DNA from: Clostridia bacterium
GTDB taxonomy: Bacteria; Bacillota; Clostridia; Christensenellales; Borkfalkiaceae
Direction: 5' to 3'
NCBI GenBank assembly: GCA_017886575.1
Contig: JAGHJP010000017.1
Span: 22,921 to 86,920 of the forward strand
DNA: 64,000 bases
Position numbers and translations under genes: made by a program. Shown piece after piece: positions 1 through 64,000 of the stretch. Within the stretch, counting starts at the first letter, position 1. Every line of letters starts with the position of its first letter. The notes under the pieces were generated by a model. That model did not search any database, was not told where the DNA came from, and saw nothing but the letters and a program-made list of their open reading frames with translations.

Positions 1-11
1 TTTTTTATTTT

Positions 12-623
12 TTATCCGCCCGACGGTTTTTTATCCGCCCGCGGGGCGGCGTTCCGTCCTTCCGTCTGTTTTTTGACACGGATGACCCGCTTGTCCGTCA
101 CGATGACGTCGAGGGGCACGTCGCACGGGGCAACGGGCACTTCGGGCAACACCTGAAAGTCGTAACAATACCCCGCTTTCAAGACGTCCGACGCAGACAT
201 GCCCGAGAGGAAACGGTCGTAATAGCCGCCGCCGTAGCCCAGCCTGCCGCCCCGCTCGTCTGCCGCCAGAAGGGGCAGGACGACCACTTCCGGCTTGCCC
301 TGAAAGGGCGCTCCGGGCGGTTCAGGGATGCCGAAGGCACCCGCATGCAGGGGCGCGTCCGCCCGATAGGGCACCGCCGACATTTCCTTCCCCTCCACGC
401 GGGGGAGAAGCACCGTTTTGCCCGCGCGCAATAACCCTTCGATCGCGGGCATGGTATCCGCCTCCGTACCGAAGGCGTGATAGACGAAAAAGATATTTTT
501 CTCCGCCGTTTCGGGCAGGGAAAGAAAGTTTTCGGCAACGGCGCCGTCGTTCCCCCGCCGCGCGGCGCGCAGTTTTTTCATCTCGCGCCGCAAAAGTTTT
601 TTCTCTTCTTCAAGATTCGACAT
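12..623 (-). CDS. 5-formyltetrahydrofolate cyclo-ligase family protein
   Basis: Start trimmed to MSNLEEEKKLLRREMKKLR; family-like GRLGYGGGYYDRFL motif. Confidence 0.9.
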   Translation of the reverse strand: MSNLEEEKKLLRREMKKLRAARRGNDGAVAENFLSLPETAEKNIFFVYHAFGTEADTMPAIEGLLRAGKTVLLPRVEGKEMSAVPYRADAPLHAGAFGIPEPPGAPFQGKPEVVVLPLLAADERGGRLGYGGGYYDRFLSGMSASDVLKAGYCYDFQVLPEVPVAPCDVPLDVIVTDKRVIRVKKQTEGRNAAPRADKKPSGG

Positions 624-1650
624 ATACCCGCACCGCCCGCTTCGCCGCCGCACAGAGCACCTCGTAAGAGATGGTGCCCGCCTCTTTTGCGACCTCTTCC
701 GCCGAGAGGAACACCGTCCGCCTTGCCGCGAACTTTGCCCGCCCCTCACGGATGCAGCCGTCCATACAAAGTTTTCCGACGGCTTTCAGCCGCCCGCCGC
801 CGCCCGCGCGGAGAAACCCGTCGGCATAGCCCAGGCGGCAGGCGGTCAGATCGCCGTATTCCCGCGCCGCCCTTTCATACCCCACGCCCCCGCCCGCAAA
901 GCGGCGACTCTGCAAAACGTGGGTATACAGCCGCATGGCGGGGCGGAGCCCGAGAGATCGCGGCGCGCCGAACCCACCGGGAAGATAGCCGTATATGCCG
1001 ATGCCGGGGCGCACGCCGTCAAAGCGGTACGCCTCTCCCCGCAGAATGCCGCCTGTCGCGCTCAGATGGCGGACGACGGGACCGAACCTGTCCTGCGCCA
1101 GAGCGGCGGCGGCTTCGAACCGGGCGCGCTGCCCTTCGGCGGCCGCCGCGTCGGCGGGAGCATAGAGGTGGGAATATACCCCCTGGACCCGCACGCTCTG
1201 CCGCTTGGCAATTGCCGCAAACAGACGGGCAAGGGGCGCGCCGCTCAGTCCCAGGCGGTTCATGCCCGTATTGATCTTGACATGCACGGGGGCGATTTGC
1301 CCGCACTTCTCCGCCCCGTCCGCAAGGACGCGCAGGGAAGAGAAAGAACAGACGGTGAGCGTGAGCCCGTGCGCCAGGGCGAGAAACACGTCGTCCTCCG
1401 CCAAGGGCGGCGTGAGGACCAAAATCGGTTTCCGTATCCCCGCGATGCGGAGGGCGATTCCCTCTTTGACCGAAGTGACCGCGAACCCGTCGGCGTACCC
1501 TTCCAGGCTCTCCGCCACGCGTTCCGCGCCGTGCCCGTAGGCGTCCGCCTTGACCACGGCGCAAACCTTTGCGCCGCCGGCAAGGCGGCTGAAGACCGAA
1601 AAATTGTGAACGATGTTTTTCAACGAAATGACGGCGATGTTTTCCTGCAT
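610..1650 (-). CDS. alr: alanine racemase
   Basis: VVKADAYGHGAERVA PLP-lysine motif, HVKINTGMNRLG, RPGIGIYG. Confidence 0.95.
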   Translation of the reverse strand: MQENIAVISLKNIVHNFSVFSRLAGGAKVCAVVKADAYGHGAERVAESLEGYADGFAVTSVKEGIALRIAGIRKPILVLTPPLAEDDVFLALAHGLTLTVCSFSSLRVLADGAEKCGQIAPVHVKINTGMNRLGLSGAPLARLFAAIAKRQSVRVQGVYSHLYAPADAAAAEGQRARFEAAAALAQDRFGPVVRHLSATGGILRGEAYRFDGVRPGIGIYGYLPGGFGAPRSLGLRPAMRLYTHVLQSRRFAGGGVGYERAAREYGDLTACRLGYADGFLRAGGGGRLKAVGKLCMDGCIREGRAKFAARRTVFLSAEEVAKEAGTISYEVLCAAAKRAVRVYVES

Positions 1651-1705
1651 ACTGCAATATATGCGGAAAAACCCGTTTATAAACCACTTCCCGCCGTTCC
1701 GCCCG

Positions 1706-2413
1706 TCACTCCTTATAGATAAGCCTGTGGCAGTTTTCGCACTCGATGACGCCCTTCTCGTTGAGCTTGCTGATCGCGGCGCGGGGCAAGTCCATGCTGC
1801 AAAAGCCGCAGCGGTCCCCCTTCAGCGGGACCAGCACGGGCCAGAGCCCCTCTTTGCGCCTGCCCTTGTAGCGTTCGAGCACGTCGGCGGGAATGTCCTT
1901 CTCCATCGCCGCGAGCTGGGCGCGGACGGACCCGATCTCCGCCTCTTTGCCCTTCGCCACGGCGGCGTATTTCTCCTTATACTCCTTGAACTGCTTCTGC
2001 ATGGCGATGGTCTTTTGCTTTAACGCCTTGTAATCCTTGGTGACCGCGTCCATGCGCTCCTTGACGGAAGCAAGGTCCCTTTTGAGCGAACGGAGTGTGT
2101 CCGCCAGCCCCTGGGCGTTCTTTTTGAGGTAGGCGAGTTCCCCTTCGTTCTCCTCCAATTCGGAAAAGTCTATCTCGGAAAACTCTTTGAGTTCGGCGGC
2201 GACTTCGTTGTACTGCGCCTCCAGGCGGGAGAGTTCGCCCGACAGGGCGACCGCCTTGTTTTCATAACCGTCCAGCGTGGTCTGCGCATTCTTCAAAAAT
2301 TTGCGCGCCTGCGCGTACTTCTTTTTTTCTTCGGTGGCGGCAAGTTCCTTTTCGATGGTCAGAAGGTTCTTGTCGATCGCCTGATAGCCGATGAGGGTCT
2401 GTAAATTTGACAT
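1706..2413 (-). CDS. C4-type zinc-ribbon, coiled-coil protein
   Basis: Long coiled coil plus C-terminal CGFCSMDLP...CENCHRLIY zinc ribbon. Confidence 0.8.
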   Translation of the reverse strand: MSNLQTLIGYQAIDKNLLTIEKELAATEEKKKYAQARKFLKNAQTTLDGYENKAVALSGELSRLEAQYNEVAAELKEFSEIDFSELEENEGELAYLKKNAQGLADTLRSLKRDLASVKERMDAVTKDYKALKQKTIAMQKQFKEYKEKYAAVAKGKEAEIGSVRAQLAAMEKDIPADVLERYKGRRKEGLWPVLVPLKGDRCGFCSMDLPRAAISKLNEKGVIECENCHRLIYKE

Positions 2414-2436
2414 GTCTTTCTCCTTGTCCTTGTCGT

Positions 2437-3222
2437 TCAGAGCAGGCGTTCGTCGGAAAAATAACTGCTTTCCGCGCCCAGCCGCTCCCTTACATTTTCA
2501 TATATTTTCCGGAAACCGTAGTTTTCGCTCGCGTAATGGGTAAACTGTATGACGCTCATGCCGTATTCGAGCGCCATGACGATGACGTGATGTTTGATGT
2601 CTGCGGAGAGGATACAGTCCGCGTCCGCCGCGGCGGCGCGCCGCACGTCCCCTTCCGATCCGCCCGCGCCGCAGAAACTCGCCGCACGGCGGACGGTATT
2701 TTCCCCGCCGAAACACCACACCCTGCGGGCGCCGAGCGCCTTTGCCGCCCTGCGGGAAACCTCTTCCGCCGAAGCGGGCGCCAGATCGTACACCCTACCG
2801 TAGCCGCAGCCGGGCGACGAAAGGGGTTCCAGGATCTCCCCGTCCCTGCCGCCGGCGGCGCGCATGAGCCATTCGTCGATGCCGCCCGCCGCGCAGTCGA
2901 AATTGAGGTGCATGGAAATGACGGAGATGCCGCCGCGGATCGCCCGCTGCAAATTTTTCCCCTGCGGGTCGGTGCAGAGGATATTGCCGATCTTCGCATA
3001 GACGGCGGGATGGTGGGTGACGACGACGTTCGCCCCCGCCCGTTCGGCGGCGTCGAGCGCGGCGGCGGAGAGATCGAGCGCGAAGAGCACGCCCCGCACG
3101 GGCGCGCCGCAGTCGACGAGAATGCCGCTGTTGTCGTAGCCGTCGTATTTTTTGCAGTACTCGTCGCTCAGGCTCTTGGGAGAAAACGCCTCCAGCGCGG
3201 CGTAGAGTTCAGTCAATTTCAC
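2437..3222 (-). CDS. Nif3-like dinuclear metal centre protein
   Basis: DNSGILVDCG, VVVTHHPAVY, adjacency to trmK. Confidence 0.9.
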   Translation of the reverse strand: MKLTELYAALEAFSPKSLSDEYCKKYDGYDNSGILVDCGAPVRGVLFALDLSAAALDAAERAGANVVVTHHPAVYAKIGNILCTDPQGKNLQRAIRGGISVISMHLNFDCAAGGIDEWLMRAAGGRDGEILEPLSSPGCGYGRVYDLAPASAEEVSRRAAKALGARRVWCFGGENTVRRAASFCGAGGSEGDVRRAAAADADCILSADIKHHVIVMALEYGMSVIQFTHYASENYGFRKIYENVRERLGAESSYFSDERLL

Positions 3223-3880
3223 CGGACAATGCCTCCTCCAAATATCTCTTTTCCGCCTCTATCCCCGCCCGCACCCTTTCCTGCAAAGGGCGGGACAGAA
3301 GGGCTTCCTTCTTTTTTATCTCCGCGCGCAGGAAGGACAGAAAATCTTCCCCCCGCTTGCGCAGGTTTTCCCTGCCGAAAACGAGCTCCGCTTCCGAATA
3401 GGGCGGCGTGCCGCCCGTGCGCGAACCCGCGATGACGTCGTAAAATTTGCCGTCCCGGAAGGTAAAATCGCGCTCGATGCGCGCCCCGTAAGACAGGAGC
3501 AATTGCCGCAGCGCGGGCGCGTCCCGCATGGGCTGCAAAACGAATTTTTTGGGAACGAACCCGCCTTCGCCCGTGAGGATATGTGCGATTTCCATGCCGC
3601 CCATGCCCGCGATGAGCACGAGATCGGTTTCGGGATCGACGCCGCGGAGCCCGTCCGTACAGAGGGGCATGCACACGCCGCGGGCGATGTATTTTTGCAA
3701 CAATGCGCGCGCCTTTGCAAGGCAATCCGCGCTGATGTCCGTCACCGTCGCCCGCTCGCAAAGCCCGTTTTGCAGCATGTACTCCGTACAATAGCCATGA
3801 TCGCAGCCGACGTCGGCGAAAGTCTTAACGGGGGAAAGCAGGGAACAGAGCACGCCGATCCGCGCCGAACGCGTGGGCAT
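3209..3880 (-). CDS. trmK: tRNA (adenine(22)-N(1))-methyltransferase TrmK family
   Basis: FADVGCDHGYCTEYML, LIAGMGGMEIAHIL; overlaps Nif3 gene. Confidence 0.9.
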   Translation of the reverse strand: MPTRSARIGVLCSLLSPVKTFADVGCDHGYCTEYMLQNGLCERATVTDISADCLAKARALLQKYIARGVCMPLCTDGLRGVDPETDLVLIAGMGGMEIAHILTGEGGFVPKKFVLQPMRDAPALRQLLLSYGARIERDFTFRDGKFYDVIAGSRTGGTPPYSEAELVFGRENLRKRGEDFLSFLRAEIKKKEALLSRPLQERVRAGIEAEKRYLEEALSGEID

Positions 3881-3883
3881 GGG

Positions 3884-4963
3884 TCACTCCAAAAAGTCTT
3901 TCAGCGTCTTGCTGCGGCTGGGGTGACGGAGCTTTCTGAGCGCCTTCGCCTCGATCTGGCGAATGCGTTCGCGCGTGACGTTGAACTCCTTGCCCACCTC
4001 TTCGAGGGTGCGGGGCCTGCCGTCGTCGATGCCGTAGCGCAGGCGCAGCACCTTCTCCTCGCGGGGGGTGAGGGTGTCGAGCACGTGCAAAAGCTGTTCT
4101 TTGAGCATGGTGGCGGCGACGCTGTCGCTGGGCGTCACCGACTTGTCGTCCTCGACAAAGTCGCCGAGGTGGCTGTCCTCCTCTTCGCCGATGGGCGATT
4201 CGAGGGAGACGGGATCCTGCGCGATGCGCTGTATCTCCACCACGCGCTCCACGGTAACGCCCATCTCCTGCGCGATCTCCTCGGGCGTGGGTTCCCTGCC
4301 CGTCTGTTGGAGAAGCATGCGGGACACGCGGGTGAGTTTGTTGATGGTTTCGACCATGTGCACGGGGATGCGGATGGTGCGCGCCTGGTCGGCGATGGCG
4401 CGGGTGATGGACTGGCGGATCCACCAGGTGGCGTACGTCGAGAATTTATATCCCTTCTGATAATCGAATTTTTCCACCGCCTTCATGAGACCCAGATTGC
4501 CCTCCTGGATGAGGTCCAAAAAGAGCATGCCCCGCCCGACGTACCGCTTGGCGATGGACACGACCAGACGGAGATTTGCCTCAGAGAGGTGACGTTTTGC
4601 CTCCTCGTCCCCCTCCTGCATGCGGCGGGCGAGTTCGATCTCGTCGTCCGCGGACAAGAGGGGCACCCGCCCAATGTCCTTCAGATACATCTTGACGGGA
4701 TCGTCCAGCCCCACGTCCATCAGCACGCGGTCGAAGAGTTCCTTGTCCCGCTCCGCCTCGTCGATGATCTGGATGCCCGCTTCGGGCAGCGCCTTATAGA
4801 CGGTGTCCATCTGATTGGACGTGATATCGTACTTTTCCAGGATATCGAAGAGCGCGTTGGAGTTGATGCTTCCCTTCATCTTGTACGCGTTGATGATACC
4901 GTTGACGATGTCCGTCAGTTTCTGATCGCTGATGCTCATTTTTTTGTTTTTTCCTCCGTTCAA
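3884..4963 (-). CDS. rpoD: RNA polymerase primary sigma factor SigA/RpoD
   Basis: Region 2 [41 protein letters not shown] and region 4 [46 protein letters not shown]. Confidence 0.98.
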
Positions 4964-4996
4964 TGAATCGATCGTTTTTCGATTGGAATGTATGTT

Positions 4997-6781
4997 TCAG
5001 TAATTTTTCAGTTCCCGCGCGAGCGCCGTCAGTTCCTCTGCGAGCGCATGGCGGGCGGAAAGGTCCGTTTCGGCGCCGATCTTCGCCGTGATCTCGTCCA
5101 TCCTTGTCTGCACCCGCCGGCGCGCGACCGTTTTGACGCAGTCGGCAAAGTATTTTTCCGCGCCGCCGCCGAAGAGCCGTTCCTCGGTGTTCAGGTCGAG
5201 GATCGCGTTGAATTCGGGCGTGTCCTCGCCGAAGAGTTCGAAGAGGTCGGACACCCGTATCTCCTGCCCCGTTTCGCGGCAGAAATTGATATAGCGCACC
5301 AGCGCGCGGTGCACGTCGTCCGGAAAATCCTCTTCGCGCAGGGCGGCGTCCTCGGCATACGGCAGGCGGAAGAGCACGGCGCCGATGAGGAACCGGCACG
5401 CCTTTTTGACCTTGTCGCCCTTGTCCTGCACGGCGCGCGCGGGCGGGACGGGCGCACTCTTTTGCGAAGGGGTGTATTCCTCGAGATCGCGCGCGAGGGA
5501 CTGATAGGTGAAGCCCGTCTTGTCCCGCACGGTCTTCAGAAGGTCCTCCCGCTCGGCGGCGGACGGCGCCTCGCGGATGACGGGCATCGCCGCCTGCGCA
5601 TAGGCGCGCTTGCCCTCCGTCTGCGAAAGGTCGTACCTGCGTTCCAGCGAATGCAGTTTATAGTCGACGAGGGGCAGAGCATTGTCCAGGCACGCCCGGT
5701 AAGCGGCGGCGCCGCGCTTTCTGACCACGTCGTCGGGATCCTCCCCCTCGGGCATGAGCACGACTTTGACGTTGAGGTTTTCGTCTTTTAATATCTCCAG
5801 CCCTCTTAAATCGGCGTTCTGCCCCGCGAAGTCGCCGTCGTAACTGATGAGCACGTTTTCGGCGTATCGCTTGAGCATGCGCGCCTGTTCCTGCGTGAGC
5901 GAGGTACCCATGGACGCGACGACGTTGCAAAATCCCGCCTGATAGAGGGAGATGGTATCCATGTACCCCTCGACCATGATGACGTAGGGCACGGCGTTTT
6001 TCTGCTTGTATTTTTTCAGGAGATTGACGTTGTAGAGCGTCTTTCTCTTGTTAAAGAGCATGGTTTCCTTGGTATTCTTGTACTTGGCTTCCCGCTCGGT
6101 CTTTTTACCGAGGATGCGCCCGCCGAAGCCGATGACCTCGTCGAAAGAATTGATGATGGGAATGATGAGCCTGCCCGCCTGCGCGTCGAAAAGTTTGCCG
6201 CGCGCGGAGACCGAACAGGCGCCGCTCTCTTCAATCTCCTCCCGCGAAAAACCGCTGTCGAGGAGAAGTTCGGGCAGCGAATCGTAATCGAGCGAGGCAC
6301 CCAGCCCGAATTTTTTGACCGTGCTCGGCAAAAGCTCGCGCTGGCGGATGTACTCCATGTGCGCGCCCGCCTCGCCGCCGTACAGGTTTTGCAGATAGAA
6401 CCGCGCGGACGTGAGCATGATCTTCAACAGCCTGTCCTTCTTCTTTTTCAGTTCCGCCGTGCGCTCGCTGTCGAAGTTCATCTCGGGCATGGGCATCTTC
6501 GCCCGCGCCGCGAGGTATTTGACCGCGTCGGGAAAGGGCAGGGATTCCATTTCCATGACCAAACTGACCACGTCGCCCGAAACGCCGCAGCCGAAGCAGT
6601 GATAGTACTGCTCCGCCGCCTGAATGGTGAAGGAGGGCGTCTTTTCGTGGTGGAAGGGACAGCACGCCCAATAGTTGTACCCGCGCTTGTCCAACGTCAT
6701 GTACTGCGAAGCGACCTCCACGAGGTCGTTGCGCGCTTTGAGCTCCCGCATGAATTCGGGAGAAAAACCATTCTTTGCCAA
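4997..6781 (-). CDS. dnaG: DNA primase
   Basis: CPFHHEKTPSF zinc finger, VEGYMDTISL toprim. Confidence 0.97.
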   Translation of the reverse strand: MAKNGFSPEFMRELKARNDLVEVASQYMTLDKRGYNYWACCPFHHEKTPSFTIQAAEQYYHCFGCGVSGDVVSLVMEMESLPFPDAVKYLAARAKMPMPEMNFDSERTAELKKKKDRLLKIMLTSARFYLQNLYGGEAGAHMEYIRQRELLPSTVKKFGLGASLDYDSLPELLLDSGFSREEIEESGACSVSARGKLFDAQAGRLIIPIINSFDEVIGFGGRILGKKTEREAKYKNTKETMLFNKRKTLYNVNLLKKYKQKNAVPYVIMVEGYMDTISLYQAGFCNVVASMGTSLTQEQARMLKRYAENVLISYDGDFAGQNADLRGLEILKDENLNVKVVLMPEGEDPDDVVRKRGAAAYRACLDNALPLVDYKLHSLERRYDLSQTEGKRAYAQAAMPVIREAPSAAEREDLLKTVRDKTGFTYQSLARDLEEYTPSQKSAPVPPARAVQDKGDKVKKACRFLIGAVLFRLPYAEDAALREEDFPDDVHRALVRYINFCRETGQEIRVSDLFELFGEDTPEFNAILDLNTEERLFGGGAEKYFADCVKTVARRRVQTRMDEITAKIGAETDLSARHALAEELTALARELKNY

Positions 6782-6782
6782 G

Positions 6783-7793
6783 TCAGTCCCTCCCGTTCAT
6801 GGAAAAATTTTTGGGGACGAACAGGTCCTCGAACACGCCGATGGCGTAGCGGTCGGTCATGGAAGAGATATAATCGCACACGGCGCGCCCCGCACCCTCT
6901 CTTTCGGCGACGCCGCGGTACAGCGGGGGCATTTTTTCCGTGTTTTTGACGAAATAATCGTACATGGCGGTCAGCATGCGCTCCGCCCTGTCCTGCATGA
7001 CCTTGTTGGCGCGGACGTAGACGTTTTCAAACATGAATGCCCTGAGCTCCGCCGACGCACGCCCCTTTTCTTCGGACATGGTCAGCGTGTTTTTGCCCTC
7101 GGAGGTTTTGACGATGTCCGTGATGGCGGTGTTGATGCGCTCGCTGGTATCCCTGCCGAGCACGGCGATGGGGCCCGCGGGCAGGTCCTCTTCGCGCAGA
7201 AAACCGCCGCGAATGGCGTCCTCGATGTCGTGGTTGATGTAGGCGATGCGGTCGGCGAGGGAGACCGCCACCCCCTCCAGCGTCTGCGGCTTGCCCGCGG
7301 ACGTATGGTTCAAAATGCCGTCCCGCACCTCGTAGGTGAGATTGAGCCCCCTGCCGTCCTTTTCCAGCACGTCCACGACGCGCAGGGACTGCTCGTTGTG
7401 GTGAAATCCCGCGGGGCAGAGGGCGTTCAGAACGCGTTCTCCGACGTGTCCGCAGGGGGTATGCCCGAGATCGTGCCCCAAAGCGATGGCCTCGGCGAGA
7501 TCCTCGTTGAGGGAGAGTGCGCGGGCAATGGAACGGGCGATCTGCGATACGTCGAAGGTGTGCGTGAGGCGGGTGATGTAGTGATCGCCGTCGGGGGAGA
7601 AAAAGACCTGCGTCTTGTTTTTCAAGCGGCGGAAGGACTTGGAATAGATGATCCTGTCGCGGTCGCGCTGAAAATCGGTGCGCATGGAACAGGGCGTCTC
7701 CTCCCGCCGCCTGCCCTTGGTCGAAACCGACCTGCAGGCATAGGGCGAAAGAAACGCCTCCTCTATTTTATACGTCCGTTCCTTGGGCTGCAT
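6783..7793 (-). CDS. dGTPase-like HD-domain phosphohydrolase
   Basis: RDRIIYSKSFRRLKNKTQVF, LTHTFDVSQIARSIAR, AIALGHDLGHTPCGH. Confidence 0.93.
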   Translation of the reverse strand: MQPKERTYKIEEAFLSPYACRSVSTKGRRREETPCSMRTDFQRDRDRIIYSKSFRRLKNKTQVFFSPDGDHYITRLTHTFDVSQIARSIARALSLNEDLAEAIALGHDLGHTPCGHVGERVLNALCPAGFHHNEQSLRVVDVLEKDGRGLNLTYEVRDGILNHTSAGKPQTLEGVAVSLADRIAYINHDIEDAIRGGFLREEDLPAGPIAVLGRDTSERINTAITDIVKTSEGKNTLTMSEEKGRASAELRAFMFENVYVRANKVMQDRAERMLTAMYDYFVKNTEKMPPLYRGVAEREGAGRAVCDYISSMTDRYAIGVFEDLFVPKNFSMNGRD

Positions 7794-7880
7794 GCTTTCC
7801 TCCCGCGTTTTCCGCCTTTTTGTATTTTATATATTCGACGGAACTTTCCGAATTCCTTTATTTTCGGAAAAAAATTTTTT

Positions 7881-8576
7881 TCAAAGCCCGAACCCGCCGT
7901 CCACGCCGAGCGTCTGCCCGGTGATATATTCGTTTTCGGCGAGCGAAAGAATGGCGGCGGCGACCTCTTCGGGCGCGCCCTGCCGCCCCGCGGGGATATC
8001 GGCGCAGAGCGCCGCCTGCTCCTCTTTCGTAAAGCGGTCGTTCATGCGCGTGCCGATGACCCCCGGCGCGACGCAGTTGACCCTGACGCCCGCGTAGCCG
8101 ACCTCCTTGGCGAGGGCTTTGGTGAACCCGATGAGGGCGGCCTTGGAGGCCGAATAGGCGACCTCGCAGCTGCCGCCGACCACCCCCCAGACGGAGGAAA
8201 CGTTGACGATGCACCCCCTGCCCCTTTTCAACATGGCGGGCAGGGCGTATTTCGCGCAGAGGAATGCCCCCGCGGTGTTGACGGCGAACACGCGGTCCCA
8301 CTCGGCAAGCGAGGTATCCTGGATCTGCCGGACGAGGGAGATCCCCGCGTTGTTGACGAGCACGTCGACCCCGCCGATCTCCCCGAAGAGGGCGCGCACC
8401 TGTTCCTCGTCGGACACGTCCGCCCGGACAACGCGGAATCCCTCTTCCCGCGCGCGCGCCGCGCTCTCCTCGTCGGCGGAATAACAGAGCGCGACGGCAT
8501 ACCCCTTGCGGGCGAACAGCCGCGCCGTCGCCAGCCCGATGCCGCGCACCCCGCCCGTGATGAGCGCCTGCTGCAT
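7881..8576 (-). CDS. SDR-family oxidoreductase (FabG-like)
   Basis: ITGGVRGIGLATARLF, VNNAGIS, YSASKAALIGFTKALAKE. Confidence 0.9.
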   Translation of the reverse strand: MQQALITGGVRGIGLATARLFARKGYAVALCYSADEESAARAREEGFRVVRADVSDEEQVRALFGEIGGVDVLVNNAGISLVRQIQDTSLAEWDRVFAVNTAGAFLCAKYALPAMLKRGRGCIVNVSSVWGVVGGSCEVAYSASKAALIGFTKALAKEVGYAGVRVNCVAPGVIGTRMNDRFTKEEQAALCADIPAGRQGAPEEVAAAILSLAENEYITGQTLGVDGGFGL

Positions 8577-8733
8577 GGTTTTTTCCTCCTTTTTCGGTCA
8601 TTTTTTCGCCGCTCTTCCAAAAACGGCAACGATGGGATACTATGCAAAAGCGGGCAGGCATGCCCGCGATCACCGTGTAAAAACGAATTGTTCTGTGCCG
8701 AAACGCCCCGCGGCAAGAGTGCGCCCCATTACG

Positions 8734-9228
8734 TCAAGGCAGGCGGGACAATATCTCCCGCGCGATGTCCTCCACGCCCCGCCCGTCCGTGTCGACGATA
8801 TAGTTCGCCGCCCGCTCGTAGACGGGGGTGCGGACGGGCAGAAGTTCGCGCAATTTTTTCTCCGCGCCGCCCTGCAAGAGGGGGCGGGACGTGTCGCCCT
8901 CCACGCGGGCGAGCAGGGTGGGCAGTTGCGCGCGCAGGAAGAAAATTTTGCCGTTCTTTTTCAAAAGCCCGCAATTTTCCGCCCGCAGGACGAACCCGCC
9001 GCCCGTGGCGACGACAAGACCGTCCGCCGCGGAGAGTTCCCGCGCCGTCTCCGTTTCGAGATCGCGGAAATACCCCTCGCCGCGCTGCGCGAAGATGTCC
9101 GTTATCTTACCGTATTTTTCCTCGATGAGCGCGTCGGTGTCCGCGAAGCGGCGGCCCGAAAGCGCGGCGATCGCCTGCCCCACGCTGGTCTTGCCCGCGC
9201 CCATCATGCCGCAGAGTACGATATTCAC
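8734..9228 (-). CDS. aroK: shikimate kinase
   Basis: LCGMMGAGKTSVGQAIA P-loop, FADTDALIEEKYG, GGGFVLR. Confidence 0.95.
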   Translation of the reverse strand: MNIVLCGMMGAGKTSVGQAIAALSGRRFADTDALIEEKYGKITDIFAQRGEGYFRDLETETARELSAADGLVVATGGGFVLRAENCGLLKKNGKIFFLRAQLPTLLARVEGDTSRPLLQGGAEKKLRELLPVRTPVYERAANYIVDTDGRGVEDIAREILSRLP

Positions 9229-9650
9229 AGCTTAAAACTCTCCAAAGCCAGAATATAACTGTTCTTGCCGAAGCCCGCAATGACCCCTTTACAGGCGGGG
9301 GAAATGACCGAACGGTGGCGGAACTCCTCGCGGGCGTGCACGTTGGACATATGCACCTCGACGACGGGGGTGGAAATGCAGCGGATGGCGTCATGCAGGG
9401 CGTAGGAATAGTGGGTGAACGCGCCCGCGTTCAATACGACGCCGTCGTACTGCCCGTCGATGCAGGATTGTATTTTACTGCACAGTTCCCCTTCGACGTT
9501 GCTCTGATAGAACTCGACCTCGTCGCCGTTCTTTTTGCAGAACGCGGCGATCTGCCGGTTGATGTCGTCGAGGCTCTCGCTGCCGTAGACCCCCTCTTCG
9601 CGCCGACCCGTCATGTTGAGATTGACGCCGTTGATGACCAGAAATTTCAT
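9225..9650 (-). CDS. aroQ: type II 3-dehydroquinate dehydratase
   Basis: VINGVNLNMTGRREEGVYG, LNAGAFTHYSYALHDAI, VEVHMSN. Confidence 0.97.
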   Translation of the reverse strand: MKFLVINGVNLNMTGRREEGVYGSESLDDINRQIAAFCKKNGDEVEFYQSNVEGELCSKIQSCIDGQYDGVVLNAGAFTHYSYALHDAIRCISTPVVEVHMSNVHAREEFRHRSVISPACKGVIAGFGKNSYILALESFKL

Positions 9651-9662
9651 GCGCTGTTCTCC

Positions 9663-10472
9663 TTATTCCTTATATTTTTCCTTATATTTTGCAAAGAGCC
9701 CGCCCGCCTCTTCGTCCGACGGCTCGGCGCCGAGATAGATGCAGTCGGAAAAGTACGCCTGGTAGAAGAGCATCGCCTCGCCGTTGACGATCTTCTTGCC
9801 GCACGATTCGGCGATGCGCAAAAATTCCGATTTGGCGGGGACGTAGATGAGATCGACCGCCGCGGAACACAAAGACAGCACGTCCGCCCCGACGGGGGAG
9901 ACGCCCTCCGTGCGGTGCATGCCCACGCCCGTACAGTTGACGACGACGTCGTACGGCTTTGCCTCCACCCTTTCGAGGGGGATGAAACCCGGGAACTCGG
10001 CGTGCACCTTTTGCAGGCTTTCTTTGTTCAGGTCGAAGGCGAAGACCTGCGCGCCCGCGTCGAGCAGTTTTTTGATGACGCTCCTGCCCACGCCGCCGCA
10101 GCCCAAGACGAGGAAACTCTTGCCCGCCGTATCGACGCCGCTGTTGCGGAGCATGAGCAAAAAGCCCGCGCCGTCGGTGTTGTACCCCTTGCGCGTATGC
10201 GCGTCCACGGTGTTGACCGCGCCGAACACGGCGGCGTCGCCGCAGACCTCGGAAAGATAAGGAATGACAGCCAGTTTATAGGGAATGGTGACGTTGAACG
10301 CGTCGTACTTTTCAAAGAGCGCGGGCGCGGCGGACGCAAAGTCCCCCTCCGCCACCGAGACCTTTTCATAGGTGCACCGCACGCCCATGTTTTCGAGAAT
10401 GAGCGTATGCATTTGAGGGCTGAGCGAACGGGAAACGTCCTTGCCCACCACCGCGAGATCGAGTTTTTTCAT
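9663..10472 (-). CDS. aroE: shikimate dehydrogenase
   Basis: DVSRSLSPQMH, FNVTIPYK, NTDGAGF, LGCGGVGRSV. Confidence 0.95.
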   Translation of the reverse strand: MKKLDLAVVGKDVSRSLSPQMHTLILENMGVRCTYEKVSVAEGDFASAAPALFEKYDAFNVTIPYKLAVIPYLSEVCGDAAVFGAVNTVDAHTRKGYNTDGAGFLLMLRNSGVDTAGKSFLVLGCGGVGRSVIKKLLDAGAQVFAFDLNKESLQKVHAEFPGFIPLERVEAKPYDVVVNCTGVGMHRTEGVSPVGADVLSLCSAAVDLIYVPAKSEFLRIAESCGKKIVNGEAMLFYQAYFSDCIYLGAEPSDEEAGGLFAKYKEKYKE

Positions 10473-10524
10473 GTTGTTCTCCGTAAAAATTTCCGTTATA
10501 CTATAAAAACGTTATGCGCCTTGT

Positions 10525-11808
10525 TTAATTTATACCCCGGTACAGCCCTTCCAAAACGGTGAAAAAGTTTTCGAAGGTCTTTTTGCAGCAGGCGGGGTCC
10601 TCGATGACCAGGCCGCCGCATTTGAGCCCCGCCACCGCAAAGGACATCGCCACGCGGTGGTCGCCGAACGTCTGAATGCGCGCGGGCAGGACATGGTCGC
10701 AGGGAAATATCGTGACGCCGTCCGCCCGCTCTTCGGTTTTCACCCCCATCGCCGTCAGGTTGACGCACATGGCGCGGATGCGGTCGCATTCCTGCCCGCG
10801 GATGTGCCCGATGCCCTCGATGACCGTCGGGGAGGACGCGAAGGGCGCGACCGCCGCCAGGGTGAGCGCCTGATCGGAAAAATCGTTCATGTTCACATGC
10901 ACGCCCGTCAGTTTTTCGGGCCCCGCAAGCCATACGCCCGCGGTATTTTCCCCGAACGAACAGCCCATCTTTTCGAGCACGCCGAGGAACTTTGCGTCCC
11001 CCTGCATGGAGGAGAGGCGCACGCCGCGCACGGTCACCTGCCGCCCGAGCAGCGCGCCCGCGGCAAAGAAGTAGTCCGCAGCCGAAAAGTCGGGCTCGAC
11101 GGCATATTCCGGAAGGGCAAACCGCTGCGCGGGGATAAAATAGTCCGCACCCGATCTTTGGTATTGTATGCCGAACTGCGAGAGCATTTTCGCCGTGATG
11201 CCGATGTACGCCCCCTCCGTCCGCCCGCCCGTCAGATGCAGGGTAAGTCCGTCCGGCAGCAGGGGTGCGCACATCAGAAGGGCGCTGGCGAACTGCGAAC
11301 TCGCGTCCGTATCGATGGTCATTTCGCGGACGGCAAGCCCCTTTGCGTGCAAACGGAAGGGAAAATGCCCCTCTTCGCGCAGGCAATCGATCCCTGCGCC
11401 CGCGCGGCGGAGTGCGGAAAGCAGCGGCTCCATGGGGCGGCGTTCCATCTGGGGGGAGGAACGCAGGAGGTATTCCCCGCCCGCAAAGGCGAGCATGACC
11501 GTCAGAAACCGCGCCGCCGTGCCCGCGCTGCGCACATCGATCTCCGCCTTTTTGCGCGGGATGACGCCGCCGCCCCCCCCGACGCGCACCGTCTTTGCCG
11601 CCTCGTCGGCCTGCAAAGAAAAGCCGAGCGACGAAAGGCAGGACAAGAACGCGCGGGAGTCGTCCGAAAAGAGCGCGCCGCGCACCAGGCACGCCCCCTC
11701 CGACAGCGCCGCCAGAAGGAGCGCGCGGTTGGTGATGCTCTTGGACCCGGGGACTTCCGCCGTCAGAGGCCCCCACCCCGAAAGTTTTCTGACCGTGTAC
11801 GTCTGCAT
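10525..11808 (-). CDS. aroA: 3-phosphoshikimate 1-carboxyvinyltransferase (EPSP synthase)
   Basis: Start trimmed to MQTYTVRKLSG; PGSKSITNRALLLAAL, DHRVAMSFAVAGL. Confidence 0.95.
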   Translation of the reverse strand: MQTYTVRKLSGWGPLTAEVPGSKSITNRALLLAALSEGACLVRGALFSDDSRAFLSCLSSLGFSLQADEAAKTVRVGGGGGVIPRKKAEIDVRSAGTAARFLTVMLAFAGGEYLLRSSPQMERRPMEPLLSALRRAGAGIDCLREEGHFPFRLHAKGLAVREMTIDTDASSQFASALLMCAPLLPDGLTLHLTGGRTEGAYIGITAKMLSQFGIQYQRSGADYFIPAQRFALPEYAVEPDFSAADYFFAAGALLGRQVTVRGVRLSSMQGDAKFLGVLEKMGCSFGENTAGVWLAGPEKLTGVHVNMNDFSDQALTLAAVAPFASSPTVIEGIGHIRGQECDRIRAMCVNLTAMGVKTEERADGVTIFPCDHVLPARIQTFGDHRVAMSFAVAGLKCGGLVIEDPACCKKTFENFFTVLEGLYRGIN

Positions 11809-11888
11809 ACGTTCCTCCCGTCCGTCAAATTGCGAAAAGGCATAAAAGCTGCCCGCCATGCCCGCGTTAAACGCGGTTTTCCGAAAAG

Positions 11889-12938
11889 CTATTTCTCCGC
11901 GAGGGATACGAGATAGCTGCGGTATTTTTCAAAGGGAAGTCTGAGTTCGGCATACGTCCCGTAGTCTGCGGGGACGATCATGGACACCTCGTCGGATGCA
12001 GCGTTCTTCTTGTCCAGCCGCGCGTATTCCGCCGCCCTTTCCACACCCTCGTAGCGCGGGACCTCGCCCAGAACGCGCAGAATGAGCCCTTCCAGCAGCG
12101 CGGCGTATTCCGCTGTCGTCGCCCCCTCCGCCAAGGCGATCTTCAACTCGTAATACATGCCGATGAGGACGAACTCGCCGTGCGAAAGCCCGCCGTAAAA
12201 GAGTTCGAAGGCGTGCGCCGTGGTGTGCCCCATGTTCAGAGACTTGCGCAGCCCCTTTTCGCGCTCGTCCAGGCGGACGACCTCCGCCTTGTGTTCGATG
12301 CATTCGGGCGTTATCTCCGCAAGGTAGGCAAGGTCGAAGAGGCGGTCGGCGTTCTCCGTCAAACTGTCCAAAATTTTGGCGTTGAGCGCGCCGTACTTGA
12401 CGATCTCGCCCAGGCCGCAGCGGATCTCCCGCGCGGGCAGGGTCTTTAAGAACGTGCCGTCGACGAGCACCGCCTCGGGCTGATAGAACGCGCCGACGAC
12501 GTTTTTGACCTTACCCATGTCCACGGCGGTCTTGCCGCCGACCGAGGAATCGACCTGCGCCAGAAGGGTGGTGGGCACCTGCACGCAGTGGATGCCGCGC
12601 ATGTAGAGCGCCGCCGCCAGCCCGCCGATGTCCCCCACGACCCCGCCGCCGACGGCGAAGAGAAAGGAATTGCGGTGCAGTCCCGCATCGATCATCGCCT
12701 GCAAAATCCTGAACAGGCTGACCTCGTTCTTACTCTCCTCGCCCGCAGGCAGTATGTAGACGGGCGCGTCGCCGAACACCGCTTTGATGTCCTGCCCGTA
12801 GAGGGCGTGCACGTTGCTGTCCGTGAGGACGAAGTTGCGGTGCCCCGCCAAAAAGCGGGGCGCAAGCCGCTTGAAACAGCCCGCCCCGCAAGTGATGACG
12901 CTGTCCTGCGAGGGGGTGTGTATCTCGATGACCTTCAT
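11889..12938 (-). CDS. aroB: 3-dehydroquinate synthase
   Basis: GGGVVGDIGGLAAALYMRG, PTTLLAQVDSSVGGKTAVD, NMGHTTAHAFE. Confidence 0.97.
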   Translation of the reverse strand: MKVIEIHTPSQDSVITCGAGCFKRLAPRFLAGHRNFVLTDSNVHALYGQDIKAVFGDAPVYILPAGEESKNEVSLFRILQAMIDAGLHRNSFLFAVGGGVVGDIGGLAAALYMRGIHCVQVPTTLLAQVDSSVGGKTAVDMGKVKNVVGAFYQPEAVLVDGTFLKTLPAREIRCGLGEIVKYGALNAKILDSLTENADRLFDLAYLAEITPECIEHKAEVVRLDEREKGLRKSLNMGHTTAHAFELFYGGLSHGEFVLIGMYYELKIALAEGATTAEYAALLEGLILRVLGEVPRYEGVERAAEYARLDKKNAASDEVSMIVPADYGTYAELRLPFEKYRSYLVSLAEK

Positions 12939-14068
12939 TGGGGCAGTTCCTCGTATCTTTTCATGACTTCGCGCATGTTGTCCCCGCCCAGCCGTTCGGA
13001 GACGACCTGCGCCAGCACGGTGGCGACCACGCTTTCGAGAATGATCTCGCAGGCGCAGACGGAAGCGACGTCGCTGCGCTCCGCCGCGGCGGTCTGTTTT
13101 TCGTGCGTGACGTAATCGACGGTGTCCAGCCCGCTCATCAGGGTGGGGATGGGCTTCATCGCCGCGCGCAGGACGATCTCCTCACCGTTGGACATGCCCC
13201 CCTCGATGCCGCCCGCGTTGTTGGTCTTGCGGACGAATTTGCCATCCTCGAAATAGATGGCGTCGTGCACCTTGCTGCCGGGGCGCAGCCCCACGCCGAA
13301 GCCCATGCCGACTTCCGCGCCCTTGACCGCCTGCACGCTCAGCATCGCGCCGACCAGCCTGCCGTCCAGCTTTTCGCCGTACGTCATGCAACTGCCGAAG
13401 CCGCTCTTCAATCCCTTCACGCGGATCTCCAGAATGCCGCCCGCGGTGTCACCCGCGGCCTTCAGCTCGTCGATCCTGCGCATCGCCGCCGCCTGCTTTT
13501 CGTCGTCGGGCATGAAGAGCGGACGGCTCTTGACAGATGCCAGCTCTTCGAAGGTATATTCCTTTTCGTCGGTGATGCCGCACACCGTGCGCACATACCC
13601 GCCGATCTGCACGCCGAGTTTGGCGAGGAACTGACGGCAGACGGAACCCGCCGCCACGCGCACCGCCGTTTCGCGCGCCGAAGCGCGCTCCAGAATGTTC
13701 CTGGCGTCCGTCTGATCGAATTTCTTGACCCCCGTGAGGTCGGCGTGCCCCGGGCGCACCCGCGTCAGGCGCTTTTTGGTCACGTCGCACCCCTCGGGCG
13801 CCATGTAGGGACGCCAATTTTCGTAATCGGCGTTCCGCACCCAAAAGGCGAGCGGGCTGCCGAGCGTGAGGCGGTTGCGCACCCCCGACAGGATCTCCAT
13901 GCGGTCGGTCTCTATCTTTTGGCGGAACCCCCTGCCGTAGCCGCTCTGCCGCAGGGCGAGGTACCCGTTCACCTCGTCGATGTCGATCTCCAAATTGGAG
14001 GGCAGCCCCTCTAAAATGCCGATGAGCGCCTTTCCGTGCGACTCTCCCGCCGATGTCAGTCTGATCAT
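12935..14068 (-). CDS. aroC: chorismate synthase
   Basis: Start trimmed to MIRLTSAGESHGKALIGILEG; RVRPGHADLTG, GGIEGGMSNGE. Confidence 0.97.
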   Translation of the reverse strand: MIRLTSAGESHGKALIGILEGLPSNLEIDIDEVNGYLALRQSGYGRGFRQKIETDRMEILSGVRNRLTLGSPLAFWVRNADYENWRPYMAPEGCDVTKKRLTRVRPGHADLTGVKKFDQTDARNILERASARETAVRVAAGSVCRQFLAKLGVQIGGYVRTVCGITDEKEYTFEELASVKSRPLFMPDDEKQAAAMRRIDELKAAGDTAGGILEIRVKGLKSGFGSCMTYGEKLDGRLVGAMLSVQAVKGAEVGMGFGVGLRPGSKVHDAIYFEDGKFVRKTNNAGGIEGGMSNGEEIVLRAAMKPIPTLMSGLDTVDYVTHEKQTAAAERSDVASVCACEIILESVVATVLAQVVSERLGGDNMREVMKRYEELPQ

Positions 14069-14129
14069 GTCGAAAAAATCCTCCGTAAAATGTTTTATCG
14101 GTATCCGCCGCCCGTTCCCGGACGGCCGG

Positions 14130-15104
14130 TCATTGGTAAGAAAAGGTGTACGCTCCGCCGCCCGCGGAGGTGAGCAGGATATCGCCGCATTCGTCCGTGC
14201 GGTAGACCTCTCCTTCGGGCATGGCGGCATGCAGCGCGGCGACGACCTCGTCGGACGGGTGCCCGTAGCCGTTGTCCGCCCCGACGGAGATGACCGCCGC
14301 CTCGGGGCTCAGAAGCCGCAGCCACGCTTCGCCCGAAGAAGTGGCGCTGCCGTGGTGCGCCACCTTCAGAACTTCCGTGCTCTCCAACGACACATGCATG
14401 TCGTCCCAGTCGAAGATGTCGGAGGCAAGGGCATACTCCCGCATCAGCTCGTCCTCGGTCTCCTTCGTCATGTCGCCCGCAAAAAGGATGCTCAGCCCCT
14501 CGTATTCCAGCCACAGAACGGCGGAATAATAATTGGCGTCGCCTTCGGGCGCGGCGTCGAAGCGGCGGGGCCACAGAAAGGTCAGAAAGTAATCGTATGT
14601 ATCCCCGCGGATATAGTCGTACCGCTCGGGAGCGTACTTCACGGCGGGCACTTCCGCTTCGGCTTTTCGGCAGAGGGAGAAATAGACTTCGTCCGAACCG
14701 AGCGTCGGCTTATAGGGCAGGTATATCCCGGAAACTTCCACTTCGTCGAGCACGCTCTCTATTCCGCCGCTGTGGTCGCGGTCGCTGTGGGTCAGGATCA
14801 CCTCGTCCAGCCGCCCGATGCCCAAATCGTCGAGGGAATCGGCGATCTTGCGGTTATTCTCCGCCGAACCGTCGCCGCCGTCGATCATGATCTTCTTGCC
14901 GTCGGGCAGTTCGATGACCGTGCAGTCGCCCTGTCCCACGTCCAGAAAGTGCACCCTGAGTTCGCCCGCCTGCCATGCAGGTTCTTCCTTTCTGCCGTCA
15001 TCCGTCGGCGCACAGGCGCAAAGACAAAACGCCGCCGCCAGAACGGCGGAAGCCAGGACCGCTCCGCAGGCGCGTATTTTGTTTCTTCTTCCGTGCCTTT
15101 TCAA
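14130..15104 (-). CDS. exported metallo-beta-lactamase-fold protein (ComEC C-terminal-like), probable lipoprotein
   Basis: N-terminal signal with LCACA; VHFLDVGQGDCTVIELPDGKKIMIDGG, LTHSDRDHSGG, VLKVAHHGS. Confidence 0.88.
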   Translation of the reverse strand: MKRHGRRNKIRACGAVLASAVLAAAFCLCACAPTDDGRKEEPAWQAGELRVHFLDVGQGDCTVIELPDGKKIMIDGGDGSAENNRKIADSLDDLGIGRLDEVILTHSDRDHSGGIESVLDEVEVSGIYLPYKPTLGSDEVYFSLCRKAEAEVPAVKYAPERYDYIRGDTYDYFLTFLWPRRFDAAPEGDANYYSAVLWLEYEGLSILFAGDMTKETEDELMREYALASDIFDWDDMHVSLESTEVLKVAHHGSATSSGEAWLRLLSPEAAVISVGADNGYGHPSDEVVAALHAAMPEGEVYRTDECGDILLTSAGGGAYTFSYQ

Positions 15105-15149
15105 AACGCTTGCGCTTCCTCTTTTCTCTCGTGATGTTCCGCGCGGGGA

Positions 15150-16013
15150 TCAGTATATCTCCGCGATCTTCCGTTTGACGAACCCCGCCTGCTCCTTTGC
15201 CGTGCGGTAGCCGATGTCATACATTTCGAGCAGGGACTGCCCGTCGGCATCAAGCGGCGTGAAGGCGCCGAGGGGCGGGCGGATGACGGCGTTGCACGCC
15301 TCGTATCCGCGCGCGAGCGCGTCGGGGCGGGGCGTTATCTTCACCGCGGCGTCCAACGTGTCCGACAGTACGCGGGTGAGACGGTTGTGCGGCTTTTGGT
15401 CCCGTTCGGCGGGCGGAACGGCGTTCAGGTCGACCCCCAGCACGAAATCGGCGCCGCGCAGGCGCAGGACGTCGGCGGGCACGGGATTGGTATACACCCC
15501 GTCGATGAGTTCCTTGCCCGCCACGCCCACGCTGTGAAAGTAGGGCGGCACCGCGCAGGAAGCCGCGCAGGCGTGCGCCACGCTGCCCTTATCGAGCAGC
15601 ACCCCTTCCACCTTCTCCTTGTCCGTCGCCCAGGCATAGAAGGGCGCTTTGAGCGCCGAAAAATCGGCGCCGTGCAGATAGCCGTTCAAAATCTCCTCCA
15701 CGAACCCCATATCCATGTACGGCCGCAGATAGCGGGCGTACTGCCGCAGACAGATGCGCTGCACGGCGTCCTTGATCTCGCCCGTGGAATAGCCGTAGGC
15801 TTTGAGCGCGCCCACCACGCTGCCGATGCTGGTGCCCGCATACCAATCGAAGCGGACGCCCTCCTCTTCGAGCGCCTGCAGAATGCCGAGGTGCGCCATG
15901 CCCTTCGCGCCGCCGCAGCCGAGCGCGACGGCGAATATTTTTTTCTTCGCCTGCTCCTTTTTCTTGCGGCGGAAAATGATCTGTTTGAGCCTGCGAACGG
16001 GATGCAGCGCCAT
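15150..16013 (-). CDS. patatin-like phospholipase family protein
   Basis: ALGCGGAKGMAHLGIL oxyanion motif, WYAGTSIGSVVGAL GxSxG, DGVYTNPVP. Confidence 0.92.
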   Translation of the reverse strand: MALHPVRRLKQIIFRRKKKEQAKKKIFAVALGCGGAKGMAHLGILQALEEEGVRFDWYAGTSIGSVVGALKAYGYSTGEIKDAVQRICLRQYARYLRPYMDMGFVEEILNGYLHGADFSALKAPFYAWATDKEKVEGVLLDKGSVAHACAASCAVPPYFHSVGVAGKELIDGVYTNPVPADVLRLRGADFVLGVDLNAVPPAERDQKPHNRLTRVLSDTLDAAVKITPRPDALARGYEACNAVIRPPLGAFTPLDADGQSLLEMYDIGYRTAKEQAGFVKRKIAEIY

Positions 16014-16173
16014 ACTTTATTCCTTCCCCTTCCATGCGGGTCCCCCCGGAAAAAACCGTCCGCGCGGAAAAAGAGGCAAGCCCCCCGTTCCGCCGCACAC
16101 GGGACCCATACCTTTATTTTAGCGCAAAATCGGGCAAAAGTAAACGTATTTTCTTCGGATATTATATGATTTC

Positions 16174-16206
16174 ACAAAAAAACAGCCCGGCGGAGCGCCG
16201 GACTGC
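16174..16206 (-). terminator. intrinsic terminator after clpC
   Basis: Minus strand CAGTCCGGCGctcCGCCGGGCTG followed by TTTTTTT. Confidence 0.8.
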
Positions 16207-16224
16207 CCGAAAATGCGTTCAAAG

Positions 16225-18711
16225 TCATGTTTTTTCCGAGCGGAATACGAAATTGCCGCCCGCAAAATCGATGCGCACGGTCTCGCCCGTCTCGATGCGC
16301 CCCGCCAGTATCTCTTCGGAGAGCCTGTCTTCGATGCGGCGGCGGATGACCCGTTTCAGGGGGCGGGCGCCGTATGCCTCGCTGTACCCCTCCCGCACGA
16401 GTTCCCCCCGCGCGGCGGCGGAGATGACCAGGCGGATGTCGCGGTCGCCCAGCCGCGCGCCGAGCCCGTCGATGAGCTTTCCGCAGATGGCGCCTGCCTC
16501 TTCCTCGGTGAGTTTGTGAAAGACGATGATGTCGTCCAGGCGGTTCAGAAATTCGGGGCGGAAGTGCTCTTTGAGGGCTTTGGACACGTCCTCCTTCATC
16601 TCTTCGTACTCGTCCTTCTCCTCGGCGGAGGAAAAGCCGAGGGGCTGCATATCCCCCGCCTTCGCCGCGCCGATGTTGGAGGTCATGACGATGACGGTGT
16701 TGCGGAAACTGACCACCCTGCCCTTGCTGTCGGACAACCTGCCGTCGTCCAGAATCTGCAAAAGCAGATTGAACACGTCGGGATGCGCCTTTTCGATCTC
16801 GTCAAAGAGAACGACGGAATAGGGCTTGCGCCGCACCTGTTCGGTGAGCTGCCCCCCCTGCACGTCGTCATAGCCGACATACCCCGGGGGCGCGCCGATG
16901 ATGCGGGACACGGAATGCTTTTCCATGAATTCGCTCATGTCCAGGCGGATCATCATCTTTTCGTCCCCGAAGAGCGCTTCGGCGAGCGCTTTGGCAAGGT
17001 CGGTCTTGCCCACGCCCGTGGGGCCGACGAAGATGAACGATCCGATGGGACGGTTGCTCTCCTTGAGCCCCGCCCGCGCGCGGCGGATGGCTTTCGACAC
17101 GGCGACGACGGCTTCGTTTTGCCCGATAATGCGGGCATGGAGCCGCTCTTCGAGCTTTAACAGCTTTTTGCTCTCCTCCTCGGAAAGGCGGGAGAGCGGG
17201 ATGCCCGTGCGGTCGCTGACGATGGAGGCGATGTCCTCGGAATCGATGGACGGGGTCACGGTGTTGTACTGTTTGCGCCAGGTCTCCGCCAGCAGGTCCG
17301 CCTCTTCGGTGTACTTTTCGATCTGCGCCTGCACCTTGTCCGCCTTCTCGTAATTGCCGCCCGCGCGGGCGCGGTGCTCGTCGATGCTCAGCCGCTCTAT
17401 TTTTTCGTTCAGTTCCAACGCGCCCTTGGGACCGGTATACGCTTCCAGGCGGGCGCGGGAAGCCGCTTCGTCGACGAGGTCGATGGCCTTGTCGGGCAGG
17501 TAACGGTCGGCGATGTAGCGGTCGGAGAGGAGCACGGCGCTCTCGATGGCGCTCTCCTTGATGATGACGCCGTGGTGCGCCTCGTATTTGTCCTTCAGAC
17601 CCTGCAGAATTTTGATGCAGTCCTCCACGGCGGGCTCTTCCACCATCACGGGCGTGAACCGCCGTTCGAGCGCGGGATCCTTTTCGATGTATTTCCGGTA
17701 TTCGTCCAGCGTGGTCGCGCCGATGGTCTGCAGATCGCCGCGCGCCAGCATGGGCTTTAAGATATTGGCGGCGTCCATGTTGGAATCGGACGAACCGCCC
17801 GCGCCGACGATGGTGTGTATCTCGTCGATAAACAGGATGATGTCACCGCTGCGTTTGATGGTTTCGACGACCTCTTTCAGCCGCTCCTCAAAATCGCCGC
17901 GGTATCTTGCGCCCGCCAGCATGCCCGCGAGATCGAGGGAAAAGACGATCTTGCGCTGCAGCATTTCGGGTACGTCGCCCGAAACGATCTCCTGCGCCAG
18001 CCCCTCGACGACCGCGCTCTTGCCCACGCCCGCCTCGCCGACGAGCACGGGGTTGTTCTTGGTGCGGCGGGAGAGGATCTGCATGACCTTTTCTATCTCC
18101 TTGCGCCTGCCGATGACGGGATCGAGTTTGCCCTCCGCCGCCCGCGCGGTGAGATCGACGCCGTATTTGTCGAGTTGGGGGGGCAGTACGCTCGGCTCGT
18201 ACTTGTACTTATAGCCGCTTCCCCCTCTCTCGCCGCGTTCGCCCGTCTGCACCTCTTCGATGAGACGGTAATCCTCGCGGATGGCCTGTTCGAGCGCGGC
18301 GCGCATGTTCTGCTCGGAAATGTGGTTGACGCGGAAAAATTCGCGCGCATACCCGCCCTGCACGTCCAGAATGGCCATCAGGACGTGTTCGGCGGTGATG
18401 CTGTAATACCGCTTGTCGGGCGTGTTCGCGACCGCCAGCGAGCGGGCCTTGTCGAGCACCTGCTTGGTGCGGGGCGTCGGGCCGACGGTCGGGTCCTTTA
18501 CGTTGCGCACCTGAAAGAAAAACTCCGAAAATTCCTTCTTGCGCACCCCCGCGTCGTTGAGGATGCGGCACGCGCCGCACGCGGGCACATGCAGCATGCC
18601 GAGCACGAGATGTTCGGTGCCGATGTAGCGGATGCGTATCTTTTGGTTGGTCTTGTTGATACATTCGAAGACGCACTTCAAATCGTCCGAATATCTCGAC
18701 TCGTCCTCCAT
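16225..18711 (-). CDS. clpC: ATP-dependent Clp protease ATP-binding subunit ClpC
   Basis: Two AAA+ modules ([37 protein letters not shown]), Clp-N repeats, UVR-like middle region. Confidence 0.95.
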
Positions 18712-18811
18712 ATTCCTTTCTTTCTCCTTATTCTCCCGCCGCCCCGCGGGGCGGCACGGCTTCCGCCGCCGGGTTTCTGCCGAAAGCGCGAAAGGCGGGC
18801 GGCATGCCCGC

Positions 18812-19825
18812 TTATTCCCCGCGCAACAGTTCTTTGAGTTTTGCCTGCACGCACTCGGCGCGGTAAACGTCCCGCCCTTCTTTGTCCAGCGTTTCTTTGG
18901 AAAAGCGGCTGATATTGGAATCGCGCATGCCGATAATGAGATCGTCCAGTTCGGACATCTTGTCTATGTTGTACAGTCCCATCGAAACGCCAAGCTTGAA
19001 CTGCGCCATGAGCTGTATGAATTCGCGGCTGTCCAGCCGCACGCAGTTGGTGAGGATGCCGTATGCCCGCCCGCAGGCGTCGCGCACCCCCACGGGGTCT
19101 GCTTCCGACATCTCCTGCCGCGCGCGGATCTCGGTTTCGGCGATCGTATAGACCGCGTTGCTGACGTCCTCCAATATTTTCTGTTCGGAATAGCCCAGCG
19201 TGATCTCGTTGCTGATCTGATACATATACCCGTCCGCTTCGCTTCCCTCGCCGTACACGCCGCGCACGGTCAACCCTTCTCGCTGCATGCGGTCCTTAAG
19301 CCCGGAAAAGAGATCGGGACGCTTTGTGATGGCGGGAAGGAAGAGCATGACGGAGGCACGGAGCCCCGTGCCGAGATTGGTGGGACAGGCGGTGAGGTAC
19401 CCCCAGTCCTTGTCGAAGGCGAACTTCACGCAGTCACCGATGACGTCGTCGATGCCGCTTAAATACTCGTATCCCTTGAGGAGATGAAACCCCTTGATAT
19501 AGTACTGTTCGCGGACATGGTCCTCTTCATTGACCATGACGGATACGTTTTCTTCCTGATTTATATATACGGCGGAAACGCCGCGTTTATCAATGAGTGC
19601 CTGGGAAATGAGGTAATTTTCTTTGAGCATTTCCAGCTCATCCGCGCTCGTTTCGTCCACATAGATGCAGCGAAACTTGTCGATCTCGCCGAGGGGCAGG
19701 CGCAAAAGCTCCACGATCTCGCGCGCCTGTTCGCGGCTTTTGAGTTTGTGGGGAAAGGGATAATCGGCGAGGTTGCGCGCCAGGCGTATGCGGGTGGAGA
19801 TGACCGTGCTTTCCAAATTGTCCAT
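18812..19825 (-). CDS. mcsB: protein-arginine kinase McsB
   Basis: STRIRLARNLADYPFPHKL, CPTNLGTGLRASVMLFLP; adjacent to mcsA/clpC. Confidence 0.95.
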   Translation of the reverse strand: MDNLESTVISTRIRLARNLADYPFPHKLKSREQAREIVELLRLPLGEIDKFRCIYVDETSADELEMLKENYLISQALIDKRGVSAVYINQEENVSVMVNEEDHVREQYYIKGFHLLKGYEYLSGIDDVIGDCVKFAFDKDWGYLTACPTNLGTGLRASVMLFLPAITKRPDLFSGLKDRMQREGLTVRGVYGEGSEADGYMYQISNEITLGYSEQKILEDVSNAVYTIAETEIRARQEMSEADPVGVRDACGRAYGILTNCVRLDSREFIQLMAQFKLGVSMGLYNIDKMSELDDLIIGMRDSNISRFSKETLDKEGRDVYRAECVQAKLKELLRGE

Positions 19826-19828
19826 GGC

Positions 19829-20278
19829 TTACCCCTCCTCGTCCTCGTCGCCGAAGAGCAGCAGATGCAGCTCGTCGGCTTTGCGACGGAGCCTCGCCGC
19901 CTCTTTTTCGTCCAGATCGTTCCGCGCAAGCCGCGCCATGATCTCACGCAGGGATTGCGCCGCCTCGTACTTGGGCAGACCGGAAGGCTCTTTCCCGCAG
20001 TGCTTTTCGTTGCCCTGCAGGCGCACCACATAGGGCAAAAGCTCGGCGGCGAAAGTACGATAGCACTCGGCGCAGCCGACCAACCCGCTGTGCAGGTAAT
20101 CCTCCATGCCGTTGCCGCAGAAGGGACAGCGCGCCGCCTGCTGCGGCGCGGGCGCGCCGCGCGGGGAACGCCGCTTTTCATAACACTCTTCGCAGAAATA
20201 TTCGGTCACCGCACCGATGTCGGTGGCATATTCCACGGTGATCTTGGCTTCGTTTTTTCCGCAACGGGAACAAAGCAT
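19829..20278 (-). CDS. mcsA: McsA-like zinc-finger/UVR protein
   Basis: MLCSRCGKNEAKI, CPFCGNGMEDYLHSGLVGCAECYRTF, directly upstream of mcsB. Confidence 0.88.
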   Translation of the reverse strand: MLCSRCGKNEAKITVEYATDIGAVTEYFCEECYEKRRSPRGAPAPQQAARCPFCGNGMEDYLHSGLVGCAECYRTFAAELLPYVVRLQGNEKHCGKEPSGLPKYEAAQSLREIMARLARNDLDEKEAARLRRKADELHLLLFGDEDEEG

Positions 20279-20384
20279 GCCTTTTTTCTCCTGTCTCTAC
20301 ACCGCCGGACGCCCTTCGGCGTCCGCATCTTTTGCATATTTTCTTATATCCATGCCCGCAATGAAGGGCAAATTGCCGAAATTC

Positions 20385-21008
20385 TTACCGCTCCTTTTTT
20401 CTGCGACGGCGGCGGAACAGGAACCACAGCACGATGAGCAGCTGCAGGGGGATGCCGATGAAGAAGAGCATATAGAGATTGGGCGCCGACGGCACCACGG
20501 CGAAAACGGTCAGATAGATCGTCAGAAGGAGCGTCCAGATGAGGGCGGACGCCGCAATGCCGCGGAGAACGTAGAACTTCCACACGCTGCTTAAAACGAG
20601 CAGGACGATGAACGTCACGGGGAGCGCATAGATGAAGGGCAGCCACGGCCGGGCGAAGCCGGGCGCGAGCAGCATGATGAACACGAAGGCGACGACCGCG
20701 ATCAGCCAGGTCAGCCCCACGGACATCGCCATGATCATCCCGCGGGAGAAAAAGCCCCTGCGCTTATCGGGCACGGCAATGACTTCCGCCTCATGACGGC
20801 AGAGAAAATCGTTGACCGTCACGCCGTATATCTCCGCCAGTTTGTACAGCACGAAAACATCGGGCATGCCGTTGCCCTGTTCCCACTTGGACACCGACTT
20901 GTCCGAATAATTGAGCCGCTCGGCAAGTTCCAACTGCGTGAGATTGGCGGCTTTCCTGTATTTTGCCATATTTTCCGCAACGATCCGGTTGAGTTCTTCC
21001 TGTTCCAT
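20385..21008 (-). CDS. XRE-family HTH regulator with C-terminal membrane segments
   Basis: NLTQLELAERLNYSDKSVSKWEQGNGMPDVFVLYKLAEIYGV HTH followed by several hydrophobic segments. Confidence 0.88.
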   Translation of the reverse strand: MEQEELNRIVAENMAKYRKAANLTQLELAERLNYSDKSVSKWEQGNGMPDVFVLYKLAEIYGVTVNDFLCRHEAEVIAVPDKRRGFFSRGMIMAMSVGLTWLIAVVAFVFIMLLAPGFARPWLPFIYALPVTFIVLLVLSSVWKFYVLRGIAASALIWTLLLTIYLTVFAVVPSAPNLYMLFFIGIPLQLLIVLWFLFRRRRRKKER

Positions 21009-21092
21009 ACTGGCGACTCCATTCCCTGTTATTTTTTGCGGCGGCGTCCCATGCGCGCCCATCCGTCTCCCCCGCATCTCTCATTGCACAAT

Positions 21093-21121
21093 ACTATACC
21101 ATAAATTGTGCCGCTTGTCAA
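21093..21121 (-). promoter_or_regulatory. sigma-A-type promoter for XRE regulator
   Basis: Minus strand TTGACA-17 nt-TATAGT. Confidence 0.75.
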
Positions 21122-21234
21122 CGCCGAAAGGGCGTTTTTTGCGTAAATACGCCCGTTCTACTCACGGTAGAGTGGCTTTTTTCGGCTCTATTTTTCAAAA
21201 ACGCAACGGTAGAACGCTTTTTGAAAGGAGTAGG

Positions 21235-21263
21235 TTGAATTTTTCCGCCCGTTCCGCTACAAT
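21235..21263 (+). promoter_or_regulatory. candidate sigma-A-type promoter in orphan intergenic region
   Basis: TTGAAT-17 nt-TACAAT on plus strand. Confidence 0.45.
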
Positions 21264-21371
21264 AAGAGTACAAAAAGGCGCAGACGGATGGCGGCATCGC
21301 CCGTCCCGCAACTTCCGCCCGCCGCGCCGAAACGTTGCGTTCGCCCCGCTGCGGCGCGGGTGACATCTCTA

Positions 21372-21480
21372 CTACTGCGCGAGCGAATTTTTCGCTACCG
21401 TGCGAATGATTTTTCTGCTCCCATGTGAACGATATTCCCGCACCTGCGCGAAAGATATGCTCCTACGCGGACAATTCTTA
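21372..21480. repeat. degenerate 23-bp tandem repeat, ~5 units
   Basis: Units ctactgcgcgagcgaatttttcg / ctaccgtgcgaatgatttttctg / ctcccatgtgaacgatattcccg / cacctgcgcgaaagatatg / ctcctacgcggacaattctta. Confidence 0.6.
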
Positions 21481-21596
21481 AAAAGACTTCTGTAAGAGTA
21501 TCTTTGTGCGGCAGCTTTCACGCGATTGTCCGTCCGACGAACGGGTGGAAAGAAAACACAAATCAAAACGACCACACATCCTATTTTCTCATTCTA

Positions 21597-21630
21597 AAAA
21601 ACGGCGCTTTCCGAAAGCGCCGTTTTTTAT
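21597..21630 (+). terminator. bidirectional-looking intrinsic terminator
   Basis: AAAAACGGCGCTTTCcgaAAGCGCCGTTTTTTATT. Confidence 0.75.
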
Positions 21631-21770
21631 TGTTGCGATGCCGCTTAACTTTTACGAAAAAAATTTTTTGTTCCCGCCCCGCAGAATATCGAAGATGCGA
21701 CCGTTTTTTCGCCATGCGCTCACGCGGCGTGCCGCAACGGCGAAACGAAGCGGCAACCCCCTTCCCCTTT

Positions 21771-23033
21771 TCAGCGGATGATGAGTAATTTCTTTTTGGC
21801 GCGGGTGACGGCCGTATACAGCCAGCGCGCGCGGTCCTCGCCGAAGAGATAGCTCTCGTCGAACACGACGACGAAGTCGAACTCGCTCCCCTGCGCCTTG
21901 TGGCAGGTAATGGCATAGGCAAACTCGAAGCGGCAGATGGTCTCTTCCCGCTTGGCCTTCACCCGCCGCAGGACGGCATAGTCGCTCTCGTGCACATAGG
22001 TGCCGTCGACGAGCCGAACCGCCATTTCGCCGTAATTGTGCGCATACGCCCCGTGCGTGAAAACGGCGCTGTCGAAGGGCAGAGAACGGACAACGTTGCT
22101 TAAAAATTCCGCCCGGAAGTCCATCTTGCCCAGGTGGTCGGGCTGTTCTTCCACGTTGTAGCAATACCCGATGATGCCGTTCACGAGGTTGAAAGCCCTG
22201 TCCTCGTCGATGAACCGCTCCCAATTGTTGAGCGTGCAGATGACCTTTTCGCCGTCTACGGGAAGTTTCCGTTCGGGCGAGATGCCCTGGTACCCGCGCA
22301 TTTCGCGGTTGACGGCGGCGCGCGTCTTGTTGCGCCCCACGATGATCTGCCCCGCTTTCGTAAAGAGCCGGCGGCGCTCCTCCGCATGCAGAAATCCCGC
22401 GGGAACGACGAGGGCGTTGCCGCCGTAATTGCCGTATTCGATGTATTCCCCCCGCCGCGCCATACCGGCAAGGCGGATGATGGGATTCTCCCGCTCCTGC
22501 CGCACGATCTCGGTCAGCTGATAGTCGGGATGTTCCAGAAGAACGTTGGCGCCGTTGACGGGCGGAAGCTGCGCGTTGTCCCCCGAAAACAGGCACTTGA
22601 CCCCGTAGCTGAGCAGATCGCGGAGCACGAGGTTGTCCACCATGGAACTTTCGTCCACGACGATGAGTCGGATGCCGTCGCCGATCTTTTCCTTTTTGAC
22701 GAAGCGCAGGCGGCTCTTTCGGACGATCTCGCCGTCCTCGTTGACTTCGAAGTCCTCGTCGTCGCGGACATAAATGAGGCTGTGGATGGTGGAAGCGGGC
22801 GTGCCGTTTTTGACCAGAACACTCGCCGCCTTGCCCGTAGGCGCCACGAACACCGCCTGCTTGCCCGCTTCCAGCCCCAATCCTTCGACGACGCGCTTCA
22901 AAAGAAAGGTCTTGCCCGTCCCCGCATAGCCGGAGAGGACGAACACCTGGTCGTCCGTATTCAGGTACCATTCCCGTATCATTTTTTCCGCGTTCCGCTG
23001 ATCGGCGGTCAATTCCTCTTCCATACCGCTCAT
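21771..23033 (-). CDS. RecD/Dda-like ATP-dependent DNA helicase
   Basis: LSGYAGTGKTFLLKRVVEG Walker A, VVDESSMVDN, YAITCHKAQGSEFD, LYTAVTRAKKKLLI. Confidence 0.9.
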   Translation of the reverse strand: MSGMEEELTADQRNAEKMIREWYLNTDDQVFVLSGYAGTGKTFLLKRVVEGLGLEAGKQAVFVAPTGKAASVLVKNGTPASTIHSLIYVRDDEDFEVNEDGEIVRKSRLRFVKKEKIGDGIRLIVVDESSMVDNLVLRDLLSYGVKCLFSGDNAQLPPVNGANVLLEHPDYQLTEIVRQERENPIIRLAGMARRGEYIEYGNYGGNALVVPAGFLHAEERRRLFTKAGQIIVGRNKTRAAVNREMRGYQGISPERKLPVDGEKVICTLNNWERFIDEDRAFNLVNGIIGYCYNVEEQPDHLGKMDFRAEFLSNVVRSLPFDSAVFTHGAYAHNYGEMAVRLVDGTYVHESDYAVLRRVKAKREETICRFEFAYAITCHKAQGSEFDFVVVFDESYLFGEDRARWLYTAVTRAKKKLLIIR

Positions 23034-23273
23034 TATACCACAGTTTAATGAAAATTGCAAACATTCGTTTGTCGGTGGCACAGATTTTGAAGAAAAAAGA
23101 AGCCGCGCATACACGACGTACCCATGCCTGCATTCAAAGGCAAATTGCCGCCGATATTCGATTCAAAGAAAAAACGCCCGTGCCGAACATTTTTCCTTTC
23201 GATCGCGGGCATGGATAGTACGGCAGAGAGATTTTCTCTTTGCCGCGGCGCACGGACGGCGCATAAAAAATTT

Positions 23274-23573
23274 TTACTTCTGCGCCAGTTGTTTTTCGAT
23301 TTTTTTGAAGGAAGCGAGCCGCTCGCCGCGCTGCTCTTCGGAAGCGGGACGGAGCGGATAGTACCCGCGGGCGCACATTTCATGAAACACGGAAAACTGC
23401 CCGTCCGCGCAGGCGGCGTAATTTTTCCAGATCTCTTTGCGCAGCGCCTTGGTGCTCCCCTCTTCGAGCGCCGCGGCATACACCCCCATGAGTTGTTTTT
23501 CGCATTCCAGCATGTCCTGCAGGGAATCCTGCTCGTTGAGCGTGACTTCCCGTTTGTTCCTGACCTGCATCAT
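23274..23573 (-). CDS. CotF-like spore coat family protein (putative)
   Basis: LNEQDSLQDMLECEKQLMGVYAAALEE; small helical protein paired with the next gene. Confidence 0.6.
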   Translation of the reverse strand: MMQVRNKREVTLNEQDSLQDMLECEKQLMGVYAAALEEGSTKALRKEIWKNYAACADGQFSVFHEMCARGYYPLRPASEEQRGERLASFKKIEKQLAQK

Positions 23574-23782
23574 ACGCCGCCTCCGCTCAAAAGGGTCAGC
23601 AGGTTGTTGAACCTGCGCTCGTGCCCGTCGGCGAGCGCCTGCATCTGCGCCGCCAGGTCGACGTCGGTCAGCGTGTTGGCATAGATGCGCGCCTTTTTGC
23701 AGGCGATCTGTTCGGCTCTCATCAGGTGGGAAATGACTTCCAGGTCTTTCGTCGTGAATTGCTCCATGTTTGTTACCTCCAC
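23570..23782 (-). CDS. small helical protein paired with CotF-like gene
   Basis: 70-aa ORF overlapping the following gene; MEQFTTKDLEVISHLMRAEQIACKKARIYA. Confidence 0.6.
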   Translation of the reverse strand: MEVTNMEQFTTKDLEVISHLMRAEQIACKKARIYANTLTDVDLAAQMQALADGHERRFNNLLTLLSGGGV

Positions 23783-23835
23783 CCCTTACTATCCCGCTTC
23801 CGACGGGTTTTTATACGTAAAAGGAAAAGAAGGGC

Positions 23836-23868
23836 GCCGCCCCTGTACGGGCGGCGCCGCGTTTTACG
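23836..23868 (-). terminator. GC-rich hairpin between nth and CotF-like pair
   Basis: GGCGCCGCCCctgtacGGGCGGCGCC, 10-bp perfect stem. Confidence 0.6.
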
Positions 23869-23890
23869 GAGAAAGACCCGCTTTGCCCCT

Positions 23891-24523
23891 CTATTTTTTC
23901 TTAAAAAAGTCGCAATATCGTTGCAGCGTGCAGACCGCGCAGGCGGGTCTTTGGGAATGGCAGACCCGTCTGCCGTGGTAGATGAGCCAATGATGCGCCC
24001 GCGACCAGGTGTCGCGCGGCAGGATATCCATGAGCTGCTGCTCGGTCTTTTCGGGCGTGGGCGCGTGCGCCAGCCCCAGGCGGTTGGAAACGCGGAACAC
24101 ATGGGTGTCCACGGCGATGGCGTCACCGCCGAACGCCACGGCATAGACGACGTTGGCGGTCTTGCGCCCCACCCCCGCCAGCGTGCGCAGTTCCTCCTGC
24201 GCGGCGGGTACTTCGCCCCCGAATTTTTCAACGATGTCGCGGCTTGCCGAAAGGATATGCTCCGCCTTCATGCGGTAAAAGCCGCAGGAGTAGATCTTCT
24301 TTTCCAGTTCTTCCTGCGCGAGGGTCAGCATTTTCTGCGGGGTGTTATATTCTTTGAACAGTTCCGCCGTGACCTTGTTCACCCGCTCGTCCGTGCACTG
24401 GGCGGACAGAACGACCGCCACCAGCAATTCATAGGGCGTGCGGTATTGCAGGGCGGGCTTGGCGTCGGGATAGAGTTCTTCGAGTTCGGCGAGGATCGCC
24501 TTGACTTCCGTTTGATCTTTCAT
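23891..24523 (-). CDS. nth: endonuclease III
   Basis: LSAQCTDERVNKVTAELF, GVGRKTANVVYAVAFG, VDTHVFRVSNRLGL, Cys cluster near C terminus. Confidence 0.97.
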   Translation of the reverse strand: MKDQTEVKAILAELEELYPDAKPALQYRTPYELLVAVVLSAQCTDERVNKVTAELFKEYNTPQKMLTLAQEELEKKIYSCGFYRMKAEHILSASRDIVEKFGGEVPAAQEELRTLAGVGRKTANVVYAVAFGGDAIAVDTHVFRVSNRLGLAHAPTPEKTEQQLMDILPRDTWSRAHHWLIYHGRRVCHSQRPACAVCTLQRYCDFFKKK

Positions 24524-24574
24524 ACAGGTGTATTATAGCACATATATGCACGGAAGGCAAACGTTTTTTTCTTT

Positions 24575-24829
24575 TCACAGGACGGTAAACACCGTGCGCC
24601 CGCAGCGGTCTTCCGCGCGGAGAAACCCGACGAACGCCGAATAACGCCCGCCGCGCAAGACCGCCTGTGCCTGTGGCAGGGCGAAATAAGAAAATTTTGC
24701 GCTCAGGCCGCACCCGACGCGCGCCTCTTTGGGCGTGTTCACCGCCTGTACGTTGACCCCGCAGCGCTGTAAGCGAAATATGAAATCCATCGTCTGCGTC
24801 CGCGAACGGAACACCGCAAGCACTGTCAT
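24575..24829 (-). CDS. DUF3343 (putative Se/S carrier-like) protein
   Basis: 84-aa; VNTPKEARVGCGLSAKFSY motif. Confidence 0.75.
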   Translation of the reverse strand: MTVLAVFRSRTQTMDFIFRLQRCGVNVQAVNTPKEARVGCGLSAKFSYFALPQAQAVLRGGRYSAFVGFLRAEDRCGRTVFTVL

Positions 24830-24944
24830 TTTTCCGCACCGTCCTTCGTATGATAGAATGACAGCGCCCCGCCGCCCGACGAAAGACCGTTTCCGCGGCG
24901 AGGGGCTGTACCTTATACTATGAAAAAAATCGGCGAGGTGTGCA

Positions 24945-26060
24945 ATGATCTACTTTGACAACGCCGCCACGGGCGGGCGGAAACCGGACAGCGTGCTTTC
25001 GGCGGTGAACGCCGCGCTCAAACAGTGCGCCAACCCCGGCAGAAGCGGACACAAACTTTCTTTGGGCTGCGCCTGCGTGGTGCAGAAAGCGCGCGAGGCG
25101 CTGGACGAATTTTTCGAGGGGTACGGTCCCGACCGCGCCGTCTTTACCAAGAACTGCACGGAGGCGCTGAACATCGCCATATTCTCCGCGCTGCAAGCGG
25201 GCGGGCACGCCGTGACCACCTGCATGGAGCACAACTCCGTGCTGCGCCCCCTGGAACACCTGCGCCGTACGGGAAAAGCCGACTATTCAGTCGCCCCTTT
25301 GAACGACAGCGGGAACGTGGACGCCGCGGCGATCGTCGCGCTCGTGCGGGAGGACACCAAAGCAGTCATCGTCACCGCCGCCTCGAACGTGACGGGCGCG
25401 TCGCCCGACCTTGCCGCCATACGCGCCGCCCTGCCCGCGCACGTCCTGCTCATCTGCGACGGCGCGCAGGGATGCGGACACATTCCCCTCTCCCTGCGCG
25501 GACAGGGGCTGGACGCCCTGTGCGTGGCGGGGCACAAGGGCATGTACGCCATCCAGGGGGCGGGCGCGCTTCTCTTTTCCGAACGCTTCGACCCCGACCC
25601 CCTTCTCTTCGGCGGCACGGGCAGCGAGAGCTTCAACTTGGGCATGCCCCCCTTCTATCCCGATAAATTGGAGAGCGGCACCCTGTCTTTCCCCGCCATT
25701 GTCTCGCTCTTTGAAGGCACGCTGTACGCGCGGCTGAAAATGAAAAGCGACGCCGAACAGGTTTTCCGCCTGACGGAGTTTTTATGCGAAGGGCTGCGCT
25801 CCAACCCCCGTCTGACCCTCCTCTCCCGCCCCAATCCCTGCGGCATCGTCGCCTTTTCGCACAGGGAAAAACAGTCCGAAGAGGTCGCCGCCCTGCTGTC
25901 CGAAAAATTTTCCGTGGCGGTGCGCGGCGGGCTGCACTGCGCGCCCCTCATGCACAGAGCGTTGGGGACGGGAGAGGACGGCGCGGTGCGCGCTTCCCTC
26001 TCCGCCTTCAACACCCGCGAAGAGGCGTCCGTCCTCGTCCGCGCCATGCGCCGCCTGTAA
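24945..26060 (+). CDS. cysteine desulfurase-like class V aminotransferase
   Basis: MIYFDNAATGGRKPDSV, GRSGHKLS, DGAQGCGHIPLS, VAGHKGMYAIQG, VRGGLHCAPLMHRALG. Confidence 0.92.
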   Translation: MIYFDNAATGGRKPDSVLSAVNAALKQCANPGRSGHKLSLGCACVVQKAREALDEFFEGYGPDRAVFTKNCTEALNIAIFSALQAGGHAVTTCMEHNSVLRPLEHLRRTGKADYSVAPLNDSGNVDAAAIVALVREDTKAVIVTAASNVTGASPDLAAIRAALPAHVLLICDGAQGCGHIPLSLRGQGLDALCVAGHKGMYAIQGAGALLFSERFDPDPLLFGGTGSESFNLGMPPFYPDKLESGTLSFPAIVSLFEGTLYARLKMKSDAEQVFRLTEFLCEGLRSNPRLTLLSRPNPCGIVAFSHREKQSEEVAALLSEKFSVAVRGGLHCAPLMHRALGTGEDGAVRASLSAFNTREEASVLVRAMRRL

Positions 26061-26118
26061 AAAAGCCGTGCCGCGTTTTTTCCATGCTTTTTCCGTCTTT
26101 CGCGGGCATGCCCCTGCG

Positions 26119-26154
26119 GAAAAGGGCGGTCGGCAAAAACCGACCGCCCTTTTC
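26119..26154 (+). terminator. intrinsic terminator after cysteine desulfurase-like gene
   Basis: GAAAAGGGCGGTCGGcaaaaaCCGACCGCCCTTTTC. Confidence 0.85.
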
Positions 26155-26506
26155 ATATCCTTTTCAGCCGTTCGATGACCGAACGGAGCTTTTTCTGTTG
26201 CATCCCTTCGAGCAACGGCGAAAATTGCCGATAAAATGCGTCCAGCTCGTCGTTGGAAAGCGTGCCGGCGCGCTTCATCGCCTCCGCCTGCTTTACGATC
26301 TCCGCGAGCACCGCGCCCTCGCTCCTGCCGTTGTAGGCGGCCAGCGCTTTTCTTGCCAGCTCCGCCGCTTCGCTTTCGGCGGGCTTGCCGTCGGGCGTCT
26401 TTTGCCCCTCCCCGCCCGCCGCGCCCTGTCCCGCGGTCCTGTCCGCCGCGTTCTGCGCCGCACGGCGCGCTCCGTCCTCCTCGCGGTAACTTCTGAAATC
26501 TTTCAC
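26153..26506 (-). CDS. hypothetical protein
   Basis: GTG start at 26506 preceded by GGGGAGG; VKDFRSYREEDGARRAAQN...; no recognised family. Confidence 0.6.
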   Translation of the reverse strand: MKDFRSYREEDGARRAAQNAADRTAGQGAAGGEGQKTPDGKPAESEAAELARKALAAYNGRSEGAVLAEIVKQAEAMKRAGTLSNDELDAFYRQFSPLLEGMQQKKLRSVIERLKRI

Positions 26507-26603
26507 AAACAAAAACCTCCCCGATTTCCGGTCGGCGGCAGACTGCCGCCCCGAATTCATTCTATGACGCACAAAAAATTTGCGTGACATATATTATGAT
26601 AGT

Positions 26604-26933
26604 ATGAATACGGATACCTTGATGGTCGTTATGCTGCTCCTCTTCACGCAGAACAGACAATTCATGGAAGATATGCGCCCCGCGCTGGACTTCCTGGAAG
26701 AACACAAGGACGCCGTCGCCATCCTCGGGCAGATGTTCGGCAAGGGCGCGCCCGGCGCGGAAGGCGGGAAAACCCCGCCGCCCGAAACGGACGGCGGGGG
26801 AAAAGCCGAAGAAAAACAAGAAGACCCGCCGCAAAAGGCGGCGGGACAAACGGAACGCTCCCCTTTGGAAGGCATTGCAAGCGAAGCCATCCTGAACGGC
26901 ATCCGCTCCTATCTTTCCGCTCAGCCGAAATGA
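26604..26933 (+). CDS. hypothetical protein, Pro/Gly/Lys-rich linker
   Basis: MNTDTLMVVMLLLFTQNRQFMEDMRPALDFLEEHKDAVAIL; start uncertain, no clear RBS. Confidence 0.5.
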   Translation: MNTDTLMVVMLLLFTQNRQFMEDMRPALDFLEEHKDAVAILGQMFGKGAPGAEGGKTPPPETDGGGKAEEKQEDPPQKAAGQTERSPLEGIASEAILNGIRSYLSAQPK

Positions 26934-28273
26934 GCGGCGACGGCGGCGCGGAACATGGCGTTCCCGCCGTCGAGATAGCCGTCGCAGGGCAGGGCGACGG
27001 CGCCGTCCGCGGGCAGGATCCCCCGCCCGTGAATGCAGTTGCCGCTGACCGGCCAGCGGATGACGGCGGTGGTCAGCTTGACGCCCTCTCCCGTCAGGAT
27101 GTTGGTGTACGTCGTCTGCATGATGCCCTTGCCGTAGGTGCGCGCGACCGAGCCGATCTCCGCAAGGTAAACGTCCTCATAGCCGATGGTCCCGTAATCG
27201 AGCATGGCGCCCGCCAGCGCCTCGGATGCCGAAGCGGTGTTGCAGTTCGCCAGCACCGCTATTTCCGTTTGATCGGTAAAATAATCGGAATACGCACTCT
27301 TCGGCGCGCGGTATATCTCCTCTTTCCCGTCCTTGTACTCTACGGTCAGGACGGGGAAAGAGCCCGCGGCATCCTTGCACAGGAAGGCGGCGATCTCCGT
27401 CAGGATGTCCACCCGTCCGCCGCCGTTGTTGCGCAAATCGAGCACGAGTCCCGTCCTGCCGCGCTCTTCGAACACTTCCAGCATGCCCTCGAACTGCTCC
27501 GCCGCGTCCCCCGTGAAGGAATCGAGGCGGATATAGGCGACGTCGTCGGGCAGAAAGTCAAAATTCGTCGCCGCACGAGTCAATTGATCCGCCCTTTCGC
27601 CCGTAAACCGGTAGGCGTACTCCGAATCGGCGTAAAAGACATAGTTCTGGCGGTACGCCGCCTTCCGGACGGTGTAGACCTCCCCCTCCCCCGACGGTTC
27701 GTCGTCCGCCAGCAGGACAAACTCTTCGCCGTCCGCCCGCTTGGAGAGAAACGCGTCGAACCCGTTCAGCTCGAACGGCTCGGTCTCCGCCGCGCTCATG
27801 CCGTAAGCGAGCAGATACATCCCCGCGGCAAGCCCGCTCTCCTCCGCGGGAGAGTTGCCCGCAACGCGGTAGACCTGCACGCCGTCCGGAGAGAGCAGGA
27901 AGGAAATGCCGATGCCGCTCTGGCTGCCCGCCTGGCTGTTCTCCCGCGCCTGCAATTCCTCGGCGGTGTAATAGTCGGAGTATTGGTCGAGCAACGCCTC
28001 CTCCCCGTTCCGCCCGAAGAGCCGGTCGAGGGTCGCGCCCTCCAGCGTTTCCTCGTCGATCGCCCAATAATAGTGCTCGCGCACCATACCCTTGACCCAT
28101 TCGAGCGTGCGGACGGCGGGATCCAGCGTATAATACCAGATGAGGTAGCCGCCTGTCCCCGCCAGCGCGGCAAAGAGAACGGCCAGGAGGACGGCAAGCA
28201 CGCGCAAAGCCGTCCTATGTTTTTTCTGCGCGGGCTGCGGCGTTCCGCCGCCCGCAGTGTCCCGTTCCGTCAT
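26921..28273 (-). CDS. S41-family carboxy-terminal processing peptidase
   Basis: N-terminal TM; YRVAGNSPAEESGLAAG PDZ; VLDLRNNGGGRVDIL; LANCNTASASEALAGAMLDYG; GKGIMQTTY. Confidence 0.93.
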   Translation of the reverse strand: MTERDTAGGGTPQPAQKKHRTALRVLAVLLAVLFAALAGTGGYLIWYYTLDPAVRTLEWVKGMVREHYYWAIDEETLEGATLDRLFGRNGEEALLDQYSDYYTAEELQARENSQAGSQSGIGISFLLSPDGVQVYRVAGNSPAEESGLAAGMYLLAYGMSAAETEPFELNGFDAFLSKRADGEEFVLLADDEPSGEGEVYTVRKAAYRQNYVFYADSEYAYRFTGERADQLTRAATNFDFLPDDVAYIRLDSFTGDAAEQFEGMLEVFEERGRTGLVLDLRNNGGGRVDILTEIAAFLCKDAAGSFPVLTVEYKDGKEEIYRAPKSAYSDYFTDQTEIAVLANCNTASASEALAGAMLDYGTIGYEDVYLAEIGSVARTYGKGIMQTTYTNILTGEGVKLTTAVIRWPVSGNCIHGRGILPADGAVALPCDGYLDGGNAMFRAAVAAHFG

Positions 28274-28908
28274 GCAGACGCCTCCTTTTCTCTTATACTT
28301 CCCGTCCGCGCGCCCGCACACGGCGGGAAAACACGCCTTCGGATAAAATCACGCCCTGCAACGATGCCGGTTTGTGAATATTATCTTCGCATATTATTAT
28401 ATGTATATTAAAAAAAGATAAAAAATAAAGGAAAAAAACCGTCCGTTTCCGCCCCGCTGCCGTCGATTATGCCCCTTCCGGGCGGTTTTCAGACCTTTGC
28501 GGCACAGAAAAGAAAACGGAAAACGGCGGTATATGGCACCCACGCCCGCGTTGAAGTCGGTTTAGACGCCCGAAAACGCAAATATACCCCCCCCTGCCGC
28601 GCCGCTTGGCGCCGCGCAAACGGAAATGCGGCCTCAAAACGCCTACATTATAGCGCGTCCGCGGAAAAAAGACAAGTTTTTTTCGGCGGAAAATGACGGA
28701 CGAGCCCCTTTTCGTTCTCTTTTTGCCCTCTTTTCGCCCTTTGCCGCCTCTCCGGACGGACAAGAATGCGCAAAAAAACGCAAAGCCCCGTGCAGACTTT
28801 TCCGCTGTGCGGCGGCCAAGCGGCGGGAAATTATATTTATAATATAATCTGCATGCGATCTTCCAAAACTTTCCCGCAAAATTTCAAAAAAAATTATTGA
28901 AAACACTA

Positions 28909-28937
28909 TTGACAATGTAACACTCTCATGATATAAT
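28909..28937 (+). promoter_or_regulatory. consensus sigma-A promoter
   Basis: TTGACA-17 nt-TATAAT upstream of the 29055 gene. Confidence 0.9.
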
Positions 28938-29054
28938 AAATCAAGACAATATAATTTGTTTCTTATTGTCGGGCAATTTTCGGACCTCACCGAAAACGCG
29001 GGGCGTACGCGCGGACGGCGGCGGGCGAAAAAATATAAACAGGAGAAATAACTT

Positions 29055-31352
29055 ATGAGCAAAAACACACAAGTAGCGGATGAAGTTTTTGAAGACGACA
29101 TCGACGAGACCAAGATCGATCAGGGCTCGTCTCATGTCTTTCTGAAGATCCTCAGTATCCTGCTCCTGGCGGGCATCGTAGCGGGATTTTTCGCCCCCGT
29201 TTACTTCACGTTGATCGACAGTACTTTCACCGTGCATACTAACGGCTCTATCCTCGGGGGAGATCTTTCTCTGTTCGGACTCATGATGGAAGAATTCCAG
29301 GCGTTTTTGGACGGTTCCGAGCAAACTGTCGGTCTGTTCTTCCGCATGTTATGGCTGAATAAATACGTATTCGGCATCGCCATTACAGCCGTACTGCTCC
29401 TCATCACCACGATCATCACTCTTTGCACGAAAAAGGCCGCTCCCGTGTGGTTCCGCATCGATTGCGTCCTTATCATGATCGTCTTCGCCTTCTACGGCGG
29501 GAACATCCTCGCCGACGGCGTATTGCAGTTCGACATCGTCATGATCACGGGCGTCGTCGCCTTGCTCTTCATGATCATCCACGGCTTCTCGAAAGGAGCG
29601 AAAGGCGTTGCGCCCACCCTCAGCTTCATCGCGATCGCCGCGGCTCTCGTCCTGACTGCGTATTACAGTTTCTTCGGCACGGAGGAAGTGTTCTGCATCT
29701 CCGCGGCAGGCTATTTCTTCAATATTATGCACAACGTCCTGAACCTCATCGTCGACGGCACGGAATTCGTGGCGCCCGTTGTGGAGACCTATCAGCTCGT
29801 TGCCTACATCACCTTTGCGCTTCTGGTCGTCAACCTGATCCTGACGGCGTTCCAGATGGGATTCATCAAGAGCAACTGGTTCACCTTCCTCCGCTATCTC
29901 GCGCAGGTCGGCCTCTGCGTTGCCACCATCGTCATGATCGCCATGAACATTGAAACGGACGACGTGTTCGGTCTGCTGCTCCCCTCCATCCTCGTCGGCG
30001 TATGCGCCCTCCTGATGCTCCTCTTCACCGTGATCGCCATGGCGGCCGGGCGGAAGAAGACGGATGAGGAAGAGGATGAAGAAGCGTCTGCGGAAACCGA
30101 GTCGATGGACGCGATCGCGCAGGGCGGCCAGCCTGTTCCCGCTTACAGCCAGCCCGCGCCCGCTTACGGCCAGCCTTACGGTCAGCCTTACGGTCAGTCC
30201 GGTCAGCCCATGCAGCCTTATTATCAGCCTGCGCCCAACGTTTACATCAATATTACGCCCGGCGGCGCGGTAACCGCTTCCACGACGGCTCCCGCCGAAG
30301 CGAGACCCGCACAGGAAACGCAGACCGCCCCCGTGGTGATCTCGGCGCCCGTGAAGGAAGCCCCCGCCGCCCCCGCCGCCCCCGCCGCGCCCGTGAAGGC
30401 GGCCCCTGCCGCCAAGCCGGTCATGGTACAGGCGGAAGAGACCGTTGAAACGGAAGATGCGGAAATAGCAGAAGAACCGAAAGAAAAACCCGCCAAAAAG
30501 CGTAGTTTCTGCGTGTTCCTCTCCCTTGTCCTGGCTATCGCTTCGGTCGCTCTGTTCGTCGTTCAATATCTTGACGTGCTCAAAGACCTCTTTACGGGCT
30601 TCTCCGTCGATACGCTCAGCGATACGGCGTTCCTGCTGCCTTGCGGCTTCTTCCTCGGCGTCCTGATCGGTTTCATCTGCTCGCTCGTCGCGCTCATCAA
30701 GCCCAGCAAGGTCGGCGCCTTCTTCACCTTCCTGTTCTTTGCCTTGGGCGGTGCGGCATGCTTTGCATACATTCAGCTCAACCAGGGCGGCATCGTTGAA
30801 GCCTTCACCGATATGACCTGGCTGACGATCGCCTCGATGGTCTGCATCGTTCTTTCTGTCCTCTTTGCCTTCATCGGCATCTTCCGCACCCGCGGCGTGA
30901 AGAAAGAAGAAGAATATGAAGAAGAGGAAGACGAAGGCGAAGAAGAAGAGGTCGTTCCCGAAAAAGCGACAAAAGAAAAAACGGCGAAAAAAGCGACGGA
31001 AGAACCCGCGGCGGCTGCGGTTGCTCCCGCGCCCGCTCCTGCGGAAGTTGCGCCTGCCGAAGCTGCCCCCGCGGCAACAGAGGCTGCTCCCGCGCCTGCT
31101 ACCGCGGAAACCGAGCCCGAAGAAGAGGAGGAAACGGATGCCTTCCTGCGCACCCTGTCCCCCGCCGAAAAGCGCGAATTCAACAGAGTGTTCCTGCAGG
31201 GCAAAGCGCCCGCTTACCTGCCCGCCTATAAGACCGGCGCAGACAACTCCCGCTTCTTCGATTCCATCTTCGTCTATCTCGGCAAGATGCGTTCGGTCAT
31301 TTCCGACAATCTGCTCGGCAAGATCTACGACTTCATGATGGAAAACAAATAA
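29055..31352 (+). CDS. large multi-pass membrane protein with low-complexity cytoplasmic-like linkers, unknown function
   Basis: Good start, perfect promoter, terminator; two TM blocks separated by YGQPYGQPYGQ and PAAPAAPAAP tracts; conserved-looking C-terminal FLRTLSPAEKREFNRVFL. Confidence 0.85.
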   Translation: MSKNTQVADEVFEDDIDETKIDQGSSHVFLKILSILLLAGIVAGFFAPVYFTLIDSTFTVHTNGSILGGDLSLFGLMMEEFQAFLDGSEQTVGLFFRMLWLNKYVFGIAITAVLLLITTIITLCTKKAAPVWFRIDCVLIMIVFAFYGGNILADGVLQFDIVMITGVVALLFMIIHGFSKGAKGVAPTLSFIAIAAALVLTAYYSFFGTEEVFCISAAGYFFNIMHNVLNLIVDGTEFVAPVVETYQLVAYITFALLVVNLILTAFQMGFIKSNWFTFLRYLAQVGLCVATIVMIAMNIETDDVFGLLLPSILVGVCALLMLLFTVIAMAAGRKKTDEEEDEEASAETESMDAIAQGGQPVPAYSQPAPAYGQPYGQPYGQSGQPMQPYYQPAPNVYINITPGGAVTASTTAPAEARPAQETQTAPVVISAPVKEAPAAPAAPAAPVKAAPAAKPVMVQAEETVETEDAEIAEEPKEKPAKKRSFCVFLSLVLAIASVALFVVQYLDVLKDLFTGFSVDTLSDTAFLLPCGFFLGVLIGFICSLVALIKPSKVGAFFTFLFFALGGAACFAYIQLNQGGIVEAFTDMTWLTIASMVCIVLSVLFAFIGIFRTRGVKKEEEYEEEEDEGEEEEVVPEKATKEKTAKKATEEPAAAAVAPAPAPAEVAPAEAAPAATEAAPAPATAETEPEEEEETDAFLRTLSPAEKREFNRVFLQGKAPAYLPAYKTGADNSRFFDSIFVYLGKMRSVISDNLLGKIYDFMMENK

Positions 31353-31367
31353 TCGTTCCGAAACGCA

Positions 31368-31398
31368 AAAACACCCGCACTCCTGCGGGTGTTTTTTA
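31368..31398 (+). terminator. intrinsic terminator
   Basis: AACACCCGCActccTGCGGGTGTTTTTT. Confidence 0.92.
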
Positions 31399-32224
31399 TG
31401 CGATTTACGGCTTTGCACGTTTTTGCCCGGGGCGGCTTTGTGCAAGCCCGACGGGATCGCCCGTTTTGCAGGGACGGCGTTCAATGCGGCAGGCGACGTT
31501 TGAGCCACGCCGCGGAAGCGGGCAGAACTTTTGCGCGCGGTCGCAGGCGGGACCCGCAAGCCGTGCAAACGGGCGAAGTTCTCCCCGTCGACGGAGCCGA
31601 ACGGTTCGCCCGAAGGAAAATGCCGCCGTTCCGTCCCGCCGACCGCGGCGGAACGATATTTTCAGCCGGATCGCCCCATTGTACACCCCCGGTCTTTTCT
31701 GCTTTCCGGCATCCGCGGCCGACTGCTTTATCGGCGGAACCGACGCGCCCACGCGGTCTTTTGCCGTAACGGTCACATCGGCTGCCGTTCTTATTCCGAG
31801 GCCGACATACGGCGTTCAAAAAACGATTGCCAACATTTTATCTCCTGCGACACAAAATACAACGCTCTCACGCCCCTTCTTTTCCCCTTCCGCCGTCCGC
31901 ACGCCCGTTTTCCGTTCCCCTTCTGTCCGCCCCGCCCTCGCCGTTTCGGCGCGGGAAAAGAAGAGCGCGCTTTGAGCCGCCGTCCCGAGCCCCTCACGGC
32001 GACCGACGCACCGTCCCACAAAAAACCGCCCCGAAAATGCCCGCGGGAAAGATATGCAACGCCAAGCATATGCCTGCCGCCGCATGCGACGGGTTTTTGC
32101 GGCGAAAATAAGGCAAACTGCGGCGCAAAACATATGTCCGCCGCCGCATAAGAAAAACAAAGAAAAGAAAGGCCGCGGGGACGGCAGAAATCGGCGGGGC
32201 GGAACGATTCTTTCAAACGTAAGC

Positions 32225-32256
32225 GCCGCTACGCATTCCCGGGAATGCGTAGCGGC
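32225..32256. terminator. perfect 32-bp palindrome, likely hemW terminator hairpin
   Basis: GCCGCTACGCATTCCCGGGAATGCGTAGCGGC, ~20 bp past the hemW stop. Confidence 0.55.
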
Positions 32257-32275
32257 TCTTCGTTCCGTTAAAACC

Positions 32276-33403
32276 TTATTTCGCCCGTTCGTTGTCCTCC
32301 AGAAAGGGCATCAGAATGCTGTTCTGCACATAGAGATATTCGTCCCTGATCTTCAGCCGGCCGCCCACCCGCTCCAGATACGGCTCGTTTTTGCGCAGAG
32401 CATTCTGATACAGGTCGGCAAAACCGACGCCGAACTCCTTTTCGAAGGCGGGCACGTCCAGCCCCTCGCTCGTGCGCAGAGCAAGCATGATCTTCTCGAA
32501 GCGCGCGTCCTTGCGCGTGACCCCCTCGCTGTCCACGGCGGGAATGAAGCCCGAAAGAATGCACTTCATGTACCCGTCCAAATCGAAAGTGTTCGTGATG
32601 CGGTTGCCCATAACGAAAGAACTTGCCGACAGACCGAACCCGATATATTCCCCCCGCCGCCAATAATTGAGGTTGTGGCGGCTTTGCCTGCCGGGCTTGG
32701 CAAAGTTGGAAACCTCATACCGCTCATACCCCCTCTCTTTTAAGAGGACGCGGCCGTAGTCATACATCTCGGCGACTTCGTCGCCGTCGGGCAGTTCACC
32801 GTTGAGATAATCGGTATAGATGGGTGTGCCCGGCTCGACGGTCAACGCGTACATGGAGATATGCGACGAGCCGCATTTGTATGCCAGCTCGATCGTCTTA
32901 AAAATGTCATCCCTGGTCTGATTTTTCAGTCCCAGCATGACGTCCGTGGAGAAATTTTCGCCCTTTAAGAGGGTGGTCGCATAGACATAATCCCGCACGT
33001 TGTGGATGCGCCCGAGGTCTTCGAGCTGTTCGTCGATCGCCGTCTGCAGCCCGATGGAATAGCGGTTGATGCCCGCCCGTTTATAGGTCGCCACCTTGTT
33101 TTCGCTGATCGTGCCGGGGTTGAGTTCCAAGGTCACTTCGGGATTTTTGGCGAGGCGGAAACATTTTTGTATCTGATTAACGGCGCCGTAAATGTACTTG
33201 GGGTCGATGACGGAAGGCGTGCCCCCACCGAAATAGACGGTGTCGAATGTATAGTCCTTCAACTGCTCTTTCCGAAATTCCATCTCCTTATACAGACAGG
33301 CCATGTACGCCTCTTCATAGGCGGACTTGTCCGCAAAGGAACAAAAATCGCAGTACGAACACTTTTGCCTGCAAAACGGGATATGCACATAAATTCCGGG
33401 CAT
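32276..33403 (-). CDS. hemW: HemW-type radical SAM protein (coproporphyrinogen III oxidase-like)
   Basis: GIYVHIPFCRQKCSYCDFCSF, YFGGGTPSV, ELNPGTIS, GFGLSASSF. Confidence 0.95.
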   Translation of the reverse strand: MPGIYVHIPFCRQKCSYCDFCSFADKSAYEEAYMACLYKEMEFRKEQLKDYTFDTVYFGGGTPSVIDPKYIYGAVNQIQKCFRLAKNPEVTLELNPGTISENKVATYKRAGINRYSIGLQTAIDEQLEDLGRIHNVRDYVYATTLLKGENFSTDVMLGLKNQTRDDIFKTIELAYKCGSSHISMYALTVEPGTPIYTDYLNGELPDGDEVAEMYDYGRVLLKERGYERYEVSNFAKPGRQSRHNLNYWRRGEYIGFGLSASSFVMGNRITNTFDLDGYMKCILSGFIPAVDSEGVTRKDARFEKIMLALRTSEGLDVPAFEKEFGVGFADLYQNALRKNEPYLERVGGRLKIRDEYLYVQNSILMPFLEDNERAK

Positions 33404-33448
33404 GGTTCTTCTTTTTTACCTCCTGAAACGGATTTCCCGGGGGAAAGT

Positions 33449-33763
33449 TCATTCGCCCCGCCATTGGTATTTTTCCATATCGACGGTATTGTCCGCGCGT
33501 ACCTCCACGCCCTCGGCAAGGAGCAATTGCTTTTGCGCGTCCGTGCCGCCGAAGGCGAACGCGGGGGCGAGCCCGCCGAAGCGGTTGACCACCCGATGGC
33601 AGGGAATGACGCCCGGCATGGGATTGACGTGCAGGGCATAGCCCACCTGCCGCGCCATGCGCGGCGCCCCCAGCGCCCGCGCGATCTGCCCGTAAGTCAC
33701 GACCTTGCCGCGCGGCACTTTTTGCAGATACGCATAGACCCGCTCGAAAAAATCTCCCGCCAT
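33449..33763 (-). CDS. MGMT/Ogt-like DNA methyltransferase-domain protein
   Basis: VPRGKVVTYGQIARALG, IPCHRVV (Cys retained), ~104 aa. Confidence 0.88.
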   Translation of the reverse strand: MAGDFFERVYAYLQKVPRGKVVTYGQIARALGAPRMARQVGYALHVNPMPGVIPCHRVVNRFGGLAPAFAFGGTDAQKQLLLAEGVEVRADNTVDMEKYQWRGE

Positions 33764-33767
33764 AAAA

Positions 33768-34634
33768 TTACTCCTTTTTGCTATGCAACGCCGAGAAAAT
33801 ATGAAAGAAACACCAGAAAAGCACGACGACGGAAACGCCCATCGACAGCAAGACCGGCAGAGCCGTTCCGCCGTCGCCCTGGGCGCGGTCTGTCACCGTA
33901 TACAAAACGAACATCTGCACGACCGTCAGCAGAACGACCGCCGACAGCGCGAAAACGGTGCGCATTTTCAGCGAAGGGACCGCTTTTTCCGCGTGCAGCG
34001 CTCTCTGCCAAAGGGAGAGGGCGGAGATCTGCAAAATGACGGCGGCGCCCGACAGGGCGGCTGTGGCTGTATCCGGTACAAAGGCACAGACGATGCAGAG
34101 GACGAAAGCCAGCAGGAAAGCGGCCGCACCGACCGCCCGATGCGCGCCCGATTGCGGCAGGCAAGCCGTTAAAAACGCCTGCACGGCATACGCCGCGGCG
34201 GATGCAAACGCCGGCACGATAACGATGACGCCGACAAAAGACAGTTCGTCAATGCGGACACCGGAACAGACGCTTATCCCGAAGCCGATCGCCGCCGTCA
34301 GGGTCAAAAATACGACGTCCGCCGCCCGCAAAGGGTATTTCCCGCACGAAAATATCCTGCGTTTGGCGGCAAAAACGAGGCAGGTGAGGATGAGCCCGAC
34401 CAGACCGCAGAGCGTGCCGCCGAAAAAGACGGCTATGCCCGTTTCCCAGGCGGGAACGATAAAATATGTAACGGCGGCGGCATAGAACAAAAACGTCAAC
34501 ACGCCGCCGGCAACGCCCAGGCTCCGCACGGAAGCGGGCAGGCGCGGCGGGAGAGACGGGGCATTTTCGGACGGGGCGGCGGCTTTTGCGCCTTCGCCCT
34601 TTTCCGCCCGGCTCTTTGCGTCTTTCTCCCCCAT
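33768..34634 (-). CDS. multi-pass membrane protein, unknown function
   Basis: Start set at MGEKDAKSRAEKGEG; repeated hydrophobic helices. Confidence 0.7.
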   Translation of the reverse strand: MGEKDAKSRAEKGEGAKAAAPSENAPSLPPRLPASVRSLGVAGGVLTFLFYAAAVTYFIVPAWETGIAVFFGGTLCGLVGLILTCLVFAAKRRIFSCGKYPLRAADVVFLTLTAAIGFGISVCSGVRIDELSFVGVIVIVPAFASAAAYAVQAFLTACLPQSGAHRAVGAAAFLLAFVLCIVCAFVPDTATAALSGAAVILQISALSLWQRALHAEKAVPSLKMRTVFALSAVVLLTVVQMFVLYTVTDRAQGDGGTALPVLLSMGVSVVVLFWCFFHIFSALHSKKE

Positions 34635-34714
34635 TTTCTTCTCCTTTTTATCGCGTTTTTCCCCGTTCAACGCAGGCATGCCCTGCGTCTTTTGAACGAA
34701 TGCCGCAGAAAGTT

Positions 34715-36526
<1,812 letters not shown>

Positions 36527-36607
36527 AAAATTCCTCTTTTCGCCGCCCGCGGGAACGGGGCGCCCTCCGTATCTTCCCCGCGGGGCGGGGGAATGCCGTA
36601 TATTGCT

Positions 36608-36636
36608 ATTATACAAAATTTCCCCGCGCTTTGCAA
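36608..36636 (-). promoter_or_regulatory. sigma-A promoter for lepA
   Basis: Minus strand TTGCAA-17 nt-TATAAT. Confidence 0.75.
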
Positions 36637-36698
36637 GAATTTCCGCCGCCCCGCGCAAAAAAAGGCGCCGCGGCGGGGACGCGCGGCAAAGGGAGCGT

Positions 36699-37595
36699 TC
36701 AGCGGAGATGGTTTTCGATGACGGACAAAAATGCCCGCACCGCCTCGTTCGGCCGCAGCGGAGAGAGAATGCCGTAGGGCACGACGTAATCGAGATCCAC
36801 GGGCACGGTCTTCAAGGCGGGGTGCACGTCCTTCCAGGCGTCGAGGGTCAGAAGGAGTTCCCCCGTTTCCTCGCAGCGGTTGAACACGCCGATGTCGTAG
36901 TAACGCGGCGAATCTTCCAGCCGTATCCGCGGATATTCCGCCTGCAGCTTGCGGCGCACGGCGTCGATGACGCCGCTCATGCCCCGCTTCAGAAGGACGA
37001 GCCGCTCCCCTTCGAGGTCGGAAAGCGTCAGCCGCTCCTTTCCCGCCAGCCGGTGCCCGCGCGGCACGCCGATGCACAGCCTGTACGCGCCGAGGTTGAG
37101 CACACGGAACATTTCCGAATAGCCCGCGATGTCGCACGAGCCGATCATCACGTCGAACTTTCGCCCGATGGAGTGGTACACTTCGTCGAGTTCCTCCACC
37201 GTGTCTTTGAAAGGGACGATCTGCAATTTGCAATCGCACGGCGCGCCGTCCGCCGCGCTCTCGTTCCACAAGTCGAGAAGGCGTTTGCAGGGATTGAGCA
37301 GGGAATTGCCGACGCGGACGGTGCGCCTCGTCCCCTCCGCCGCCGCCCGCGCCCGCGCCGCCGCGCCCGCCGCCTGCTCTTGCAGAAACCGCGCGTCGCG
37401 CAGGAGAGACCTGCCCGCTTCCGTGAGGGCCATGCCCCGGTTGCTGCGGGTAAAGAGCGCCGTTCCGATCTCCCGCTCCAAGCCGTTTATCTGCTTCATG
37501 ACCGCCGTCGATGACAGGAAAAGTTCCTCGGCCGCCTTGCTCAGGCTGCCGCGCTCCGCCACTTTTATGAACGTCTTGACCGCCTCTTCTATCAT
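36699..37595 (-). CDS. LysR-family transcriptional regulator
   Basis: [54 protein letters not shown]. Confidence 0.95.
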
Positions 37596-37710
37596 ACGCC
37601 CCTCCTCTTCAATATAAACTTTTGGTTGATATCATTATAACAAAAATGCGCTTCCGCGTCAATAAAAAGTGTGGTATACTATGGATGACAAAAAAAGGAG
37701 GAAACGAACA

Positions 37711-38550
37711 ATGCAATACATCACTTTGCGCAACGGCGTGAAAATGCCGGCTTTGGGATACGGCGTGTATCAGGTGGATCCCGCGGAATGCGAGCGGTGC
37801 GTGGCGGACGCCCTGGCGGTGGGATACCGCTCGGTCGACACGGCGCAGGCGTACCACAACGAAGAGGGCGTGGGCAACGCGGTCGCCAAGAGCGGCGTCC
37901 CGCGCGAGGAGCTGTTCCTGACGACCAAGGTATGGATATCCAACGCGGGCTACGAAAGGGCGAAGGCGTCCATCGACGCGTCCCTCAAAAAACTCCGCAC
38001 GGACTACATCGACCTGCTGCTCATCCACCAGCCGTTCGGCGATTACTACGGAACGTGGCGGGCGATGGAAGAGGCGTACAAGGCGGGCAAACTGCGCGCC
38101 ATCGGCGTGTCCAACTTCTATCCCGACCGTCTGACGGACATCTGCCTGTACGCGGAGATCGCGCCCATGGTCAACCAGGTGGAGACGCACGTCTTTCAGC
38201 AGCAGAAAGGGGCGCATGCGGTCATGCAGAAATACGGCGTGGCGCACGAGAGCTGGGGGCCCTTCGCCGAAGGCAGAAAGGACTTCTTTCAGAACCCCGT
38301 GCTCAAAGAAGTGGGCGACAAATACGGCAAAACGGCGGCGCAGGTCGCCCTGCGTTACCTCATCCAGAGCGACGTCGTCGTCATTCCCAAGTCCACGCAC
38401 AGGGAGCGCATGAAGGAAAACTTCGAAGTGTTCAACTTTGCCCTGACCGACGGCGACATGGCGAAGATCGCCGCCCTCGACGAAAAAGAGAGCGCCTTCT
38501 TTTCGCACTACGACCCCGCTTTCGTGGAGATGCTCTCCACGGTAAAATGA
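37711..38550 (+). CDS. aldo/keto reductase
   Basis: MQYITLRNGVKMPALGYGVYQ, GYRSVDTAQAYHNEEGVG, LLIHQPFGDYYGTWRAMEE, IPKSTHRERMKEN. Confidence 0.95.
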   Translation: MQYITLRNGVKMPALGYGVYQVDPAECERCVADALAVGYRSVDTAQAYHNEEGVGNAVAKSGVPREELFLTTKVWISNAGYERAKASIDASLKKLRTDYIDLLLIHQPFGDYYGTWRAMEEAYKAGKLRAIGVSNFYPDRLTDICLYAEIAPMVNQVETHVFQQQKGAHAVMQKYGVAHESWGPFAEGRKDFFQNPVLKEVGDKYGKTAAQVALRYLIQSDVVVIPKSTHRERMKENFEVFNFALTDGDMAKIAALDEKESAFFSHYDPAFVEMLSTVK

Positions 38551-38605
38551 GCGGCGGCGGGATCGATTTTTCCCTCCGCATATCGCAACGAATGACAAAA
38601 AGACA

Positions 38606-38647
38606 AGGGGCATGCCCGCGTTCGGCGGGCATGCCCCTTTTTTTGCT
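38606..38647. terminator. bidirectional terminator built from two GGGCATGCCC palindromes
   Basis: AAGGGGCATGCCCGCgttcgGCGGGCATGCCCCTTTTTTTT between convergent genes. Confidence 0.88.
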
Positions 38648-38656
38648 TTTTTATGT

Positions 38657-40507
38657 TCAGCGGGAACGCAGGCGCAGTTTGAGCGCGTCGGCAAGCGTCA
38701 GCGCGTCCGCGCGGACATATCCCGTCCCTCCCTCGCAAGCAAGGTACCGCCGGGTTTTCGCCGAAAGAAAGACCACGTTGCCGTCGGACGTTTCCAACGG
38801 ATAGAAGAGCGCGGCGGCGGGGTCGTCCGTGGCGCCGACATAGAAAACACCGCCATAACGGAACACGCCCATGGTCTCGCCGCCCAGGCGGATATTGACG
38901 CCCGCGCCGACGTTGACGATCTCTACCGCATCCGTAAAGCCGCTTTCGACCGCCAGCACCGTCCTGCCGCCGAGCGTGCCGCCGTCGGCAAGCCCCGCGT
39001 TGTCCCCCTCCATGTCGAACGCCAGATAGTTGCCGTCCGCCACTTCCGCCGGCTCGGTCCCCGCCGTTTCCAGCGACTGCGTGCAGTATTTTTTGACGAT
39101 GTCATAGAGGGTCGTGCCCGAGGAGAAGGTGTATTTTTCGCCGTGCTCCGCCGTCCGCGTCCGCTCCCACTTCCGGAGGATCTCTTCCTCGCTGTCCGTG
39201 TGCGCGTTCACCTTGTAGCTGTTGGCGGTGGCTTCGTAATTTTCCCACCCGTTTTCCGAATAATCGATGTGGTATATCCCCCACGCGGAATCCGTCCAGG
39301 CATTGTTGATCTTATACGTCCAGCTCACCCAATGCCAGTTGTTGCGGTTGAGCGCGTCGAGGGTGTATTCCCAGCTCTCTTCAAGGTTGTAACAGGTAAA
39401 CTCACCCATCTGTACGGGAATGCCGAAGTTCTGCGCGGCGACGTTTTCGATCTTGTTTTCCACGGAGACCGCATGCGCGGCGGTGTCGTGCTCGGCGCCC
39501 GAATAATGATGGAAGGAATACATACAGTTTTCCCAGCCGTATTCGCTTGGCTGCGGCAGGTTGTTGCCCTCCCAGCAGGACTCGAACACCACGATGTGAT
39601 CCTGGTCGACTTCGCGGATGGCGTCGTATGCGCGATCCATAAAAATCCAATGGCGCACGGTCGTGCTCTGCGTACCCGAACCCTCGTTGCGTTCGCCCGG
39701 CTCGTTGAGGATGTCGTACGCCGCCACGTTGGGATTGTCCTGAAAATGTTCGGCGATCGCCCTCCAGAGATCGACGGTCAGGGACATCTTCTGCTCGTTG
39801 GAATAGAAGTCCACGTCCGCCGCCGCCAGCACCTGACCGCTGTGGTCCTGCCCGTTCTGCGAGCCGTATGCGCCGTGCAGGTCCAGAATGGTGTACATGC
39901 CGTATTCCGCCGCCTTGGCGACAAATTCGTCGAGCATAGTGAAATCGTAACTCTTGCCCGCGTATTCGAGCCCCTGCACGGCGGCAAAATCGACGTTCAT
40001 GTAGGTGAACGGCAAGCGGATACACGTCATACCCATGTCCGCGCAATTCTGAAAATCGGCGTCCGTCCACCAATCGGCCTGATACGCCTTCCACAGTGCC
40101 TCCGCCTTTTCAAACCCGAAGCGGGCGATGAATACCCGCGAAGTGGTGATGTGGTCGATGCAGGTGATCTCCGTCTGCTCTTCCCCTTCGCCGACCGTCC
40201 CCGAACTTTCCGCAAATCCCGTCATCCACTGCTCGATGACGCCCAGCCCGCCCGCGTTGACGCCGCGCAGCCAGACCACGTCGCCCGTGCCGTTCTCGTC
40301 GCGGATGAACTCCCCGTCCGTTTTAAGCATGGTCAGCCCGTCCGTCTGGTCTCCGGGGGGCGTTTCCTGCCCGGAACTCCCTCCGGACCCCGAAGTCCCT
40401 TCATCGGGCGCGCACGCCGCGAGCGCGAGAAAAGACGCGCACAGCACGAATACGCAAAGCAAAAGTCCGGACACTTTCCGATACAATTTCAAAACTTTTC
40501 TTTTCAT
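38657..40507 (-). CDS. glycoside hydrolase family 5 (cellulase-like), lipoprotein
   Basis: Lipobox LALAAC; WLRGVNAGGLGVIEQWM, CIRLPFTYMNVD, YDILNEPGERN, MGEFTCYN. Confidence 0.88.
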   Translation of the reverse strand: MKRKVLKLYRKVSGLLLCVFVLCASFLALAACAPDEGTSGSGGSSGQETPPGDQTDGLTMLKTDGEFIRDENGTGDVVWLRGVNAGGLGVIEQWMTGFAESSGTVGEGEEQTEITCIDHITTSRVFIARFGFEKAEALWKAYQADWWTDADFQNCADMGMTCIRLPFTYMNVDFAAVQGLEYAGKSYDFTMLDEFVAKAAEYGMYTILDLHGAYGSQNGQDHSGQVLAAADVDFYSNEQKMSLTVDLWRAIAEHFQDNPNVAAYDILNEPGERNEGSGTQSTTVRHWIFMDRAYDAIREVDQDHIVVFESCWEGNNLPQPSEYGWENCMYSFHHYSGAEHDTAAHAVSVENKIENVAAQNFGIPVQMGEFTCYNLEESWEYTLDALNRNNWHWVSWTYKINNAWTDSAWGIYHIDYSENGWENYEATANSYKVNAHTDSEEEILRKWERTRTAEHGEKYTFSSGTTLYDIVKKYCTQSLETAGTEPAEVADGNYLAFDMEGDNAGLADGGTLGGRTVLAVESGFTDAVEIVNVGAGVNIRLGGETMGVFRYGGVFYVGATDDPAAALFYPLETSDGNVVFLSAKTRRYLACEGGTGYVRADALTLADALKLRLRSR

Positions 40508-40770
40508 TTCCGGCATTCTTCCTTCCGACGGGGCGTTCCGCCCCTTCGCCATAAATTTTTTTCAAAATCAAAGACTTCTTTCCGGTATCCGCCGGCAGTA
40601 CCGCCCCGCGGGACGCCCTTGCACCCGGCGCCATCCTGCCGCTGCCATATACAACGGAATTATTATATATGATTTCGAGCGCCGCCGCAATGCACTGTTT
40701 TTATGTTCGTGCAAAAAATATACTTTTACATGCATCAGACTATAAATGAACCAAAGAAAAAAACCGTACC

Positions 40771-40799
40771 TTGCAATATCGGCACAATTCATGTATGAT
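40771..40799 (+). promoter_or_regulatory. sigma-A-type promoter for GH3 gene
   Basis: TTGCAA-17 nt-TATGAT. Confidence 0.7.
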
Positions 40800-40809
40800 A
40801 TAGGAAGAA

Positions 40810-40835
40810 GTCTTATTAAGGTAACTTAATAAGAC
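40810..40835. promoter_or_regulatory. perfect palindromic operator candidate
   Basis: GTCTTATTAAGgtaaCTTAATAAGAC, 11-bp arms, 4-bp spacer, just downstream of -10. Confidence 0.7.
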
Positions 40836-40939
40836 GAAACGGAAAAATGCGGGGCGGCGCTGCAAACGGAAGGAGAGGCAAACACCGCTGCGGGCCATCC
40901 CGTATTTTATAAAAATTATCGGAGGTAAAAGTAAGCAAC

Positions 40940-43900
40940 ATGAAGGCAAAAACATTCAGGATCGTCTGTTTTTCGGTCAGCGCCGTGATCCTCGTCATCG
41001 TGCTGGCGCTGAACATTGCCGTCGGCGTCTTTGCGGATACGATCGATCGATTCGTCATCGGCTATAAGGCCGGCACGGGCAGCTCGGCGGCGCGGGAAGC
41101 GGGCGCGGCACTTTCTGAACAAATTCAGGGCGAGGGCACCGTGCTCCTCAAAAACGAGGATGAAAGCGGCGACGCCCTGCTCCCCATGAGCGTGCTGGAC
41201 GCGCCGCAGGTCAACGTTTTCGGCTGGGCGTCTGTCGACTGGGTCATCGGCGGGTCCGGTTCCGGCGAGGTCAAGCACACCGGATCGACCGATTTTCTCG
41301 CGGCGCTCGAAGAGTTCGGCATCGGCTACAACGAAGAATTGACGGACATGTACAGAAAATTCTACGAACACCGCGAAAAAAGCCAGAACGGCGGACAGAT
41401 CAACGTTTCGCAGCCTTCCAACCAGGGCGCCCTGTACAGCTACAACTACGAATTCAGCCGTCTGTACGAGCCGAGCATCAGCGACAGGCGCTATTACACG
41501 GAGAGCATTCTTGAAAACGCAATGGATTACTCCGACACCGCCATCGTGGTCATCGGCCGCGTTTCGGGCGAGAGCAACGACAGTCCCAAGGTGCAGTACA
41601 AGCGTACCGAAAGGGGCGGCAGCGTGGTGACGGACAATACCCGCACCTACCTGGAGATATCCACCGAGGAAGAGGCGCTGCTCGAATATGTCGGCGAAAT
41701 GTACAACAACGTCATCGTGCTCATCAACTCGACCAACGTCATGGAACTCGGGTTCCTCGACACGATCGACGGGCTGGACGCCTGTCTGCTGGTCGCGTCC
41801 ACCGGTTCGGACGGCGCGAAGGCCATTCCGCAGATCATCTACGACGACCTGATGGACGCGGAGGGCAACTTTGTGAGCATCACCCCTTCCGGCAAGACGG
41901 CGGACACCTTTGCCTATGACCTGTCCACCTCGTCGACCTACGTCGACACGGGGTCCGGTTCGAGCCACGAAGCCAACAACTATTACACGAACGGGGACGG
42001 GCTGTACCCCGCCAATAACACGACGACCGCAAACAACGGCGGTTCCGACCGCTATGAACACGTCGCCTACACCGATTACCGCGAGGGCATATACCTCGGT
42101 TACCGCTGGTACGAAACGGCGGACGTAATGGGATTCTGGGACACCAACGAGGCAAAGAACCGCTGGGGCATTCAGGACGGCTATGACGACGTCGTGCAGT
42201 TCCCCTTCGGTTTCGGACTTTCCTACACGACCTTCTCCTGGGAGATCGTCGAGATAACGCATGACGACGGCACCACGCTGGAGGGCGACGAGACGGTCAC
42301 CGTCGACGTCAACGTGACCAACACGGGCGACTACCCCGGGCAGGACGTTGTGGAACTTTACTACACGCCGGAATATACCGCGAACGGCGTGGAAAAATCG
42401 GCGGTCACCCTGCTCGCCTTCGGCAAGACCATTCAGGTGTTACAGCCGGGCGATAACGAAGTCGTCAGCCTGGAGTTTGATGTTTCGGATATGAAGTCGT
42501 ATGACTACACGAATCTGAGCGGCGCGGTCGGCGCGGACGGCGGCTATGTACTGGAAGACGGTACCTATACCCTGACCCTGCGCACCGACGCGCACACCGT
42601 GGCGGACGAGAAAATGGCCGACGGCAATGACGCCACCATCGAATACGAAGTCGGCTCGGACGTAACGTATGAAACCGACGACAACTCGGGCAACAGCGTG
42701 CACAACCGGTTTACGGGCCCGAACACGACGGACGGCGTGGCGATCGACGGCAACTCGGACGGCAGCGCGGACATCACCTATCTCTCCCGCGGCAACTTTA
42801 CCGGCACCTTCCCCTTCGAACGTGCCGCCAACCGCGCGATGACGCAGGCGATCATCGACCGCAACCTCTATGACGAGAGTGACGCGAACGCGTGGGACAA
42901 CGATCCCGCCAACCAGCCCCAGGCAGGGCAGTCCATTGTTGCGGGCGACACGAGCAAGGGCGACGTCGTCGGGAACATGGTGGAAGATCCCGAAACGGGC
43001 GACAGCGTCTTTGAACTGAACGAAACGGGCACGACGCTGGGCACGGACTATGACGCGCCCGAATGGGAAGACGTGCTCGACCGCATTTCCGTCAACGAAA
43101 TGACCGAGCTGGTCCTGCACGGCTATACCAAGACGGCGGCGCTGCCTTCCATCAACAAACCGGAGACCCGCGACCTCGACGGTCCCAACCAGGTGGGCAG
43201 TTTTGTCGGCAATGTCGGCAGCGGCTCGGAAGAAGATCCGTATAAAACGGGATTCAGTTCCATCGTGCTGGCGCAGACATGGAACATCGAATTGGCGTAC
43301 AGCATGGGCCTGTCCTTCGGCGCCGAAAGCGTCACGAGCGGCGTAAACGGCTGGTACGGCCCCGCGACCAACCTGCACCGCTCCCCCTTCGGCGGCAGAA
43401 ATTTCGAGTACTATTCCGAAGACACCCTTCTCTCGGGCATGATGTGCGCGCGCACGGTGGAAGGCGCCAAGAACAGGGGCGTGTTCTGCTACCTCAAGCA
43501 CCTTTGCCTGTACGAAACGGAAGCAGGGCGCGACGGCATGTACACCTGGCTGACCGAACAGGCGCTGCGCGAACTCTATGTCAAACCCTTCGAGATCGCC
43601 ATTAAGGACGGCGGCGCAACGGGGATCATGACCTCCTACGGCCGCATCGGCTCCGTCTGGACGGGCGGCAGCGAGGCGCTGCTCACCGAATTGCTGCGCA
43701 CCGAATGGGGCTTCCAGGGTGCCTTCATCACCGACTATTCCGATCATCACGAATTCATGAACGGCGACCAGATGATCCGCGCGGGCGGCGACCTGTGGAT
43801 GGATTGGTATACCACTGTCGGCGACGGAGACTTCCGCTACAACACCTCTTCCGACGCTTTCCGCCTGGCGCTGCGCAAGGCGACCAAGAACGTCGTCTAC

Positions 43901-44146
43901 ATGTGGCTGAACGCGCTGGCGACCAACGCCGATTATAACGAACGCATCGCCAACGGCGAGATCGACGACATCGCCTTCAACACGACGGTGCCCGAACTCA
44001 ACTTCCGCTGGTACATCCCCGTGCTCATCGTTGTAGACGTTCTGGCAGTCGGCGGCTGCGGCGTGTGGATATTCTTCGCCGTCCGCAAGAAGGACAAGGA
44101 CGCCGCGGCGGCAGCCGTTCCGACGGAGACGGACGAACAGCCTTAA
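40940..44146 (+). CDS. glycoside hydrolase family 3 with permuted domain order, membrane anchored at both ends
   Basis: GTVLLKNEDESGDALLPM (GH3 C-domain) and FPFGFGLSYTTFSW/fibronectin-like part precede the TIM-barrel motifs NLHRSPFGGRNFEYYSED, VFCYLKHLCLYE, GFQGAFITDYSD; TM at N and C termini. Confidence 0.92.
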   Translation: MKAKTFRIVCFSVSAVILVIVLALNIAVGVFADTIDRFVIGYKAGTGSSAAREAGAALSEQIQGEGTVLLKNEDESGDALLPMSVLDAPQVNVFGWASVDWVIGGSGSGEVKHTGSTDFLAALEEFGIGYNEELTDMYRKFYEHREKSQNGGQINVSQPSNQGALYSYNYEFSRLYEPSISDRRYYTESILENAMDYSDTAIVVIGRVSGESNDSPKVQYKRTERGGSVVTDNTRTYLEISTEEEALLEYVGEMYNNVIVLINSTNVMELGFLDTIDGLDACLLVASTGSDGAKAIPQIIYDDLMDAEGNFVSITPSGKTADTFAYDLSTSSTYVDTGSGSSHEANNYYTNGDGLYPANNTTTANNGGSDRYEHVAYTDYREGIYLGYRWYETADVMGFWDTNEAKNRWGIQDGYDDVVQFPFGFGLSYTTFSWEIVEITHDDGTTLEGDETVTVDVNVTNTGDYPGQDVVELYYTPEYTANGVEKSAVTLLAFGKTIQVLQPGDNEVVSLEFDVSDMKSYDYTNLSGAVGADGGYVLEDGTYTLTLRTDAHTVADEKMADGNDATIEYEVGSDVTYETDDNSGNSVHNRFTGPNTTDGVAIDGNSDGSADITYLSRGNFTGTFPFERAANRAMTQAIIDRNLYDESDANAWDNDPANQPQAGQSIVAGDTSKGDVVGNMVEDPETGDSVFELNETGTTLGTDYDAPEWEDVLDRISVNEMTELVLHGYTKTAALPSINKPETRDLDGPNQVGSFVGNVGSGSEEDPYKTGFSSIVLAQTWNIELAYSMGLSFGAESVTSGVNGWYGPATNLHRSPFGGRNFEYYSEDTLLSGMMCARTVEGAKNRGVFCYLKHLCLYETEAGRDGMYTWLTEQALRELYVKPFEIAIKDGGATGIMTSYGRIGSVWTGGSEALLTELLRTEWGFQGAFITDYSDHHEFMNGDQMIRAGGDLWMDWYTTVGDGDFRYNTSSDAFRLALRKATKNVVYMWLNALATNADYNERIANGEIDDIAFNTTVPELNFRWYIPVLIVVDVLAVGGCGVWIFFAVRKKDKDAAAAAVPTETDEQP

Positions 44147-44187
44147 ACGCGGCAAACGGCAAAGGAGCAACTTTTATCGTAATTTGC

Positions 44188-44229
44188 AAACGGGTCCCGC
44201 CCCTCGGCGGGGCCCGTTCTTTTTTTGCG
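44188..44229 (+). terminator. intrinsic terminator after GH3 gene
   Basis: AACGGGtCCCGCCcctcGGCGGGGCCCGTTCTTTTTTT. Confidence 0.85.
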
Positions 44230-44351
44230 GACGGAAATATTTTCCGTACTTCCCCTCATTCTGTTTTCCCTGCATTCCCCCGCCCGTCCGCACGCCGCCG
44301 GCGGGACGAACGCGCGTTTGCAGAAATTTTCGGTTTTTTGCCGAAAATCGG

Positions 44352-44380
44352 TTGACATTCGGGCGCGGCGGTGGTATAGT
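44352..44380 (+). promoter_or_regulatory. sigma-A promoter of T-box leader
   Basis: TTGACA-17 nt-TATAGT. Confidence 0.85.
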
Positions 44381-44386
44381 AGAGAA

Positions 44387-44690
44387 AAATAATCATCAAA
44401 CCGTTGAGGCAGAGGAGTAGTTCGGGCATACGACCTTCAGAGAGCTTTTGGCCGGTGAAAAAAAGCGATCGCATCCGAACGAATGGACTGCATGAGGGCA
44501 TCTTCGAGCTTGCATGAACTGCAAAGGTAGCGGATGACGCGGCTCCCGGCGTTAAAGGGAAGGGATATAATTTTTATCGATATAAAAACGTATCCCATAA
44601 AGAGGCGGCGTTCCTTTGCGCCGTGAATTCGGGTGGCAACACGGTATATTCGTCCCGGGCGGATATACCGTGCTTTTTTCTTTTTTCCCT
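44387..44690 (+). promoter_or_regulatory. T-box leader, predicted tRNA-Trp responsive
   Basis: Stem I GCAG-AGGAGUA-GUUCGG / CCGAAC-GAAUGGA-CUGC with specifier UGG at 44484-44486; T-box AAUUCGGGUGGCAACACGG; terminator CACGGTATAT...ATATACCGTGCTTTTTT. Confidence 0.93.
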
Positions 44691-44739
44691 CTCCCCGAAA
44701 CAGGGAAACAAAAAATATTTTTTTGCGAGGTAAAAAAAC

Positions 44740-45711
44740 ATGAAAAAGATCTTTGCGCTTCTGGCGGCTCTCCTGCTTGCCTTCTGCACCGTCGGCATGA
44801 CTGCCTGCGGCAGCGGCAAAATTCAGATAGCGGTGCTGCAATACGCCGAGCACGGCTCGCTGGACAACTGCTACCGGGGCGTGCAGGAAGGGCTTGCGGC
44901 GCGCGGCTATGACGAGAGCAACGTGCAGTACACCTTCTACAACGCCAAGAGCCGCGACGCCGACAACACGACGTACGCGCAGACCCTCATCAACAGCATG
45001 CCCGCCGTCGCCGTGGGCATTGCGACCCCCTCCGCCTACGCCCTGGCGAACGCGGCGCGCGGGGAAGTGCCCGTGGTGTTCACCGCCGTGTCCGACCCCA
45101 CCGCCGAGGGCGCAAACTTTCAGAACTTCCGTAACGTGACGGGCTCCTCGGACAAACTGCCCGTGGAAAACCAGATCGACCTCATCAAGGCCTTCCTGAA
45201 CAAGGGAGAGGAGCCCGTGAAGATCGGCATCGTGTACACGCTGACCGAGGCGAACTCCGTGTCCAACATCGCCGAATTTGAGGCGCTGGAGGAAGAAAAG
45301 AACGTGGAGATCGTGACCCAAGGCGTCAACCGCGACGTGGACATTACCGCCGCCGTGGACGCGCTGATCGCCGAAGGGGTGGACTGCCTGAACAACCTGA
45401 CGGACAACACCGTGGTGCAGAACCTTTCCGTCCTGCTCGACAAAGCGGAGAGCGCGTCCATACCCGTGTTCGGCAGCGAGATCGAACAGGTAGAGAAAGG
45501 CTGCCTTGCCAGCTGTTCGCTGGACTACGTCGAGCTCGGGAGAAAGACGGGCGACATGATCGCCGACATTCTGGAAGGCAAGAGCGCGGACGGCATCCCC
45601 TACCTCTACCTGACCGACGGCTATACCGTGGACTACAATTCGGACGTTTTGAGCGCGCTGGAGCTGACCCTGCCCGCCGCTTACGCGGACGCCAACGACG
45701 TGAAAGCGTAA
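44740..45711 (+). CDS. TrpX-like ABC transporter substrate-binding lipoprotein
   Basis: Lipobox VGMTAC; IQIAVLQYAEHGSLDNCYRGVQEGL, VVFTAVSDPTAEG, YTLTEANSVSNI. Confidence 0.88.
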   Translation: MKKIFALLAALLLAFCTVGMTACGSGKIQIAVLQYAEHGSLDNCYRGVQEGLAARGYDESNVQYTFYNAKSRDADNTTYAQTLINSMPAVAVGIATPSAYALANAARGEVPVVFTAVSDPTAEGANFQNFRNVTGSSDKLPVENQIDLIKAFLNKGEEPVKIGIVYTLTEANSVSNIAEFEALEEEKNVEIVTQGVNRDVDITAAVDALIAEGVDCLNNLTDNTVVQNLSVLLDKAESASIPVFGSEIEQVEKGCLASCSLDYVELGRKTGDMIADILEGKSADGIPYLYLTDGYTVDYNSDVLSALELTLPAAYADANDVKA

Positions 45712-45787
45712 AACAATATCCCTCTGAAAACTCCCTTCCCCGCGGGCATGCCCCCGCCGCAGAAGAAAAAAACGAAAGGTGGAACAA

Positions 45788-46726
45788 ATGCTATTTCTCA
45801 ATCAGATGGGCACCATTTTCGAGATGGGCTTCATCTATGCCGTGGTCGCACTCGGCGTGTACATTACCTATAAGATACTGGACTTCCCCGACCTGTCGGT
45901 GGACGGCTCCTTTCCCCTCGGGGGTGTGGTGTTTGCCGTGCTGCTGACGAACGGCTGTCCCTGGCCGGTCGCCATGCTGGTTTCCTTTATTGCGGGCTGC
46001 GCGGCGGGGCTGGTGACGGGCGTACTGCACGTCAAACTGAAGATCAACGGGCTGCTCTCGGGCATCATCACGATGACCGCGCTGCTCTCCGTCAACTACC
46101 TCATTGCGGGCGGGCCGATGGTCTCCTTTTCGCAGGAGAGCACCCTGCTGCACAACGCCATCGTGGACGGTCTGCCCCGCACGGGTTCCCTCTATGTACA
46201 GGCGGCGTTCACCCTGCTGCTCGTCGCGGCGTGCAAGATCCTGCTCGATTTGTTCTTAAAGACCAAATCGGGCTTTCTGCTGCGCGCGACGGGCGACAAC
46301 CCGCAGATGGTCACGCAACTCGGAAAGAACATCGACAATTATAAGATGCTCGGGCTTTCCCTTGCCAACGGGCTGGTGGCACTGGCGGGCAGCCTGTACT
46401 GCCAATACAATACTGTTTTCAATTCGAGCATGGGCACGGGCACGGTGGTCATCGCGCTCGCCTGCGTCATCATCGGGTGCGTCATCTCCAAACACATCCG
46501 CGTCATGAAGGACACGACGGGCGTCATTCTCGGCGCGATCATTTACTACGCCATTCTCTCCGTCGCCATGCTCATCCTGGGCAGCGACTTCACGCAACTC
46601 ATCGTCGCCGTCCTCTTCACCCTCGTGCTCGTGTTCGACAGCGGGCTCATCGGCAGGACGGCAAAGACGATTTTCGGAAAGTTGAAAAAGAAAAAGCCGT
46701 CGGGAGGGAAGGACAATGATGCTTGA
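45788..46726 (+). CDS. ABC transporter permease (TrpY-like)
   Basis: Multi-pass; ITYKILDFPDLSVDGSFPLGG, LRATGDNPQMVTQLG. Confidence 0.9.
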   Translation: MLFLNQMGTIFEMGFIYAVVALGVYITYKILDFPDLSVDGSFPLGGVVFAVLLTNGCPWPVAMLVSFIAGCAAGLVTGVLHVKLKINGLLSGIITMTALLSVNYLIAGGPMVSFSQESTLLHNAIVDGLPRTGSLYVQAAFTLLLVAACKILLDLFLKTKSGFLLRATGDNPQMVTQLGKNIDNYKMLGLSLANGLVALAGSLYCQYNTVFNSSMGTGTVVIALACVIIGCVISKHIRVMKDTTGVILGAIIYYAILSVAMLILGSDFTQLIVAVLFTLVLVFDSGLIGRTAKTIFGKLKKKKPSGGKDNDA

Positions 46727-47468
46727 ACTCAAAGGGATCAAAAAGGTGTTCAACCCGGGCACGGCGGACGAGACCGTGCTCTTCGAAAACTTTGACTTTT
46801 CGGTGGAAAAGGGCGAATTCGTGTCCATCGTCGGCTCGAACGGGTCGGGCAAGACCACCCTTCTGAACCTCATCGGCGGCGCCGTCATGCCCGAGGAGGG
46901 CAAGATCTTTCTCGACGGAAAGGACATCACCGGGCAAAAAGATTTCGTGCGCGCGCGCAGGATCGGACGGGTCTTTCAGGACCCTTCGGGCGGGGCGGCG
47001 AACCGCATGACCGTCGCCGAAAACCTGGCGCTCGCCGAAAACAAGGGTAAAGGCTACGGCTTGCGCCCGGGGCTGGACAAGAGATCCGCCGAACGCTTCC
47101 GCGCGCTCCTGCACCCCTTGGGCGTGGGGCTGGAAGACCGGCTGAACGTGCCCGTCGGCGCCCTGTCGGGCGGGCAGCGGCAGCTTCTGACCCTCGTCAT
47201 TGCCACGCTTACCCCCATCGACCTGCTGCTTCTGGACGAACACACCGCCGCGCTCGACCCCAAGACGGCGGAGGAGACCATGCGGCTGACCGACAAGATC
47301 GTGCGGGAGAAAAAGATCACCACCCTGATGGTCACACACAACCTGCGCTTTGCGGTGCAGTACGGCACGCGGCTGTGTATGTTCGACGAGGGGAAGATCG
47401 TACTCGACAAATCAGGCGAAGACAAAGCCGCCGTTAACGCCGAAACGCTCTTCCAGACGACGTTATAG
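46716..47468 (+). CDS. ABC transporter ATP-binding protein (TrpZ-like)
   Basis: GSNGSGKTTLLNLIGG Walker A, LSGGQRQLLTLVIAT signature, LLLDEHTAAL. Confidence 0.93.
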   Translation: MMLELKGIKKVFNPGTADETVLFENFDFSVEKGEFVSIVGSNGSGKTTLLNLIGGAVMPEEGKIFLDGKDITGQKDFVRARRIGRVFQDPSGGAANRMTVAENLALAENKGKGYGLRPGLDKRSAERFRALLHPLGVGLEDRLNVPVGALSGGQRQLLTLVIATLTPIDLLLLDEHTAALDPKTAEETMRLTDKIVREKKITTLMVTHNLRFAVQYGTRLCMFDEGKIVLDKSGEDKAAVNAETLFQTTL

Positions 47469-47545
47469 ATCCGACAGACGCCGGGCGTTGTACCGTTGCC
47501 GAGAGACGGCATGCCGGTCCGATAAACGATAGTATGACCCGATGA

Positions 47546-47591
47546 CAAAAGAAGCGGCCCCGCGGAAAATTCCGCGGGGACGCTTCTTTTG
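47546..47591. terminator. long bidirectional terminator hairpin
   Basis: CAAAAGAAGCGgCCCCGCGGAAaaTTCCGCGGGGaCGCTTCTTTTG between convergent genes. Confidence 0.85.
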
Positions 47592-47684
47592 TTGTCCGTT
47601 GATTCGCTTGCATTTTTTGCCGTCCGCCCTCCCTGTCCACAAGGCGGACAAAAGGGAAAAAGGAACGGGGCATGCCCGAAAATA

Positions 47685-48581
47685 TCACAAGATCGCCTCG
47701 ACAAACTCCTCGGCGTTGAAGGGCGCGATGTCCTCCATCTTTTCGCCCGTGCCGACGAACACGACGGGGATGTGCAGGTCGCCGCAGAGAGAGATAATGA
47801 AGCCCCCCTTGGCGGTGCCGTCCAGCTTGGTGAGCACCACGCCGTCGAGGTCGATCGCCTCGTTGAACGCCTTCGCCTGCGAAACGGCGTTCTGCCCCGT
47901 GGTGGCGTCGAGCACCAAAAATTTATAAAACGCCGCCTGCGGGGACTCCCGTTCGACCACGCGGTGCATCTTTTTGAGTTCGTTCATGAGGTTATCCTTG
48001 ACGTGCAGCCGCCCCGCGGTGTCCACGATGACCACGTCGGTGCCGCGCGCCTTGGCAGAAGAGAGGGCGTCGTAGACGACCGCCGAAGGGTCGCTGCCCT
48101 CCTCGTGCTTGACGATGCGCACCTTTGCGCGATCCGCCCAGACGGAGAGCTGGTCGCTTGCCGCCGCGCGGAAGGTATCCGCCGCCGCGACCGTGACGCT
48201 CTTGTGCTGCCGCGTGAAATAACTTGCCAGCTTGCCGATGGTCGTCGTCTTGCCTACGCCGTTCACGCCCACGAGCATGATGACGCAGGGATAGGAAATG
48301 GCGGGCACGGGCGTCTCTTCGAGGATGTCCTGCATGATGTCTTTCAGGAGATCGGTGACGTAATCGGCGTCCTTGATCTTCCCCTCGATCGCCTCTTCCT
48401 TGACCTGTTCGACGATCTCCTCCGCCATGGTGACGGAGACGTCGGCGCCGATGAGTATCTCTTCGAGTTCGTCATAGAAATCGTCGCCCAGTTTGTTGCG
48501 GGAAAAGAGCATGCGCAATTTGCCCGACACGTTGTCCTTGGTCTTTTTCAGTGCGGCGAAAAGCTTACCGAACAGTCCCAT
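47685..48581 (-). CDS. ftsY: signal recognition particle receptor FtsY
   Basis: GVNGVGKTTTIGKLA, DTFRAAASDQL, DTAGRLH, TKLDGTAKGG. Confidence 0.97.
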   Translation of the reverse strand: MGLFGKLFAALKKTKDNVSGKLRMLFSRNKLGDDFYDELEEILIGADVSVTMAEEIVEQVKEEAIEGKIKDADYVTDLLKDIMQDILEETPVPAISYPCVIMLVGVNGVGKTTTIGKLASYFTRQHKSVTVAAADTFRAAASDQLSVWADRAKVRIVKHEEGSDPSAVVYDALSSAKARGTDVVIVDTAGRLHVKDNLMNELKKMHRVVERESPQAAFYKFLVLDATTGQNAVSQAKAFNEAIDLDGVVLTKLDGTAKGGFIISLCGDLHIPVVFVGTGEKMEDIAPFNAEEFVEAIL

Positions 48582-48613
48582 AGATTTTTTTGCTCCTTGC
48601 ATGAATTTTAAGC

Positions 48614-48936
48614 GCGGAGACAAGGCAAAGCCTTGTCTCCCCTGTTACCCTACGGGCGAACCAGGAACGGGCGTTCCGCCGCCATGGGTGTCGAGAGGGA
48701 CTTAGTCCCTTCGCGAGGTCAAGGGGCAGAGCCCCTTGCGGGGAAGGGGTAGAACCCCTTAATTACCAAACCCTGTAAGCAAGGCTTTGCCTTGCGCCTT
48801 TATCGCCCTTACGGGCGTTATGCGGAGCATTGCTCCGCTTTATAAAGGGTTCTTTCGCAAGGGGCGCCGCCCCTTGCATCCCCGCCAAAGGAACAATATC
48901 CCTTTGGAATCCCTTGTTTCGCTACCCGCGGAGCGG
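48614..48936. repeat. short-hairpin repeat array A (smc-ftsY gap)
   Basis: About 8-9 consecutive short inverted repeats, most with 3-4 nt loops, e.g. CAAGGGGCagaGCCCCTTG, AAGGGGTagaACCCCTT, GCAAGGCtttGCCTTGC, GCGGAGCattGCTCCGC, CAAGGGGCgccGCCCCTTG. Confidence 0.9.
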
Positions 48937-48937
48937 G

Positions 48938-51900
48938 TCACTGCACGGTGTCGCCGCCCAGGCGGGATTCGACTTCGGAGAGTTTGACCGAGACGATCTT
49001 GGACACGCCCTTCTCTTCCATGGTGACGCCGAAGAGGGAGTCCGCCTGGTTCATGGTCGGCTTTCTGTGCGTGATGACGATGAACTGCGTTTCTTTGGAG
49101 AACTTTTTCAGATACCGCGCGAAACGGTCGACGTTGGCGTCGTCGAGCGCGGCTTCGATCTCGTCCAGGATACAGAAGGGCATGGGGTTGCTCTTCAGAA
49201 TGGCGAACAAAATGGCGATGGCGGTGAGCGCCTGTTCCCCGCCCGAGAGCAGGGAGATCTTGGTCAGCTTTTTGCCCGGAGGGCAGGCGTTGATCTCCAC
49301 GCCCGCGTCCAGCGGATCCTCGCAGTCGGTATAATCGAGCTGCAATTCCGCCTTGCCGCCGCCGAAGAGCTCCTTGAAGATGTACATGAAGTTTTCGTTG
49401 ATGGTATTGAAGCCCGCGTCGAACCGCTCGCGCATGTCCGCCTTGATCTCTTCGAGCATCTGCCGCGCGTCCTCGATTGCCTTTTCCACGTCGTCGCGCT
49501 GGACGGTCATCTCGTCGTAACGGGTCTTTAACGCCTCATAGTCCTCGAGCGCGTTGGCGTTGACGGGACCGAGCGCCGTGATCTTGCGCTTTAAGGCCGA
49601 TATTTCGTTCGCCGACGATGCAATATCGTATGCGGGGTCGCGCAGGGGCAGGCAGTCCTCGTAGGAGAGGGCGTACGCCTCTTCGATGCGCTGGCGCAGG
49701 TTTTCGAGGTTGGTCTCGATGCGCCCCACTTCCACTTCGCACTTGCCGCGGCGGGCGGTGGCCTCGTTGATCTTCTCCTGCACGCCGCTCTGCGCCGTTT
49801 CCAATTCGATCTGGCGGAGATTGATCTTCTGCTTTTCCGCGCCCGCGCGCTCTATCTCGGCGCGCAGTCTGTCCACGGTCTCCTGTTCGGCTTTGGTGAG
49901 CGCCTGCCGCTCGGCTTCGCGCTCCCAGCGGGCGATCTCCTTTTCGTATTCCGCCATGTCCGCCCTTTGCCGTTCGATGGCGGCATACAGGTCGGCGCGC
50001 TCGCCTTTCAACCGGACGGCGGTCTGCCCGTCGCTCTCGATGCCGCTTGCCACGGAGGCGGCTTCGACCTGCAGGGCATTGTATTGCTCCTGCAAGCCCT
50101 GCCGTTCGGCGCGGCGGTTTTCGCTCTCGCGGCGCTTCTTGTCCCGCTCCTCGTCCGCCTCCACGCGGATCTTGGCGAGCACCTTCTCGCTCTCGGAGCT
50201 TGCCTGCGCCTCGTCGGAGAGGGTGGTTTCCTTCTGTTTCAGTTCGGAAAGAACGCCGTGGTAGACGGTGATGTTCTGTTCGACTTCGCCCACGAGCTGC
50301 TGCAGGGAAGCTTCCTGCTGTTTGACGGTGGCGAGATCGGTCGCCGCCGCCTGAAAGCGCGCGCGCAGTTCTTCGAGTTTGCCCTGTGCCGCGGCGCGGG
50401 AAGCGGCGCTTGCCTCGATCGCGACGCGCAGGCGGGAAAGTTCCTTTTTGCGGGACTGTATCTCCTCCTCGCACTGCTTGATGAGTCGTTCGTTCTGCAA
50501 GAGGTTGCCCGCGTCCTTCTTCCGCGAACCGCCCGTCATGGCGCCGCTGGTGGCGATGATGTCCCCTTCCAGCGTGACGATGCGGAAGGCGTGCGCGTAT
50601 TTGCGCGCGATGCGCACCGCGCTGTCGTTGTTGTCGCAGACCAGCGTGTTGCCGAGCAGGTTTTTGATGACGGGGGCGTAATATTCGTCATATTTGACGA
50701 TGCGGTCGGCAAGCCCCAGCGCGCCCGGCTCGTTCAGCGCCCGCTCCACGTCGCGGCTGTCGTAGCGGGGCCGCATGGAGTCGACGGGCAAAAAGGTGAC
50801 CACGCCGATGTTGTTGCGCTTTAAGAAGGCGATGAGGTCCTTGGCGTGCTCGCTGGTGGCGGTGACGATGTTCTGCATGGCACCGCCGAAGAGCGTTTCG
50901 ATGGCGAGTTCGTATTTGCTTTCGCAGCTGACGATATCGGCGATCATGCCGCGGATGCGCTTGTTGACCTCGGGATCGGTCTTGGCGGCCGACAACAGGC
51001 GGCGCACGGAATCTTTATAGCCCTCGAAACGGTTTTTGAGCCCGACGTACAGATCGAGAGAATTTTCCACGCTCTCGATGCGGGCGTTGCAGGCATAGAT
51101 ATCGGCGTTCAGTTTGTCATATTTTTCCTGCTCCGCGCGGATGACGGCGTTCTGCTTTTCGAGGACTTCGTCCGCCGAGTCGGCGAGCGCCTTCAACTTT
51201 TCGATCTTGCCGGCGCAGATCTTGAGTTCTCCGCGCAGCCCCTCCCGCCGCTTTTCTTCCTTTTCGATGGCGGCGCGCACTTCCTCCATGCGCTCGGCGA
51301 CGGCGGCTTTCTTTGCCGAAAGGCTGCCCATGTTCTCTTTGAGCTGGGACAGGTTTTCGAGCGAAGAGAGCTCGCGCACGCGGTCCTGCATGACGTCCTT
51401 TTCGTAGGAGGCGATCTCCTCGTCGAGCGCCGCTATTTTGACCGCGATCTCCTTGCTTTCCCGCCCGATCTCGTCGGCTCGTTTGCGCTTTTCGGCAACG
51501 GCTTTATCGCATTCTTCCAGGGCATGCCCTATCTCTTCGATGCGTTTCTCGCAGGAAGCAATGTCCTCTTTTGCTCCTTGAAGTTTTTCGCGGAAAGCGT
51601 TCGCCTTTTCCTTGTAGAGGCGGGCGTTGCCGCTCTTTTCGGTGTTGCCGACGGTGTAGCGAAGCAGTTTTTCGTTGAGTTCGGACAGTTGTTTGTCCGC
51701 CGCGTCAAGTTCGGCGCGGTGCCGCTCGCGTTCGTCCAGAATTTCTTCGATCTCGCCGTTGAACCGCGCGATCTCGCCGCTGAGCCGCTCCATCTCGCGG
51801 GTGTAGCGCCCCTTTTCGGTCTCGGCGTTCTCGCGGCGGAATATGTAAGCATTGACCTCGTGGTATTTGAGGTCGGCGGCGTATTCGTTGTATTTCTGCG

Positions 51901-52534
51901 CCGTTTCCGCCTGCTTCGCGAGGGGGGTGAGCTGCCGCTCGGCTTCCGCCATGCGCTGTTTGTAGACGGCGAGGTTGTCCTCGGAGGCTTCGAGTTTGCG
52001 CTCCACTTCCTGCTTGCGCTGCTTCTGGATCATGATACCCGTCGCCTCTTCGAAGATGGTGCGTCTGTCCTCGGGCTTAGAGTTCATGATCTGTGCGACC
52101 TTGCCCTGCCCGATGATGGAATACCCCTCCTTGCCGACGCCCACGCCGTGCAGGAGGGCGACGATGTCCTTGAGGCGGCACTTCTGCCGGTTCAGAAGGT
52201 ATTCGCTTTCGCCGCTACGGTACAGCCGCCGCGTCATTGCCACTTCGCCGTAGTCGATGTCGAAGAGCTTGGAGGAGTTGTCAAAGGTAAGGGTCACTTC
52301 GCAGAAGGAGAGGGAACGGCGCTTTTGCGTGCCGTTGAAAATGACGTCCTGCATGCTGGAGCCGCGCAGGGTCTTGGCGGACTGTTCGCCGAGCACCCAG
52401 CGCACCGCGTCCGCCACGTTGGACTTGCCGCACCCGTTGGGCCCGACGATGCACGTCACGCCGTCCTGGAATGGAATTGTGGTCTTGTCGGCGAACGATT
52501 TGAAGCCGACAAGCTGCATTTCTTTGAGATTCAA
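48938..52534 (-). CDS. smc: chromosome segregation protein SMC
   Basis: VGFKSFADKTTIPF, GPNGCGKSNVADAVRWVLGEQSAKTLRG, long coiled coils with hinge, LSGGEQALTAIAILFAI. Confidence 0.97.
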   Translation of the reverse strand: MNLKEMQLVGFKSFADKTTIPFQDGVTCIVGPNGCGKSNVADAVRWVLGEQSAKTLRGSSMQDVIFNGTQKRRSLSFCEVTLTFDNSSKLFDIDYGEVAMTRRLYRSGESEYLLNRQKCRLKDIVALLHGVGVGKEGYSIIGQGKVAQIMNSKPEDRRTIFEEATGIMIQKQRKQEVERKLEASEDNLAVYKQRMAEAERQLTPLAKQAETAQKYNEYAADLKYHEVNAYIFRRENAETEKGRYTREMERLSGEIARFNGEIEEILDERERHRAELDAADKQLSELNEKLLRYTVGNTEKSGNARLYKEKANAFREKLQGAKEDIASCEKRIEEIGHALEECDKAVAEKRKRADEIGRESKEIAVKIAALDEEIASYEKDVMQDRVRELSSLENLSQLKENMGSLSAKKAAVAERMEEVRAAIEKEEKRREGLRGELKICAGKIEKLKALADSADEVLEKQNAVIRAEQEKYDKLNADIYACNARIESVENSLDLYVGLKNRFEGYKDSVRRLLSAAKTDPEVNKRIRGMIADIVSCESKYELAIETLFGGAMQNIVTATSEHAKDLIAFLKRNNIGVVTFLPVDSMRPRYDSRDVERALNEPGALGLADRIVKYDEYYAPVIKNLLGNTLVCDNNDSAVRIARKYAHAFRIVTLEGDIIATSGAMTGGSRKKDAGNLLQNERLIKQCEEEIQSRKKELSRLRVAIEASAASRAAAQGKLEELRARFQAAATDLATVKQQEASLQQLVGEVEQNITVYHGVLSELKQKETTLSDEAQASSESEKVLAKIRVEADEERDKKRRESENRRAERQGLQEQYNALQVEAASVASGIESDGQTAVRLKGERADLYAAIERQRADMAEYEKEIARWEREAERQALTKAEQETVDRLRAEIERAGAEKQKINLRQIELETAQSGVQEKINEATARRGKCEVEVGRIETNLENLRQRIEEAYALSYEDCLPLRDPAYDIASSANEISALKRKITALGPVNANALEDYEALKTRYDEMTVQRDDVEKAIEDARQMLEEIKADMRERFDAGFNTINENFMYIFKELFGGGKAELQLDYTDCEDPLDAGVEINACPPGKKLTKISLLSGGEQALTAIAILFAILKSNPMPFCILDEIEAALDDANVDRFARYLKKFSKETQFIVITHRKPTMNQADSLFGVTMEEKGVSKIVSVKLSEVESRLGGDTVQ

Positions 52535-52537
52535 GGT

Positions 52538-53236
52538 TTATTCTCCGTTCCTTAACGATTCGAGTACTTTCTTTGCCGCCGCCTGCTCGGCTTCGGCCTT
52601 GCTGCCGCCTTCGCCCGTGCCCGACCGCCCCTGCGCGCTGGCGCGCACGCGGAAAACGGGACGGTGATCGGGCCCTGTCTTTTCCAAAAGTTCATACTCC
52701 GCACGGGGCATGCCCGCGCCTTGCAGGTATTCCTGCAACATTCCCTTGTAATTTTTGCTCCCGCCGTCGCCGAGGATCTTTTCCCGCTCAAAACGGATGA
52801 GTTTATCCGTGATAAACTGTCTTGCCGCGGACATGCCCCCGTCCAGATAGATGCCAGCCGCCACCGCCTCGAAGAGGCTGGCGACGGGTTTTTTGCCAAT
52901 GTTCTCGCGCTTGCCCGAAAAGAGGAGAAAGCGTTCCAGCCCCAGCCGTTCGACCGTGGCGCGCAGCACGCTGTTGGCAACGAATTTCTTTCTGAGCTCG
53001 GTCATGTCCCCTTCGTCTTCGCCCGAGCGGAGATAGAGCATTTCGGACACGCACAGTTCGATGACCGCGTCGCCCAGAAATTCCAGCCGCTCGTTGTTGC
53101 TGCCGGACGCCGAAGAAAGAGTGAAGCACCGCTTTAAGAGCGCCTTGTCGCGGAAGGAATAGCCGATGATCTTCTCGATCTCCTCCGCGCGCCCGCACGC
53201 GGCGTTCTCCCCGCCCGCGATTTTTCCGTCAGGCAT
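52538..53236 (-). CDS. rnc: ribonuclease III
   Basis: NERLEFLGDAVIELCVSEML, VASLFEAVAAGIYLDGG, dsRBD at C terminus. Confidence 0.96.
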   Translation of the reverse strand: MPDGKIAGGENAACGRAEEIEKIIGYSFRDKALLKRCFTLSSASGSNNERLEFLGDAVIELCVSEMLYLRSGEDEGDMTELRKKFVANSVLRATVERLGLERFLLFSGKRENIGKKPVASLFEAVAAGIYLDGGMSAARQFITDKLIRFEREKILGDGGSKNYKGMLQEYLQGAGMPRAEYELLEKTGPDHRPVFRVRASAQGRSGTGEGGSKAEAEQAAAKKVLESLRNGE

Positions 53237-54275
53237 TTTCTTCGCGGCAGGCGGCTTCGACCGCCTGCAGGTCCACGGCGGCGAGCGTCCGTTCGATGTT
53301 CTCGGTGAGATGATGCTCGTACGCCTCGGCGGCCTTCAGGACGGAAGCGCAGATGGACTTTGCCTTGGACGAGCCGTGCGATTTGACGACGATCTTTTTG
53401 AGGCCCAGAAAGACCGAACCGCCGTACTTGTGATAGTCGAGCATGGATTTGAGCTTGCCGACCGTGCCCCAGGCGCAGAGCAGCCCGAGTTTGTTGAAGA
53501 AACTCTCGTTTGCCGCCTTTTTGAGCACTTCGCTGACCGTCTTGCCGCAGCCCTCCATGGCTTTGAGCGCGACGTTGCCCGAGAAACCGTCGGACACGAT
53601 GACGTCGAAATCGCTGTACATGATGTCCCGCCCTTCGGCGTTGCCGCCGAAGTTGATGCAGTCCATTTTGGAGAGCAGTTTATACGCCGCCTGATGGACC
53701 TCGTCCCCCTTGTGCGCCTCCGCGCCGTTGTTCAGGAGCCCCACTTTGGGATTTTCCACGCCGTAAGCCGCCTTGGCGTACGCCGAAGCCATGATGGCGA
53801 AGTGAGCGAAGTTGACGGGCTTACAGTCGAGATTGGCGCCGCAGTCGCAAAGAAGGGTCTGCGTGCCGCGCACGTTGGGGAGCGCGGGGCAGAGCGCGGG
53901 GCGGGAAATGCCCTTGATGCGCCCGATCATAAAGATGCCGCCCGCGAGGGTGGCGCCCGTCGATCCCGCCGTGACCAGCGCGCACACTTCGGGGTCCTTT
54001 TTCAGGCGGTCAAAGGCGACGGTCAGCGAGCTGTCCGTCAGGGTGCGGATGGCTTTGGTGGGCACGTCGTCGTTCGTGATGACCTGCGTACAATGCACGA
54101 CTTCGACGCGGGCGGGGTCGTATTTATATTTTGCGAGTTCCGCCTCTACCTTTGCCCTGTCCCCCGTCAGCACCACGGCGAGGTCGGCGCGCTGCTCCAA
54201 AGACTGTACCGCGCCCTTTACGATTTCCGCGGGGGCGTTGTCGCCGCCCATCGCGTCGATGACGATTTTGATCAT
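53229..54275 (-). CDS. plsX: phosphate acyltransferase PlsX
   Basis: IKIVIDAMGGDNAPAEIVKGAV, VTAGSTGATLAGG, VGLLNNGAEAHKGDE. Confidence 0.96.
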   Translation of the reverse strand: MIKIVIDAMGGDNAPAEIVKGAVQSLEQRADLAVVLTGDRAKVEAELAKYKYDPARVEVVHCTQVITNDDVPTKAIRTLTDSSLTVAFDRLKKDPEVCALVTAGSTGATLAGGIFMIGRIKGISRPALCPALPNVRGTQTLLCDCGANLDCKPVNFAHFAIMASAYAKAAYGVENPKVGLLNNGAEAHKGDEVHQAAYKLLSKMDCINFGGNAEGRDIMYSDFDVIVSDGFSGNVALKAMEGCGKTVSEVLKKAANESFFNKLGLLCAWGTVGKLKSMLDYHKYGGSVFLGLKKIVVKSHGSSKAKSICASVLKAAEAYEHHLTENIERTLAAVDLQAVEAACREENA

Positions 54276-54349
54276 TTTCCGGTTCTTCTCCTCGAATTTT
54301 TTGCCGGACGAAGGCGCGCGCCCGCGTCCGAAAACATTACGCTCTTTTC

Positions 54350-54378
54350 ATTATACCATCTTCGGAAAAAAATTTCAA
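54350..54378 (-). promoter_or_regulatory. sigma-A promoter for plsX operon
   Basis: Minus strand TTGAAA-17 nt-TATAAT. Confidence 0.7.
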
Positions 54379-55355
54379 TCGTTTTGCGCAACTTTCCCGC
54401 AGGAATTGCTTCCCTCCGCCCTCTCCCCTGCTTCGGGGACTTCCTCCGCCGTTTCCGTCCGCTTTTTCTGCACCTTCCCCTGCACGAAGGCATAGGTGTC
54501 GCGACGGATACGCACGCACCGCAGGCGCCTGCCGCGGCGGTAGACGAACAGATAGCTCTCGCTCTTCATCCCCTCCTTCTCCCGTTTGAGCACGCAGTCC
54601 TCTTCCCCCTCGACGACCTCGGCGGGCGGCGGGGAAAGGCGCCGCAAGACCACGCTCTCCGTGCGGTATTCGTCCGCCGTTTTCCGCCCGTATATCTCGG
54701 CGGTGACGCTGTTTTTTTCCGTGTACATGCGGATGACGGCGGGGGCGGGCGAGGGATTGCAAAAGCGCAGGTCGCTCGCCGAAGACACCATGGCGTCGAG
54801 AGAGGGCGGCACATATCCCACGCGCAGGGAGTGCGCGTGCACCTCGGTGACCGTCATGCCCGCCAAAAGGGCGGCATTATAGAGGGTGGTGCTGACCTGG
54901 CAGACCCCGCCGCCCGTGCCCCGCACGAATTCTCCCTCGAAGATGACGGGCGCCTCCTGAAAGCCCCGTGCCTTGGTGCGTTCCCCCACCCGCCCGTTGA
55001 AGGAAAACGCGCCTCCCGCGGGCAGGACGCAGCCGTCGATCTTTCGGCTTGCCAGGCGGATATTGTGCGATCGGGTGAGATTGGAACCGTCGAATTCGGT
55101 GGTGAAACGACTCAGAAGCACTTCCTTCTTTGTCCCGCCGACGGGGGAAGCGGGACGCGGAGAAAGGCAGAGCGCGTCCGCGGTTTGCGCGGCGGCGCGG
55201 CAAGGCGGCACGGTTTTTGCCGCAAAAGGAAAAATAAGGCAGAGAAAAAGAAAAAAGGCGGCCGCCATGCCCGCGAACGCCTTGATTTTTCTTCCCTTTC
55301 CGAAAATATTTTTCCTCGGGCATGCCCCCCGCAAAAACCGCCTCATCGTTTTCAT
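54375..55355 (-). CDS. VanW-family exported protein
   Basis: N-terminal TM; RSHNIRLASRKIDGCVLPAGGAFSFNGRVGERTKARGFQEAPVI, GGGVCQVSTTLYNAALLAGM. Confidence 0.92.
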   Translation of the reverse strand: MKTMRRFLRGACPRKNIFGKGRKIKAFAGMAAAFFLFLCLIFPFAAKTVPPCRAAAQTADALCLSPRPASPVGGTKKEVLLSRFTTEFDGSNLTRSHNIRLASRKIDGCVLPAGGAFSFNGRVGERTKARGFQEAPVIFEGEFVRGTGGGVCQVSTTLYNAALLAGMTVTEVHAHSLRVGYVPPSLDAMVSSASDLRFCNPSPAPAVIRMYTEKNSVTAEIYGRKTADEYRTESVVLRRLSPPPAEVVEGEEDCVLKREKEGMKSESYLFVYRRGRRLRCVRIRRDTYAFVQGKVQKKRTETAEEVPEAGERAEGSNSCGKVAQND

Positions 55356-55376
55356 CGTTTCCCCCTCTTCCGTTTC

Positions 55377-56210
55377 TCAAACGCAAAAATGCACGGCGCG
55401 CAGAAATGCCTCGTCCGGCTCGAAGAAGGGCACGCCGAGGGTGCGCCCGCCGCCGTCGCGGTGAAAGTCGCTGCCGCCCGTCCTGAAAAGCCCCAACTCC
55501 TCGCAGAGCGAGAGATAGTACGCCGTCTCTTCCGCAGTATGCGTGGGATAGGTGCATTCTATACCGTCCAGCCCGCGGTCTTTCAGCTGCCGTATGAGCG
55601 CCGCGCGCTCCTCGAAGGGCAGCCATATCCGCCCGGGGTGGGCAAGACAGGCGACCCCGCCGAGGGAATGCAGCATTTCGATCGCCTCGACGGGCGTGGG
55701 CCTGCCGACATAGGAATAAGTGGGCGAATCGGGCTGAAAACAGTCCAGGAATGCCCCTTTGAGGTTGGGATAGAACCCCTTTTTGACGAGCGCCGAGGCG
55801 ATGTGCAGGGTGTGCACGGGCACGTCCGCCTTGCGCTCCGCCAGCACGTCCTCCCGCGAAAGGCGGATGTCTTTATACTTTTTCAGCCTTTCCAGCACGT
55901 CGTCCAGCCGTTCGTCCGCCAGCCGCGCGCGCTCCCGCTGCAACGCGGCGCAGAGGGGGGACGCGGCGTCGTAGCCGTACCCCGTGACGTGCACCTTGGT
56001 CTTGCCCTCGTAGGCGGAGATCTCCACGCCCGTGAGATACCCCACGCCCGCGGCGGCAAACGCCGCGCGCTTTTCCCCGTCCCCCGCAAAGTTGTCGTGG
56101 TCGGTCAAAGAAGCGAGCTCCACCCCGCTCTGGCGGCAGAGAACCGCCAATTCCGCGGGCATGTACTGCCCGTCCGACCAGACGGAATGCATGTGCAGAT
56201 CGGCCTTCAT
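55377..56210 (-). CDS. PHP-domain phosphoesterase
   Basis: MKADLHMHSVWSDGQY, LASLTDHDNFAG, GVACLAHPGR, RTGGSDFHRDG. Confidence 0.93.
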   Translation of the reverse strand: MKADLHMHSVWSDGQYMPAELAVLCRQSGVELASLTDHDNFAGDGEKRAAFAAAGVGYLTGVEISAYEGKTKVHVTGYGYDAASPLCAALQRERARLADERLDDVLERLKKYKDIRLSREDVLAERKADVPVHTLHIASALVKKGFYPNLKGAFLDCFQPDSPTYSYVGRPTPVEAIEMLHSLGGVACLAHPGRIWLPFEERAALIRQLKDRGLDGIECTYPTHTAEETAYYLSLCEELGLFRTGGSDFHRDGGGRTLGVPFFEPDEAFLRAVHFCV

Positions 56211-57292
56211 TTTACGATTTTCCCTCCCGCGATGCGGATCTTGTTGCAGTCCCTGCCGTAGAGCACGCGCTCGGCGTGCGTGCAGGTGACGATGGTCTGG
56301 ACGCCCTGCAGCCTGGATACGAGTTTCTTGCGGCGGGGCAAGTCCAATTCGCTCATCACGTCGTCCAGAATGAGCACGGGGTATTCGCCCGCGCGCTCCC
56401 TGAAAATTTCCAGCTCGGCGAGTTTCAGGGCGAGCGCCGCCGTGCGTGCCTGTCCCTGCGAGGCGTAGCCCTTGGCGTCCAATTCACCGATGGATATTCT
56501 CATATCGTCGCGGTGGGGCCCGACGGTGGTGAACCCGAGGCGCAGATCCTTCTCGTACGCTCCGCTCATTTCCCGTTGAAGGCGCGCGCACACTTCCGCC
56601 TCGTCCCCCTCGTAGACCCTATCCATGCCCAAAGATAACCGTTCGGCGCCGTCGGTGAGATAGGCGTGCGCCTCGGCGGCGAGCGGGGCGAGCCGCGCGG
56701 TAAAATCGGCGCGGGCGCACACCACGCGGGCGGCGTACAGGCAGAGCTGTTCGTCCCACACGGGCAAGGTCTCGAGCACCAGAGACACGTCGCGGTTCTT
56801 CAAAAGCGCGTTGCGCTGTTCCAGGATCTTATTGTACCGCAAAAGGGCGGTGTAGTACCCCCGCGAAAGCTGGGAGATGGAGAGGTTCAGAAACCTTCTG
56901 CGCTCGTCCGGCCCGTCCTGGATGAGCCGCAACTCTCCCGGGGAGAAAAACACGCTGTTGACGTTGCCCAAAAGGTCGGCGTTTTTGGCGATCTTCGTGC
57001 CGTTGACGCGGATCTCGCGGGCGTTTTCGCCGATGTCCGCCTCGATGGACACGTCGCCGTAGCGGTTGGAAGCGAGGGCGGAGATGCGGGCGCGGTCGGC
57101 GCCCGCACGGATGAGCTGGCGGTCGTGGCGGATGCGCAGGGAAGAGCCCGTGCAGAGATAAAAGACCGCCTCGGCGCAGTTGGTCTTGCCCTGGGCGTTC
57201 TTGCCGAACAGGATGTTGAGCCCCGGCGAAAACGAGAACTCCTCCTCCTCGTAATTCCTGAAATTTTTGAGGGACAATTTTTTTATTTGCAT
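56207..57292 (-). CDS. recF: DNA replication/repair protein RecF
   Basis: LSLKNFRNYEEEEFSFSPGLNILFGKNAQGKTNCAEAVFYL, SQGQARTAALALKLAE, LILDDVMSELD. Confidence 0.96.
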   Translation of the reverse strand: MQIKKLSLKNFRNYEEEEFSFSPGLNILFGKNAQGKTNCAEAVFYLCTGSSLRIRHDRQLIRAGADRARISALASNRYGDVSIEADIGENAREIRVNGTKIAKNADLLGNVNSVFFSPGELRLIQDGPDERRRFLNLSISQLSRGYYTALLRYNKILEQRNALLKNRDVSLVLETLPVWDEQLCLYAARVVCARADFTARLAPLAAEAHAYLTDGAERLSLGMDRVYEGDEAEVCARLQREMSGAYEKDLRLGFTTVGPHRDDMRISIGELDAKGYASQGQARTAALALKLAELEIFRERAGEYPVLILDDVMSELDLPRRKKLVSRLQGVQTIVTCTHAERVLYGRDCNKIRIAGGKIVK

Positions 57293-57406
57293 AATCTTGA
57301 AATGAGAGGCAAAATCACTTTCTTTTCGGCGGATTTTGTATTATAATGGATAGTACGATTATACCACATTCTCGGGAAAAACGCAAAAACTTTTGAGAGG
57401 GAAAAC

Positions 57407-58747
57407 ATGACCGAAAAGACGCAAATCGATTTTATCTGGAAAAAAATAAGCGAGAAGGCGCAGAAACTCATCCCGCAGATGACCTACTCGGCATACGTGG
57501 AACCCATCGTGCCCGTGGACATCGCCGGGCGCAAGATCGTCCTGCGCGTCGTTTCGGAGATGGGCGCGGACATCCTCATGAAAAAGTACGTCGACCAGCT
57601 CAAAGAGGCGGTCGTACAGGCAGGCGCGGGCCTGACCGGGTTCATCTTCGTCGTGGACGGCAGCGACGTGTACACCATGGAAAACGCCGCCGCCGAGGAG
57701 GACGACTTCGAACCCCTGCCCATCGACAAGCGGTTCACCTTCGAGTCCTTCGTACCCGGGCCCTCCAATAAATTCGTGTACGCGGCGGCGAAGGCGGTGG
57801 CGGAAAACCCGGGCGCCTCCTTCAACCCCCTCTTCATCTATGGCAGTACGGGCCTCGGCAAGACCCACCTGATGCAGGCGATCGCCAACGACATCCGCGA
57901 AAAAAAGCCCTCGATGAAGGTACTGTATACCACCTGCGAAAAGTTCCTGAACGAAGTCATCGACAACATGCTGACCAAGAACGGCGGGCGGGACAAGGAC
58001 GCCCTCTTCCGCGCGCACTACCGCAACGCCGACGTGCTTCTGGTGGACGACATTCAGTTCATTTCCAAAAAACTCGCCGTGCAGGAGGCGTTTTTCCACA
58101 CCTTCAACGAACTGTTCGCGCAGAACAAGCAGATCATCATCTCCTCCGACCGTCCCCCCAAGGAGATCGCCGCCCTCGAAGACAGGCTGCGCACCCGCTT
58201 CGAAGGGGGACTGACCGCGGACATACAACCGCCCGACCTGGAGACCAAGATCGCCATCTTAAAGCGCAAAGCGCTCGAAAAGAAGTGCGTGCTGCCCGAG
58301 GACGTCCTGGAATTTCTCGCCAAGGATTCGGGCACGGACGTGCGCACCCTCGAAGGCAGGCTGACCAAACTGCTGTTTGCCGCCAAACTGCACGAAGAAC
58401 CCATCTCCCTGAAACTCGCCAAGCTGGCGCTGAGCGAATCGGTGCCCGAAGAGCAGGAGACAGTCACGCCCGAAGCGGTCATCAAGAGCGTGTGTTCGTA
58501 CTATAAAATTTCCAAGACCGAACTTTTGGGCAAGAACAAAAAGCAGGAGATCGTGCGCGCACGGCAGATATGCGCCTATCTCATGTGCGAGATGCTCTCC
58601 CTGCCCCTCGTCAACGTCGGCAAACTCCTTGCCCGCGACCATGCGACCATCATCCACTCCCGCGACAAGATCGCCGATTTCATCAAGATCAACGACCGCG
58701 TGGCAAAGGACGTGGACGACATCAAGAACATCGTCTTAAAGCAGTAA
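57407..58747 (+). CDS. dnaA: chromosomal replication initiator DnaA
   Basis: NPLFIYGSTGLGKTHLMQAIAN, VLLVDDIQFI, SSDRPPKEI, C-terminal DNA-binding LLARDHATIIHSRDKI. Confidence 0.98.
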   Translation: MTEKTQIDFIWKKISEKAQKLIPQMTYSAYVEPIVPVDIAGRKIVLRVVSEMGADILMKKYVDQLKEAVVQAGAGLTGFIFVVDGSDVYTMENAAAEEDDFEPLPIDKRFTFESFVPGPSNKFVYAAAKAVAENPGASFNPLFIYGSTGLGKTHLMQAIANDIREKKPSMKVLYTTCEKFLNEVIDNMLTKNGGRDKDALFRAHYRNADVLLVDDIQFISKKLAVQEAFFHTFNELFAQNKQIIISSDRPPKEIAALEDRLRTRFEGGLTADIQPPDLETKIAILKRKALEKKCVLPEDVLEFLAKDSGTDVRTLEGRLTKLLFAAKLHEEPISLKLAKLALSESVPEEQETVTPEAVIKSVCSYYKISKTELLGKNKKQEIVRARQICAYLMCEMLSLPLVNVGKLLARDHATIIHSRDKIADFIKINDRVAKDVDDIKNIVLKQ

Positions 58748-58849
58748 ACGGGTCTTTCGGCCGGTGCATGCCCGCATATAACGATATTTTGAAGGACGGC
58801 ACTCTTCTTAATCGGCGAACTTAAAAGCAAGCCCACGGCTCGCGCAACT

Positions 58850-59325
58850 GAGGTTCCCAAAGGAGCGTTGCTCCTTTGGTGGGGTCAAGGGGTGAAACCC
58901 CTTGCTGTATCGTGAACTTATCAAGCAAGGCGCCGCCTTGCGCTGAATATCGCCGAAAGGCGATTTAAACGCGGGCATGCCCGCGTTGGATGCGGCGCAT
59001 GCGCCGTTTTAGAAAGGCTGTTTTTTTGCGGGAACACCGTTCCCGCACCCTGCCAAAGGGACACCGTCCCTTTGGAAACCCGCGTTGCGCAAGGCAAAGC
59101 CTTACTTATAGGGTTCCATTTTTTCAAGGGGCTTCGCCCCTTATAAACCCCGCGAAGGGCGTAACGCTCTCCCGACACCCATATTGCGCAAGGCGAAGCC
59201 TTGCTTGATATGTTCGGGATATCGGGGGCGCTGCCCCCGACCCCGCAAAAGGCTCCGCCCTTTGAACCCGCCAAAGGGACACCGTCCCTTTGGAAACCCA
59301 TATTGCGCAAGGCAGAGCCTTGCTT
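58850..59325. repeat. short-hairpin repeat array B (dnaA-mnmG gap)
   Basis: More than a dozen short inverted repeats, e.g. CCAAAGGAGCgttGCTCCTTTGG, two CCAAAGGGACaccGTCCCTTTGG, GCAAGGCgccGCCTTGC, CGGGGGCgctGCCCCCG. Confidence 0.92.
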
Positions 59326-59389
59326 TGTGTTCAAAATAAAAAAATCAGGGGCGGCGACGCCTTTTTTTCAAAAAAAAGGAACGACAGCA

Positions 59390-61270
59390 ATGGACGAAAA
59401 GGAGAAAGACAACTACATCATCGGGACGTACGACGCCGCCGTCATCGGGACGGGACATGCCGGGTGCGAAGCCGCCCTTGCCCTGGCGAGGACGGGCATA
59501 AAGACGGTCATGCTCACCCTCAACCTCGATTCCATCGGGTTCATGCCCTGCAATCCCTCCATCGGCGTGACGGCGAAGGGACACCTGGTGCGCGAGATAG
59601 ACGCGCTGGGCGGCGAGATGGGGCTGAACGCCGACAAGACCGCCCTGCAGATACGCATGCTGAACGTCGGTAAGGGCGCGGCAGTGCAGTCCCTGCGCGC
59701 ACAATCGGACAAGAACGCCTATCACCGCGAAATGAAGCGCACCCTGGAAAGCTGCCCGAACCTGCGCATTTTACAGGCGGAAGTCGCCGATATCCTGACG
59801 GAAAACGGCGCGGTGACAGGCGTAAAGACGGCATTCGGCGGCGTTATCCGCTGCCGCGCGGTCATCGTGTGCACGGGCGTCTATCTCAACTCCGAGACCA
59901 TCACGGGCGATTTCGTGCAGAGATCGGGACCGAACGGATTTCAGCGCGCCTCGTACCTCACCGACTGCCTGCAGCGGCTAGGGTTCAAGATCATGCGGTT
60001 CAAGACGGGCACGCCCGCGCGCGTGGACGGCAGGACGGTGCATTTTGAAAAGTGCGAAGTGCAGCGGGGCGACGACGACATATACCCCTTCTCCTTCCTC
60101 ACCGAAAAACTGCCCGAAAACAGGGCGGTCTGTTACCTCACCTATACCAACGAACGCACCCATGCCATCATTTTAGACAATCTGGACCGTTCCCCCCTCT
60201 ACAACGGCACCATCCTCTCCACGGGGCCGCGGTACTGTCCGTCCATCGAGACCAAGGTGGTGCGCTTCCGCGACAAAGCGCGCCATCAGCTCTTTTTGGA
60301 ACCGGAGGGCGCGAACACAAACGAGATATACGTGCAGGGAATGTCCTCATCCATGCCCCATGACGTGCAGGAGGCGATGTACCACACCGTGGCGGGGCTC
60401 GAGGACTGCCTGTTCACCCGTTACGCCTATGCCATCGAATACGACTGCATCGACGCCCTGGACATTCTGCCCACCCTCGAATATAAAAAGGTGAAGGGGC
60501 TGTATACAGCGGGACAGATCAACGGCACGAGCGGCTATGAAGAGGCGGCGGCGCAGGGGCTGATGGCGGGACTGAACGCCTCGCTCGCCCTGCGCGGCAA
60601 ACCGCCCCTGGTGCTCCGCCGCGACCAGGCATACATCGGCGTGCTCATCGACGACCTCGTGACCAAGGGCACGGACGAGCCCTACCGCATGATGACCTCC
60701 CGCGCCGAACACCGCATTTTCCTGCGGCAGGACAACGCCGATTTCCGCCTGACCGAGATCGGCCACGCCTGCGGGCTGGTGACGGAGGAGCGTTACGCCG
60801 TCTACCAAAGGCGGAAGGCGCAGTACGAAGAGGCGCTGCGCGCCCTGGACGAGCGCGTTTCCCCGAAAGCCGCCGGCGCCTTCGTGGAAAAGTACGGCTT
60901 CGGCAAACTGACGAGCGGCATTTCCTATGCGGACATGCTCCGCCGCGGCATTCCGCTCAAAGACGTGCGCGCGGCGTTCGGCATTCTGCAGGGATATCCC
61001 GCCGATATTCTGCAGACGGCGGAGATCGCCGTGCGGTACGAAGGGTACCTGAAACAGGGCTACGAACAGATCGAACGGGCAAAGAAACTGGAGGACAAGC
61101 GGCTGCCCCCCGATATGGACTACCTCTCCCTGGAAGGACTGCGCCTGGAAGCGCGGGAAAAATTGGACAAGGTGCGCCCGCTCAACCTGGGACAGGCGGG
61201 GCGCATTTCGGGCGTCAGCCCCGCAGACGTCGCCGTGCTGATGGTGTGGCTGTCGTCCCATCGGAAATAG
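59390..61270 (+). CDS. mnmG: tRNA uridine-5-carboxymethylaminomethyl modification enzyme MnmG/GidA
   Basis: Start trimmed to MDEKEKDNYIIGTYDAAVIGTGHAGCEAALALAR (AAAAGGAA RBS); MPCNPSIGVTAKGHLVREIDALGG, TGTPARVDGRT. Confidence 0.97.
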   Translation: MDEKEKDNYIIGTYDAAVIGTGHAGCEAALALARTGIKTVMLTLNLDSIGFMPCNPSIGVTAKGHLVREIDALGGEMGLNADKTALQIRMLNVGKGAAVQSLRAQSDKNAYHREMKRTLESCPNLRILQAEVADILTENGAVTGVKTAFGGVIRCRAVIVCTGVYLNSETITGDFVQRSGPNGFQRASYLTDCLQRLGFKIMRFKTGTPARVDGRTVHFEKCEVQRGDDDIYPFSFLTEKLPENRAVCYLTYTNERTHAIILDNLDRSPLYNGTILSTGPRYCPSIETKVVRFRDKARHQLFLEPEGANTNEIYVQGMSSSMPHDVQEAMYHTVAGLEDCLFTRYAYAIEYDCIDALDILPTLEYKKVKGLYTAGQINGTSGYEEAAAQGLMAGLNASLALRGKPPLVLRRDQAYIGVLIDDLVTKGTDEPYRMMTSRAEHRIFLRQDNADFRLTEIGHACGLVTEERYAVYQRRKAQYEEALRALDERVSPKAAGAFVEKYGFGKLTSGISYADMLRRGIPLKDVRAAFGILQGYPADILQTAEIAVRYEGYLKQGYEQIERAKKLEDKRLPPDMDYLSLEGLRLEAREKLDKVRPLNLGQAGRISGVSPADVAVLMVWLSSHRK

Positions 61271-61285
61271 ACCGTATATTCCCCT

Positions 61286-61322
61286 GCCGCGACGGCATTT
61301 TGCCGCCGCGGCGGTTTTTTTT
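61286..61322 (+). terminator. intrinsic terminator after mnmG
   Basis: CCGCGacGGCattttGCCgcCGCGGCGG followed by TTTTTTTT. Confidence 0.8.
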
Positions 61323-61426
61323 ACAAAAAAATACCCTTACGGACAAAAGCCGACGGCTTTTTTGCGGCATGGTTTGTTATTGTATTCCCTGAAACGTGAA
61401 AGCATTCAAAATGCGGAGGTGAAACC

Positions 61427-63727
61427 ATGCCTACTTTCAGACGGCCGAAAATACGGGAGCACGACATTTTGCTGTACGGCGGGCTGCTCGCCTGCGTCCT
61501 GTTACTCGCCTTCGTCGGCGGACAGGGCGAGCCATATGCCTTCGCCCTCTTTTTCGCCATGGCGGCGGAGGGGCTGAACCTGCCCCTCGCCTGCCTGTTC
61601 TTTCTGCTGTCGGGCGTTCTGACCCTGAACGCCGAAAAGATGATCGTATACGGCTGCCAGGCGCTGTTCCTATTCGTCGCCTTCTTCATCTTCCGCCGCC
61701 TGGGGGGCAAAAACCGGCTGCTCGCCGCGCTCTTCGCCCCGGTCGCCATGGTCTTTTTCGTCCTGCTCTTCCCCCTCGAACCCTACCAGATCTTTGCGGG
61801 GATCCCCGTTCTTTGGCAGAAGATCGTCATTGCCGCCGCCCTGTTTTTGCTGAGCCTCTTCTTCCGCGCGGCGCTCTCCGTCATCCTCTTCAAACTGACC
61901 AAATGCCGCCTTTCGCGGGAAGAACTCCTGTGCGTCGCGCTCTTTTTGTGCACCGTAGCGACGGGGCTCTACAAATGTTTCGGTCCCCTCGTCTACTTTG
62001 CCGCCGCCCTGTTTGCCGTACTGTTTTGCATTGCGACGATGAAAAACGCGGGCGCCGTGGTGTTCGCCCTGCTGTGCGCCCTGCCGCCCGCCCTGACGGA
62101 ATTTTCCCTTTCTCCCCTCGCGTTATATGCGATATACGCGGGCATGGGGCTGTTCTTTTACCCCTCCGGCAAATTCCCGTGCGTGCTCGCCGTCGCCTTC
62201 GCCTTTCTTGCGGTGCAGTTTTGCGGCGGGCTGTACGGCGCCGACGCGGCGACCATCGCCTTCACCCTGCTCTCCTGCGGCGTGCCCTGCGTCCTCTTTT
62301 TGTGCGTTCCCGCCGCCGCGCTCAAAGCCGCCGAAAAGAAACTCGTCTTTTACCGCGAAAACCATCTGAACCGCATTGCCGTCAACCGCAACCGCGCCGC
62401 CATCGGCGAACGGCTGTTTGCCCTCTCCAACGTGTTCCGCCGCATCGAGAACACGTTCGACGCGCTGTCGGGCGACGAGAGCGGCGGAGAAGAGAACGCC
62501 CGCAAACACATCCGCGAACAGATAGAAACACGACTGTGTGCTTCCTGCCGGAACGCCGAAAAGTGCCGCGCTTTGGGCATGGGCGGCGCGCTGGACATGC
62601 TGGTTGCCGTCGGATGCGCCAAGGGGAAGGCGGGGCTCGTCGACCTGCCCGCCGTGCTCAGCTCCAACTGCGTCAACGCGGGCGGCGTGCTGTTCTGCCT
62701 CAACGGCCAGCTCGGCGAATACCGAAAATACATGCTGGAAGCCGAAAACGCCCGCTCGGGCAGGCAGCTGATGTCCTCACAGGCGCAGGGCGTGAGCGAA
62801 CTGTTGAAGCACATCGCCCTCGAACAGAGCCAGCCCCTGAGCGTGTTCGACGAAAAGGAACGGGCGCTTTACGCCGCGCTCGCCAAAAAGGGGGTCATCT
62901 GCTCGGAGATACTCGTCTACGGCGAAGAGGAGAACGTCTCCGTCACGCTGACCGTTTTCGGCCGCTGCGAAAACGCGAAGATCGTGAAAGCCGCCGAAGA
63001 GGTGCTGGGCATGCCCATGATGACGGGGGAAAAACTTGTGCTTGCCAAGGACAAATTCTGCTATGTTCTGCGCAAGAAGCCGCGCTTCGACGCGGCGTTC
63101 GGCGTTGCCGCGATGAAGAAGAAGGGCGAAGCGGAGAGCGGCGACACCCACTCGGTCATCCGCATCGACGAAAAGCGATTTCTCGCCGCCCTGTCGGACG
63201 GCATGGGCAGCGGCCCCGCCGCCAGGCGCATCTCTGAGAGCGCGCTCTCCCTTCTGGAAAGTTTTTACCGCGCGGGCATGCCCGGGGATACCGTCCTTTC
63301 CACGGTCAACAAACTGCTCACCTTCAACCGCGAGGAGAGTTTTGCCTGCATCGACCTCGCCGCGGTCGACCTGGACAGCGGCAGGGCGGACATCGTGAAG
63401 ATCGGCTCTCCCCTCGGGTTCATCTTTTCCGAGGGGACCATCCGCGTACTGGAGGGCGAAGGGCTGCCCCTCGGGATGCTGGACGAACTGCACCCCACCA
63501 CCCTGTCCGTACAACTCGGCGAGAACGACATTCTGGTCTTCCTCTCGGACGGCGTCACCGACGCCTTCGGCTCCTCCTCCGACCTGTTCGACTATCTGAA
63601 GACCCTCTCCCCCCTGAACCCGCAGGCGCTGGCAGACGACATTCTGCACACCGCCCTCCGCCGCACGGACGGCTTGGCGCGGGACGACATGACCACTCTC
63701 GCCGTGCGCATTTTCACCGCAGCCTAA
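61427..63727 (+). CDS. spoIIE: stage II sporulation protein E-like PP2C phosphatase
   Basis: ~10 N-terminal TM helices; C-terminal AALSDGMGSGPAARRISESALSLLESF, CIDLAAVDLDSGRADIVKIG, FLSDGVTDAFG. Confidence 0.93.
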   Translation: MPTFRRPKIREHDILLYGGLLACVLLLAFVGGQGEPYAFALFFAMAAEGLNLPLACLFFLLSGVLTLNAEKMIVYGCQALFLFVAFFIFRRLGGKNRLLAALFAPVAMVFFVLLFPLEPYQIFAGIPVLWQKIVIAAALFLLSLFFRAALSVILFKLTKCRLSREELLCVALFLCTVATGLYKCFGPLVYFAAALFAVLFCIATMKNAGAVVFALLCALPPALTEFSLSPLALYAIYAGMGLFFYPSGKFPCVLAVAFAFLAVQFCGGLYGADAATIAFTLLSCGVPCVLFLCVPAAALKAAEKKLVFYRENHLNRIAVNRNRAAIGERLFALSNVFRRIENTFDALSGDESGGEENARKHIREQIETRLCASCRNAEKCRALGMGGALDMLVAVGCAKGKAGLVDLPAVLSSNCVNAGGVLFCLNGQLGEYRKYMLEAENARSGRQLMSSQAQGVSELLKHIALEQSQPLSVFDEKERALYAALAKKGVICSEILVYGEEENVSVTLTVFGRCENAKIVKAAEEVLGMPMMTGEKLVLAKDKFCYVLRKKPRFDAAFGVAAMKKKGEAESGDTHSVIRIDEKRFLAALSDGMGSGPAARRISESALSLLESFYRAGMPGDTVLSTVNKLLTFNREESFACIDLAAVDLDSGRADIVKIGSPLGFIFSEGTIRVLEGEGLPLGMLDELHPTTLSVQLGENDILVFLSDGVTDAFGSSSDLFDYLKTLSPLNPQALADDILHTALRRTDGLARDDMTTLAVRIFTAA

Positions 63728-63755
63728 ACATTCACGAAAATTTTCGGGAAACATA

Positions 63756-63785
63756 TTGACAACGGCAGACGGAACGTGTTATATT
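63756..63785 (+). promoter_or_regulatory. sigma-A-type promoter
   Basis: TTGACA-18 nt-TATATT upstream of the terminal CDS. Confidence 0.7.
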
Positions 63786-63811
63786 ATAAATACATAAGGA
63801 GGAATATTTTC

Positions 63812-64000
63812 ATGAAAAAAATACTGCGTTTTTCTGCACTCGCCCTTATCTGCGCAACGCTCCTTGCGGGACTGACGGGATGCGGCGGCTATGACACCGA
63901 AAGCATGACCTACGGCGGCGAAAAAGGGAGCATGATCTTTTTCGGCATCAATTACAATCAGGAAAACAGCCGTTCGGAAGGCGTGACCATAGAGGTGAAC
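63812..64000 (+). CDS. lipoprotein, truncated by window end
   Basis: AAGGAGG RBS; MKKILRFSALALICATLLAGLTGCGGYDTE, open to window end. Confidence 0.75.
   Translation, partial: MKKILRFSALALICATLLAGLTGCGGYDTESMTYGGEKGSMIFFGINYNQENSRSEGVTIEVN

Follow-up and report, generated by a model that had tools for sequence, protein, structure and literature searches.

Bacterial genomes commonly contain short palindromic repeats, the spread of which is understood mainly for RAYT/REP. REP/BIME elements are short, perfect or near-perfect palindromes with 3- to 4-nt loops that lie between genes and occur as inverted pairs, mosaics, and tandem copies (PMC8266576, PMC3733652). The BOX, RUP, and SPRITE elements of pneumococcus are modular, hairpin-forming small repeats that occur in clusters (PMC3049150). 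Here, we analyzed a hairpin array between dnaA and mnmG in a 64,000-nt stretch of DNA (the window) from an uncultured Clostridia bacterium, whose genome assembly, G000, amounts to 1.53 Mb in 61 contigs and is 92% complete. We consider it probable that a mosaic, mobile-type extragenic palindromic element, served by a putative mobiliser, gave rise to the array, in which copies and fragments of it are clustered.

As an earlier, sequence-only reading of this DNA had described, the gap is tiled with hairpins. Twelve of them are perfect, with stems of 6 to 10 bp (7 to 10 bp in 11) and 3-nt loops in ten, and together with a few imperfect, weaker ones the whole set spans 58827-59323. Compared with dinucleotide shuffles, the folding of the array gave a z of -11.4 as DNA and -11.3 as RNA, and none of 100 shuffles folded as well. 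The larger module that had been reported twice in the gap is indeed duplicated (59049-59107 and 59267-59325, 90% identical). Module M was defined as GGGATT-Ha (a 10-bp hairpin)-CGGGGT-Hb (a 7- to 8-bp hairpin), and a covariance model of M, R1, was used for searches. Modules usually occur in inverted pairs, GGGATT...AATCCC, making up a unit M...M'. The features of the window are as follows.

44395-44660, plus strand: T-box leader (RF00230, 104.5 bits), lying ahead of the gene at 44740
48616-48938, no strand: related array A; it separates two minus-strand genes, of which the second is smc; R1 match at 48858-48913, minus
57407-58747, plus strand: dnaA, one flanking gene (TIGR00362, 455.7 bits)
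58748-59389: dnaA-mnmG gap
58827-58843, no strand: degenerate end hairpin GCAAGCC-cac-GGCTCGC, one mismatch
58851-59081, plus strand: first unit, with degenerate left end GAGGTTC, M ... M', and AAACCC end, from its sequence and its order compared with other arrays
58857-58879, no strand: perfect hairpin Ha, CCAAAGGAGC-gtt-GCTCCTTTGG
58886-58904, no strand: perfect hairpin Hb, CAAGGGGT-gaa-ACCCCTTG
58925-58941, no strand: perfect middle hairpin GCAAGGC-gcc-GCCTTGC
58949-58964, no strand: perfect middle hairpin ATCGCC-gaaa-GGCGAT
58968-58987, no strand: perfect middle hairpin AACGCGGG-catg-CCCGCGTT
59028-59081, minus strand: module M' (Hb' TGCGGGAAC, Ha' CCAAAGGGAC, AAACCC); R1 match C37:81948-82001, minus, E 1e-13
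59027-59047: perfect hairpin
59053-59075: perfect hairpin within the first M'
59126-59142, no strand: perfect hairpin AAGGGGC-ttc-GCCCCTT
59188-59204, no strand: perfect hairpin GCAAGGC-gaa-GCCTTGC
59222-59240, no strand: perfect hairpin TCGGGGGC-gct-GCCCCCGA
59246-59299, minus strand: second M', the second copy of the larger module (Ha' at 59271-59293, perfect); direct repeat; R1 match C37:82166-82219, minus, E 1e-13
59307-59323, no strand: perfect end hairpin GCAAGGC-aga-GCCTTGC
59390-61270, plus strand: mnmG, the other flanking gene (TIGR00136, 798.2 bits); start approximate

An intergenic position beside dnaA would suit intrinsic terminators or a replication origin, but we regard this as extremely unlikely. 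A hairpin followed by a T run was found at 2 sites versus 1.7 expected in shuffles, no DnaA box was found in the gap even when one mismatch was allowed, and no clear GC-skew turn was seen. Moreover, the same arrays lie at dozens of other sites, and this position-independence contradicts such a role.

The hairpin families described in the sequence-only reading recur throughout G000. The palindrome CCAAAGG...CCTTTGG occurs 31 times, versus zero for the reversed control pattern. In 325 kb of G000 stretches, 229 perfect stems of at least 7 bp with 3-nt loops were counted versus about 25 in one shuffled copy, so that such hairpins are commoner than in shuffled sequence. With genes called by our own codon-usage script, these stems were denser between genes (4.4 per kb) than inside them (0.28 per kb), densities that are not genome averages since the stretches were picked around palindrome matches. 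The recurring array order is end hairpin, GGGATT, Ha, CGGGGT, Hb, middle hairpins, Hb', ACCCCG, Ha', AATCCC, and end hairpin. Unit lengths are discrete, about 127 to 133 bp (most units in the sister genome G004) or about 203 to 241 bp (most in G000 and in a second sister, G001); the minimal unit is about 130 bp, longer units of about 205 to 212 bp carry extra middle hairpins, and some units sit in tandem. In G000, arrays and genes had the same orientation in 10 cases and opposite orientations in 3, a split that decides nothing. The over-represented 8-mers of the G000 stretches are headed by ATGCCCGC/GCGGGCAT (182 copies, 1.3 times the expectation), which often follows stop codons, as at 58764-58774 of the window and just past the stop at 7504 of locus L011, and is retained at such places in sister species.

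Comparison of five genomes of the genus revealed that only the window's species has an array between dnaA and mnmG; in the four others the gap measures 194, 152, 50, and 15 bp and holds none. Further sites differ likewise: L011 is filled at 7504-7929 (425 bp) versus 60 bp in G004, L019 at 13715-14061 (346 bp) versus 33 bp in G004, and L188 lacks an array at 3844-3956 (112 bp) versus 884 bp with an array in G001. These filled and empty sites, together with the array-free orthologous gaps, argue for a mobile-type element. About as many array sites are common to two or three species, which indicates that movement is not frantic, and at some shared sites the array lengths are unequal. Clean empty sites against sisters were not obtained for G000, its divergence from them being too large. 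In the covariance-model search, G000, G001, and G004 each yielded at least 56 R1 copies, 56 being the number of copies scored per genome; G002 and G003 yielded none. R1 was present in 11 of 101 relatives, and in one of 300 genomes sampled from the phylum, namely the window's own. This patchiness within the genus (three of five members) and beyond again points to a mobile-type element. Another family of the order supplied an AT-rich genome, G037, with its own ordered hairpin arrays (loci L032-L034), in which TTGGAGAC, CCAAAGGGA, and CTTCTTTTCT...AGAAAAGAAG surround a shared GGGATT-Ha core.

In orthologous arrays of sister species, module order is kept though whole stems differ. The compensatory stem changes that had been claimed within families were upheld on 38 aligned modules of G000 and G001, of whose cells 99.1% are paired, with changes on both sides in 12 of 18 pairs. 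Compensatory cells numbered 150 versus 42.6 (standard deviation, 7.5) in shuffles, and the covariation score was 0.570 versus 0.214 in shuffles and 0.17 to 0.18 after a one-column slide. Since these modules had been chosen with a pairing criterion, the count was repeated on copies chosen by linkers alone, where at least 7 of 10 pairs were intact in 22 of 25 copies in G000 and 16 of 18 in G001. The covariation, the discrete unit lengths, and the tandem units all support the mobile-type reading.

Strong folding and covariation, and the fact that most arrays lie between same-direction genes, would also be expected of a host-functional RNA, with arrays transcribed as untranslated regions and hairpins kept for mRNA stability, processing, or regulation. 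We judge this distinctly unlikely. Arrays are missing at orthologous sites and from two members of the genus, and their share across same-direction, convergent, and divergent gaps resembles that of other gaps. G.U pairs account for only 7 of 673 aligned cells in the 38 modules, and single mismatches on the coding strand, in an enlarged sample with duplicates removed, comprised 20 G.U versus 13 A.C, which is not significant. Neither the window arrays nor the modules of 15 array loci gave an Rfam match that exceeded its threshold. RNA-level upkeep was at one time suggested by a G.U/A.C asymmetry of 14 versus 2, which fell to the above ratio in the larger, deduplicated sample. Thus, the mismatch data do not support selection on an RNA, yet they leave room for it. 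Stable GNA triloops in DNA were rejected as an explanation too, at 15, 9, and 4% versus 12% expected. The sequence-only reading had seen hairpin maintenance in the pairing pattern. That pairing outlives sequence turnover is borne out, but upkeep by the host does not follow, because no other genome of the genus has the array in its orthologous gap, array sites differ among sister species, and G.U shows no significant excess over A.C. For RNA discovery this is a warning: strong stem covariation between genes may reflect mobile palindromes instead of a functional RNA.

Similar clusters had been suspected in other Clostridia; we found them there and in further phyla. The phrase GGGATT-CCAAAGG...CCTTTGG-C matched at least 118 stretches of species genomes, and among the matches listed the titles include Ruminococcus, Oscillospiraceae, Desulfovibrio, Solidesulfovibrio, Methylobacterium, Acidiphilium, Lentisphaerae, and Synergistaceae. 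These names are record titles, many of them of metagenome bins, with Methylobacterium, Solidesulfovibrio, and R. flavefaciens strains among the isolates. Downstream of the phrase, outside the searched part, a second hairpin was present in 46 of 81 matches versus 151 of 6,320 random positions. A further 23 matches carry an CCGCCGGAGGC-like sequence downstream, including 17 of 21 of the Desulfovibrio type, the rest being some Alphaproteobacteria and Clostridia and one Synergistaceae. R1 copies numbered 19 to 149 in 17 of 18 phrase-carrying genomes, among them Desulfobacterota, Methylobacterium, Lentisphaerae, Synergistaceae, and Oscillospiraceae; the single R1-negative genome, a Bacteroidia, is probably a chance match to the phrase. 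Such copy numbers in other phyla and the excess of second hairpins favor a mobile-type element as well. Inverted modules in a Lentisphaerae bin (G107, L243-L252) surround a long, varied hairpin with a stem of nearly 30 bp between AATCCC and GGGATT, and a Methylobacterium locus (L060, 4205-4260, minus strand) holds a sul1 riboswitch (RF03058, 77.7 bits) that has no relation to the arrays. Six viral contigs matched the phrase. One contig filed as viral (IMG/VR 3300035498_002011, L167) shows, near 5201-5230, a module followed by a GCAAGGC hairpin in the style of the window's own genus, and is either phage-borne or host DNA. No phage or plasmid record matched the dnaA-mnmG array.

A concrete footprint of insertion, and one from which the enzyme might be traced, comes from an Oscillospiraceae bin (Tb.RUG.209; G113), in which near-identical copies define a 233-bp element with two inward-facing modules. 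A strong terminator-like hairpin adjoins 15 of 21 distinct left ends versus 40 of 780 in the control, and the same hairpin is repeated on the other side of the element at five of the six sites with a hairpin and a readable right flank. The duplication spans the whole hairpin, about 26 to 33 bp. As different sites duplicate different hairpins, it represents target duplication on insertion rather than a fixed part of the element, and this hairpin-targeted insertion further supports the mobile-type reading. The G113 element differs from units in the window's genus in its outer ends and in its inward-facing modules. As candidate terminal inverted repeats, the genus units show GGGATT...AATCCC with partly matching outer bases, and their ends are approximate. 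Target duplication and exact ends were not demonstrated in G000, whose units lack matching flanks; direct repeats flank units in G001 and G004 and may be tandem duplications. By analogy, insertion of the G113 type may operate in the genus also. That modules generally abut terminator hairpins was rejected, since the counts elsewhere were near control (1 of 22 loci in Desulfobacterota, 0 of 7 in Alphaproteobacteria, and 4 of 45 in Clostridia), and the association is kept for G113 only.

The G113 sites also bear on passive palindromes, whereby template switching in replication makes or keeps perfect hairpins and slippage grows the arrays with no mobilising enzyme. Compensatory changes with few intermediates, tandem units, and unequal lengths at shared sites all suit this process. 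However, it leaves unexplained the dispersal to many sites and the fact that the linkers GGGATT and CGGGGT are fixed across several phyla, and different terminator hairpins, each duplicated around one 233-bp element, speak against it. Hence we hold it to be unlikely.

The searches yielded no mobilising enzyme. In a REP/BIME system, a RAYT (Y1 transposase) would be the mover, and the extragenic palindromes look alike in both, as do the inverted pairs, the mosaics, and the tandem units. However, GTAG tags are depleted at hairpin feet (4 versus about 31 expected at 580 hairpins), and no Y1 transposase (PF01797) was found in G001 or in 13 other module-rich genomes. These two findings indicate that the family is not a RAYT/REP system despite the resemblance, and we consider that explanation very unlikely. 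CGTC tags at the same hairpins numbered 12 versus about 31 expected. The sole Y1 trace in G000 consists of apparently broken fragments of an IS200-type transposase (C50:16690-16898; L005 and L006). Reverse transcriptase was rejected as a mobiliser, none being present in G000, G001, or G004. A search for Y2 transposases gave no matches, its controls being likewise silent, and no parent or autonomous transposon sharing the ends was seen in the fetched stretches.

Taken together, the data mainly show spread rather than local hairpin maintenance. They establish copies throughout the genome, arrays gained or lost at orthologous sites, units in tandem, strongly covarying stems, and one module at high copy number in several phyla. 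The pattern is better explained by a spreading palindromic element than by an RNA conserved at the locus. Against the mobile-type reading, we counted the missing enzyme, the lack of target duplication or exact ends in G000, the shared sites, and the differing ends of the G113 element. In the proposed mechanism, the building block would be M (GGGATT-Ha-CGGGGT-Hb) and the unit two inverted modules, and a hairpin-reading enzyme would move or copy the units in the form of folded single-stranded DNA or cruciforms. Pairing would survive either because the enzyme accepts only paired copies or because one arm is restored when the other is copied; arrays would grow by nested insertion and tandem duplication, and if the expression of dnaA or mnmG were affected at all, this would be incidental. 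More tentatively, a cross-phylum, multi-hairpin family could be envisaged whose putative hairpin-reading enzyme duplicates the whole target hairpin, its arrays growing by insertion into hairpins; this is possible, though we would not yet favor it. With pairing kept through turnover, a patchy distribution in the genus, and an occurrence in distant phyla, often without a RAYT, the family offers a case in which a second way for palindromes to spread can be tested.

Searches of the open-access literature turned up no account of these sequences, which does not in itself prove novelty. As far as we found, three things are new: a two-hairpin module whose linkers are fixed, the recurrence of this module in distant phyla, and, in one genome, insertion with whole-hairpin duplication. 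The consensus of the Clostridiales-2 RNA (RF02937) likewise reads GGG-hairpin-CG, and its weak full-length match over the second M' (15.8 bits versus a gathering score of 58.6) is at chance level and serves as a lead only. Like REP/BIME/REPIN with RAYT, the family consists of palindromes of about 20 to 50 nt, intergenic and in many copies, and shares the inverted pairs, mosaics, and tandem copies; unlike them, it lacks the GTAG tag, has many carriers without a RAYT, and is built of two-hairpin modules with GGGATT and CGGGGT linkers in several phyla. BOX, RUP, and SPRITE are similarly modular, hairpin-forming, and clustered, but their sequences are unrelated, they are reported mainly from streptococci, and BOX and RUP have known TIRs and TSDs. 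MITEs resemble the family in being shorter than 500 bp (units of about 127 to 241 bp here, 233 bp in G113), non-coding, inverted, high in copy number, and patchy, and target duplication is seen likewise in G113. They differ in that the family forms GC-rich hairpin arrays with no parent transposon found and with uncertain ends in the genus, and in that the G113 duplication covers a whole hairpin. On the more tentative reading, this whole-hairpin duplication is somewhat akin to CRISPR integration, which duplicates a repeat.
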